A program made the position numbers and the translations under genes. This document shows, one piece after another, positions 1 through 42,264 of a stretch of DNA of 42,264 nt. The notes beneath the pieces are model-generated. The model had not been told where the DNA came from. It was given only the letters and a program-made list of their open reading frames with translations, and did no database searches. The stretch spans positions 1 through 42,264 of the forward strand of contig NZ_CAMZCS010000029.1 of assembly GCF_947305105.1 (NCBI RefSeq), in the 5' to 3' direction. The stretch's first letter is position 1, and the number at the start of each line of letters is the position of its first letter. This DNA comes from an uncultured Fibrobacter sp. GTDB taxonomy: Bacteria; Fibrobacterota; Fibrobacteria; Fibrobacterales; Fibrobacteraceae.

Positions 1-1019
1 ACGGTGTCGAACGCGACAAACTTCACGTCGAAGGCGTTGGCATGGCACTTGGCCACGAGTTCAGGAACTTCAGAAGCGGTGAAGGATTCAGCGGTGAAGG
101 TTTCACCATTAGCAGTCCATTCCGTGCAGGTGCTGTCTTCGTTGGACGGGACAACCGGAGTCGTGATGGACGTATCGGCCGGAACAGTGTCGCACTTGGT
201 TTCGCCGAGGGCGACGATGCAGTATTCAACAACCGCAGTCATCTTGGCATTCACGATGAGGTCAGACTGGACGTTCGTGAATTCCTTGTCCCAACCATCG
301 AAGCGATATCCTTCGAAAGCAGGAACTTCAGGAGCAACGGCGTTGGAATCGTAGGCAACGCGCTGGCTGTCAACGAGGACAGTGTCGAACGCGACAAACT
401 TCACGTCGAAGGCGTTGGCATGGCACTTGGCCAAGAGTTCAGGAACTTCGGAAGCGAGGAAGGTAGAATCGGTGAAGGTTTCACCATTAACAGTCCATTC
501 CGTGCAGGTGCTGTCTTCGTTAGACGGGACAACCGGAGTTGGCATGGTAGAGTCAGCCGGAACATCTTCGCACTTGGTTTCGCCGAGAGCGATGACGCAA
601 ACAGTCGTCATCTTGGTGACCTTACCCGTAACGTCGAGGTTTTCAACCACCTTCGAGAAGTCCTTGTCCCAGCCATCGAAACGATAGCCTTCGCCATAGA
701 ATTCCAGGACTTCGTCCTTCGGGTCGGTAGCGGCAGCTTCGTAAGCAACCTTCTGGGTCTTGAAGAGAGCAGCATCATTGGAGCCTTCAGCCACATAGAA
801 GCTCACGATGAGTTCGTTAGCATGGCACTTGGCCACAAGTTCAGGAACTTCGGAAGCGATGAAGGTAGAATCGGTGAAGGTTTCACCATTAACAGTCCAT
901 TCCGTGCAGGTGCTGTCTTCGTTAGACGGGACAACCGGAGTTGGCATGGTAGAGTCAGCCGGAACATCTTCGCACTTGGTTTCGCCGAGAGCGATGACGC
1001 AAACAGTCGTCATCTTGGT
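1..1019 (-). repeat. Long in-frame coding repeats within the large secreted protein
   Basis: Three successive copies of a 378-402 bp unit are visible. Bases 459-617 and 861-1019 appear identical (159 bp, offset 402 bp = 134 codons), and bases from 1 repeat those from 379 (offset 378 bp = 126 codons) with scattered differences. Both offsets are multiples of three, so the units stay in frame. Each unit encodes one InlB-like repeat plus one Cys-containing insert. The array continues past the left edge. Confidence 0.85.
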
Positions 1020-3296
1020 CATGTTGGCGTTCACATTGAGAGCGGTAATCACGTACGAGAAGTCCTTATCCCAGTTTTCAAAGCGATAGCCTTCAACAAC
1101 CGGATCGGCCGGAGCCTGAGCGGCAGTACCATAGGCAACGCTCTGGGAATCAATCATGTTATCGAGAACGAAGAACTTCACGTCGAGCTTGTTCACGGAG
1201 CACTTGGCTTCGAGAGTCGTCAGCTGAGCAATCGTCAGTTCGTCACCGGCATGGAGTTCAACTTCGCCATTCAACCAGGCATCGCAAGTGAGCGAGTCGC
1301 TGGAAGGCGGATTATCCGGGATAACAATCGTCGTATCCACAGGGACCGAGTCACACTTAGTGGTGTCAACCGTAACGAAGCAGACTTCAGTCATCGCAGT
1401 CAGGAGAGCGTCAATTTCCAGGTCGGTCGTCACGTCCGTGAATTCCTTATCCCAACCGTCAAAGCGGAAGCCTTTGACAACCGGATCGGCAGGAGCCTGA
1501 GCGTTAGCATGGAAAGCAACGGTCTGTTCGTCATAGGTTTCGCCCTGGACATAGAACGTCACAGTGAAGGTCTTAGCAATCTTTTCGAACTGAGCAGTGT
1601 AAGTCGTATCTTTGGTAGCAGCAGCGAACGGTCTGTCCCAACCAGTGAACTTGTAGGTTGCGGAATCCGTTTCGAGGTCAGCCGGAACTTCAGAGCCGTT
1701 TTCTTCGTCGTAGTAGAATACCATGGTGTTCTTTTCGAAGGACTTCTTGGCCAATTCCGCACCGTAATCGGTAACGAAGGTGATTTCGAACAGTTCGTTC
1801 AGCACGGCATTGTAAGTCACAGCACGAGTGTAGAACTTAGTCTGAGCTTCAGCAGAAGTCAGCACGTTGCCATGATCGTCCTTCCAGCCGCGGAACACTG
1901 CGCCAGGGACCGTCGGGTCGGCAACAGTCGCTTCGACAATCTTGCCCTTAACGGTCGTCGCTTCGAGAGTAACCTTACCATTAACCACGAACGTAATCTT
2001 GTAGTTGCCATGGCAACCCGAGAAGTTAAGCACCGGATAATTGCCAGATTCGAAGAGCCAAACAAATGTGTATTCAATCTTGCCGTTCTGAGTGTTCAGA
2101 ACACGGACAAAATCTTCATTAGTGTTCATGTTGGCAGTCGTCTCGCCTTTAACAGTCGTAATCGTGGAATTGTCTTCAGAACCAACCGCCTTTGTGACTT
2201 TAGACAAAACCTGAGAATCGTAGTAGCAGTTTTCGACCTTAGAATAGTCCTTATGAGAACTTTCGTTTCCGACCTTACCGACAACACCACCCACAGTCTT
2301 ACCCGTAACAGAGTTCGTCGTGCTGAAGGAGTTCAACACCACGGCAGTGTAATTACCGGACTCATATTTCGAATTATTATCAAAATAGCTATAGCCAACA
2401 ACACCACCGGCAATAGCAGTCCAGTAAGTATTAGTAGCAGCAACAGAGCCATCGTTACGGCAGTTGTTGATGGAACCATCCTTGTTTTCGCCAACAATAC
2501 CACCAGCATATTTCGAACCACTCACAGAGCCAAGGTTCTGACAAGCCGCGATACGGCCAGGAACGTGCGTGATTTTTTCCTTCTGTATCGTTCTATAGTG
2601 AGAGTTTCCCACAATACCACCGGCAATCGTGCCGGATACTGCAGCATAGTTGATGCTAGTGCTGATTGCACCCGTATTCGCACCGGCAATACCGCCAGCA
2701 TTAGCCCCATCCTTTACCGTGGCACGGTTTTCGCAACCAATCATCGTGCCGTAACCACCATTACGACCGGCAATGCCACCGACATCACCCGAAGATTTCA
2801 CCGTGTCAGACTTAGTCGTCTTGGCACCTTCAATCACACCATAGTTCAAACCAACAAGAATGCCCGCATAATTGGAAGAGGTCACATTCGTTTTGGATTT
2901 ACTAATGGTAATGTTCTTGACAACGCCCTTTTTACCAATTATACCAAAGAAGCCAGCAACGGTTTCCGACAGATTTAGCGTATCTATACTAGTCACCGCA
3001 GTGAAGTTCATCCCGGAAATCGTCTTTCCGTTACCATCAAAAATGCCCTCGAAGGCTTTGATTTCGGATTGACCAATCGGAGCAAAGTTCTTGTTACCGC
3101 AATCAATGTCATTCATCACGAAGACATTGACAACTTCGCCATTATTTGTCCAAGTACGGACTTGATCCAAATCCGCACAAGTCGTAACCTTGGCGTAGTC
3201 TTGGCCTAAGATAGTCATATCCGCCTTGCTAATGGCGAATGACGTTGATGCTAACACTAAAGAAAGTGCAGCAATAGCATGGATTGTTTTTTTCAT
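1..3296 (-). CDS. Large secreted GLUG/InlB-repeat protein, C-terminus beyond window
   Basis: The reading frame is open from ATG at 3296 to the window edge (1098 codons seen, no stop), so the C-terminus is missing. Residues 1-21 look like a Sec signal peptide ending in STSFA. About residues 30-340 contain many G-G-I-[AV]-G repeats separated by 20-30 residues, resembling GLUG-motif adhesins and likely a beta-helical region. From about residue 400 there are repeated units with 'F-x-G-W-D-K-[DE]-F' cores, typical of InlB B-repeat/Listeria-Bacteroides (Flg_new) repeats, alternating with Cys-containing inserts (TKCEDVPADST, CTEW, AKCHAN). A Shine-Dalgarno AGAAGG lies 6 nt before the start. Its role is probably adhesion or a surface structure; a secretion tail, if any, lies outside the window. 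The long plus-strand frame over it is a shadow. Confidence 0.85.
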   Translation of the reverse strand, partial: MKKTIHAIAALSLVLASTSFAISKADMTILGQDYAKVTTCADLDQVRTWTNNGEVVNVFVMNDIDCGNKNFAPIGQSEIKAFEGIFDGNGKTISGMNFTAVTSIDTLNLSETVAGFFGIIGKKGVVKNITISKSKTNVTSSNYAGILVGLNYGVIEGAKTTKSDTVKSSGDVGGIAGRNGGYGTMIGCENRATVKDGANAGGIAGANTGAISTSINYAAVSGTIAGGIVGNSHYRTIQKEKITHVPGRIAACQNLGSVSGSKYAGGIVGENKDGSINNCRNDGSVAATNTYWTAIAGGVVGYSYFDNNSKYESGNYTAVVLNSFSTTNSVTGKTVGGVVGKVGNESSHKDYSKVENCYYDSQVLSKVTKAVGSEDNSTITTVKGETTANMNTNEDFVRVLNTQNGKIEYTFVWLFESGNYPVLNFSGCHGNYKITFVVNGKVTLEATTVKGKIVEATVADPTVPGAVFRGWKDDHGNVLTSAEAQTKFYTRAVTYNAVLNELFEITFVTDYGAELAKKSFEKNTMVFYYDEENGSEVPADLETDSATYKFTGWDRPFAAATKDTTYTAQFEKIAKTFTVTFYVQGETYDEQTVAFHANAQAPADPVVKGFRFDGWDKEFTDVTTDLEIDALLTAMTEVCFVTVDTTKCDSVPVDTTIVIPDNPPSSDSLTCDAWLNGEVELHAGDELTIAQLTTLEAKCSVNKLDVKFFVLDNMIDSQSVAYGTAAQAPADPVVEGYRFENWDKDFSYVITALNVNANMTKMTTVCVIALGETKCEDVPADSTMPTPVVPSNEDSTCTEWTVNGETFTDSTFIASEVPELVAKCHANELIVSFYVAEGSNDAALFKTQKVAYEAAATDPKDEVLEFYGEGYRFDGWDKDFSKVVENLDVTGKVTKMTTVCVIALGETKCEDVPADSTMPTPVVPSNEDSTCTEWTVNGETFTDSTFLASEVPELLAKCHANAFDVKFVAFDTVLVDSQRVAYDSNAVAPEVPAFEGYRFDGWDKEFTNVQSDLIVNAKMTAVVEYCIVALGETKCDTVPADTSITTPVVPSNEDSTCTEWTANGETFTAESFTASEVPELVAKCHANAFDVKFVAFDT

Positions 3297-3378
3297 CTTT
3301 TACCTTCTGAGGGTTAGTTTTGCGCGAAAATGTAATTTTTTCGTAATTTTGTTTCAAGGTTTGATTTTATGAAAAAAG

Positions 3379-3409
3379 TGTGAAATTTTTCACAGTGACG
3401 AAAATCACA
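3379..3409. promoter_or_regulatory. Two overlapping CRP/FNR-type palindromes
   Basis: Bases 3379-3394 read TGTGA-N6-TCACA, a perfect match to the classical CRP half-site layout. Bases 3394-3409 read AGTGA-N6-TCACA, with one mismatch. They share one base and their centres are 15 bp apart. They lie 83-113 bp upstream of the start codon of the large secreted protein. A weak -10 candidate (TAAAAT on minus) is at 3364-3369. Binding by a CRP-family protein is inferred from the palindromes alone. Confidence 0.55.
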
Positions 3410-3508
3410 CTCTTTTTAAAGCGTTGTAATTATTTTTTTACATATTTATGCCTTTACAAGGCTGATTTCCTTCATTTTTCTGGACAAGTTGTCCATAACC
3501 ATGCCATG

Positions 3509-3531
3509 AAAAAGGCCCGCTTTTGCGGGTC
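3509..3531 (-). terminator. Intrinsic terminator of lipoprotein operon A
   Basis: Read on minus, a CCCGC/GCGGG stem with an AAAA loop is followed by CCTTTTTC. It lies about 70 bp after the stop of the last gene of operon A. The rest of the 3297-3598 gap is AT-rich and holds only the CRP-like sites and promoter candidate; I see no gene in it. Confidence 0.75.
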
Positions 3532-3598
3532 ATTTATTATAAAGGTAAGTAGATTGAAAGAGTTTTTCTCTAATTAACAACTACTATTTACACCATAT

Positions 3599-6226
3599 TT
3601 AATTAGGGTCTCTTTTTTGGGACCGGCCGAAAACAAACCCTACAATTTCATCGTCACAATAAAATACATCTTTAATAGATCCATCCGCCATCGTTATGGT
3701 GTTGCGTTGAACGGCGATTCGTTTGTAGCTGTTTCCCGGAAAATACGAGCCGGGCAAATAGCTGTATTCCGCACCTTCCGATTCAGGAGTGCAATCACTA
3801 GGTGCGTTGTAGTATTTGTCGTTTATCAGATCTTCTTCCGTTTCCAACGTCCAGCTGCCATCTCCGCGATACCGGTAATAATTTTGCGACAAGCAGTAAT
3901 CATACGTTTCGTAACGCCACTCATCCGGCCCGCCCAACTCCAGTTTCATATTATTGAAGCAGTTCTCCAGCAAGCCACCGGCACGGTCCCCTACCGAAGC
4001 CTCTTTAGGCAAGTCCAGAACATCGTATTCCTCGTCGGTCAGGCCCTCTTTACGCGAATCCGTATATTGATGCGGGACAAAGCCGACCTGCATCCATACG
4101 CCACCATCACAAGTATAAAATTCCTCACCATTTTTGACATAACGCATATGCTCATCATAATAATCACTATACCAAACTGACATTGGACAATAGCCCAATT
4201 CCGGGTCAACAGTGGCTTCCACCCACTGATTCGCAGAATCATAATCTAAACCATTATAATAAATGTCATCCAAATAAATATAATGTCGCGTACTATCGGA
4301 TGACTCTAACGAGCATGTATCACCAACAACCGTATTCTTCGTCGTGCAGAAATAATCGATTTCATTCATCAACTGAGACCAGCCACGATCATTACAGATA
4401 TAATATTCCGTTTTGATGTCCGAATTGAGCTTGTAGCTAATGATTTCCTTTTCACCTTCATTTTCGGCAGAACATTCCCCGTTTATTTTATTACGGGAAT
4501 CAAAGTATTTCCATTCTCCATCACCCAGATATTCATAATATTCAAAAAAATCATTTCCAAACTGTATACCCCTCCAAGAGACCTGAATCTTACAAACATC
4601 GCCCACCGATACTCCAACTGTATCACATCCAACACTTGCATCCACATTTTTCCAGAACTTCTGTTCGCACCTGTAATATGAAATTGTATGGCCAAACTTG
4701 GGGTTATAGAAATCCCCAGTATTCAAAACAGAATCTATTTCGCCTTCATTTTCTGCACTGCATCTAGGCAATCCATCAAGATTTCCATGATCAGCCTCTA
4801 TGCAACGTACCAAGGCCCATCCAAAACTATTCGTAGAACTGCCTACATCCGAACTTACATTTAGCGAATACCTTGTTCCCGAAAAAGTATATATAATCAC
4901 TGGGAAAAAACCTTTGTTGTTAACCAAATATGGGGCCGATTCGTCTTCTCCTCCCAAATGCAAATTCCACCCATTTTCAAAAAATAAGTTCTTGTAATCA
5001 TTTTCCTCCACTTCTTCTAGCAACCAATCGAAATCTTGAGAAGACGGCAATCGCCAACCTTCTGGACAAAGATCATTATATAAATAGGCCGACTCACCAA
5101 TATCACTATACAAATAGCCCTGAAATTCCCCTTTATCATAGAATTTCATATGTTCATAGCTCCATCTATCATAAGCCAAGTTTTCCGCCATCCAATTCTG
5201 TCCACCCATTCTTATGGTACGGTATTCGTGACCATCGCGCGGATCAACCATAACACCACACGAAGAACATCCAGCAGAAAATTCCTTTATATCCGTAGTC
5301 CAGCGCCCAGATTCTTCGCATATAAAATCCCTGCCCTCAAATAGACTTGAAGCATAGGAGACTGTCTTGATTTTCCCCAGATTAGACTCATCACACTTTC
5401 CTAGCCCATACAAATTTTCCCAAAATGCAGTGACATAAGGTTCAAATTCAACGATGTCATCTTTAATATGCCAGCCCTTCATATTTTCGCGCACATTTGA
5501 TAGTTTTCCGGAAAGGTCCATCAAGCACGCATCATCCGCAATCTCTCCCTTGAGCAAAGAATCGTCCCATACACCGTCTTCGGCCAAATCTCCCCCCAAC
5601 TTGGCAAAACGTTCCATGAACTCCGCTTCGCTTACGTTCCCGAGCAGCAAGACGTTTATAGCCAAGAGAGCCGCATCGCCTTCGCTATCTCCGAAAATGT
5701 CCAAATTTTCAACATTGTCGTAATCACCCTCGTCATAGAATGCCGCAAAAATTTCACGGTCCGCCTTACGTTTAGCCTCCGCAACAGGTATTTTCTCCCC
5801 CTCCAACAAGACCTGGACGCGTTCAAATTCTAGATGCGTCAACAAGTTCACATTCACCTGGGGCCGTTCGCTAATATCGGCAAGGGCTTTCATAAATATC
5901 GGCCCCTTTGACTTCTGCCCGGTAACTTCATTGTGGAAATAACCATCAACCTCGAGCAAAACATAAGGCGAGTTTAATCCCAGTTTTTCAATAGAGAACG
6001 CCCCGTTGTCATTCACCACCTTACCCCTGAAAGTCTTCCCCGTCTGCAATAGAGTAGCGCTATCCAGTTCCTGTACCACCACAGACGAACCTACCAAGAC
6101 AGGCCCTTTCTGAGAAACCCCCTCAATACTGAGAAAAGATTCTCCACCATTGAAAGTACCGTCTTCGGAACAACCCGCAAGCAGCACTTCAAAAACCATA
6201 ACCAGTGCTATCCATTTACAATTCAT
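3599..6226 (-). CDS. FISUMP-domain lipoprotein (operon A, third gene)
   Basis: Predicted lipoprotein of 875 aa with lipobox LLAGC, Cys19. The start at 6226 is preferred over an in-frame ATG at 6238 because a GGAGGG ribosome site lies just upstream of it, inside the longer frame. After a short linker comes the SQKGP region shared by all lipoproteins here (about residues 35-200). A FISUMP domain covers about 325-478, with its hallmark strings GGQNWMAENL, CPEGWRLPS and WALVRCIE. Several Cys-containing segments beginning CSAENEGE follow, reaching the C-terminus; they resemble the small CxAENEGE modules of other Fibrobacter lipoproteins. It is the last gene of operon A. The upstream lipoprotein's stop at 6238-6240 is 11 nt before this start, so translation is likely coupled. 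The biochemical function of FISUMP is unknown; an outer-surface location is inferred. Confidence 0.88.
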   Translation of the reverse strand: MNCKWIALVMVFEVLLAGCSEDGTFNGGESFLSIEGVSQKGPVLVGSSVVVQELDSATLLQTGKTFRGKVVNDNGAFSIEKLGLNSPYVLLEVDGYFHNEVTGQKSKGPIFMKALADISERPQVNVNLLTHLEFERVQVLLEGEKIPVAEAKRKADREIFAAFYDEGDYDNVENLDIFGDSEGDAALLAINVLLLGNVSEAEFMERFAKLGGDLAEDGVWDDSLLKGEIADDACLMDLSGKLSNVRENMKGWHIKDDIVEFEPYVTAFWENLYGLGKCDESNLGKIKTVSYASSLFEGRDFICEESGRWTTDIKEFSAGCSSCGVMVDPRDGHEYRTIRMGGQNWMAENLAYDRWSYEHMKFYDKGEFQGYLYSDIGESAYLYNDLCPEGWRLPSSQDFDWLLEEVEENDYKNLFFENGWNLHLGGEDESAPYLVNNKGFFPVIIYTFSGTRYSLNVSSDVGSSTNSFGWALVRCIEADHGNLDGLPRCSAENEGEIDSVLNTGDFYNPKFGHTISYYRCEQKFWKNVDASVGCDTVGVSVGDVCKIQVSWRGIQFGNDFFEYYEYLGDGEWKYFDSRNKINGECSAENEGEKEIISYKLNSDIKTEYYICNDRGWSQLMNEIDYFCTTKNTVVGDTCSLESSDSTRHYIYLDDIYYNGLDYDSANQWVEATVDPELGYCPMSVWYSDYYDEHMRYVKNGEEFYTCDGGVWMQVGFVPHQYTDSRKEGLTDEEYDVLDLPKEASVGDRAGGLLENCFNNMKLELGGPDEWRYETYDYCLSQNYYRYRGDGSWTLETEEDLINDKYYNAPSDCTPESEGAEYSYLPGSYFPGNSYKRIAVQRNTITMADGSIKDVFYCDDEIVGFVFGRSQKRDPN

Positions 6227-6237
6227 GTATCCCTCCA

Positions 6238-8355
6238 TTAGCCTTTAATACAGCGCACGGCATTCTGCGTCTGTTTATCATGCAAAACAATCTTCACACT
6301 ATCCAGACCTATACTCACCGCATAAGCATGGGTCGCACTCTCCGCAGATTTGTCTTCTTCTGTAGCATCGGAACTCGTCCAAAAGAAGGCATGTGAACGA
6401 TCGTAAAGATAAGGGTGAACATTAAAACCATATAAATTATGTGGTCCCACAAAAGCAAAGTCAGCTATATTACCGATACCATCATAATCATCTTGATAGT
6501 AATCGTCTATCCAATCATTGGCATCCCCCATCAATTTATAGTCAACACCATAATATTCCGTCTCACCCTCTTTTATTCCCCGGCTACTATCGGCAACAAG
6601 CATCAGCAAGTCATTCCATTCCTGACGACTGGGTAAGTGCCACCCCTCGGGGCATGCACGTTTCGCTTCGTCCCATGGATAGATTAAATTATCGTCACTC
6701 TCATAAAAATAGTAAGCCATATCTGTAGCCATCCATATATTCCCTTCAATGTCAACAAGATCATAGAATTCATCACCCCATTTACTTCTCCGGTCACGGT
6801 AAACCATTGTTTCGTCAATAGATTCGCTTTCACTATCATCTATTCTATCATCACCAAGACAGCGAACAGACGCCTGTACAACAACATTTTCATCTTCTTC
6901 CATGAATTCAATTCTTGCGCCCTTTGAATCTATTTTCAAGAAAAAGAAGCCTTTTTTTTCAAAGCCCCACGAACGAAGCCAAAAAACAGCCATTTCATCC
7001 TTGCCAACAAATTCATTTCCATCATACCATCCCCCATTTAAAGCATGAAACCCATCCTCTGCACGCAATTCCTTTGCGACCTTTTTGCCGTCCCCCCCAT
7101 ATTTATTCAGAAGCCTCTGAACATCTTTAAATGTCGGCAGGGAAGATTCATCCGGACACGCAGAAATCGCTTCATCTCGTTTAAACAATGCTCCATACGT
7201 TTCGCAATTAGATTTTTCCAAATCGTAGCACGTTCCCTTTGACGTATTGGTTTTCCTTAAATTTTCAGCACTCCATAAATATTTATCCTCCTTAAAGGAT
7301 CTATATAGGTAGCCATCATCTCCCCTAGTCACACGAACGAGTTCCCAACCCTCTTTATAACATGAGAACTCATACTTGTAATATTTGCTCATTTTGTTTG
7401 TGTTAGTTTGAATCGCATAAAGATTTTTTTCACTGCACGATCCAAGCCCGTATTCATTCACCCAAAAATTGTATATATACTTCTCAAATGGCGGAACGGA
7501 ATCCCCATCATTCCAAGATTCTACGTAATTACGAGCTTCCGCCAATACGTTTATTCCTTGTGCACTCGTGGAGCCCTGGAACCTTGCATAAACATTGAAC
7601 GCCCAATCAGCTACCTCAGCTTTGTCGGCACCGGCCCAAACGCCACTATCGGCAAACGACATCGCAGCAAGCGCAATCCGTTCAGAAAAATCGGCTTCGG
7701 ACACATCCCTTTGCATCAGCACACTTATTGCAAGCAGTGCAGCACCGCCCTCACCTGTAAACAAATCCAGATCCTCGGAACTCCCCATACTAGCCGTTAT
7801 CCCGAACGAAGCCAAGACTTCCTGTTCTGCCTGTTTTTTTGCATCGCTAAAGGATTTTCCCTCTTCTTGCACCAGTTTCAAGATACGCCCTGTCGCTAGA
7901 TGCGTAACCAAGTTCACGTTCACATGATCACGGGACTGCAAGTTAGTCAAAGCGTTCAGAATAATCATCCCTCCCGATTTTTGTCCGGTAACTTCGTTAC
8001 GATAATAGCCATTCACTTCGAGCAAGGCATACTGCGAAACAAGATTCACTCCCTTCACGGTAAATTCACCCTTGTCGTTCTTGATGCTTGACTTAAAGCT
8101 CTTTCCTGTCTGATCCAGAGTCTGCCCATCAAGTTCCTGGATAGTCACCGAAGTCCCCACCAAGAACGGGCCCTTCTGCGACACGCCCGAAACAACCCTA
8201 TCGGTGATTGCCACAATTCCGGCATCTTCCGTAGTGCCACCCGCGATACTCTTTTCAGCGGAGCTGGAACAAGCCGCCACAAACAGCGACATCGAGACAA
8301 GAGCCCAAACCGAGAACACCCCCATCCCTATTTTCTTTTGTACCATACTTTTCAT
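6238..8355 (-). CDS. Lipoprotein with two FISUMP-like domains (operon A, second gene)
   Basis: Predicted 705-aa lipoprotein (lipobox FVAAC, Cys29). Residues 45-62 carry the signature of the first lipoprotein of each operon here: GIVAITDRVVSG then VSQKGP. The QKGP region and its helical part run to about residue 300. Two FISUMP-like domains follow. The first (about 341-500) is degenerate, with WSAENLRK in place of WMAENL, a poor CP-x-x-x-x-LP and a final ASVRCLGD. The second (about 527-705) is typical, with GNIWMATDMAY, CPEGWHLPS, FFWTSSD and AVRCIKG. A GGAG site stands before ATG 8355. The start is 1 nt after the stop of the regulator gene, so the two are probably coupled. Its partner or ligand is unknown. 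Confidence 0.88.
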   Translation of the reverse strand: MKSMVQKKIGMGVFSVWALVSMSLFVAACSSSAEKSIAGGTTEDAGIVAITDRVVSGVSQKGPFLVGTSVTIQELDGQTLDQTGKSFKSSIKNDKGEFTVKGVNLVSQYALLEVNGYYRNEVTGQKSGGMIILNALTNLQSRDHVNVNLVTHLATGRILKLVQEEGKSFSDAKKQAEQEVLASFGITASMGSSEDLDLFTGEGGAALLAISVLMQRDVSEADFSERIALAAMSFADSGVWAGADKAEVADWAFNVYARFQGSTSAQGINVLAEARNYVESWNDGDSVPPFEKYIYNFWVNEYGLGSCSEKNLYAIQTNTNKMSKYYKYEFSCYKEGWELVRVTRGDDGYLYRSFKEDKYLWSAENLRKTNTSKGTCYDLEKSNCETYGALFKRDEAISACPDESSLPTFKDVQRLLNKYGGDGKKVAKELRAEDGFHALNGGWYDGNEFVGKDEMAVFWLRSWGFEKKGFFFLKIDSKGARIEFMEEDENVVVQASVRCLGDDRIDDSESESIDETMVYRDRRSKWGDEFYDLVDIEGNIWMATDMAYYFYESDDNLIYPWDEAKRACPEGWHLPSRQEWNDLLMLVADSSRGIKEGETEYYGVDYKLMGDANDWIDDYYQDDYDGIGNIADFAFVGPHNLYGFNVHPYLYDRSHAFFWTSSDATEEDKSAESATHAYAVSIGLDSVKIVLHDKQTQNAVRCIKG

Positions 8356-8356
8356 T

Positions 8357-9208
8357 TTATTCCACTCCGTTCAGTTTATCATCTTTTTTTGTTGTAAATC
8401 TTTCGCTCAGCGGGAACAGTTGCATGTTCAGGCGGTACACCTGTTCCGTATCGTCGTCTGCCGAAGCGATTGCCACAATGCGGCGGCGGAAATCCGCAAT
8501 TTCCTTTTTTATCTGCTCGTAGGCCCGGCGCGTGATGCCCATGGTCACCCCGGACATGTCACGTTCCGAAAGCGGCAAGTCCATAGCCTTCACGGCGAAC
8601 TCCCCCATCTGGCGCTGCATTTCGCGGGCAGCCACCGGCACGGCGTCCACGGGTCCCATCGAGATGGACTTTTCCGTTTGCACGTAGTTCCCGTCCTTGT
8701 CTTTCTTTAGGAGGCCAGCCCTCATCAAAAAGTCCAGCGTCTCGGAAACTTCCGTCGCGGATATTTTCTGTTTGCAGGCATGCGCCATCTCGAGAGGCCG
8801 CGCCCCCGGCATGTGCGGAGCAATCTCGCGCAGCACCGGATTTTTCCACGACTTGAAATAATCGAACTCCTCGTTCCCCAGCACACGGACCTTGTGAGCC
8901 TGTGCCAGCGCACAGCGTTCCTCGAAAGCCGCACGCTTCGCCTTGTCGCTCTTCGCGTGCGCATAAGAAACCATCAGCACAAAATAGGTGCTCTCGAACC
9001 CCGCAAGCCCCATGGCGTTCGCGACCGAGCCGGCAGCGCCGACACTCAAGTTCTTTTTCCCTTCGCAGACATATTTCAGGTATACCGGCGAAGTGAACCC
9101 GGCGTCACGTGCAAAATCGCGCCACGTAAACGCCGAGCTGCGCTTGCGTTCATCGTAGTAATCCTGGATGAACTTGCGATAATCTGTATATTCAACGATT
9201 TCCTTCAT
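8357..9208 (-). CDS. TIGR02147/DUF4423 family regulator A
   Basis: 283-aa member of TIGR02147, a paralogous family described from F. succinogenes. An in-frame ATG at 9226 exists, but MKEIVEYTDYRK is the conserved family start in the paralogs here, so 9208 is chosen. Residues 28-60 look like an XRE-type helix-turn-helix: helix FARDAGF, then a probable recognition helix starting T39-S-P-V-Y43. The middle is helical. About residues 140-190 resemble a winged helix (SATEVSETLDFLMRAGLL), and the end carries YRLNMQLFPLSER. A role as transcription factor is inferred from the HTH and from its position as first gene of a lipoprotein operon. No Shine-Dalgarno precedes the start; a TATATT -10 box ends 7 nt before it, which suggests a leaderless mRNA. 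It probably controls its own promoter. Confidence 0.88.
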   Translation of the reverse strand: MKEIVEYTDYRKFIQDYYDERKRSSAFTWRDFARDAGFTSPVYLKYVCEGKKNLSVGAAGSVANAMGLAGFESTYFVLMVSYAHAKSDKAKRAAFEERCALAQAHKVRVLGNEEFDYFKSWKNPVLREIAPHMPGARPLEMAHACKQKISATEVSETLDFLMRAGLLKKDKDGNYVQTEKSISMGPVDAVPVAAREMQRQMGEFAVKAMDLPLSERDMSGVTMGITRRAYEQIKKEIADFRRRIVAIASADDDTEQVYRLNMQLFPLSERFTTKKDDKLNGVE

Positions 9209-9337
9209 GTCTATAAATATAGGCATTCAATGCAAAAACGGAATACAAAATTTGCGTTTTTATGCAGATTTTACCAATTTTTGCGTTTTTATCAAATTTC
9301 ATCATTTCAGAATACAAACAGCGTATTCCCAGAATAC
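9209..9337 (-). promoter_or_regulatory. Promoter and operator array of operon A (GAATAC words)
   Basis: On minus a -10 TATATT lies at 9216-9221, seven bases before the start codon. The word GAATAC (plus orientation) occurs at 9241-9246, where the -35 would be (19 bp from the -10), and again at 9310-9315 and 9332-9337. The inverted word GTATTC at 9323-9328 forms GAATAC-N7-GTATTC. Between them, the stretch around 9247-9276 is conserved with promoters B and C, including a TGGTAAAAT extended -10 candidate on minus (TAAAAT 9268-9273). A regulator-binding role is inferred from the repeats and from comparison with B, C and D. Confidence 0.7.
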
Positions 9338-9351
9338 AGGAGTTTCCCCTA

Positions 9352-9380
9352 TTGACGTTTTATAAAACTTTTGGTATATT
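9352..9380 (+). promoter_or_regulatory. Sigma70-type promoter of the ATPase gene
   Basis: TTGACG at 9352-9357 and TATATT at 9375-9380 are separated by 17 bp. The gene starts at 9418, preceded by GAGG at 9409-9412, giving a leader of about 30 nt. The -35 lies only 14 bp from the outermost GAATAC word of the divergent operon A promoter, so both directions may be regulated together. Confidence 0.75.
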
Positions 9381-9417
9381 ACTAAGAGCAACTTACTAAA
9401 AGTTAAATGAGGTCATT

Positions 9418-10536
9418 ATGGAAAATCCATTCTCTCTAGAGCCCTACACAACAAAAGAACGCTTTTGCGATCGCGAACAAGAGCTTATGGACATAGTTTC
9501 CCTTTTGACCAACGGATCAAATGTCACATTGATTTCCCCACGGCGTTACGGCAAGACTGGGCTCATTTTCAGGACCTTCGACACACTCCAAGAAAATAAC
9601 TATACATGCATTTATGCCGACATTTTTTCGGCTCAGTGCCTAGAGGACTTTATCAAAATTTTATCCGAAGCCATCGTAAGTTCCATGGCCAGCGACTCCT
9701 TGATAAAAAAATTCTTCATCGCTCTCAAAAACGTGCGACCGCTTCTTAGCTACGACCCTATTTCCGGAGCACCTCAGGTTTCTCTATCCTTCCAGACAGA
9801 TTCGCAAAAAACGCCAACGTTAAAAACAATTTTTGACTTTCTTGAAAAGCAAGGGAAACAGATTATTTTCGCCATAGACGAATTTCAACAAATTCGTGAA
9901 TTCAAGGAAACAAATATCGAAGCCTTACTGCGGACCTACATCCAGCAACTCCATTATGTAAAATTCATTTTCTGTGGCAGCAAAAAACATTTAATGGCAG
10001 ATATGTTCACCAATGCGAAGAAACCTTTTTACGAAAGTTCCAGGACGGTCTATATCGACCGAATTGATTTAGAGAAATACAAGGCATTTATCACAAGTCT
10101 TTTCAAAAAAGCCGGAAAAAACATTGACGACGATGCCGTTGATTTTATCCTGGATTGGACAAAAAGGCATACTTACTATACGCAATTTGTATGTAACCAA
10201 GTATTTGCGGAATCTTCTAATAAAATTTCGTTGGAAAATGTAAAAAACGTAGCATCAAGTATTATACGGCTTGAAATCACCAATTTCATTGAACGTCGCA
10301 ACCTGCTTACCGAAAAGCAGTGGCAATTCTTAATCGCGGTAGCCAAGGAAGGCTCCGTAAGACAGCCAACCGCAAGCGCATTCCTAATGAAATACAGGAT
10401 AGGCAGCAGTGCGACCGCAAAAAAAATCCTTACTACCCTCGTCGAAAAAGAACTGCTGCTAGAACAAAGCGATTTAAACGGAAAAAACTACAGCGTCTAC
10501 AACGTATTCATGTCCCGCTGGATGGAATCACTATAA
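9418..10536 (+). CDS. AAA-type ATPase with C-terminal winged helix
   Basis: 372-aa protein resembling the 'archaeal-type' P-loop ATPases (PF01637-like) common as accessory genes in bacteria. The start MENPFSLEPYTTKERFCDRE is a typical opening for this group. The Walker A variant is SPRRYGKT (residues 40-47) and the Walker B is FAIDEF (D154/E155). A sensor-like string FIFCGSKKHLM follows. About residues 300-372 look like a winged helix (A-T-A-K-K-I-L-T-T-L). It is probably cytosolic and binds ATP; the partner is unknown. It is one of only two convincing plus-strand genes and sits divergently from operon A. Its 3' end meets the terminator of operon B. Its origin as an insertion between two lipoprotein operons is possible, but I see no mobile-element ends. 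Confidence 0.85.
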   Translation: MENPFSLEPYTTKERFCDREQELMDIVSLLTNGSNVTLISPRRYGKTGLIFRTFDTLQENNYTCIYADIFSAQCLEDFIKILSEAIVSSMASDSLIKKFFIALKNVRPLLSYDPISGAPQVSLSFQTDSQKTPTLKTIFDFLEKQGKQIIFAIDEFQQIREFKETNIEALLRTYIQQLHYVKFIFCGSKKHLMADMFTNAKKPFYESSRTVYIDRIDLEKYKAFITSLFKKAGKNIDDDAVDFILDWTKRHTYYTQFVCNQVFAESSNKISLENVKNVASSIIRLEITNFIERRNLLTEKQWQFLIAVAKEGSVRQPTASAFLMKYRIGSSATAKKILTTLVEKELLLEQSDLNGKNYSVYNVFMSRWMESL

Positions 10537-10537
10537 C

Positions 10538-10570
10538 AAAAAAAGGCCCCGCCAGTTTCCTGGCAAGGCC
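10538..10570 (-). terminator. Intrinsic terminator of lipoprotein operon B
   Basis: On minus, an interrupted GC-rich stem (GGCC, GCCAG, loop, CTGGC, GGCC) is followed by seven T. It lies just 3' of the last operon B gene. It starts 2 bp after the stop of the convergent ATPase gene, but has no T-run in the plus direction. Confidence 0.75.
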
Positions 10571-10599
10571 TCGAAGAGAGAGTGTGAGTCGAATTCATC

Positions 10600-12147
10600 C
10601 TAATCTTTCACACAACGGACAACAACTCCAAAGTCATATTTTTCTTTAATAAGTTGATAGTTATTGTAAAGAGACCAACTAGTGGAGGTAACGAAATATT
10701 CATTTTCCCTATACTGAGTATACCGCAATAGTTCATCAATCCTATAATCACCCTCCATAATTTCCACCAATTCATTCCATTCTTTCTCACTAGGAAGATG
10801 CCAACCATCGGGGCAAATTCCTTGATATTTTTCTCCATCAACCACACGATCTATGATGTCCGAATTCAATCCTTCAATTGTACACTTTCCACTATCGGAG
10901 AGATTCAAAATCATACAGATAGGATATTCTCTGCCAATTCCAGGCTCATTACCCAAAATCCACTCTACCGATCCATAATTTCTGTCTTCTTTGGTGACAC
11001 AATATCTTTGAGACGGATCATTTTCACAGAACTTTACATTGCTATAATTAAAAGAAGGACTGTATTCCAAAAGGCTCGCCATCCAAGTAACGGTCTTGCC
11101 GTCCTTCATTTTGATATCCAAAGTCTTATAGGCCCGGCCGTCTCTTTTATCCACCATGGTACCATATTTCCCTGCGGTATCTACAGGAGCATCGCCTTCA
11201 TCTCTAGCTCCATAATATCTCTTCCATTCTCCATCACGGCAAATATAATGGCTGTACCCCATTTTATCATATGTTACAGCCCTGACCCCATCATAATCGC
11301 CACAACGGATCCAGAGCCCCCATGTCGAATCCCAAGGAACAACAAACGAATTAAGATGTTTTTGAAAATCAGCAACTTTGGTCGTCCCCATATTTATTAG
11401 GTTCTGGCTTACAACGTTATAAACGGAATCATGATTAGCCATGGAAACATCTTTCTTTATTTGGCCAATCAAGGTCGTATCATCCAAAACGCCATCTGTT
11501 TCTATATCCAGTGCAATCGTTGCCAAACGATCAGTAATTTCGCCCATATCTCTGGCAGTAAGCATTATCAAAGAAATCGCCAGAAGTTTAGCATCGTCCT
11601 CACCATTGCCTAGAATATCAAGTTGATCAAATGCCTCCGTTTCTTCCGAGAACCCAAAAGCGGCCATCACTTCCTTTTCAGCTTGTCGTTTTGCCTCGTC
11701 AACAGGCTTACCCTGCTTGACCAGATAACGAATGCGGTCAAAGGCCAAATGAGTCAGGACATTGATGTTGACATGATCAAGGTCTTGCAAATCCACAAGA
11801 CTGTTCAACGAAATCTTCTGGGTTGATTTTTCTCCAGTCACCTCGTCGATATAGTAGCCGTTCGCATTGAGCCAGGCGTAGCGATCGTCCAGATTGATTT
11901 TTTTCAACGAATAGTCGCCCTTATTGTTATTGACTTTTGTGGAAAAATGTGTACCTGTCTGGCGCAAATTTTCGTCCATCCCATAAAGGGTCACCTCGGT
12001 TCCTTTTACAAACGGCCCCTTTTGCGAAGTCCCGTAGATGGTCCTTGTCGATCCAGGTTCACCCGAACTGGTTTCATCCATGCCACAAGCGGCCAGGAAA
12101 ATTCCGGCGACAAGCAGCGCAAAAACATAATAACCCTTTCTAAACAT
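10600..12147 (-). CDS. FISUMP-domain lipoprotein (operon B, fourth gene)
   Basis: 515-aa predicted lipoprotein (FLAAC, Cys21). The start at 12147 is preferred because a longer frame from 12165 merely translates the ribosome site AAGGAGG. Residues 33-42 carry IYGTSQKGPF. The N-terminal 230 residues are almost identical to those of the next gene upstream (12196-13743), but the second half differs. The FISUMP domain starts near residue 330 (KYGTMVDKRDGRAYKTLD, TWMASLLEY) and contains CPDGWHLPS and a terminal VVRCVKD. This is the last gene of operon B. It is probably a surface lipoprotein; the ligand is unknown. A direct comparison of the two halves suggests that the tail diversifies while the N-terminal part is kept. 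Confidence 0.88.
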   Translation of the reverse strand: MFRKGYYVFALLVAGIFLAACGMDETSSGEPGSTRTIYGTSQKGPFVKGTEVTLYGMDENLRQTGTHFSTKVNNNKGDYSLKKINLDDRYAWLNANGYYIDEVTGEKSTQKISLNSLVDLQDLDHVNINVLTHLAFDRIRYLVKQGKPVDEAKRQAEKEVMAAFGFSEETEAFDQLDILGNGEDDAKLLAISLIMLTARDMGEITDRLATIALDIETDGVLDDTTLIGQIKKDVSMANHDSVYNVVSQNLINMGTTKVADFQKHLNSFVVPWDSTWGLWIRCGDYDGVRAVTYDKMGYSHYICRDGEWKRYYGARDEGDAPVDTAGKYGTMVDKRDGRAYKTLDIKMKDGKTVTWMASLLEYSPSFNYSNVKFCENDPSQRYCVTKEDRNYGSVEWILGNEPGIGREYPICMILNLSDSGKCTIEGLNSDIIDRVVDGEKYQGICPDGWHLPSEKEWNELVEIMEGDYRIDELLRYTQYRENEYFVTSTSWSLYNNYQLIKEKYDFGVVVRCVKD

Positions 12148-12170
12148 TTTTTCCTCCTTAATCATTATTC
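11468..12170 (-). repeat. Duplicated 5' half of lipoprotein gene (copy 1)
   Basis: This stretch matches 13064-13766 at a constant offset of 1596 bp, without gaps. Bases 11468-11670 appear identical to 13064-13266, and the rest differs only at scattered positions. The copy includes the ribosome binding site and stops inside the coding region. Upstream sequence (higher coordinates) diverges just past 12170. Confidence 0.88.
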
Positions 12171-12195
12171 GTCAATTAGGAAAGTCAAAAACATC

Positions 12196-13743
12196 CTAGT
12201 TTTTCACGCAGCGGACGGGATATGTCACAGCACCATTAATCCATATACCTGCAGAATTATCGAATCCATTAATGTCCCAAATAGCAAAGACTTCACCATA
12301 ATAACTAGAGAACACGGCAGAGTAGTTTAAAAAGATGGCGTAATGTGGGATATCTTCGTCAGGATACACGCCATGAATCACTTCTTCTTCGTACTGCAAA
12401 TAAACAAAAAGTTCACGGGTTTCGTAATCATTCCTTATTGCATCCATCAGGTTCTCCGCTTCATCAGGTCCGGGAATATGCCATCCATCGGGACAGATTC
12501 CTTGATGCGGTCTTTGATCTATAATTTGTTCAAAAATCTTATACAACGAGTCGTTCGCACAATTATCACATGGAATATTCAGAAGTTGAGATGTAGAATA
12601 ATATCGGCCCACTCCAGGAGCATAGCCCCATTCTCTTTCCCCAAATTCTGGTTCGTATTCCAAGAGGCTAGCCATCCAAGTAACCGTATCGCCATTCTTT
12701 AATTTAACATCTAGCGTCCTGTAGACACGACCATCCCGTTCATCTACGAAGGAACCATATTTTCCCGTGGTATCCACAGGGGGCTGACCTTCCTCCCTGT
12801 ATCCCATATAAGTTTTCCATACACCATCACGGCAAATTAACTTTTCGGGCTGGATAATTTTCCCATTTCTAATTTGGACTTTATTCACAACTTCATCCTG
12901 GTTATTACAATTCTCCCCTATTGAAACCCCAGGAGAGACATACAGTTTGATATACTTTTCGAAGTCGGGAATTTTAGCTGCATTCATACCAATTAGATTC
13001 TGACGTGCCTTTGCATAAAAACCTTCGTTATCATAAAGAGAAACAAACCTCTTGATTTTCTCCATCAAGGTCGTATCATCCAAAACGCCATCTGTTTCTA
13101 TATCCAGTGCAATCGTTGCCAAACGATCAGTAATTTCGCCCATATCTCTGGCAGTAAGCATTATCAAAGAAATCGCCAGAAGTTTAGCATCGTCCTCACC
13201 ATTGCCTAGAATATCAAGTTGATCAAATGCCTCCGTTTCTTCCGAGAACCCAAAAGCGGCCATCACCTCTTTTTCAGCTTGCCGTTTCGCCTCGTCGACG
13301 GGCTTACCCTGCTTGACCAAGTAACGAATGCGGTCAAAGGCCAAATGAGTCAAAACGTTGATGTTGACATGATCAAGGTCTTGCAAATCCACGAGGCTGT
13401 TCAACGAAATCTTCTGGGCGGATTTTTCTCCAGTCACCTCATCGATATAGAAGCCATTCGCATTGAGCCAGGCGTAGCGATCGTCCAAATTGATTTTTTT
13501 CAACGAATAATCGCCCTTATCGTTATTGACTTTTGTGGAAAAATGAGCACCCGTCTGGCGCAAATTTTCGTCCATCCCATAAAGGGTCACCTCGGATCCC
13601 TTTACAAACGGTCCCTTTTGCGAAGTCCCGTAGATGGTCCTTGTCGATCCAGGTTCACCCGAACTGGTTTCATCCATGCCACAAGCGGCCAGGAAAATTC
13701 CGGCGACAAGCAGCGCAAAAACATAATAACCCTTTCTAAACAT
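12196..13743 (-). CDS. FISUMP-domain lipoprotein (operon B, third gene)
   Basis: 515-aa predicted lipoprotein (FLAAC, Cys21), sister of the gene at 10600-12147. The start at 13743 has AAGGAGG five bases upstream; the ATG at 13761 overlaps the previous stop as TAATG but would translate the ribosome site. Residues 1-230 contain the IYGTSQKGPF signature, the D-H-V-N-I-N-V-L-T-H-L string and a helical segment. The C-terminal half is a FISUMP domain with KYGSFVDERDGRVYRTLD, TWMASLLEY, CPDGWHIPG and YPVRCVKN. It differs clearly from its sister only beyond about residue 230. It follows the short lipoprotein 13761-14585 and is likely translated by coupling. Confidence 0.88.
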   Translation of the reverse strand: MFRKGYYVFALLVAGIFLAACGMDETSSGEPGSTRTIYGTSQKGPFVKGSEVTLYGMDENLRQTGAHFSTKVNNDKGDYSLKKINLDDRYAWLNANGFYIDEVTGEKSAQKISLNSLVDLQDLDHVNINVLTHLAFDRIRYLVKQGKPVDEAKRQAEKEVMAAFGFSEETEAFDQLDILGNGEDDAKLLAISLIMLTARDMGEITDRLATIALDIETDGVLDDTTLMEKIKRFVSLYDNEGFYAKARQNLIGMNAAKIPDFEKYIKLYVSPGVSIGENCNNQDEVVNKVQIRNGKIIQPEKLICRDGVWKTYMGYREEGQPPVDTTGKYGSFVDERDGRVYRTLDVKLKNGDTVTWMASLLEYEPEFGEREWGYAPGVGRYYSTSQLLNIPCDNCANDSLYKIFEQIIDQRPHQGICPDGWHIPGPDEAENLMDAIRNDYETRELFVYLQYEEEVIHGVYPDEDIPHYAIFLNYSAVFSSYYGEVFAIWDINGFDNSAGIWINGAVTYPVRCVKN

Positions 13744-13766
13744 TTTTTCCTCCTTAATCATTATTC
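13064..13766 (-). repeat. Duplicated 5' half of lipoprotein gene (copy 2)
   Basis: Partner of 11468-12170 (offset 1596 bp). The shared block runs from the ribosome binding site through about 230 codons. Its near identity, next to diverged 3' halves, suggests a recent tandem duplication with tail replacement, or gene conversion limited to the 5' half. Confidence 0.88.
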
Positions 13767-14585
13767 AAAATAACTACTTAACGTATAGTCACAGAGCCTC
13801 ATCGCATTCTTTGGAAAGTCTTTAACATTTAAATCAAAAGGCAATTTACCCGATTTGGCAAAGGAGTCGGCAAAGGCATCGACGAAATTCTGCCCCACAG
13901 CGCATCGCTTGTCAGAAGGGATATCTTCATTAAAAGCACAATTATCAATCCATGAGCTAAGCAGCCTCAACGCTTCATCATCAGGCTTACTCCCATTGAC
14001 ATCCAAATCCTCAAAATCCTCATCAAGATGCTTTTTATCAAAAACATTCAACCAATCTGTATGGGCCTGTTTTTTTGCTTCGCGGAAAGGCATTCCTTTT
14101 TCAATCAGCTTCAGAACGCGAGCATATTCTAAATGTGTAAACACATTGATATTTACACGATCTCTATTGCTAACATCAGACAACGCATTGAGACGGACCT
14201 GGCATTCCGAATTTTCGCCCGTCGATTCTCTTTTATAATACCCCGTCGCCGTCAGCCTAACATACTGGCTTTCCAGGTTGATATCATCAATCACGAAATC
14301 GCCAGAGTCGCTACGTGTCGTGGCAAAAAATTCCTTGCCCGTGGGTTTAAGGTTTCCAGCCGCCGAAGTTTCCTTGAGGACAATATTGGAGCCCTTCACA
14401 AACGGGCCCTTCTGCGCCACGCCAGCAATCTGCTTGTTCGTAATGGCGATAACCCCCGAATCCACGGAGGAGCCCCCAGCGACATCTTTATCACCGGAAC
14501 AGGCGACCACAAAGCCCAACAAAATGGCAAAAGCCAATGTAAAGACCAAGCATTCTCCAAACACTTTATAAACATACCTCTTCAT
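13761..14585 (-). CDS. Short signature lipoprotein without FISUMP domain (operon B, second gene)
   Basis: 274-aa predicted lipoprotein (VVACSG, Cys29). It carries the first-lipoprotein signature GVIAITNKQIAGVAQKGPF around residues 44-62. The rest matches the N-terminal QKGP region of the longer proteins: GYYKRESTGE, then VNINVFTHLEYARVLKL and an A-K-K-Q-A helix. There is no FISUMP domain. Its signal peptide is very similar to that of the 603-aa protein of operon C. The start overlaps the regulator stop as ATGA, and its AAGGAGG ribosome site lies within the last codons of the regulator gene, so coupling is strong. It may be a minimal QKGP-domain partner; the function is unknown. Confidence 0.87.
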   Translation of the reverse strand: MKRYVYKVFGECLVFTLAFAILLGFVVACSGDKDVAGGSSVDSGVIAITNKQIAGVAQKGPFVKGSNIVLKETSAAGNLKPTGKEFFATTRSDSGDFVIDDINLESQYVRLTATGYYKRESTGENSECQVRLNALSDVSNRDRVNINVFTHLEYARVLKLIEKGMPFREAKKQAHTDWLNVFDKKHLDEDFEDLDVNGSKPDDEALRLLSSWIDNCAFNEDIPSDKRCAVGQNFVDAFADSFAKSGKLPFDLNVKDFPKNAMRLCDYTLSSYFE

Positions 14586-15439
14586 TTTTTGTCCTCCTTA
14601 TTCAATACACTTTTCTTCCCCGTCCCTAAGCGTCCGCTCATCGGGAAAAGTTGCATGTTCAATCGGTAAACATATTCCGTTTCATTTTCTTCTGTGGCGA
14701 TTGCCGTGATACGGCGGCGGCAATCCTCAAGTTCCTTGCGAATGCGGTCATAAGAACGTCGCGTCAGGCCCAAGACCATCCCCGACATTTCGCGCTCCGA
14801 CAGCGGCAGGTCCAAAGCCTTTATCGCAAATTCCCCCATCTGGCGCTGCAAATCTCTCGCCGCGACAGGAACAGCCTCGGCAGTTCCAATCGCCACCGAT
14901 TTTTCCGTCTGGTGATAGTTTCCGTTCTTGTCCTTCTTCAGGAGTTTCATCTTCACCAGCAAATCAAGCGTCTCGCTCACCTCGGCGGCGGTTATCACCG
15001 GCCTGCAGGTGCGGGCCATCTCGAGAGGCCGCGCCCCCGGCATGTGCGGAGCCAGTTCGCGCAGCACCGGATTTTTCCACGACTTGAAATAGTCAAACTC
15101 CTCTTTCCCGAGCACATGTACCTTGTGCGCCTGGGCCAGAGCACAGCGTTCCTCGAAGGCGACACGCTTCGCCGCATCGCTCTTCGCATGGGCATACGAG
15201 ACCATCAACACGAAATAGGTCTGTTCAAAACCCGCGAGCCCCATGGCATTCGCAACCGAGCCGGCGGCATTGACACTCAAGTTCTTCTTTCCTTCGCAAA
15301 CATACTTCAAGTAAACCGCCGACGAGAAGCCTGCATCGCGTGCAAAATCGCGCCAGGTAAATGCCGAGCTGCGCTTACGTTCATCGTAGTAATCCTGGAT
15401 GAACTTGCGATAATCTGTATATTCAACGATTTCCTTCAT
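14582..15439 (-). CDS. TIGR02147/DUF4423 family regulator B
   Basis: 285-aa paralog of regulator A and nearly identical to it over the first 75 residues. The predicted recognition-helix start is S39-S-A-V-Y43, against T39-S-P-V-Y43 in A. The central winged-helix-like segment (TAAEVSETLDLLVKMKLL) and the YRLNMQLFPMSGR end are present. It is the first gene of operon B. No ribosome site precedes the start; a -10 TATATT ends 7 bp before it, as in A and C. DNA binding to the GAACAC words upstream is inferred, not shown. Confidence 0.88.
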   Translation of the reverse strand: MKEIVEYTDYRKFIQDYYDERKRSSAFTWRDFARDAGFSSAVYLKYVCEGKKNLSVNAAGSVANAMGLAGFEQTYFVLMVSYAHAKSDAAKRVAFEERCALAQAHKVHVLGKEEFDYFKSWKNPVLRELAPHMPGARPLEMARTCRPVITAAEVSETLDLLVKMKLLKKDKNGNYHQTEKSVAIGTAEAVPVAARDLQRQMGEFAIKALDLPLSEREMSGMVLGLTRRSYDRIRKELEDCRRRITAIATEENETEYVYRLNMQLFPMSGRLGTGKKSVLNKEDKK

Positions 15440-15569
15440 GCTATTAAATATAACCTAACAAATGTTATTGGGAACACAAATTTTGCATTTTTGTTCAAAT
15501 TTTACCATTTTTCTATTTTTTCAATTAAAATTCAGCAATCCAGAACACAATCATGTGTTCCAGGAACAC
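15440..15569 (-). promoter_or_regulatory. Promoter and operator array of operon B (GAACAC words)
   Basis: The -10 TATATT (minus) is at 15447-15452. The word GAACAC lies at 15472-15477 (19 bp from the -10), 15543-15548 and 15564-15569, with inverted GTGTTC at 15555-15560. Offsets from the first word are 71, 83 and 92 bp, against 69, 82 and 91 in A. The spacer keeps TTTTGCATTTTT and the minus-strand extended -10 TGGTAAAAT (TAAAAT 15499-15504). The outermost word is 2 bp from the terminator of operon C. Confidence 0.7.
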
Positions 15570-15571
15570 AG

Positions 15572-15595
15572 AAAAAAGACCCCGCAAGCGGGGCC
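15572..15595 (-). terminator. Intrinsic terminator of lipoprotein operon C
   Basis: On minus, GGCCCCGC-TT-GCGGGGTC is followed by six T. It lies 25 bp beyond the stop of the operon C lipoprotein and abuts the operator array of operon B. Confidence 0.85.
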
Positions 15596-15619
15596 TGAAT
15601 AAGAGAGAGATAATTTATC

Positions 15620-17431
15620 CTAGTTTTTCACGCAGCGGACTCGAGCTTTCTCTAGTGGATGATCATCTTGTGGCCAAGCACCGCTGCCAATATAGATTGG
15701 AATTTGGTTCAATTTTGTGTTGAAGTTACGATATCTTTGATCAAGATCACAAGCCCACATTTCATTATTTTCAACACAGTATTGGTACAAAGCCATCCAT
15801 AATTCCTGCGTATTCTCGCCAGCAAAAGATTCATGTGCGTACGTGTGATAATAGAGTCTCAAGTACTCCTTATCCATCGGTTCAAGATTGAAATCGAACC
15901 TATTATGGAAAACGCCAGCTGTACTCTTTGCAAAGTCGGATTTTCCGCCCGTTCTCCATGTTTCGTCAAGCAGATTTTCAAGTCCACCCACATAAGTAAT
16001 CAAGTCCGCCCAATCCCTAACATTGGCCACATGCCAACCAACAGGGCAAATTCCTTGATGTAAAGAATCAATCAAACTTTCATCAAGAGGTCGGTTCATA
16101 TATTCATCATCAATTTGCATGGCAGTCGTCCAGCTATACAACCCCGAAGTTGTTTCATACTTAAGGTCTTCTGCCATCCACTCATAGTTTTTCCCATTAA
16201 ACACAAAACTTACCGTTTTATATTTTTTGCCGTCTCGCAGATCGACCATAGTCCCCGATTCATGATCGATTCTCATTGTAAGCGAATCTATTTGTTCTTT
16301 TGTCTTTATTTCCCAGCTATAACCATCACAAAGAAGGTAGCCTGAATCCAAAGGTGCCATCTGTTCCAAATTAGGATTATACCGTACAATAGGCCTTTCG
16401 AATTTTCTGACTTCGCCCCAAAGGTCTTCGGTACACTGTTCAACACCCATATAGTTTAAAAACAAGAACTTACCAAAGTCGTATTTTTTTTTCTTCATCG
16501 TAAGGATTTCAAACGAACCAGGGTCCACGCTATCCTTCGCTCTCATATTTTCTTCACTGTAGAATTCTGCAGCGACATGTTCTCTAGCCTGATCATAAGC
16601 CTGTCTTGCCAAGTGCTGCATAATGGTATCGCTCAACACACCATCATCGGCAAAGTCATCGGCAATTCCATCAATAAATATCTGGAGATTCGGACAATTG
16701 ACGCGATCGGGATTTGTCCAATGTTCCCATTCTTCATCGGAATTCAATTCGCCCTCCCACGGGTCCCACAATTCTCGTGTATCAACAAACAGACTGAGAT
16801 TATAGAGAGTCCTATCCCCTTCTGTCGTGTTGAAAATATTCAAGTCTTCCGCCAACGGAGCCTCCATATCTACCCCGAACGCCGCAAAAACTTCCGTCAT
16901 CGCCTGTTTTTTAGCCTCGGCAAACGACTTGCCGGACTTAAACAAATTCAACACTCTCTTGTATTCAAAATGAGTCAAAAGATTGATGTTTGAAGTATTG
17001 CGATTCGCCAAATCAGAGACCGCATCTAGGCGCATTTGACATTCCGAAAGCGGATTGTCATCGTATTCATGCGTATAGTAACCTTCAGCAGAAAGAAGTA
17101 CATATTGACTTTCCAGATTAATGCTGTCAATTGCAAATTCGCCCTTGTCGCCAGTAATCGTAGTATAGTATTCCTTGCCCGTGGGTATAAGGTTCCCTTC
17201 CGCCGATGTTTCACGGAGTACGACGTTGGAACCCTTTACAAGTGGACCCTTCTGCGCCACGCCGGCAATCTGCTTATCCGTAATCGCGATAACACCCGCA
17301 TCACCCGAAGCGCCGCCTACAAAATCTTTGTCACCGGAACCGGAACAGGCGACAACAAAGCCCAACAAAATGGCAAAAGCCATCGTAAAGACCAAGCATT
17401 CCCCACAAAATTTATAAACATCCCTTTTCAT
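15620..17431 (-). CDS. Signature lipoprotein with FISUMP domain (operon C, second gene)
   Basis: 603-aa predicted lipoprotein (VVACSG, Cys29). The start at 17431 is preferred over the ATG at 17455 because AAGGAGG lies between them. The N-terminus carries GVIAITDKQIAGVAQKGP, the same signature as the first lipoproteins of A, B and D. In contrast to the B and D proteins, it continues into a FISUMP domain: GTMVDLRDGKKYKTV, YEWMAEDLKY, CPVGWHVAN and ARVRCVKN at the end. It thus combines in one chain what B and D encode in two genes. The regulator gene overlaps it by 20 nt. It is the only lipoprotein of operon C. Confidence 0.88.
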   Translation of the reverse strand: MKRDVYKFCGECLVFTMAFAILLGFVVACSGSGDKDFVGGASGDAGVIAITDKQIAGVAQKGPLVKGSNVVLRETSAEGNLIPTGKEYYTTITGDKGEFAIDSINLESQYVLLSAEGYYTHEYDDNPLSECQMRLDAVSDLANRNTSNINLLTHFEYKRVLNLFKSGKSFAEAKKQAMTEVFAAFGVDMEAPLAEDLNIFNTTEGDRTLYNLSLFVDTRELWDPWEGELNSDEEWEHWTNPDRVNCPNLQIFIDGIADDFADDGVLSDTIMQHLARQAYDQAREHVAAEFYSEENMRAKDSVDPGSFEILTMKKKKYDFGKFLFLNYMGVEQCTEDLWGEVRKFERPIVRYNPNLEQMAPLDSGYLLCDGYSWEIKTKEQIDSLTMRIDHESGTMVDLRDGKKYKTVSFVFNGKNYEWMAEDLKYETTSGLYSWTTAMQIDDEYMNRPLDESLIDSLHQGICPVGWHVANVRDWADLITYVGGLENLLDETWRTGGKSDFAKSTAGVFHNRFDFNLEPMDKEYLRLYYHTYAHESFAGENTQELWMALYQYCVENNEMWACDLDQRYRNFNTKLNQIPIYIGSGAWPQDDHPLEKARVRCVKN

Positions 17432-18284
17432 TTTTGTCCTCCTTACTAGATACACACTTCTTCCCCGTCCCCAAGCGTTCGCTCATCGGGAACAATTGCA
17501 CGTTCAAACGGTAGACCTGTTCCGTTTCGTCGTCTTCGGTAGCGATCGCCACGACGCGCCGGTAGTAATCTTCCGTTTCCTTTTTTATCCGCTCGAAAGC
17601 ACGTGACGTAAGGCCCAGCGTATACCCCGACATGACACGCTCGGAAAGCGGCAGATTAAGCGACTGGATGGCAAATTCCCCCATCTGGCGTTGCAGATCG
17701 CGAGCCGCCAACGGCACGGCCTCCACAGGAGCCATTTTAATCGCCTTGTCGGTCTGATGGTAGTTCCCGTTCCTGTCCTTCTTCAAAAGCTTCGCCTTCA
17801 CCAAGAAGTCAAGCGTCTCGGAAACTTCCGCCGCCGTAATCTTCGGCTTGCAAGCCTTCGCTATCTCGAGCGGCTTTGCGCCGGGCATGTGCGGAGCCAA
17901 TTCGCGGATTACCGAATTTTTCCACGACTTGAAGTAGTCAAACTCCTCGTCACCGAGCACATGGACCTTGTGCGCTTTCGCCAAAGCACAGCGTTCTTCG
18001 AATGCGGCCCTTTTCGCCTTGTCGCTTTTTGCATGGGCATACGAGACCATCAGCACAAAGTAAGCCTGCTCATAGCCGGCAAGCCCCATGGCATTCGCGA
18101 CAGAACCTGCGGAGCCGATACTCAGGTTCTTCTTCCCTTCGCAAACGTACTTTAAGAACACTGCCGACGAGAAGCCTGCATTCCGGGCAAATTCCTGCCA
18201 CGAAAATGCCGAGCAGCGCTTGCGTTCATCGTAGTAGTCCTGGATGTACTTGCGATAATCTGTATATTCAACAATTTCCTTCAT
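17412..18284 (-). CDS. TIGR02147/DUF4423 family regulator C
   Basis: 290-aa paralog of A and B. The HTH has FARNAGF followed by S39-S-A-V-F43, so it differs from B at position 43 (Phe for Tyr) within the predicted recognition helix. The winged-helix-like segment (TAAEVSETLDFLVKAKLL) and YRLNVQLFPMSER are intact. The C-terminus is slightly longer (SSKEDKNEKGCL) and overlaps the lipoprotein start by 20 nt. No Shine-Dalgarno is present; a TATATT box ends 7 bp before ATG. Confidence 0.88.
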   Translation of the reverse strand: MKEIVEYTDYRKYIQDYYDERKRCSAFSWQEFARNAGFSSAVFLKYVCEGKKNLSIGSAGSVANAMGLAGYEQAYFVLMVSYAHAKSDKAKRAAFEERCALAKAHKVHVLGDEEFDYFKSWKNSVIRELAPHMPGAKPLEIAKACKPKITAAEVSETLDFLVKAKLLKKDRNGNYHQTDKAIKMAPVEAVPLAARDLQRQMGEFAIQSLNLPLSERVMSGYTLGLTSRAFERIKKETEDYYRRVVAIATEDDETEQVYRLNVQLFPMSERLGTGKKCVSSKEDKNEKGCL

Positions 18285-18413
18285 GAGTATGAATATACCC
18301 TATTTTTTTAAGTTAGGACATAAAATTTGCGTTTTTGAGCAGATTTTACCACTTTTCGCTAAATTTGAAAAAATTCAGCAATTTAGAACATGACACGCAT
18401 GTTCTGAGAACAT
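18285..18413 (-). promoter_or_regulatory. Promoter and operator array of operon C (GAACAT words)
   Basis: The -10 TATATT (minus) is at 18292-18297. Words: GGACAT at 18316-18321 (one mismatch), GAACAT at 18386-18391 and 18408-18413, and inverted ATGTTC at 18399-18404. Offsets are 70, 83 and 92 bp. The spacer keeps AAAATTTGCGTTTTT and the extended -10 TGGTAAAAT (TAAAAT at 18343-18348, minus). Confidence 0.68.
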
Positions 18414-18430
18414 GAGAGAGTGGGTACACG

Positions 18431-18454
18431 AAAAAGGCCCCGCAAGCGGGGCCT
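18431..18454 (-). terminator. Intrinsic terminator of lipoprotein operon D
   Basis: On minus, AGGCCCCGC-TT-GCGGGGCCT is followed by five T. It lies 26 bp beyond the stop of the 550-aa lipoprotein and 17 bp from the outermost GAACAT word of operon C. Confidence 0.85.
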
Positions 18455-18479
18455 AAAAGAGAGAGTTATACAAATTATC

Positions 18480-20132
18480 CTAGTCTTTCACGCAACGGAG
18501 ACCCAAAAGTATATCCCCATCGTTGAGACCTAATATTGGCAACCTTATATCTCGAATTGACGATACATAAACTCCAAAGCTATCACGAGAGTCATCGGAC
18601 GGGTTATCACCAGGCTCAATAGTATAATTACTGTAGAAAGAGGTATGATACACAGCTTTCTGTTCCGGATTGGGATACTGGGGATAACGCATCAGTTCTA
18701 GCATTTCGAGATCATCCTTTATGGCGTCAGCCATTTGGTCCCACTCCTGATTATTGGGTACGTGCCAACCGTCAGGGCATATACCTTGGACATTCTCATT
18801 GAGGTTTATCGGCTTTTTAAGACGAACCTCAGAGCTATTAAACTCGCACTTTTCTCCAGCGGAAAGCCCAAAAATCTGGCAAATCGTATACCCTCTACCG
18901 ATCCCAGGGCTATAACTTGTCATCCCTTTAGAATACATTTCACCTCGGTTGTTTCCCCAGCGAGAAACAGTATCATCACCATTCTTAGTGTCGTATTCCA
19001 AAAGGCTTGCCATCCAGGTAGCCGTATCGCCATTCTTTAATTCAACATCTAAAGTCTTGTAAACCATACCATCTCTTTCATCGACAAAAGAGCCATATTT
19101 TCCCGTGGTGTCAACAGGAGGGTCCCCTTCGTCTCTTTCTCCATCATAACCCATCCATACGCCGTCACGGCAAATAACTCGTTCCTTTTCTTCAAAATGG
19201 GTCGTTCTTCTGACCTCGTCTTGAGTGTTACAGTGCCCCCATACAGAATCCCAAGGAGAAGCGAATTGCTTGAGAAACTTTTTAAAATCGGGAACTTCGG
19301 CGACTTCAACCCATTCTTTTACATACCTGGCAACGGTATCGCGGCCATCATTATCGTAAGTGTAGTAATCGTAGACGGGTTCAAGCCCGACTTTGGCATT
19401 GTCAAAAACGCCATCGTGATAATCCATGGACACAAGGTCTTTTGTCCGGCGAATCAAGACAGTGTCATCCCAGGTTCCATCCTTTTCCAAATCCAGGGAA
19501 ATCTCGGCCAAAGTACTTGCTACTTCGCCCATATCTTTACCCGTAAGCATAATCATGGAGACTGCCAAAAGTTTAGCATCGCCTTCGGTATTGTTGAGAA
19601 TATCGAGCTGATCAAAGGCTTCCGTCTCCTCTGAAAAACCAAAAGCGGCCATCACTTCTTTTTCGGCTTGTTTTTTCGCTTCGCCAACAGTTTTACCCTG
19701 CTTGACCAGATAGCGAATTCGGTCAAAAGACAGATGCGTCAGAACGTTGATGTTGACATGGTCTAGGTCCCGCAAGTCGACAAGACTATTCAACGAAATC
19801 GTTTGTTCAGAAGGAAAACCGCTCAACTCGCTGGTAAAGTAGCCGTTGGCATTGAGCCATGCATAACGATCGTCCAAATCAATGTTTTTCAAGGAGTATT
19901 CACCGCGGTCGTTATCGATTTCCGTGGAGAAATGTGCCCCCGTTTGCTGCAGTTTTTCATCCATCCCATAAAGGGTCACTTTGGTTCCTTTTGTAAAAGG
20001 CCCCTTTTGCGACTTCCCGGAAATAGTTCTTCCAGAGGCCGAACTTTCAGAACCCGATTCAAACTGGCTGCACGCCGTGAAAAAAGTTCCTGCGACAAGT
20101 AACGTGAAAATGGCAAGGTTTTTTTTAGACAT
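18480..20132 (-). CDS. FISUMP-domain lipoprotein (operon D, third gene)
   Basis: 550-aa predicted lipoprotein (FFTAC, Cys21). AAGGAGG lies seven bases before ATG 20132. Its N-terminal part has ISGKSQKGPF and closely follows the paired 515-aa proteins of operon B (GMDE-x-L-x-QTGAHFSTE, DHVNINVLTHLSFDRIRYL), but with many substitutions. The FISUMP domain at the C-terminus has KYGSFVDERDGMVYKTLD, TWMASLLEYD, CPDGWHVPN and LGLRCVKD. It is 9 nt downstream of the short signature lipoprotein. Predicted to be surface-anchored; the ligand is unknown. Confidence 0.88.
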   Translation of the reverse strand: MSKKNLAIFTLLVAGTFFTACSQFESGSESSASGRTISGKSQKGPFTKGTKVTLYGMDEKLQQTGAHFSTEIDNDRGEYSLKNIDLDDRYAWLNANGYFTSELSGFPSEQTISLNSLVDLRDLDHVNINVLTHLSFDRIRYLVKQGKTVGEAKKQAEKEVMAAFGFSEETEAFDQLDILNNTEGDAKLLAVSMIMLTGKDMGEVASTLAEISLDLEKDGTWDDTVLIRRTKDLVSMDYHDGVFDNAKVGLEPVYDYYTYDNDGRDTVARYVKEWVEVAEVPDFKKFLKQFASPWDSVWGHCNTQDEVRRTTHFEEKERVICRDGVWMGYDGERDEGDPPVDTTGKYGSFVDERDGMVYKTLDVELKNGDTATWMASLLEYDTKNGDDTVSRWGNNRGEMYSKGMTSYSPGIGRGYTICQIFGLSAGEKCEFNSSEVRLKKPINLNENVQGICPDGWHVPNNQEWDQMADAIKDDLEMLELMRYPQYPNPEQKAVYHTSFYSNYTIEPGDNPSDDSRDSFGVYVSSIRDIRLPILGLNDGDILLGLRCVKD

Positions 20133-20141
20133 AATTCCTCC

Positions 20142-21005
20142 TTATTTTCCCATCCATTCGTATATACACTTAAAGAAATCATCATCTCCATGCAGTTCTA
20201 CAGAACCTCTCAATCCAGGCAGTTCGCCTGAAGTAGAAAAGACCCGTGCAAGATCGTCAATACCTGCTTGAACACCACTGCAATCGTTATTGGTCTCATA
20301 AGCGCAAATAGAACCGCAATATTCACCGAACATACATTCATCGAAATGCGCACTAATTTGTTCCAGCGCCTTGTCTGTTTTTCCGTCATTGGCAATATCC
20401 AGATTCTCAAAATCATCTGCAAGGTTTTCATAGCCAAACTCTTGCATCCATTCTTCACGAGCCTGCTTTTTTGCCTCGGCAAACGATTTCCCGTTTTTAA
20501 CGAGGTAAAGAGCGCGATCGTATTCAAGATGCGTAAGGATATTGATGTTTATCTGGTCTCGATCTCGGATGTCGGACAGAGCCCTTAAGCTAATCTGGCA
20601 TACCGTGTTCTCGCCCGTCGTTTCTCTTTTATAATAACCTGTCGCCTTCAGCCGGACAAACTGGCTTTCCAAATTGATGCCATCTATTTGGAAATCCCCC
20701 TTGTCGGTGCGAGTCGTGGCAAAGAATTCCTTGCCCGTAGGCTTAAGGCTACCATCCGCCGACGTTTCCGCGAGGACAATATTCGAACCCTTTACAAAAG
20801 GGCCCTTCTGCGCCACGCCGGCAATCTGCTTGTTCGTAATCGCAACAATGCCTTCCGCCTCTTCGCTCGTGCCGGAAACCTTTTCACTATCAGAACAGGC
20901 ACCGAACAGAACTCCCAATACAAGGGCCAGCAAAATTCCTGTTTTCGCTCTCCACGGCTTGCCCGGACGGAAAGCATTTCTGGTTTCATCAAAACAATTC
21001 ATCAT
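20142..21005 (-). CDS. Short signature lipoprotein without FISUMP domain (operon D, second gene)
   Basis: 287-aa predicted lipoprotein with a longer positively charged leader (LFGACS, Cys37). The signature is GIVAITNKQIAGVAQKGPF. It matches the 274-aa protein of operon B through the QKGP region (GYYKRETTGENTVCQISL, then ININILTHLEYDRALYL) and also ends without a FISUMP domain. ATGA overlap with the regulator, with AAAGGAG upstream inside the regulator's last codons, points to coupled translation. A second in-frame ATG directly follows the first. Confidence 0.87.
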   Translation of the reverse strand: MMNCFDETRNAFRPGKPWRAKTGILLALVLGVLFGACSDSEKVSGTSEEAEGIVAITNKQIAGVAQKGPFVKGSNIVLAETSADGSLKPTGKEFFATTRTDKGDFQIDGINLESQFVRLKATGYYKRETTGENTVCQISLRALSDIRDRDQININILTHLEYDRALYLVKNGKSFAEAKKQAREEWMQEFGYENLADDFENLDIANDGKTDKALEQISAHFDECMFGEYCGSICAYETNNDCSGVQAGIDDLARVFSTSGELPGLRGSVELHGDDDFFKCIYEWMGK

Positions 21006-21856
21006 TTTTCTTCTCCTTTACCCGCTGTTACTGTTTTCAAATTTTCTGTCAACGGGAAAAGTTGCATGTTCAAACGGCAAACCTTTTCCACGTTTTTATC
21101 CGCCGAGACAATCGACACGATGCGCTTGCGGCATTCCGTGAGTTCCACGACAACCTTTTCGTAGCTTTCGGCAGTCATGCCCATGGTAATTCCACTAAAA
21201 TGACGTTCCGAAATCGGCAACTTGTCAAGTGCCTCAAGCGCAAACTCGCCCATCTGGCGCAGCAGCGAATGTATCGCCACAACCACCACGTTCAGGCGGC
21301 CCGTACTTAGCGAACGATTCGTCTGGTGGTAATTGCCCTTGATATCCCTTTCCAGCAAGCCGGACTTGAGAAGGAAGCGAAGGCTGTCGCTCACGTCGGC
21401 AGCAGAAATCGCGGGCCTGCAAACCTTGGCAATCTCATGCGGCTTCGCCCCCGGCATAGCAACCGCAAGTTCACGCACCACGGAATGTTTCCATGTTTCG
21501 TAGAAAGTGTACAAGTCGCTCCCGAGGATTTTGACATGGTGCGCTGCACTCAGCGCCTGCATTTCTTCGAAGCACTTTTTCTTTTCCCGATCCGTTTTCG
21601 CACTTTCGTAGCGAACCATCAAGACAAAATAGTCGTACTCGAAGCCCAGCAAACCCATGGCAGAAGCCGTCTTTTTCGCCCCTTCCTCACGAAGCCGGGT
21701 CTTACCATCGCAAACAAGCTTCAAGTACGACCCCGAGGCAAACCCCGCAAGCCTCGCAAACTCGCGCCAAGTAAATGCAGAACTACGCTTGCGTTCGCTG
21801 TAGTAGTCCAGAATATACTGGCGATAATCTTTGTATTCAGTAACCGTTTTCATCAT
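21002..21856 (-). CDS. TIGR02147/DUF4423 family regulator D
   Basis: 284-aa, the most diverged of the four paralogs (start MMKTVTEYKDYRQYILDYY). Numbered from the second Met, the HTH has FARLAGF followed by A39-S-G-S-Y43-L-K-L, and the following loop VCDGKTRLREEG differs strongly from the KKNLS[VI] loop of A-C. The winged-helix-like segment (SAADVSDSLRFLLKSGLL) and YRLN-like CRLNMQLFPLTEN end are present. ATG at 21856 or 21853 could start it. It is the first gene of operon D. Its promoter words differ most from the others, matching its divergence. Confidence 0.87.
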   Translation of the reverse strand: MMKTVTEYKDYRQYILDYYSERKRSSAFTWREFARLAGFASGSYLKLVCDGKTRLREEGAKKTASAMGLLGFEYDYFVLMVRYESAKTDREKKKCFEEMQALSAAHHVKILGSDLYTFYETWKHSVVRELAVAMPGAKPHEIAKVCRPAISAADVSDSLRFLLKSGLLERDIKGNYHQTNRSLSTGRLNVVVVAIHSLLRQMGEFALEALDKLPISERHFSGITMGMTAESYEKVVVELTECRKRIVSIVSADKNVEKVCRLNMQLFPLTENLKTVTAGKGEEK

Positions 21857-22002
21857 GACAATAAGATAGATTATCCCTTTTGGGGATGCAACATTTTCTA
21901 AAAAACAAAAATGGCGATTTTAAGCAAATTTCGCACATTATTTATTTAAATAAAATATTTTTTGCATTCTATAAAACAAAAATACAAAACTATAAAACAA
22001 AA
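21857..22002 (-). promoter_or_regulatory. Promoter and candidate operator array of operon D (ATAAAAC-type words)
   Basis: Copies of CTATAAAACAAAA lie at 21969-21981 and 21990-22002, and a variant CTAAAAAACAAAA at 21898-21910. Offsets from the first copy are 71 and 92 bp, the same as in promoters A-C, but no inverted copy is seen. The -10 is less clear (TATCTT at 21863-21868 or TAATCT at 21868-21873 on minus). The region is very AT-rich and the last copy overlaps the T-run of the neighbouring terminator, so this array is less certain than A-C. Confidence 0.45.
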
Positions 22003-22029
22003 GAGCCCTCGGCGCAGAGCCGAAGGGCT
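21992..22029 (-). terminator. Intrinsic terminator of the repeat/T9SS-tail gene
   Basis: On minus, AGCCCTTCGGC-loop-GCCGAGGGCT is followed by CTTTTGTTTT. It lies 23 bp beyond the stop of the gene at 22052 and overlaps the outermost word of promoter D. Confidence 0.75.
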
Positions 22030-22051
22030 TCCCTAGATTTCAACAAGCTAT

Positions 22052-23656
22052 TTATTTCACGGAAACACGTTGCATTCCGTTGCCGATGCGGACAAAGTAC
22101 GTGCCCGCCTGGCCTACTGGGATGGCAAAGTTCGCGCCAGTGACAGGCCCACGGCGGAGTACACGGCCCTGCATATCGAGAAGGGCATAGGTGTCACCAA
22201 GTGCAGCATCGACGGCGCCAAACACCTGTATATTGCGACCGACAACTTCCACGCTAAACTGCGGAACAACAGTAACCATCGGCAAAGCATCCTTGCCCTT
22301 CTTGCTGGAACTGCTGGACTTACGCGAAGAGCTACTGGACTTGCCCGAAGAACTCAACTTTGCACTATTCGAAGACTTGACGCTGCTCGAGGATTTCGAT
22401 TTGGAACTGGAGGATTTCGCAACTGACGAACTCGAAGTGGCTTCCGGATCCTTCACGACGATTTTCACCTCTGCCGTATCGTTATTCTCGTAGCCTTCGG
22501 CAACGACCTTCACGTTGTATTCGCCACTCGCATTTTCGCTCACGGCACCTTTAACGGTGATAGTTTTTGCCTTTGTGTCCCTCTCAGCGACAAGTGTCCC
22601 TTCGGGGTAATTTAATCCCAGAGCGTTCATTGCCAGTTCGTACTTGAACACGATGGGCTCAATCGAATCGCCAGCGTTTACGGTCTGCGTGGTTTTGCCG
22701 CTGGCATGTTCCATTTTCGTTTCGCCGGGTTTGTGTTTGATTACGAGCTTTACGAATGCCGTGTCGTTGTTGTCGAGGCCTTTTGCGCATATACTCATGA
22801 CAAGTGTCGAGTCACCGAAATCTTCTGGAATGGCACCCTGCAACAAGATCATTTTTGCCTCTGGGTCATTATAGGGATCTAAAGTCTTCGGGATGTCCTT
22901 AAAGTGCAAGTCGGTAATGTTTTCGTATTTGAGCGTGACGGGCTTGATGCTGTCGCCAGCAACAACAACCTGCGAATCATTTTTGAGTATCTTAATGTCT
23001 GTAACGACGGGAATATGTTCCACTTCAAGTTCGAAGTTATAGACAACAGAATCCCGTTCTGTCAAATAAACGGCCAAAGCAAACTTGTATTTTTCGTCTT
23101 TATGAGAGTCTTCGACAGCCCCTTCAATCGTGATTGTCTTGGAATTAGTGTCTTTTTGGACTATCAGGCCCGACGGCAAATTATCGATGCGATAACTGTG
23201 AAACTGCTGGTAGTCGAACACAATCGGCTCGATGGAATCCCCAGCCATAACGTTCTGCTTCAAGCTTCCGTCAGAAAGTACAAACGCATCCTTTAACGAG
23301 AGGACCGTAATATAAAACATGGAAACGCTGGTTCCATTTATCGTATCCGTTGCAAGAATCTCTATCAGGTATTTGCCGGGGTCCGTGTCAGTAGCGACAG
23401 TCCCCGAAACAGTGGCAAGCGATTTTTCGACCCAATCGTCGTACTCAAACACACCGGTGAGCGAATCCAAAAGCGTGTATTCTACAACATGAGCCCCTTC
23501 AACCACAAAAACAACGGGTTCTATGGTATCGCCAGGAAATACCGTCTGCTGAGTACTTCCCATACGCAAGTTCATTTTGGGTTGGGGTTTATCTGTTTGA
23601 CCCATGGCAGCCGTAGCCATCAGCAACAACGAAATCAATACAATCAGTCTTTTCAT
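22052..23656 (-). CDS. Secreted repeat protein with Ser-rich linker and T9SS-like C-terminal domain
   Basis: 534-aa predicted exported protein. The start at 23656 is chosen because it opens the signal peptide MKRLIVLISLLLMATAAMG and follows a GGAG site; the frame extends upstream to 23809 through non-coding-looking sequence. Four units of about 90 residues share a core like [TS]-x-x-x-V-x-[AP]-GD-[ST]-I-[EK]-P-[IV] and resemble immunoglobulin-like or cadherin-like repeats. A linker of alternating Ser and Lys follows (about residues 400-455). The last 75 residues (YALLDMQGRVLRRG, then G-T-Y-F-V-R-I-G-N) resemble the Por secretion/T9SS sorting domain that Fibrobacter uses for export. The ligand is unknown. 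It is monocistronic, with its own terminator. Confidence 0.85.
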   Translation of the reverse strand: MKRLIVLISLLLMATAAMGQTDKPQPKMNLRMGSTQQTVFPGDTIEPVVFVVEGAHVVEYTLLDSLTGVFEYDDWVEKSLATVSGTVATDTDPGKYLIEILATDTINGTSVSMFYITVLSLKDAFVLSDGSLKQNVMAGDSIEPIVFDYQQFHSYRIDNLPSGLIVQKDTNSKTITIEGAVEDSHKDEKYKFALAVYLTERDSVVYNFELEVEHIPVVTDIKILKNDSQVVVAGDSIKPVTLKYENITDLHFKDIPKTLDPYNDPEAKMILLQGAIPEDFGDSTLVMSICAKGLDNNDTAFVKLVIKHKPGETKMEHASGKTTQTVNAGDSIEPIVFKYELAMNALGLNYPEGTLVAERDTKAKTITVKGAVSENASGEYNVKVVAEGYENNDTAEVKIVVKDPEATSSSSVAKSSSSKSKSSSSVKSSNSAKLSSSGKSSSSSRKSSSSSKKGKDALPMVTVVPQFSVEVVGRNIQVFGAVDAALGDTYALLDMQGRVLRRGPVTGANFAIPVGQAGTYFVRIGNGMQRVSVK

Positions 23657-23705
23657 GCATACTCCACACACACAACTACCATATTCCCTGTGGCAAGCAA
23701 ATTTA

Positions 23706-23743
23706 GAAAAAAAGGAGCCCCCGGCGTATTGCCGAGGGCATTC
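23706..23743 (-). terminator. Intrinsic terminator downstream of oadB-like gene
   Basis: On minus, GCCCTCGGC-AATAC-GCCGGGGGC then TCCTTTTTTT. It lies about 75 bp after the stop of the decarboxylase beta-subunit gene. Confidence 0.75.
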
Positions 23744-23773
23744 CTTTGCAAGGGGATCCCGCCTTCGCGGGTC

Positions 23774-23810
23774 TGTGATGGCCACGCCCTTGCGGGCTCG
23801 CCATGACACA
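23774..23810. repeat. Intergenic inverted repeat (REP-like hairpin)
   Basis: TGTGATGGC at 23774-23782 pairs with GCCATGACACA at 23800-23810 (two unpaired bases), with a further GCCC/GGGC stem inside. It lies between the decarboxylase beta-subunit gene and its terminator. It could be a repetitive extragenic element or a second hairpin protecting the transcript end. Confidence 0.45.
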
Positions 23811-23817
23811 GTCTAGA

Positions 23818-24978
23818 CTACGAGAGTCTGGAAATCATGTAACCGGCGCAGACTGCGGTACCAATCACGCCAGCCACGTTCGGGCCCATGGCGTGCATCA
23901 GCAAGAAGTTCTGCGGGTCATACTTGGCACCTTCCACCTGCGAAACACGTGCGGCCATCGGCACGGCGGACACGCCAGCAGAACCGATGAGCGGGTTCAC
24001 GGGGTTCTTCGGAGAGCACCAGTTCATGATCTTCGCAAGGAAGAGGCCGGCTGCGGTCGAGAAACCGAAGGCGACAACGCCCATGGCGATAATCATGAGG
24101 GTCTGCGGTTTGAGGAAGATGTCGGCAGACATCGTGAGGCCTACGGACGTGCCGAGGAAGATGGTCACGATGTTCATGAGTTCGTTGGAAGAGGTCTTCA
24201 CGAGACGTTCCACGACACCGGCTTCCTTGAAGATGTTACCGAGCATGAGCATGATGATAAGAGCAGAAGCATCGGGCACCACGAGGATGCACACGATCAT
24301 CACCATCACGGCAAACACGATGCGTTCGGCCTTCGACACCTTGCGGAGAGCCTTCATGCGGATCTTGCGTTCCTTGTCGTTGGTCATGAGGCGCATGATA
24401 GGCGGCTGGATCAGCGGAACGAGGGCCATGTAAGTGTAGGCCGCGACCGCGATGGGGCCAATCAAGTGCTTGGCAAGTTTGTTTGCAGTGAAGATGGAGG
24501 TCGGACCGTCGGCACCACCAATGATACCGATGGAGGCCGCTTCACCGAGAGTAAAGCCACCGAAAGCCACAGCGCAGAACATGGTCGCGAACACGCCGAA
24601 CTGAGCGCCACCGCCGAGGAGCAGTGTACGCGGGTTAGCGATAAGCGGTCCGAAGTCCGTCATGGCACCCACGCCCAAGAAGATGATGGGCGGGAAGAGT
24701 TCCAGGTGGATACCCTGGCTGATGTAGTAATAGAGGCCGGCCGTCGGGGTAAACATACCTTCGATGCTCCAGCCGCCATCGTAGAATCCCGCACTCGGGA
24801 TGTTCACCGCCAATGCGCCGAGCGAAATCGGCAAGAGCAGCAGCGGCTCATACTTTTTGACAATCGCCAAGTACATCAAGACGAAACTCACGACCCACAT
24901 AATCACCATCGAAGGGGTGACGTATGCGAACCCGGTATCGCTTGCGAACTCGACGACCGATTGCAAGAGTGAACTCAT
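23818..24978 (-). CDS. Na+-translocating decarboxylase beta subunit (OadB/MmdB/GcdB family)
   Basis: 386-aa polytopic membrane protein of the PF03977 family. These subunits couple decarboxylation of a carboxybiotin-bound CO2 group to Na+ export across the inner membrane. Family hallmarks seen: FLGVGAMTDFGPLIANP, the GGADGPTSIF motif, and VSAVPMAARV followed by LMHAMGPNVAGVIGTAV at the C-terminus. The N-terminus is shorter than in some homologs but the core looks complete. An AAGAGG ribosome site precedes ATG 24978. It is the last gene of a three-gene set (gamma-like, biotin carrier, beta). The substrate (oxaloacetate, methylmalonyl-CoA or glutaconyl-CoA) cannot be fixed without the carboxyltransferase subunit, which is not in the window. 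Confidence 0.93.
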   Translation of the reverse strand: MSSLLQSVVEFASDTGFAYVTPSMVIMWVVSFVLMYLAIVKKYEPLLLLPISLGALAVNIPSAGFYDGGWSIEGMFTPTAGLYYYISQGIHLELFPPIIFLGVGAMTDFGPLIANPRTLLLGGGAQFGVFATMFCAVAFGGFTLGEAASIGIIGGADGPTSIFTANKLAKHLIGPIAVAAYTYMALVPLIQPPIMRLMTNDKERKIRMKALRKVSKAERIVFAVMVMIVCILVVPDASALIIMLMLGNIFKEAGVVERLVKTSSNELMNIVTIFLGTSVGLTMSADIFLKPQTLMIIAMGVVAFGFSTAAGLFLAKIMNWCSPKNPVNPLIGSAGVSAVPMAARVSQVEGAKYDPQNFLLMHAMGPNVAGVIGTAVCAGYMISRLS

Positions 24979-24991
24979 TTATCTGTACCTC

Positions 24992-25348
24992 TTAGGCGAT
25001 GGTCATCATGGTCTGACCGTCAACGACGGTGTCGGTTTCCTTGACGGAGATGGAGGTAACGGAACCTGCGCACGGAGCGACCACCGGGTTTTCCATCTTG
25101 AGGGCTTCGATGATAGCCACTTCCTGGTTGGCTTCGACCTTGTCGCCAACCTTGACCTTCAGTTTGAACACGGAGCCAGCGAGCGGGCTCTTGACTTCGA
25201 TACCACCAGCAACAGCAGGAGCTGCGGCAGGAGCGGCAGCGGGGGCGGCAACCGGAGCAGCAGGAGCTGCGGCAACGGCAGAATCAAGAACTTCTACTTC
25301 GACGTCGTAGGTCTTGCCTTCGAAACTGATACGGACTGTTTTCTTCAT
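24992..25348 (-). CDS. Biotin carboxyl carrier protein of the Na+ decarboxylase
   Basis: 118-aa biotinyl-lipoyl domain protein. The biotinylation site is EALKMEN with Lys84, a Leu variant of the usual AMKM. An Ala/Pro-rich linker (about residues 25-47) joins a short N-terminal part to the carrier domain, as in free-standing MmdC/GcdC proteins. It shuttles the carboxyl group from the carboxyltransferase to the beta subunit. It lies 13 nt upstream of the beta-subunit gene and downstream of the gamma-like gene, in one probable operon. Confidence 0.92.
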   Translation of the reverse strand: MKKTVRISFEGKTYDVEVEVLDSAVAAAPAAPVAAPAAAPAAAPAVAGGIEVKSPLAGSVFKLKVKVGDKVEANQEVAIIEALKMENPVVAPCAGSVTSISVKETDTVVDGQTMMTIA

Positions 25349-25394
25349 TTTGATTTTTCCTGGCTTTAAGCCTGTTAAGTTTTAAAAGTTTACC

Positions 25395-26243
25395 TTACTT
25401 GACAATCGTCCAAGCAGGGGAGTTAATGTTTCTGTAGGCGGTCACGCGGCAGGGCTGACCAATGGCCTGGGTCGCAGCGGCGGTCACCAGGGCAAGGAAC
25501 TGTTCGTTGCTCATGCCGGGGTGTTCTTCCAGGGCGGCGACGGCGGCAATGCCGAGGAAGGCCTGGAGCTGCTTGTTGGTGAAGCCCGGGTGTACGCTCT
25601 TCGCGTTCGGATCCCAGTCACAGTGGGCGGGGCCGATAGTCACGGGCGCGACAGCGGCAGGTGCCGGAGCAGCCTTGACCGCGGGGGCAGGAGCCTTGTC
25701 CTTGTTGAGGCCGAGCTTCGCCATGATGAAGTTCATGAGGTAACAGAGCACCGTGAGGCCAATGATGACGCACATCACCACGATAAGGCCGGTCGCCTGG
25801 AATTCAACCAGGGAGCCGATGCCGAACGTGTCAGAGTCGCCCTTGCAGCCCTGTTCGGTGGAATACTGGCCCTTGCAGTAGGTGGACCCGAGTTTCGCCT
25901 TCGCGATGGGGAGCACCTTGTGGCCAGCGGCGTTCTCGATAGAATCGCGAACATCGCGGGCAAGGACAGCCTGTTCGTATGTCTTGTAAAGGACCGAATG
26001 GTTACCGCTGTGGGTTTCCACAATCTTGTAAACCATCGAATCATCCATGCCCGGCATGGAAAGCTGCGCCTGGACCTGGGCGGCATCGGAGGGGAGCATG
26101 AGCCCGAGCTGTTCGTCGAACTTGCCCTTCACCTTTGCTTCAGGTTGCGGAGCAACGAGAGCCGGCTGCTGCACGTCCGCTTCCTGGACTGCGGCGGGAG
26201 CCACTTCCTGGGATTCGGGTGCATTGTTCTGTGTTTCGTTCAT
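25395..26243 (-). CDS. OadG-like gamma subunit with long hydrophilic extensions
   Basis: 282-aa protein with one clear membrane segment (about residues 150-172, GLIVVMCVIIGLTVLCYLMNF), as in OadG/MmdD gamma subunits that hold the decarboxylase complex together. It is much longer than the typical 80-120 residues. An acidic N-terminal part of about 145 residues precedes the helix, and an Ala/Pro-rich linker with a C-terminal domain (about 215-282, ending in RVTAYRNINSPAWTIVK) follows it. The C-terminal helical part with conserved-looking R-V-T-A-Y-R occurs in some Fibrobacter and Bacteroidetes gamma subunits. Assignment rests on the membrane helix and the operon. Start ATG 26243 has only a weak ribosome site. 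Confidence 0.75.
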   Translation of the reverse strand: MNETQNNAPESQEVAPAAVQEADVQQPALVAPQPEAKVKGKFDEQLGLMLPSDAAQVQAQLSMPGMDDSMVYKIVETHSGNHSVLYKTYEQAVLARDVRDSIENAAGHKVLPIAKAKLGSTYCKGQYSTEQGCKGDSDTFGIGSLVEFQATGLIVVMCVIIGLTVLCYLMNFIMAKLGLNKDKAPAPAVKAAPAPAAVAPVTIGPAHCDWDPNAKSVHPGFTNKQLQAFLGIAAVAALEEHPGMSNEQFLALVTAAATQAIGQPCRVTAYRNINSPAWTIVK

Positions 26244-26310
26244 ATTGGATTCAATCCATTCTTATGGGTTTCTGTTTTGTAAAAATCAGCGCGGGGAAAT
26301 ATAGAATTTT

Positions 26311-26352
26311 AGTAGGAAGCAGGAGGTAGGAAGTAGGAAGTGATGGGTGGTT
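26311..26352. repeat. Heptanucleotide repeat tract
   Basis: Six consecutive seven-base units (AGTAGGA, AGCAGGA, GGTAGGA, AGTAGGA, AGTGATG, GGTGGTT) fill this intergenic stretch between the decarboxylase operon and the first phosphatase gene. The same type of unit occurs at 37487-37624 and 42112-42185. Confidence 0.75.
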
Positions 26353-26372
26353 ATCGGGAGTTGGATAGACAT

Positions 26373-26400
26373 AAAAAGGGCGCGCATTTTCTGCGCGCCC
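26373..26400 (-). terminator. Intrinsic terminator of phosphatase gene 1
   Basis: On minus, GGGCGCGCAG-AAA-TGCGCGCCC followed by TTTTT, 28 bp beyond the stop of the phosphatase gene. Confidence 0.88.
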
Positions 26401-26427
26401 CAAATGTTAACATTCCTAAACAAAGCC

Positions 26428-27891
26428 TTATTCAATGATGGTCATTTTACCTTCATCGAGGCCCTTGACCGCATAGAACACCTTGGTTCCGTCCGGTTTC
26501 AGGACCACCGCGATACCGGCAAGATAGTTCAGCCAGTGGTCTTCTGGAGACTCATAGTACCTCAAGTCAATTCGCCCTTCGGAAACATAGGACACAAGAG
26601 GAATGAGCATAATGTCGTGCGTGATGAACACGCCGATTGTCTTTCCGGAATTTTCCAGCGCCGGGATAATATGATCTTCAAGCAATTCAGAGCTTCTGGT
26701 CTTCAAATCGTAGAACGCATCGTCGTAGCCGCCTTCGAACGCCCATCTCGTCGTGACGCCCCTGCCATCATCATTTTCGTTGTAAAGGGCCATGTAGTAG
26801 GACATCTGGTTCTTTACAAACCAACCCTCGTTCAGCACTTTTATAGTATCGCCAAGCGTATCGGCGTCACCACGCCCTATGGCAATATTATTGTACGTCT
26901 GGTGAGTACGGATATATTCCGAACCCGCATAATAGATTTCCGGGCCACCCACCAACTTGGCCCCGAGCTGTTGGGACTGAAGCCTTCCGTTATCCGTCAG
27001 CGGTGTTTCCTTGCTAATCGTGTTCACGCGTTCGGCATGGCGCAACATCACCACCAACTTTTCACCCTCGGCGAGTCGTGCAAAGACACTATCGACCGGG
27101 GTAAAGTCACTGACCGCAGATTGAGTGACAAGCTGGCTGTTAATGACCCCCATCTTCTCTTGTTCAGTCGCTAAACGCCAAAGGAGCGTTCCGTTGTCGC
27201 AGTAGAAATAACGATCTTCGCCATTAATGGAGGCCACCTTGAGTTCGCCCTTAGTCGAGTCGTTACATGCGCCCAAGTAATCCTCCGGCCCATGGACAAC
27301 CACGCTATCCACGACATGGATACTGTCAATCACATTAATGCTATCCGTAATACGCAAGCTATCAATGATATTCAAACTGTCCACGATATAGATGCTATCA
27401 ATGACGTTCAAGCGAGTCGTCACGCGAAGGCTATCAATATAGCGCACGACATCCTTATAGCGAACACTATCGATAATGTTCAAGCTATCGACAATACGCA
27501 GACTATCTTTAATACGCAAGCCGTCAAGGTAGCGCGTCACTTCCCTATACTGGACGCTATCGACGATATGCAGGCTATCAATAATACGCACACTATCTCT
27601 AATGCGCAAACTGTCCAGATAACGAGTAACTTCATTATAACGGACACTATCAATGATATTCAAGCTATCCTTAATACGTACACTATCTTTAATACGCAAA
27701 CTATCGATATAACGGACGCTGTCTATCAGATTCACACTATCCCGAATCACGACCGAATCAGGGCCAGCAGAATCAGAAGCAACCGCATCCGTTTCTTCCA
27801 CGTTTACGGAAACATTTGTACTGTCTTCGCAGGCAGCAAAGAAAAAGACAAGCAGGGCGCTTGTCCATAATTTTAGAGTGAGTGATTTCAT
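26428..27891 (-). CDS. Stalked histidine-phosphatase lipoprotein 1
   Basis: 487-aa predicted lipoprotein (FFAAC, Cys21). The start at 27891 has AAGGAGT upstream; a longer frame from 27921 only translates that site. Residues 44-199 are about 26 hexapeptides of the form x-D-S-[VLI]-x-[IVY], probably a rigid extended stalk. A small Cys-containing segment (YFYCDNGTLLWR) follows. The C-terminal domain has the histidine phosphatase superfamily core: RHAER (284-288, where the family usually has RHG), a second Arg in YIRTHQT (Arg328) and the second His in THD (424-426). Such enzymes remove phosphate from small molecules or phytate through a phospho-His intermediate; the substrate here is unknown. It has its own promoter and terminator. 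Confidence 0.87.
   Translation of the reverse strand: MKSLTLKLWTSALLVFFFAACEDSTNVSVNVEETDAVASDSAGPDSVVIRDSVNLIDSVRYIDSLRIKDSVRIKDSLNIIDSVRYNEVTRYLDSLRIRDSVRIIDSLHIVDSVQYREVTRYLDGLRIKDSLRIVDSLNIIDSVRYKDVVRYIDSLRVTTRLNVIDSIYIVDSLNIIDSLRITDSINVIDSIHVVDSVVVHGPEDYLGACNDSTKGELKVASINGEDRYFYCDNGTLLWRLATEQEKMGVINSQLVTQSAVSDFTPVDSVFARLAEGEKLVVMLRHAERVNTISKETPLTDNGRLQSQQLGAKLVGGPEIYYAGSEYIRTHQTYNNIAIGRGDADTLGDTIKVLNEGWFVKNQMSYYMALYNENDDGRGVTTRWAFEGGYDDAFYDLKTRSSELLEDHIIPALENSGKTIGVFITHDIMLIPLVSYVSEGRIDLRYYESPEDHWLNYLAGIAVVLKPDGTKVFYAVKGLDEGKMTIIE
27295..27762 (-). repeat. Hexapeptide-coding repeats (18-bp period), gene 1
   Basis: About 26 in-frame copies of an 18-bp unit coding x-D-S-[VLI]-x-[IVY], with occasional degenerate units such as NEVTRY and TTRLNV. 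No frame break is seen. Confidence 0.88.
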
Positions 27892-27948
27892 TTTGTGCAG
27901 ACTCCTTTTTACCAACACCATTTGTCAGCAAGTTTAAGTTGTACACAA

Positions 27949-27977
27949 AATATACTTTAGTTGTAATGTGAAGTCAA
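27949..27977 (-). promoter_or_regulatory. Sigma70-type promoter of phosphatase gene 1
   Basis: On minus, TTGACT (27972-27977) and TATATT (27949-27954) are separated by exactly 17 bp. The leader is about 50 nt and begins with ACAACTTAAAC, shared with the leader of phosphatase gene 2. Confidence 0.75.
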
Positions 27978-28039
27978 TTTTTATCTACGCAGCTACACCA
28001 CAGATAAGGTAAAATTTTTATTAACAATTTATTTGTAAT

Positions 28040-28069
28040 ACACAGGCTATAATCTGCATAGCCCGTGTA
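28040..28069 (-). terminator. Hairpin downstream of phosphatase gene 2
   Basis: On minus, ACACGGGCTAT-GCAGATT... pairs with ATAGCCTGTGT (one G-T pair). It lies 13 bp after the stop at 28082 but lacks a T-run, so it could be a weak terminator or an RNA-stabilising hairpin. Confidence 0.5.
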
Positions 28070-28081
28070 ATTTACAAAATC

Positions 28082-29854
28082 CTACATCGTACCCGAATCA
28101 AGCCCCTTGACTGCATAGAACACCTTGGTTCCATCCGGCTTGATAACGACGGCAAAACCCGCAAGATAGTTCACCCAGCGATTTTTCGTAGACTCGTAAT
28201 ACTTCAAATCGATATTTCCATCGGAGACATACGCAATCAAAGGCAGGAGCATCACATCGTGCGAGACGAACACTCCTATCGACTTTCCGGATTTTTCCAA
28301 TGCAGGAATGAGATGATCTTCGATCAATTCAGAGCTCCTTTCGGCCAAATCGTAGAATGCATTGGTATATCCTCCCTCGTACGCCCATCTGGAGAGAAAC
28401 GCAAAGGCGCCCCCCGCCTGCCACTGGGCTGAATTGTAGGCATTCTGGTTCTTTATGAACCAGCCGTCATTCAACACAGACAAAGTATCAGCCAGCGTAT
28501 CGGCATCGCCGTGACCCTTGGCAATGTTGTTGCACGTCTGATGGGTACGGATGAATTGCGAACCCGCATAATAGATTTCCGCGCCACTCTTCAATTTAGC
28601 ACCAAGTTCATACGACTGGAGCTTTCCATTATCCGTAAGCGGGCCCGTCCTGGAATAATCGGAACCCCGTTCGGCATGGCGCACCATTATCACCACCTTT
28701 TCACCTTCGGCAAGCCCATTAACGATCGAGTCGAACGGAGTGAAATGCGTAACCGCGGATTGGGTCACAAAATAGCTGTCCAGGTCATGCCCGGCGGCAA
28801 TGCGCCAGAAGAGCGTACTCTTGTCGCAAACGTAATAACGATTTTCGCCGTTGATGGTGACAGTCTTAACCTCGCCTGCATTGGCTCGGCCGCACACGCC
28901 CAAGTATTCCTCCGGGCCATGGAAAACGATGCTGTCCACGACACGGGTACTGTCTTTGTAAAGAATGCTGTCTATCAAATTCAGGCTATCCCGAATGTAG
29001 AGGCTGTCGATGATATTCAGGCTATCCCGAATACGGATGCTGTCGATTACGTTCAAGCTGTCACGAATACGGATACTGTCAATCACGTTCAAGCTATCCT
29101 TTATACGGATGCTGTCTATAACATGTATGCTATCTGTAATACGAATGCTATCTACAATATGAACACTGTCAATTACATTCAGGCTGTCAATGATATGGAT
29201 GCTATCAACGACATGCAAACTGTCAACGATGTGGACGCTGTCAATGACATGCAAGCTGTCAACGATGTGGACGCTGTCAATGACATGCAGGCTGTCAATG
29301 ATGTGGACGCTGTCAATGACATGCAGGCTATCAACGATACGGATGCTATCGATGATATTCAGGCTGTCGGTAATGCGCAAACTGTCAAGGAATCGCGTAA
29401 CATCCTTATAACGAATGCTGTCGATGATATTCAAGCTGTCCGTGATGCGCAAGCTATCGACAAACCGAACAGCATCCTTATAGCGGACACTGTCGATGAT
29501 ATTCAAGCTGTCCGTAACACGCAGGCTATCGACGTAGCGGACGACATCCTTGTAACGAACGCTGTCGATGATGTTCAGGCTGTCCCGAATACGCAAGCTA
29601 TCCGTAATGCGCAAGCTGTCCAAAAAGCGAGTCACCTTCTCGTAGCGGATGCTATCGATAATATTCACGCTATCGGTAATTCGAACGCTATCTATATAAT
29701 TTACGCTGTCAATCCAGTTTATGCTATCACGGACAAGAACCGAATCAGCCGAAAGCTCATTTTCACCTTCCAGGCTAATTGCCGTGTCCTCGCAAGCAGT
29801 AAAAACAAGAGCGAACGAAGCGCTCAACAAGGCATTAAGGATTTTTGATTTCAT
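28082..29854 (-). CDS. Stalked histidine-phosphatase lipoprotein 2 (longest stalk)
   Basis: 590-aa predicted lipoprotein (FTAC, Cys21) when started at 29854; the ATG at 29863 is three codons upstream and cannot be excluded, since no good ribosome site is seen. Residues 36-311 are about 46 hexapeptide units (x-D-S-[VLI]-x-[IVY]). A run of very regular units (IDSVHI/VDSLHV) lies in the middle. The phosphatase domain has RHAER (392-396), FIRTHQT and SHD, all catalytic positions kept except Ala for Gly in RHG. It is close to phosphatase 1 in both catalytic domain and repeat style; the two clearly arose by duplication. Substrate unknown. Confidence 0.87.
   Translation of the reverse strand: MKSKILNALLSASFALVFTACEDTAISLEGENELSADSVLVRDSINWIDSVNYIDSVRITDSVNIIDSIRYEKVTRFLDSLRITDSLRIRDSLNIIDSVRYKDVVRYVDSLRVTDSLNIIDSVRYKDAVRFVDSLRITDSLNIIDSIRYKDVTRFLDSLRITDSLNIIDSIRIVDSLHVIDSVHIIDSLHVIDSVHIVDSLHVIDSVHIVDSLHVVDSIHIIDSLNVIDSVHIVDSIRITDSIHVIDSIRIKDSLNVIDSIRIRDSLNVIDSIRIRDSLNIIDSLYIRDSLNLIDSILYKDSTRVVDSIVFHGPEEYLGVCGRANAGEVKTVTINGENRYYVCDKSTLFWRIAAGHDLDSYFVTQSAVTHFTPFDSIVNGLAEGEKVVIMVRHAERGSDYSRTGPLTDNGKLQSYELGAKLKSGAEIYYAGSQFIRTHQTCNNIAKGHGDADTLADTLSVLNDGWFIKNQNAYNSAQWQAGGAFAFLSRWAYEGGYTNAFYDLAERSSELIEDHLIPALEKSGKSIGVFVSHDVMLLPLIAYVSDGNIDLKYYESTKNRWVNYLAGFAVVIKPDGTKVFYAVKGLDSGTM
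28922..29749 (-). repeat. Hexapeptide-coding repeats (18-bp period), gene 2
   Basis: About 46 in-frame 18-bp units. The stretch around 29150-29350 is the most uniform, with alternating near-identical 36-bp pairs, which suggests recent expansion. Confidence 0.9.
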
Positions 29855-29908
29855 TTGGCACATCTTTGTCGCTACCGCGACTAGGTAATTTTGTTTAAGT
29901 TGTGCGCA

Positions 29909-29937
29909 AATTTACTTTTTTCTTACAAAAATTTCAA
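29909..29937 (-). promoter_or_regulatory. Promoter of phosphatase gene 2
   Basis: On minus, TTGAAA (29932-29937) and TAAATT (29909-29914) are 17 bp apart. Just downstream, GCGCACAACTTAAAC resembles GTGTACAACTTAAAC at the same place in phosphatase gene 1. Confidence 0.6.
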
Positions 29938-29975
29938 GGCCTGTTTTACGTTTAGTTTAATTTACTTTATATTGA

Positions 29976-31283
29976 CTACGATGAGATTCTTCCGGCATCC
30001 AGGCCCTTGACGGCGTAGAAAACACGGGATCCGTCCGGTTTCAGAACGATGGCAAAACCAGCAAGATAATTCAGCCATTTTTTGGAATCGTAATACTTGA
30101 TGTCTATTTTCTTAGCCGAGATATACGCAACCAAAGGCATTATCAACAAATCATGCGTCGCAACGAACGCCACGTCCGTTCCAGCCCGCTCGGAAAATGG
30201 GATAGCCACCGAATCAATCCATTCGGAGCACCTCGGCTCAAAATCGTAAAACGCACTCGAATAGCTGTTCTCATAAGCCCACTTGGAAAGAACATACCAG
30301 CTACCTTTGCTGTTCTTTGCCGTATTGTAGGCATCAGTATCCTTCACATACCAGGATTCTCCCATATGGGAAAGCGTATCGACAGAGAGATCGACAAGGG
30401 TATCCACTCTTGCACGGCCTGCCGCGACATAGCGGCAAGTCTGCTGGGTGCGAATGGAACCCGAAGCTCCATAATGGTATTCTAGGTTGGAGGCCAGTTT
30501 TCCACCCAGTTCTTTTGCCTGCTGCACCCCGTTTGCATTCAAAGGTGTCCCAGATGCAGAATCAGTATTCCGCTCTGCATGGCGAATCACCACGACAAGT
30601 TTTTCGCCCTCTGCCAAAATGCCTGCAACCGAATCCAAACGGACAAACTTGGTCACCGCCGATTTTTGGACATAGTAGTTATTCACGTCGACATTGCTCG
30701 CCGCACGCCACATGACCGTTCCTTCGTCACATAAAAAATAGCGGAGTTCATCCTGAATAATAGCCGACTTGAGCGTTCCCTTGTTTTCTTGGCTGCATTT
30801 TCCCAGGAAATATTCCGGGTCCCGGACGGCAACACTGTCACGCACTTTCACGCTATCCACAACATGGACGCTGTCTCGCACCTTCACGCTGTCAATAATA
30901 CGGACACTATCCTTCACGTTCACACTGTCGATGATACGGACGCTGTCCTTCACGTTCACGCTGTCGATAATGTGGACGCTATCCTTTACATCTACGCTGT
31001 CAACGATGCGGACGCTATCTTTCACGACAACACTGTCTTTGATGCGGACGCTGTCTTTCACGTCTACGCTGTCAATGATGCGAACGCTATCCTTCACGAC
31101 AACGCTATCGATAATCCGGATACTATCGATCACGTTCACGCTATCATGAACGACGACCGAATCGCGCTCCCCCGCATCCGAACCTTTAGAATTTACAGAA
31201 GTTTCCGAATCATCACCGCAAGAATTAAGTAACGCCAGAATAGATAAACAGAACAGGATCTTGATTAATTTTCTCTTTCTCAT
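29976..31283 (-). CDS. Stalked histidine-phosphatase lipoprotein 3 (shortest stalk)
   Basis: 435-aa predicted lipoprotein (LLNSC, Cys22). Residues 40-153 are 19 regular hexapeptides (KDSVRI, IDSVDV and similar) without degenerate units. Phosphatase motifs: RHAER (234-238), SIRTQQT and THD (376-378). It begins 17 nt after the stop of the 771-aa gene upstream, with an A-rich spacer but no clear ribosome site, so it probably shares that transcript. The catalytic domain is related to genes 1 and 2 but more diverged. Confidence 0.87.
   Translation of the reverse strand: MRKRKLIKILFCLSILALLNSCGDDSETSVNSKGSDAGERDSVVVHDSVNVIDSIRIIDSVVVKDSVRIIDSVDVKDSVRIKDSVVVKDSVRIVDSVDVKDSVHIIDSVNVKDSVRIIDSVNVKDSVRIIDSVKVRDSVHVVDSVKVRDSVAVRDPEYFLGKCSQENKGTLKSAIIQDELRYFLCDEGTVMWRAASNVDVNNYYVQKSAVTKFVRLDSVAGILAEGEKLVVVIRHAERNTDSASGTPLNANGVQQAKELGGKLASNLEYHYGASGSIRTQQTCRYVAAGRARVDTLVDLSVDTLSHMGESWYVKDTDAYNTAKNSKGSWYVLSKWAYENSYSSAFYDFEPRCSEWIDSVAIPFSERAGTDVAFVATHDLLIMPLVAYISAKKIDIKYYDSKKWLNYLAGFAIVLKPDGSRVFYAVKGLDAGRISS
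30825..31166 (-). repeat. Hexapeptide-coding repeats (18-bp period), gene 3
   Basis: Nineteen in-frame 18-bp units coding x-D-S-V-x-[IV], more uniform than those in genes 1 and 2. Confidence 0.9.
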
Positions 31284-31300
31284 TTTTGTTTTTGTTTAGG

Positions 31301-33616
31301 CTACAAGGTCATTGTTCCCGAGGCCAAGCCCTTGACAGGCACATAGCGAGCAATCCCATTCGAGTCCAGTATAATGGCAACACCTGCCAAATAGTTAATC
31401 CACTGCTTTGTATCAAAGTAACGCAGATTGACTTTCTTGCTCGTGGCATAAACCGCCAACGGGACAACCAACATGTCGTGGGAAATCCAAACACCAATGC
31501 GGTTGATATCGGCAAATCGCGGCATCACGACCGTATTTATGAATTCTTCGCCACGTTTATCCAAATCATAGAAAGCATCGCTATACTTGCCCTGGTAAGC
31601 ATAAGCCGAAGTCACGACCCAGCCACCACCATCGGAGCTCTTATAGTTTTCCAGCCTTGAGTCGTCTTTCACGAACCAGGCGCCATCCAATTCCTCGATA
31701 GTGTTTTCGGTAAACGTCAACCCGGCACCCGTCGCAAAATTCTCCGCAGTTTCCTTGCTTCTCGTGTAAGTCGAGTTCGCAAAACTGATACTTTCGCCCT
31801 TCAACTTGGCGCCCACTGACTGCGACTGCTTCTTGCCGTTGTCGGTCAAGTGACCGGTTTTGCCGGTATCGTCGGTACGTTCCCCGTGGCGCAGGATGAA
31901 GATAACCTTCTCGCCAGGAGCAACCGTCGCAAGCACATCGGCGATATCCTCGAACGGGGTTACGTCGGCAGCGGTCGCTTCGCGCCAAATACGCTTGCTC
32001 TGTTCGTAAACGTAAGACTTGTCCGTATTTATTTTCCCGTTACGGATCTGGCCGGCGTAGGTCCCGGGCCCAAAGCCCACCGTATCTTTTTCAATGTCGG
32101 TGGCCACGCGCCAAGACTTGAGCGTATTGTCACAGATGAAGCGAATCTTGGGGCTATCCGGATGGTCGTAGTACGGAGCGAAATAAGCACTGAGGCTCGT
32201 GTTCACGTTCTTGACCTGGCCCGCCGTATAGGAATTGCAGGTCTCAAAGCCGTAAACCTTAGACCAGAAATTGCGCAAATGCTTTTCGAAATCGGGAGCG
32301 TCGCCCCTGCCCCACGAGGCAAAGACCTGGCGAATCTTATCGTAGCCGCCACTTGCATCCAACTCCATGAGCCAGTCCGCCAAGTCCGCACGGGCGTTGT
32401 TGTCGTCCCAGTTGCCATTGCCCTTGATGCGTTCGGCAATACCGTTGGCATAGCTTACCATCTCGTGACCGGAGCCCTTGCGCTGCATCATGATTGAAAT
32501 CGCAAGCAAGGCCGCACTATACTCATCGCCACCAAAAAGGTTCACCTCGTCTGCCGTGACCGAAGAGCCCGAAGCCGTAGTGGTATGAGTGTGGCCACCA
32601 CCCCAGCTACCGCCACCATTATTTCCACCGCCGCCAAAGAACCAACCGCCGTTGTTGCCCCCGCCACTGCTTCCACTACCGCCACCGAGATCGATGTTGA
32701 ACGCAGAGAGCACATCCTTGAGCGCCTGCGCCTTCATGCTCCGGATAGGCTGGTTGAACCCGGAATTTTCGACGAGTTTCATGAGGCGCGGAGATTCCAG
32801 GTGAGTCAGCATGTTGACGTTCACAGAATCACGTTCGGTCAAATCAGTCACAGAATGGAGCGTGACCATCGACGTCGAGAGCCCGCCCGAAAGTTCGTTA
32901 CGGAAATACCCGTTCACCTCGACGCGCACATACGGGGAGACCAGGTTCACTCCCGGGAACGCATAGCTGCCGTCACCCGAGGCAATGCAGGTTTCGTGCG
33001 TCCGCCTAGAATCGGCCATGCGCTTTGCGCTGTCCAGTTCAATAATCTTGACCGAAGCCCCATAGCGGAACGGCCCCTTCTGAGCGGCACCCGCAACCGG
33101 GACAGCCACCCTGCGGTACGTCCCCGCAAGTGCCGGGTCTTCGACTTCGGCAGCGTCACTCGCCGTAAACGGATCCACCGTCAAATTGCCATCTGCGCAA
33201 GTCGCCTTCACAATACCGATTACAGAAGTCCGCCATTCACCATTGATGCAGAAATACAAGTCGCTGGCTTCGTCGACCAAGAAGGTTTCGCCCTCGTTTT
33301 GCGCGGTGCAAGGCGGAAGTTCCTTTTTTGTGCTCACGACGCTTGTATCGACGACTATGGTTTCAAGGTCAGGAGGGTTCACACCCGAATGGTTGACAGA
33401 ATCCACCTTATTCTGATTTTCCCAAGGATTTTTGGAATCCGACGAGCCCTTCTTAGAACTGCTTGAGTACCCTTGCCTGTGACTGTGATGCCCCGTACGG
33501 GTCGAATCTGCATCTTTACTTTCTGAAAATTCCTCTTCCTCCGGAGAGTACGACTTGTCGTCTCCACACGAAATTGCCAACAAGGCAATAAGGAATAAGG
33601 AACATAATTTCTTCAT
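31301..33616 (-). CDS. Histidine-phosphatase lipoprotein with QKGP region (no stalk)
   Basis: 771-aa predicted lipoprotein (AISC, Cys17). A Ser/Lys-rich linker and a CTAQNEGE module (about 103-126) precede AGAAQKGPFRYG (about 176-186), the same region found in the FISUMP lipoproteins. It continues through NGYFRNELSGG and VNVNMLTHLESPRL. A Gly/Asn-rich insertion with HTHTTT lies at about 311-350. The phosphatase domain follows, with the classical RHGER (576-580), TYTRSKET and SHD (712-714). It thus joins the lipoprotein N-terminal architecture of operons A-D to the phosphatase of the stalked genes. Promoter at 33626-33654; the ATG is about two bases from the expected transcription start, so the mRNA is near leaderless. 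Confidence 0.88.
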   Translation of the reverse strand: MKKLCSLFLIALLAISCGDDKSYSPEEEEFSESKDADSTRTGHHSHRQGYSSSSKKGSSDSKNPWENQNKVDSVNHSGVNPPDLETIVVDTSVVSTKKELPPCTAQNEGETFLVDEASDLYFCINGEWRTSVIGIVKATCADGNLTVDPFTASDAAEVEDPALAGTYRRVAVPVAGAAQKGPFRYGASVKIIELDSAKRMADSRRTHETCIASGDGSYAFPGVNLVSPYVRVEVNGYFRNELSGGLSTSMVTLHSVTDLTERDSVNVNMLTHLESPRLMKLVENSGFNQPIRSMKAQALKDVLSAFNIDLGGGSGSSGGGNNGGWFFGGGGNNGGGSWGGGHTHTTTASGSSVTADEVNLFGGDEYSAALLAISIMMQRKGSGHEMVSYANGIAERIKGNGNWDDNNARADLADWLMELDASGGYDKIRQVFASWGRGDAPDFEKHLRNFWSKVYGFETCNSYTAGQVKNVNTSLSAYFAPYYDHPDSPKIRFICDNTLKSWRVATDIEKDTVGFGPGTYAGQIRNGKINTDKSYVYEQSKRIWREATAADVTPFEDIADVLATVAPGEKVIFILRHGERTDDTGKTGHLTDNGKKQSQSVGAKLKGESISFANSTYTRSKETAENFATGAGLTFTENTIEELDGAWFVKDDSRLENYKSSDGGGWVVTSAYAYQGKYSDAFYDLDKRGEEFINTVVMPRFADINRIGVWISHDMLVVPLAVYATSKKVNLRYFDTKQWINYLAGVAIILDSNGIARYVPVKGLASGTMTL

Positions 33617-33625
33617 AGTAACATA

Positions 33626-33654
33626 GATATAGATTATTTTCTTCTATTATCCAA
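33626..33654 (-). promoter_or_regulatory. Promoter giving a near-leaderless mRNA for the 771-aa gene
   Basis: On minus, TTGGAT (33649-33654) and TATATC (33626-33631), 17 bp apart. The -10 ends nine bases before ATG 33616 and no ribosome site is present. Confidence 0.6.
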
Positions 33655-33676
33655 ATCCTATTGACTGATTTTTAGC

Positions 33677-35836
33677 TTACCATCCCTGGAAATAGCCAGA
33701 TTTTAGCCCTTTAAAGGCTACATAGCGACGATTTCCGGATTTATCCCAGATAATAGCGATTCCGGCAAGGTAATTAATCCACGTTCCGCCGTCTTTCACG
33801 TTCATGTTAATATTCAAATCTGAGCAGTAGGCGACAAACGGAACCATCAGCTTGTCATGCGAACTGAGCATGATGAACCTTTCGGGGACCGTATCGTATT
33901 TGGCGAGCAAAACATCTTCGATCAATTCGGCGGAGCGGTCCTTCAAGTTGTAGTATGCGACCGTTTCTGCGCCATCGGTGTAGGCGCCGTTGTACACATA
34001 AAGGCCGATTGCCTCCCAGCCACCACCGGAAGCATTTTCCACCTTGTTCACCGTATCACGGTTGACCATGTACCAGTCGTCGTTCAACTCGGGGAAAGTA
34101 TCAGCAATCGTCGTATCCTGGCCACGCCCGAGAGCAATCGAAATAACCGTCTGCTGCGCACGGTAGAACTCGGAAGCCCCGAGACGGAAATCCTCTTTAT
34201 GTTTCTTTAGCTTGGCTCCGACTTCCTTGGATTCCTGAACCCCCTTACTGGTCAAGGGCCCTTCCCTACTCACAATGTCCTTGTCGCGTTCACCATGGCG
34301 GAGCAGGAAAATCACCTTCTCGTCGTCCTTGATTCCATCATAGACTTTCTGAATATCGACAAAGTCGGTAATGGCGGACTTCTTGACAAAGTAGGCGTCA
34401 CGTTCGGCACGGGAAGACACCACACGCCAACTGCTACTGGCCGCATTGTAGGTGTAGACAATTCCTGCATTGACAAGGCCCTGGCGAGTTTCGCCATCCT
34501 GGCCGGCACCAAACCCGTAAGTGTCCTTTTCCTTGTCCGTCGCTTCGCGCCAGGCTCCCGAACTCTCGTCGCACACGAAGCGATCCATCGTGACCGATAC
34601 ATCGGAATCGTCCGCAGCATAATACTTGCTGAACTTATTTTTCGCATGGACGACAGCGCCATAGCTTTCGGCAGCGCAGGCTTCTATCCCCAATTCTGCC
34701 AGGTAGAAGGCCCTGATGTACTTTTCAAAACCAGGTACAGAGGCAAGCCCAATTTTTTCCACATTCTTATGGACGGTCTCGAATTCATCGTTGACATCCA
34801 CGCCAAACGCCCAGTCTGCAATTTTAGCACGGGCAGAGGAATCCTTCCAAGAACCATCCGCGAAGTCAGCGGCCACCTTCCACAAGTTCGCAGCAGTATC
34901 GTTTGCAACAGCCTGCATCATGATCGTCACGGCCAAGAGAGCGGCACCCGCTTCGCCAGCAGCAAACGACGTCACCGAATCAACCGAGCCCAAACCGGCC
35001 TTGTCGAAATGGAACGCCTTCCAGACGGCGTCAGACGCCTTTTGGGAAGCCTTCCCCACAGTCGTCGATTCGGACGACTTCAAAAGGTGTTGCATGTAAA
35101 CGGACTTGAGATACGTAAGGACGTTGACATTGGCTTCGCCGCCCTTTCCCTGAGCATTCACGAGTGCATACAAGGTGTCTTTCATCGTTATCGAGCCGCC
35201 ATGCACCAAGTCGGTGACCTTGCCGAAAACACTCGCACGCGCATAAGGAGGGAGGAACGTCACGTTTGCAGCCGAATAGGCCCCATCTTTCGCAGAAATC
35301 GTTGCAGGGAAACTGCTCCCGGTCTTCTTGAAACTCTCATCCAGGACTTCCACAACAACGGAACTCCTAGAATCGAAGATGCCATAGCCGAACGAGCCCG
35401 TGACCATGACATTTTCCAATTTCGAAGGATCCTTATCGTCTGTGTTGGACGGATCCGTCTGCACGACTTCGGAAGTATCGTGGCGTTGCGTAGAATCGCC
35501 AACAGTCGAATTCTGATTCAAGGAATCTGTAGACGTCGCCGTGTCCTGATGCGAGACAAAAGAACCCTGGCCAAGGGAATCCGTCTTCGCCGGTTCTACA
35601 GAAGAACTGTCCAAAACCTTGGCCCAGCCATCGGCCCCACAAATATACTGGACGCCATCCAAAGAATCGACAGCCCCAACGCTCGTGGAATCGCACAGGC
35701 GCATCTCGTACTTCGAATCGGAGCCACTAGTACTGTCATCACCACACGACACAAAGAAACACAATGTACAAACACCGTACACTGCAAGACCCAAGGCCTT
35801 CAATCCCATGAGTTTACCCATGCAATACTTTGACAT
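33677..35836 (-). CDS. Histidine-phosphatase lipoprotein with diverged QKGP-like region
   Basis: 719-aa predicted lipoprotein (FFVSC, Cys31). The start at 35836 follows AAGGAT by five bases; the frame extends to 35902 without support. Residues about 35-70 form a small Cys module (MRLCDST, YICGADGW). A Ser/Thr/Asp-rich linker follows. The next region (VMVTGSFGYGIF... VNVLTYLKS) aligns with the QKGP region of the 771-aa protein but has lost QKGP itself. The phosphatase domain has RHGER (513-517), FYRAQQT and SHD, all catalytic residues intact. Related to the 771-aa neighbour over its whole length. Confidence 0.86.
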   Translation of the reverse strand: MSKYCMGKLMGLKALGLAVYGVCTLCFFVSCGDDSTSGSDSKYEMRLCDSTSVGAVDSLDGVQYICGADGWAKVLDSSSVEPAKTDSLGQGSFVSHQDTATSTDSLNQNSTVGDSTQRHDTSEVVQTDPSNTDDKDPSKLENVMVTGSFGYGIFDSRSSVVVEVLDESFKKTGSSFPATISAKDGAYSAANVTFLPPYARASVFGKVTDLVHGGSITMKDTLYALVNAQGKGGEANVNVLTYLKSVYMQHLLKSSESTTVGKASQKASDAVWKAFHFDKAGLGSVDSVTSFAAGEAGAALLAVTIMMQAVANDTAANLWKVAADFADGSWKDSSARAKIADWAFGVDVNDEFETVHKNVEKIGLASVPGFEKYIRAFYLAELGIEACAAESYGAVVHAKNKFSKYYAADDSDVSVTMDRFVCDESSGAWREATDKEKDTYGFGAGQDGETRQGLVNAGIVYTYNAASSSWRVVSSRAERDAYFVKKSAITDFVDIQKVYDGIKDDEKVIFLLRHGERDKDIVSREGPLTSKGVQESKEVGAKLKKHKEDFRLGASEFYRAQQTVISIALGRGQDTTIADTFPELNDDWYMVNRDTVNKVENASGGGWEAIGLYVYNGAYTDGAETVAYYNLKDRSAELIEDVLLAKYDTVPERFIMLSSHDKLMVPFVAYCSDLNINMNVKDGGTWINYLAGIAIIWDKSGNRRYVAFKGLKSGYFQGW

Positions 35837-35914
35837 ATCGTATCCTTGCCGATAAAGCCAACAGAGCATCCCAAAAACCAAGCCTTGGACCGGTTCAGTC
35901 AAAAGCTCGCTAAA

Positions 35915-35943
35915 AAATAATTTTTTTGTAACAAGAATTCAAG
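35915..35943 (-). promoter_or_regulatory. Promoter candidate of the 719-aa phosphatase gene
   Basis: On minus, TTGAAT (35938-35943) and TATTTT (35915-35920) with a 17-bp spacer. Confidence 0.5.
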
Positions 35944-35979
35944 CCGGGCGACAGCCTATAAGGGCAGCCCAAACCACTT

Positions 35980-37467
35980 TTAAAGCATTTTCCCCGTTTC
36001 CAAGAACCGGTTATGCATCTCAAAGGCCCGGGACAGGGCAAGCGGGAGGTGAACCCCCTTGGCATGCTTCAGGCCGAACTCCAATACATCGGTCAGCTCG
36101 TCGCGGAAATCGGGATGGGCGCAGTTCCTGATAATCAGGCGAGCGCGTTCCTCGGCGGGCAACCCACGCAAGTCAGCCAAGCCCTGCTCGGTCACGAAAA
36201 TCATCGTGTCGTGCTCGGTATGGTCCACGTGGCTCACGTAAGGGACCACGGAACTGATAGCGCCGTTCTTCGCGACCGAAGGTGTGAGGAAAAAGCCGAG
36301 TGCGCAGTTCCTAGCGAAATCCGCCGAGCCGCCAATGCCGTTCATCATGGCAGAACCGCAGACCAGCGAACTGTTCACGTTGCCGAAGATGTCCATCTCA
36401 AGCGCAGTGTTCATAGAGATAACCCCAAGACGGCGGATAACGTCGGGGCTGTTGCTCACCTCCTGCTGGCGCAGGATAAAATGCTTTTTCCACTCAGCGC
36501 TGTTTTCCACGAATTCCTTCTGGGCCGACTGCGAAAGCGTAAGCGCCGTTCCCGAAGCAATTCCAAGTTTACCGCGTTTGAGGAGCGGCAGGCAGGCTTC
36601 CTGGATAACCTCGGTAAAAAGGTCAATCTGGCCCAAGCGATCGTCTTCGGCCATGGCGCAAAGCACGGCATTCGCCACCTTGCCGACACCACTCTGGTAG
36701 GCCATGCCTTTGGGCAGGCGCCCGCGGGATTCCTCGAAGCGGATAAAGTCCAGAATGCGCTCGCCGATATTTTTTGAAACTTCGTCAGGTTCCACGAAAG
36801 GAGTCACTTCGTCAAGACAGTCCTGTTCGACAATGGCGACCACCTTGTTCGTATCAATCTGCACAAATTCGCTCCCGACGCGGTCTCCAGCCGAATAAAT
36901 CGGGAGGGGCTTTGCGTGGGGCGGCAGCTCGGGCAAAGCGCTGTCGTGCATGCCGATGCAGCTGTCGCCCAGGCGGGTATTCAATTCCAGGATAATCTTT
37001 TGGGCCATTTCGAGGTAGCACACGGAATTGCCACCCGATGTCGAAAGGCAGACGCGGCCATCCGGCAAAATGGCGGATACTTCGATAATGGCAACCGTCG
37101 GTGCAGGAACGGCCCCGGTACGAACAAGATAGCCCATCTTGCCGAGATGTGCATCGATATAGTGGATACTGCCGTCGTTTATCGCCTTGCGGAGGCTCGG
37201 ATTGCTTTGGTAAGGCATGCGGAGGCTTACGGCATTGGCACGGGCGAGGGCGCCGTCACAGCTGTCGCCAGTAGAGGCTCCCGAAAAAAGCGTAACCTTG
37301 AAATCCTCACCGGCCTCGTGCAGCCGGGTGGCGCGTTCGGCAAGGGCGGCAGGGACAGCCTTGGGATACCCCGCGAGCGTAAAGCCGGACAAGCCCAAAA
37401 CATCCCCGTTATTTATCATTCCTGCAGCTATTTCGGCACTGCATTTCCTTGAAGTAATCCAGTCCAT
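35980..37467 (-). CDS. Acetyl-CoA hydrolase/succinate CoA-transferase family protein
   Basis: 495-aa protein of the class I CoA-transferase group that includes acetyl-CoA hydrolase, succinyl-CoA:acetate CoA-transferase (AarC/Cat1) and propionyl-CoA:succinate CoA-transferase (ScpC/YgfH). It begins with the typical MDWITSRKCSAEIAAGMINNG-like N-terminus. Motifs: SGGNSVCYLE, YQSGVGKVANAV, DLFTEVIQE (Glu286 probably the thioester-forming Glu, by analogy with AarC Glu294), MDIFGNVNSS and NGIGGSADFARN. It probably moves CoA between short-chain acids in fermentation; in a succinate producer, acetate or propionate with succinate are the likely substrates. No clear ribosome site precedes ATG 37467. It starts next to the heptamer repeat tract. 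Confidence 0.88.
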   Translation of the reverse strand: MDWITSRKCSAEIAAGMINNGDVLGLSGFTLAGYPKAVPAALAERATRLHEAGEDFKVTLFSGASTGDSCDGALARANAVSLRMPYQSNPSLRKAINDGSIHYIDAHLGKMGYLVRTGAVPAPTVAIIEVSAILPDGRVCLSTSGGNSVCYLEMAQKIILELNTRLGDSCIGMHDSALPELPPHAKPLPIYSAGDRVGSEFVQIDTNKVVAIVEQDCLDEVTPFVEPDEVSKNIGERILDFIRFEESRGRLPKGMAYQSGVGKVANAVLCAMAEDDRLGQIDLFTEVIQEACLPLLKRGKLGIASGTALTLSQSAQKEFVENSAEWKKHFILRQQEVSNSPDVIRRLGVISMNTALEMDIFGNVNSSLVCGSAMMNGIGGSADFARNCALGFFLTPSVAKNGAISSVVPYVSHVDHTEHDTMIFVTEQGLADLRGLPAEERARLIIRNCAHPDFRDELTDVLEFGLKHAKGVHLPLALSRAFEMHNRFLETGKML

Positions 37468-37486
37468 GGCGTAAAAGATAAATAAA

Positions 37487-37624
37487 AGTGGTTGGTGGTT
37501 AGTGATTAGTGGTTAGTGATTGGTGGTTAGTGATTAGTGATTGGTGGTTACCAATCACTGTTTACTGTTTACTAATCACTGTTTACTGTTTACTAACCAC
37601 TGTTCACTGTTTACTATTTACTAT
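37487..37624. repeat. Heptanucleotide repeats forming a long imperfect inverted repeat
   Basis: Left arm 37487-37550 consists of units such as AGTGGTT, GGTGGTT and AGTGATT. Right arm 37551-37624 consists of the opposite-strand type (CCAATCA, CTGTTTA, CTAATCA, CTAACCA). The two arms can pair as a long imperfect hairpin. It lies between the divergent CoA-transferase and GtrA-like genes. Confidence 0.85.
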
Positions 37625-37634
37625 CTTCCCCCTC

Positions 37635-38051
37635 GTGCTTCATTTTATCAAATACAATATCATCGGCATTCTAAATACCCTCATCACGCTCATCGTGGTC
37701 TGGATTCTCCACCAAATTCTTGACTGGAACCTGGAACTCTCCAACTTTCTCGGCTTTGTCGCGGGGGGATTGAACAGCTACCTCTGTAACCGCATCTGGA
37801 ACTTCAAGAGCACGAACAAGAAGCGGACCGAAGTCATTCGCTTTGCCATCGTCTTCCTGTGTTCGTACTCGATAAACCTGCTCGTGCTCGAAGGTTGCGT
37901 CTACCTGTTCTCACACGTTTCCTGGTGCATGAGCATCAGCAATTTCATGTCGCGATTCATGAAACCCGGTTACCTCGCCAATATCATCGCGAACGTCGTG
38001 TACGTGATCGTGAGCTTCATGCTCTACAAGAAATGGGTCTTTAAAAAGTAA
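37635..38051 (+). CDS. GtrA-like membrane protein
   Basis: 138 aa from GTG 37635; the open frame extends to ATG 37509 through the heptamer repeats, which would add an unusual WWLVISDWWL-type leader. Four hydrophobic segments and the strings KYNIIGILNT (start of helix 1), NFLGFVAGGLNSYLCNRIWNF and YKKWVF (end) match the GtrA/PF04138 family, whose members help move lipid-linked sugars across the inner membrane. A GTG start without ribosome site is uncertain. Convergent with the next gene: the two stop codons abut (TAATTA). Confidence 0.8.
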   Translation: MLHFIKYNIIGILNTLITLIVVWILHQILDWNLELSNFLGFVAGGLNSYLCNRIWNFKSTNKKRTEVIRFAIVFLCSYSINLLVLEGCVYLFSHVSWCMSISNFMSRFMKPGYLANIIANVVYVIVSFMLYKKWVFKK

Positions 38052-38513
38052 TTACAGTTCCACCAGAATGCCGGCTTGCAGATAAACGTATCCCCTGCCG
38101 CGTTCTTCGAGGAACTGGTAACCGCCCATCAACAAAATCGAAGAATAATCTCCGTTCTTGATATCGAAGCCACCGCCGGCACGCCATATCATCTGGTGGT
38201 CGTCACCAAAAGCATAGCCGATATCACCTGTTACCACAGGCAAAGTCTGCCCCCCTATCGGCAAACGGACCCATGCCGATGCCATCACGGGGATATAGCC
38301 AACGTTGTCCAACTCGTTGTAGCCACTGCCGATACCAAAGAAAACCATCTGGTCGATAGGGAACCAAATATGCCCGAATACATTCAGGTTGAACGACGTA
38401 ATGTCGCTCACCGCATTCACGATGCCGCCCTGGACATCCATGGTAAACGCGTTCGCCCTAGGCGCAGCAAACGTCAAGGCACAGACAAACAGGATTGCAA
38501 GCAAGCGTTTCAT
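38052..38513 (-). CDS. Small exported beta-barrel-like protein
   Basis: 153-aa protein with a clear signal peptide (MKRLLAILFVCALTFAAPRANA). The mature part has alternating hydrophobic/polar strands (FNLNVFGHIWFPI, YIPVMASAWVRLPI, LPVVTGDIGYAFG) and ends in YVYLQAGILVEL, like small outer-membrane beta-barrels. No known family is recognised. It lies 8 nt after the glycosyltransferase gene and is probably part of the same minus-strand transcript. Confidence 0.7.
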   Translation of the reverse strand: MKRLLAILFVCALTFAAPRANAFTMDVQGGIVNAVSDITSFNLNVFGHIWFPIDQMVFFGIGSGYNELDNVGYIPVMASAWVRLPIGGQTLPVVTGDIGYAFGDDHQMIWRAGGGFDIKNGDYSSILLMGGYQFLEERGRGYVYLQAGILVEL

Positions 38514-38521
38514 ATCGGCTC

Positions 38522-39694
38522 CTATGCGTCGTCGTCTCCACGGGCCTCACGAGCCCATCCGCCACTCTTTTCCCGCGTGAACGAAAGGAAAAACCCTTTC
38601 AGCATGGCCACATTCATCATCAGGAAATAATAAGCGTGGGGCACCATCCGGGATACGCCCACAATGACACAGAAAACCGTCACGCCAAAGAACACCTGGT
38701 AGAACAGTCCCTTCGGCAACAAGATTGCATTACACAGAGCCAGCAAAACAAAAATATGGGGAGAGAACCAGCGCACCACCTTGTGGCAGAAGAACAAATA
38801 CGCACGCAACGGGCGGAACGGGTTCAAAAGCGGGAGGTAAGAAAGCAAGTAGTTGAAGTTGGCTCGGCCAATACGAACCTTGCGTCGGTACTCACCGGAG
38901 GATTCCTTCGATGTCTGCTCCGTACCGATGGCACTGCCCACAAACGTGCTGTAGTAACCCTTCTGCAGAATTTTCGTCGTGATGTAGAAGTCATCCATGA
39001 CGCTCTTCTTTACCGGAAGTTCCGTATAAAGTTCCCTACGGATGGCATAAAGAGCGCCGTTACCGCCTATCAGCAAATCCAAGGCGCCCTCGAATTTTTT
39101 CATCTCAGATTCCAAATCCCAGTAAGAACTCTCGCCCTTGCCCAAGACACTTCCGCTACGGTCAGAAAGTATCAAGTGGCCGCAGACGCAGCCCATCTTC
39201 TTGTCGATAAAGGGGCCAACCAGTTTACGCACCGCATTGGGGAAAAACATCGTATTCGCATCGCAGAATACAAGGATATCGCCGGTAGCGTGCTTGTGTA
39301 ACCGGTTCAGCATGGCGGCCTTGCCCGCATTCTTGGGAGCCTTCACCAAAGTGATTCCTCGATCCGCATAACTCGCGACAATTTCTGCAGTCCTGTCGGC
39401 AGAACCATCGTCGCCGATGAGCACCTGCAACTTGTCTTTGGGATAATCGATGGAGAGGATGTTGTGAATCTTGCGTTCGATGACGCCTTCTTCGTTATAG
39501 GCCGAAATCAATATGGAAACCGTCGGCAAGAAGGCTTGCCCTGACGGTTGCGGCTTGTGCCTGCGCTTGAAAATCTCGCTGACGAACGGGAGCGTTATCG
39601 GAAACAGCGCATAACAAAGCACCAGGAGGGCCAGAGAAACCCAAAAGCCAACCAGCGCAACGAAGTAGACCTGTTCCATTACCGAGCTATCCAT
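38522..39694 (-). CDS. Membrane-bound family 2 glycosyltransferase
   Basis: 390-aa GT2 (GT-A fold) protein. An N-terminal membrane helix (about 8-32) precedes the catalytic domain: VSILISAYNEEGVIERKI, GDDGSADRTAEI, then FCDANT in place of the DxD, GGNGALYAIRRE, MDDFYI and a GRANF string near the usual Q-x-x-R-W. Two or three membrane helices follow (about 300-375). It resembles poly-N-acetylglucosamine or cellulose-synthase-like GT2 enzymes but is short. The acceptor is unknown; the nearby GtrA-like protein may suggest cell-surface glycan work. The start overlaps the upstream thioredoxin-like gene by 16 nt; an ATG at 39679 is an alternative. Confidence 0.88.
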   Translation of the reverse strand: MDSSVMEQVYFVALVGFWVSLALLVLCYALFPITLPFVSEIFKRRHKPQPSGQAFLPTVSILISAYNEEGVIERKIHNILSIDYPKDKLQVLIGDDGSADRTAEIVASYADRGITLVKAPKNAGKAAMLNRLHKHATGDILVFCDANTMFFPNAVRKLVGPFIDKKMGCVCGHLILSDRSGSVLGKGESSYWDLESEMKKFEGALDLLIGGNGALYAIRRELYTELPVKKSVMDDFYITTKILQKGYYSTFVGSAIGTEQTSKESSGEYRRKVRIGRANFNYLLSYLPLLNPFRPLRAYLFFCHKVVRWFSPHIFVLLALCNAILLPKGLFYQVFFGVTVFCVIVGVSRMVPHAYYFLMMNVAMLKGFFLSFTREKSGGWAREARGDDDA

Positions 39695-40143
39695 TCTTTC
39701 TCTTTTATCAAAATTTGATTCAGCAAAACAATCATGTCATCGACATCCAGCGACTGCGTGAGGGTCAAGATACTCATGCCTTTCGGAGCGACCAACACGT
39801 AAGACGGGACTGCGGACAAATTCCATACATCAAAATAGCATCGTTCTGCAATTTTGGCCTGACCATCGCACATAATTGTGTCTTGCGACTCGGCATTCAA
39901 CTTCACAGGGATGAATCTGGAATTCAAAAGTGTCGCCACGTCAGGGTCGGAATACACGTTTTTGTCCATGATGTGGCAGGGAATGCACCAGTCGGCATAG
40001 ACCGAAACGAACACAAGTTTCGATTCCTTCACGGCCTTTTTCAGCCCATCCGTATAAGAAAGCCAATGGACCTCCTTGTCTTTTTTCAAGGGTGCCGCAA
40101 AGGCGCAACAGGCAGCCAGGAGCAACAAAAGGGCTAGCCTCAT
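39679..40143 (-). CDS. Exported thioredoxin-like protein
   Basis: 154-aa protein with a hydrophobic N-terminal segment (signal peptide, LLAACCAFAAP) and a thioredoxin fold with active-site C53-I-P-C56 in YADWCIPCH. The cis-proline region is SAVPSYVLVAP. It resembles the C-terminal domain of DsbD and thiol:disulfide interchange proteins, so it probably acts in the periplasm as a reductant. Two extra Cys (MCDGQ, ERCYF) lie between. ATGA overlap with the upstream small lipoprotein gene. Confidence 0.87.
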   Translation of the reverse strand: MRLALLLLLAACCAFAAPLKKDKEVHWLSYTDGLKKAVKESKLVFVSVYADWCIPCHIMDKNVYSDPDVATLLNSRFIPVKLNAESQDTIMCDGQAKIAERCYFDVWNLSAVPSYVLVAPKGMSILTLTQSLDVDDMIVLLNQILIKEKEWIAR

Positions 40144-40502
40144 TTTTTCTTTCCCTTCTTTCCCAGCGGCTCAAGCGGATTGCCGAGCAAAGAGTCTATG
40201 TTACGAACTACAGCCTGTTGGAAGGGAATCCACCGACTATCGTCTTCAAGGATTCTGTCGATAGCCGCCTTGTAAGACTCCAACGTGTAGCCGTATTTTT
40301 CAATAATTTCTTTGCGAGCGAGGCGAGACTCCGGAGTATCGGTCCCGAGGGCCTGTTCCATGACGCGGATATCAACATACGTGGATACAAGCCTAGAATC
40401 TACCGAGGGGGGACCATTGTCACAAGCAGACAACACAAGCCCAAGCGCACAAAGGAGCAGCGCCAAGCAAGCCCGTCCTGCACTATCTCGCCCAAACCGC
40501 AT
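40140..40502 (-). CDS. Small lipoprotein, DUF4296-like
   Basis: 120 aa from ATG 40502 (GTG 40505 directly before it is an equal option; AAGGA lies 5-8 bases upstream). Lipobox LVLSAC. The mature part is helical, with YVDIRVMEQALG, then EIIEKYGYTLESYKAAIDRIL, and a basic C-terminus (GKKGKKK). The layout resembles DUF4296 lipoproteins of Bacteroidetes, at low confidence. It overlaps the thioredoxin-like gene by 4 bases and lies 17 nt after ftsY. Confidence 0.75.
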   Translation of the reverse strand: MRFGRDSAGRACLALLLCALGLVLSACDNGPPSVDSRLVSTYVDIRVMEQALGTDTPESRLARKEIIEKYGYTLESYKAAIDRILEDDSRWIPFQQAVVRNIDSLLGNPLEPLGKKGKKK

Positions 40503-40519
40503 CACGAGATTCCTTCTGC

Positions 40520-41440
40520 CTACTTCGACTCTTCGAGGGCGTTCTCGAAAAGGCCGTCTATATATTCACGCTTGTCAAATTCCACGAGCTGGTCGATCTG
40601 TTCGCCCATGCCCACCCAGCGGATAGGAATCTGGAGCGAACTCGTGATAGAAAGGACCGAACCGCCACGCGCCGTACCATCGAGCTTGGTCACGACAAGG
40701 CCGGTCAGCGGGAAGCTCTGGTTGAAAATCTTCGTCTGGTTTATGGTGTTCTGTCCGGTGTTTCCGTCAATCACGAGCCATATATCTTGCGGGAAATCCG
40801 GGTTCACCTTTTTCATCACGCGGACTATCTTCTTGAGTTCTTCCATCAGGTAGTCCTTGTTGTGGAGGCGGCCAGCCGTATCAACAATGAGGATGTCGCA
40901 GTCACGGGCCACGGCGGCCTGGCAGGCATCGTAGGCGACCGCAGCCGGGTCGCTGCCTTCCTGGTGCTTCACGAACTCGGCACCACTACGCTGAGCCCAA
41001 GTTTCCAACTGGTCGATCGCTGCGGCACGGAACGTATCGCAAGCGGCAATCATCACCTTCTTGCCCTCGTTTATCCAGCGGGCGGCGAGCTTACCGATGG
41101 TGGTCGTCTTGCCTGCACCGTTCACGCCGATGACAAGCACCACATGCGGTTTGCCCTTAAGTTCGAACGGCGGCGGGTCCTTGAGGAGGCGTTCGGCTTC
41201 GTCGCGCATAATGTCGAGCACCTGCTCTGTCGTCAGCGATTTGCCAAGCGCATTCTCGCGCAGTGCGTCGGTCAAAAGGAACGCGGCTTCTACGCCCACG
41301 TCCGCCTTGATCAAATGTTCTTCAAGTTCTTCCAAGGTGTCGTCGGTGATTTTACCGGCGCCGACAATACCCTTGAGTTCGCCCACCAAGGCGTCACGGG
41401 TCTTGGATAGCCCTTTCTTTATTGCAGAAAACAAGCCCAT
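40520..41440 (-). CDS. ftsY: Signal recognition particle receptor FtsY
   Basis: 306-aa GTPase that receives the SRP-ribosome complex at the inner membrane. The NG domains are complete and the acidic A domain is missing or very short, as in many bacteria. Motifs: G1 GVNGAGKTT (105-113), DTFRAAA (135-141), G3 DTAGR (187-191), and G4 TKLDGTARGG (251-260). It starts in a TAATG overlap with the clpP stop, suggesting coupled translation. Confidence 0.97.
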   Translation of the reverse strand: MGLFSAIKKGLSKTRDALVGELKGIVGAGKITDDTLEELEEHLIKADVGVEAAFLLTDALRENALGKSLTTEQVLDIMRDEAERLLKDPPPFELKGKPHVVLVIGVNGAGKTTTIGKLAARWINEGKKVMIAACDTFRAAAIDQLETWAQRSGAEFVKHQEGSDPAAVAYDACQAAVARDCDILIVDTAGRLHNKDYLMEELKKIVRVMKKVNPDFPQDIWLVIDGNTGQNTINQTKIFNQSFPLTGLVVTKLDGTARGGSVLSITSSLQIPIRWVGMGEQIDQLVEFDKREYIDGLFENALEESK

Positions 41441-42021
41441 TAGATAAGACTCTCGACTTTGTCCACAAGACCGTAGGCCTTCGCCTCTTCTGCCGACATG
41501 AAGTTATCGCGTTCCGTATCCCGGTCAATTTCCTCGATGGTGTGTCCGGTCGTCTCGGCAAGAATCTTGCCCGTGATGCCGCGGATGCGCAGCATTTCTT
41601 CGGCCTGGATCTGGATGTCGCTAGCAGGCGCCACAATCTCGCCGTGGATGAGCGGCTGGTGAATCATGATGCGGGCGTTCGGCCATGCCACACGCTTGCC
41701 CTTTGCACCGGCGGTGAGGAGCACAGCGCCCATCGAAGCCGCCTGGCCACAGCAGACCGTCACCACGTCACTCTGGATGGCGTTCATGCAGTCGTAGATG
41801 GCAAGGCCAGAGGAAATCACGCCACCCGGGCTGTTAATGAAGAACACGATGTCTTCGTGGTTCAGCGAATCGAGGTACAGAAGCTGCTTTACGATGCGTT
41901 CGGCGCTCTCGTCATCGACACCGCCCCACAAAAAGATGCGGCGCTTGGAGGCGAGGAATTCTTCCGCCTTCTTCATCATCTCGGGAACCTGGTTTTCTTT
42001 CTTATCGTTGCAATCGGCCAT
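41440..42021 (-). CDS. clpP: ATP-dependent Clp protease proteolytic subunit ClpP
   Basis: 193-aa serine protease subunit of the Clp complexes. Catalytic triad seen: Ser96 in GQAASMG, His121 in MIHQPL and Asp172 in TERDNFM. The N-terminus lacks the common LVPMV-x-E propeptide and instead starts with a charged segment (MADCNDKKENQVPEMMKK), and RRIFLWGGVDD replaces the usual RIIFLG. It may be a divergent ClpP paralog rather than the main one. AAGGAT stands five bases before ATG. Stop overlaps the ftsY start (TAATG). Confidence 0.93.
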   Translation of the reverse strand: MADCNDKKENQVPEMMKKAEEFLASKRRIFLWGGVDDESAERIVKQLLYLDSLNHEDIVFFINSPGGVISSGLAIYDCMNAIQSDVVTVCCGQAASMGAVLLTAGAKGKRVAWPNARIMIHQPLIHGEIVAPASDIQIQAEEMLRIRGITGKILAETTGHTIEEIDRDTERDNFMSAEEAKAYGLVDKVESLI

Positions 42022-42111
42022 AGTTAATCCTTTTTGTTCGGGTATAATGTAGAAAAATAGAGAGGGGAATATAGACGAGAGAACGCCGCTACGCGGCTAC
42101 AGACGAGAGAT

Positions 42112-42185
42112 GAGAGATAGTAGACAGTAGGAAGTAGACAGTAGGAAGTAGACAGTAGACAGTAGGCAGTGGTTAGTGGTTAGGA
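42112..42185. repeat. Heptanucleotide repeat tract upstream of clpP
   Basis: About ten seven-base units (AGACAGT, AGGAAGT, AGGCAGT, GGTTAGT) in one direction. The remainder of 42022-42264 shows a short GC-rich palindrome (GCCGC/GCGGC, 42085-42097) and no gene. Confidence 0.8.
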
Positions 42186-42264
42186 GAATCACAGCTCGAG
42201 CCTAAAAAGTTGTCATTCGCAGGCGCATGACTCGTCGGCTCAGCCATGCCGAAACGCAAGCGTT

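Follow-up and report, generated by a model that had tools for sequence, protein, structure and literature searches.

Fibrobacter degrades plant fibre with surface-held enzymes and, to our knowledge, the way in which its surface proteins are anchored and spaced is poorly known. A contig of an uncultured Fibrobacter sp. (NZ_CAMZCS010000029.1), analysed here over its whole length of 42,264 nt (the window), raises this question in a compact form. Three neighbouring genes, g1, g2 and g3, encode lipoproteins in which a run of hexapeptides separates the lipid anchor from a phosphatase-like domain, with a different number of units in each. What is this repeat, how might it fold and why does each gene have its own length?

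The three genes belong to a cluster of five paralogues arranged head-to-tail on the minus strand in the order g5 to g1 (Table 1). All five match PF00300, weakly in the case of g1, and the stalk is present in g1, g2 and g3 and absent from g4 and g5. Judging from its sequence, the hairpin downstream of g1 is the probable end of a g5–g1 transcription unit. Orthologous loci occur in rumen Fibrobacter MAGs. A search with g2 gave matches at 13 places in the source genome, several of them in other clusters, indicating an expansion of the histidine-phosphatase lipoprotein family in Fibrobacter. Elsewhere in the window, arrays of 7-bp units (AGTGGTT/ACTGTTT, AGACAGT) lie between genes at 37487–37622, where they form an inverted pair, and at 42115–42170. 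The genome contains the 16-mer AGACAGTAGACAGTAG 20 times and its reversed control zero times, so that this 16-mer represents a dispersed repeat family.

Table 1. Features of the g1–g5 cluster (positions in the window).
Feature	Position	Strand	Description	Basis or remark
Terminator-like hairpin, strong, directly 3' of g1	26377..26401	-	10 pairs, 8 G-C, then T run	Consensus match only
g1	26428..27921	-	497 aa; lipoprotein, 26 hexads, histidine-phosphatase-like C-terminal domain	ORF, PF00300, lipobox FFAAC
g1 stalk	27292..27765	-	Residues 53-210, 26 units	Phase unbroken
g2	28082..29863	-	593 aa; lipoprotein, 46 hexads, histidine-phosphatase-like C-terminal domain	ORF, PF00300, lipobox FTAC
g2 C-terminal domain	28085..28918	-	YLGxC segment and His_Phos_1; RHAER, RTHQT, SHD motifs	Alignments, Pfam
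g2 stalk	28919..29752	-	Residues 38-315, 46 units	First 22 conserved between species, rest rewritten
g3	29976..31283	-	435 aa; lipoprotein, 19 hexads, histidine-phosphatase-like C-terminal domain	ORF, PF00300, lipobox LNSC-GDD
g3 stalk	30825..31169	-	Residues 39-153, 19 units	Clear 12-residue super-period
g4, stalkless paralogue	31301..33616	-	PF00300 C-terminal domain	Lipobox AISC-GDDK
g5, stalkless paralogue	33677..35902	-	PF00300 C-terminal domain	

In g1–g3 the stalk follows the lipobox cysteine and a short polar stretch and precedes the histidine-phosphatase-like domain. The first-pass annotation had counted 19, about 26 and about 46 uninterrupted hexapeptides in three such lipoproteins, and these numbers proved exact. 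The D-S-[VLI] motif recurs at a spacing of 6 or 12 residues everywhere, with zero phase breaks in the three proteins. The hexad consensus is [IV/Y]-x-D-S-[VLI]-x: Asp occupies position 3 in 87/91 hexads and Ser position 4 in 82/91, while hydrophobic residues are found at position 1 in 95–98% and at position 5 in 92–100% of hexads. Position 1 is I or V, with Y or F at intervals in g1 and g2, position 2 is variable, position 5 is V, L or I and position 6 is mostly R, N or H. Since a few hexads of g1 and g2 (YKDVTR/YKDVVR type) lack the Ser, x-D-S-V-x-I is a consensus and not an invariant motif. A 12-residue super-period, with unit similarity at lags 2 and 4 above that at lags 1 and 3, is present in g2 and g3 (reached by 0/2000 shuffles) and weak in g1, whose value 162/2000 shuffles reach. 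The same analysis of unit similarity by lag with a shuffle test revealed no 18-residue period. In the DNA, TRF reports a 36-bp period with 85% matches at 29166–29368, the best of the stalk arrays in the window, which bears out the earlier observation that the 18-bp repeats are most uniform in the middle of g2. Because 19–46 consecutive in-phase units are common to other species under purifying selection, a chance origin is ruled out. Long plus-strand ORFs opposite the stalks (27292–27870, 28511–29848, 30789–31232) are by-products of the 18-bp DNA period. Such opposite-strand frames are prone to mis-annotation, and the same effect gives false tblastn matches on other repeat genes. No model in Pfam or NCBIfam names the hexapeptide, as the first-pass annotation had supposed, and none of the papers covered by a literature search describes it. 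Matches to RIG-I_C, MgtE_N, DUF7450, LED_rpt and a LIM-protein PDB chain (9e5c) were judged compositional.

The C-terminal domains share the RHAER, RTHQT/RTQQT and [ST]HD motifs with histidine phosphatase superfamily branch 1 (PF00300), a family that itself has neither the lipid anchor nor the stalk found in g1–g3. Against the gathering cut-off of 21.7 bits, g3 (E 1.4e-7, 31.8 bits) and g2 (E 1e-4, 22.5 bits) score above and g1 (E 0.0014, 18.8 bits), taken alone, below; all 15 of the aligned members match at E <= 0.1. R234-H235, R278 and H377 (g3 numbering) are invariant in the 15 sequences; from the family, we take them to be the catalytic Arg-His, the second Arg and the second His. The domain may be catalytically active. 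Among named models PmrG/Ais and SixA come closest, but scores lie far under the cut-off of every named subfamily, and a phmmer search for a PDB relative of the domain returned none. At the other end of the proteins, a lipobox Cys after a short hydrophobic signal (FFAAC in g1, FTAC in g2, LNSC in g3) marks them as bacterial lipoproteins of the signal peptidase II type and is likewise invariant in the 15 sequences. The residues following the Cys are C-GDDSE in g3, C-GDDK in g4, C-EDS in g1 and C-EDT in g2. In Bacteroidetes, lipoproteins are exported to the surface by signals such as SDDDD or SDDFE, in which a polar residue precedes acidic ones at +2 to +6 (PMC5080379). The C-GDD starts of g3 and g4 are similar to these signals, and g1 and g2 fit less well. 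Should the signal also hold in Fibrobacterota, this likeness would make it possible that the phosphatase domains are exposed on the cell surface; the alternative would be a periplasmic location.

Identical hexapeptides within one gene mostly differ at 2–5 synonymous positions per 18 bases, and dN/dS between species is 0.12 in the g1 stalk, 0.07 in that of g3 and 0.07 in the first 22 units of g2, rough values since saturation affects the synonymous changes at several positions and individual units in the middle of g3 are not strict orthologues of one another. Together these results rule out recent slippage, except in mid-g2, where VIDSVH stands in three identical copies. The Asp and Ser of the hexads are almost unchanged between species in the dN/dS analysis. 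Mean unit-to-unit DNA identity over lags 1–8 is 0.49–0.78 in all copies except the L080 copy at the place of g1, where it is lower. As judged from these comparisons, the repeats are old, under strong purifying selection at the protein level and kept for the protein that they encode.

The annotation had also suggested that stalk length may change between strains. We counted units in the window and in six related species with orthologues, i.e. in species-level genomes. The g2 stalk has 46, 43, 43, 45, 41, 45 and 43 units (range 41–46) and that of g3 19, 19, 19, 19, 18, 20 and 17 (range 17–20), so that length does vary between species and the suggestion is borne out in part; g1, by contrast, has 26 units in 5/6 genomes counted and also in G112, and none of the stalks behaves as a hypervariable slippage array. 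The copy at the g1 place in L080, with about 20 phase-shifted units, may be a paralogue. Middle units are rewritten between species in both g2 and g3 while unit numbers stay near each gene's own value, and the C-terminal domains are 87–98% identical. In g2, units 1–22 are conserved and later ones rewritten, yet the total is nearly unchanged, suggesting, without proving, that stalk length is under selection. Stalks of other Fibrobacter phosphatases have about 8–20 units, placing that of g2 among the longest found. Units are gained or lost singly in the species comparison, not in threes. Phase departures in other stalks comprise 17 even gaps (8, 10, 14) and 7 odd ones (5, 7, 13), although several are common by descent and the independent events are few; some of the odd gaps lie at stalk ends or within a helix-like variant. 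Even gaps should prevail if the alternation of side chains, as along a strand, is the feature that counts. Two shorter g1-like paralogue stalks with phase shifts (VVTRILDS), at L080 7187–8350 and L099 1309–2649, would be useful to trace unit loss.

The strongest argument for a spacer role, which the first reading had put forward, is that the same stalk carries unrelated domains. A 54-position stalk profile (A1) matches 96/168 Fibrobacterota genomes searched (E <= 1e-4), and some of these matches are to IADSLR, a variant of more helical character. The stalk stands beside Fib_succ_major (FISUMP; L058, L071, L084), a CotH kinase domain (L085), a PKD domain (L051) and an FGE-sulfatase domain (L083, L090, L101). 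On such domains the lipobox usually adjoins the stalk, an arrangement seen ahead of the FISUMP, CotH kinase and PKD domains. A TIGR02171 lipoprotein carries a degenerate stalk, and in a GH10 xylanase (L086 2770–5160, minus strand) LDSL hexads form an internal linker that joins the catalytic part to a T9SS-like tail at the C-terminus. In a sample of 392 genomes of relatives reaching beyond the phylum, a single non-Fibrobacterota genome (G170) matches at E <= 1e-6. Its IDS hexads (L103 = G170:C15, L104 = G170:C9) adjoin GNVGIGTTSP-type fibre-like sequence, and may be convergent or a pointer to a fibre fold. Searches of phages and plasmids yielded no convincing match, the Haliscomenobacter and Legionella plasmid matches lying on the strand opposite the annotated genes, and a scan of viral contigs returned nothing.

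Taken together, the stalk is, in our judgement, rather probably a beta-structured modular spacer that holds a phosphatase-like or other domain off the probable outer membrane at a length proper to each gene. The lipidated N-terminus would serve as an anchor, probably in the outer membrane; from it the stalk, presumably rigid, would rise, and the far end of the stalk would bear the phosphatase-like domain or, in other genes, FISUMP, CotH or another domain. With a characteristic stalk length for each gene, three related enzymes would stand at three distances from the membrane, if distance is what matters.

Several folds were weighed for such a spacer. Neither heptads nor hendecads fit a six-residue unit whose positions 1 and 5 are hydrophobic, which rules out a coiled coil of either kind, in line with the beta pattern of alternating hydrophobic positions that the first-pass annotation had recognised. 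AlphaFold2 places a strand of 3–4 residues in each hexad (EEEE--) in both runs, with low-to-moderate confidence. For g3 with the 15-sequence alignment, mean pLDDT is 42.8 (25–42 in the stalk, one short strand per hexad); this alignment is too shallow, as the phosphatase domain is also poorly predicted. The g2 stalk alone gives a beta-solenoid with a mean pLDDT of 55.9 and 70–79 in the middle. Since AlphaFold2 yields confident, unrealistic solenoids for repeat sequences (PMC11795689), the models offer weak support for beta structure. The combination of disorder throughout with a constant unit number, which would have spoken against the first reading, was not found, but the fold is weakly predicted.

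A monomeric right-handed beta-solenoid with ~3 hexads per turn is a tentative candidate. It is the fold of the single-sequence AlphaFold2 model of the g2 stalk, which VIA-align pairs best with right-handed beta-helices at 3–4 A rmsd (tapirin 6n2c, Z 15.7; RTX antifreeze 3p4g, Z 13.2), and such a stalk would be about 3–7 nm long if every 18 residues add 4.8 A. Foldseek gave zero matches at E <= 0.001. Against the solenoid speak the lack of an 18-residue period, lag-3 similarity not being raised and lags 2 and 4 being highest in g2 and g3 (stacking may, however, favour unlike neighbours), the change of units singly and not in threes, and the bias of AlphaFold2 for repeats.

Single-hexad gain or loss would do no harm in an oligomeric beta-fibre, whether a homotrimer or another assembly; an example is a triple-stranded beta-helix with one hexad per chain per layer. 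At 4.8 A per hexad, 19, 26 and 46 hexads would span ~9, 12 and 22 nm. We regard this arrangement as somewhat doubtful: the IDS hexads beside GNVGIGTTSP-type sequence in the unrelated genome (L103, L104) are in its favour, whereas the likeness of that sequence to fibre proteins is our presumption, and it has zero Pfam matches. A bolder reading, in which the hexads form a fibre with a fold unseen in solved structures, such as a hexad-based oligomeric beta-fibre serving as an interchangeable Fibrobacterota stalk with its length selected per enzyme, appears unlikely. Even less probable is an extended or disordered low-complexity linker, comparable to Ser-rich or Pro-Thr linkers; the low AlphaFold2 confidence with the alignment and the biased composition of the repeats agree with it, but every hexad position is under strong selection, the phase is strict over 276 residues and branched hydrophobic residues are abundant.

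A left-handed parallel beta-helix of the hexapeptide acyltransferase type is very improbable: LpxD, NeuD, GlmU and eIF2B-epsilon LbH models match the stalk weakly and I-x-D-S-V resembles I-G-D-N-V, but 0/91 hexads fit [LIV]-[GAED]-x2-[STAV]-x, position 2 being almost never G, A, E or D, and superposing the g2 model on LbH chains leaves an rmsd of about 12 A. In common with LpxA, LpxD and GlmU the stalk has the six-residue period, hydrophobic residues at i and i+4 and weak profile matches; unlike them it departs from the motif at i+1 and often at i+4, lacks the 18-residue period and is no enzyme in its own right. Alpha/beta coiled coils built of hexads or nonads also have a six-residue repeat. 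The hexad form was predicted as a minimal fibre, and its spacing was not found by the authors, who give as rules beta1 and beta2 hydrophobic, beta3 D/N/S/T, e K/R and g D/E/Q (PMC4786415). It is ruled out here, since even the best register has K/R at e in 0–4% and D/E/Q at g in 0–11% of hexads, and a hydrophobic residue would fall on f.

Repeat stalks as such are of a kind already known. Periscope Proteins and fibrillar adhesins likewise project a functional domain from the bacterial surface on a tandem-repeat stalk, but their repeats are folded domains with high DNA identity and fast change in repeat number (PMC8201768). Here the unit has six residues, the highly similar DNA repeats were not found (identity 0.49–0.78, i.e. 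about 0.5–0.78) and the unit number is nearly constant between species, g1 near constant and g2 and g3 differing by 1–5 units among species-level genomes. What is new here is that one stalk serves unrelated domains across the phylum, that there is evidence for selection on it, that each gene has a length of its own and that two known hexad folds fail to describe it. An interchangeable stalk found across the phylum would explain part of the surface architecture by a simple building block of countable length. The paralogues with 19, 26 and 46 units in one operon-like cluster offer a natural test of whether the distance from the membrane is selected.
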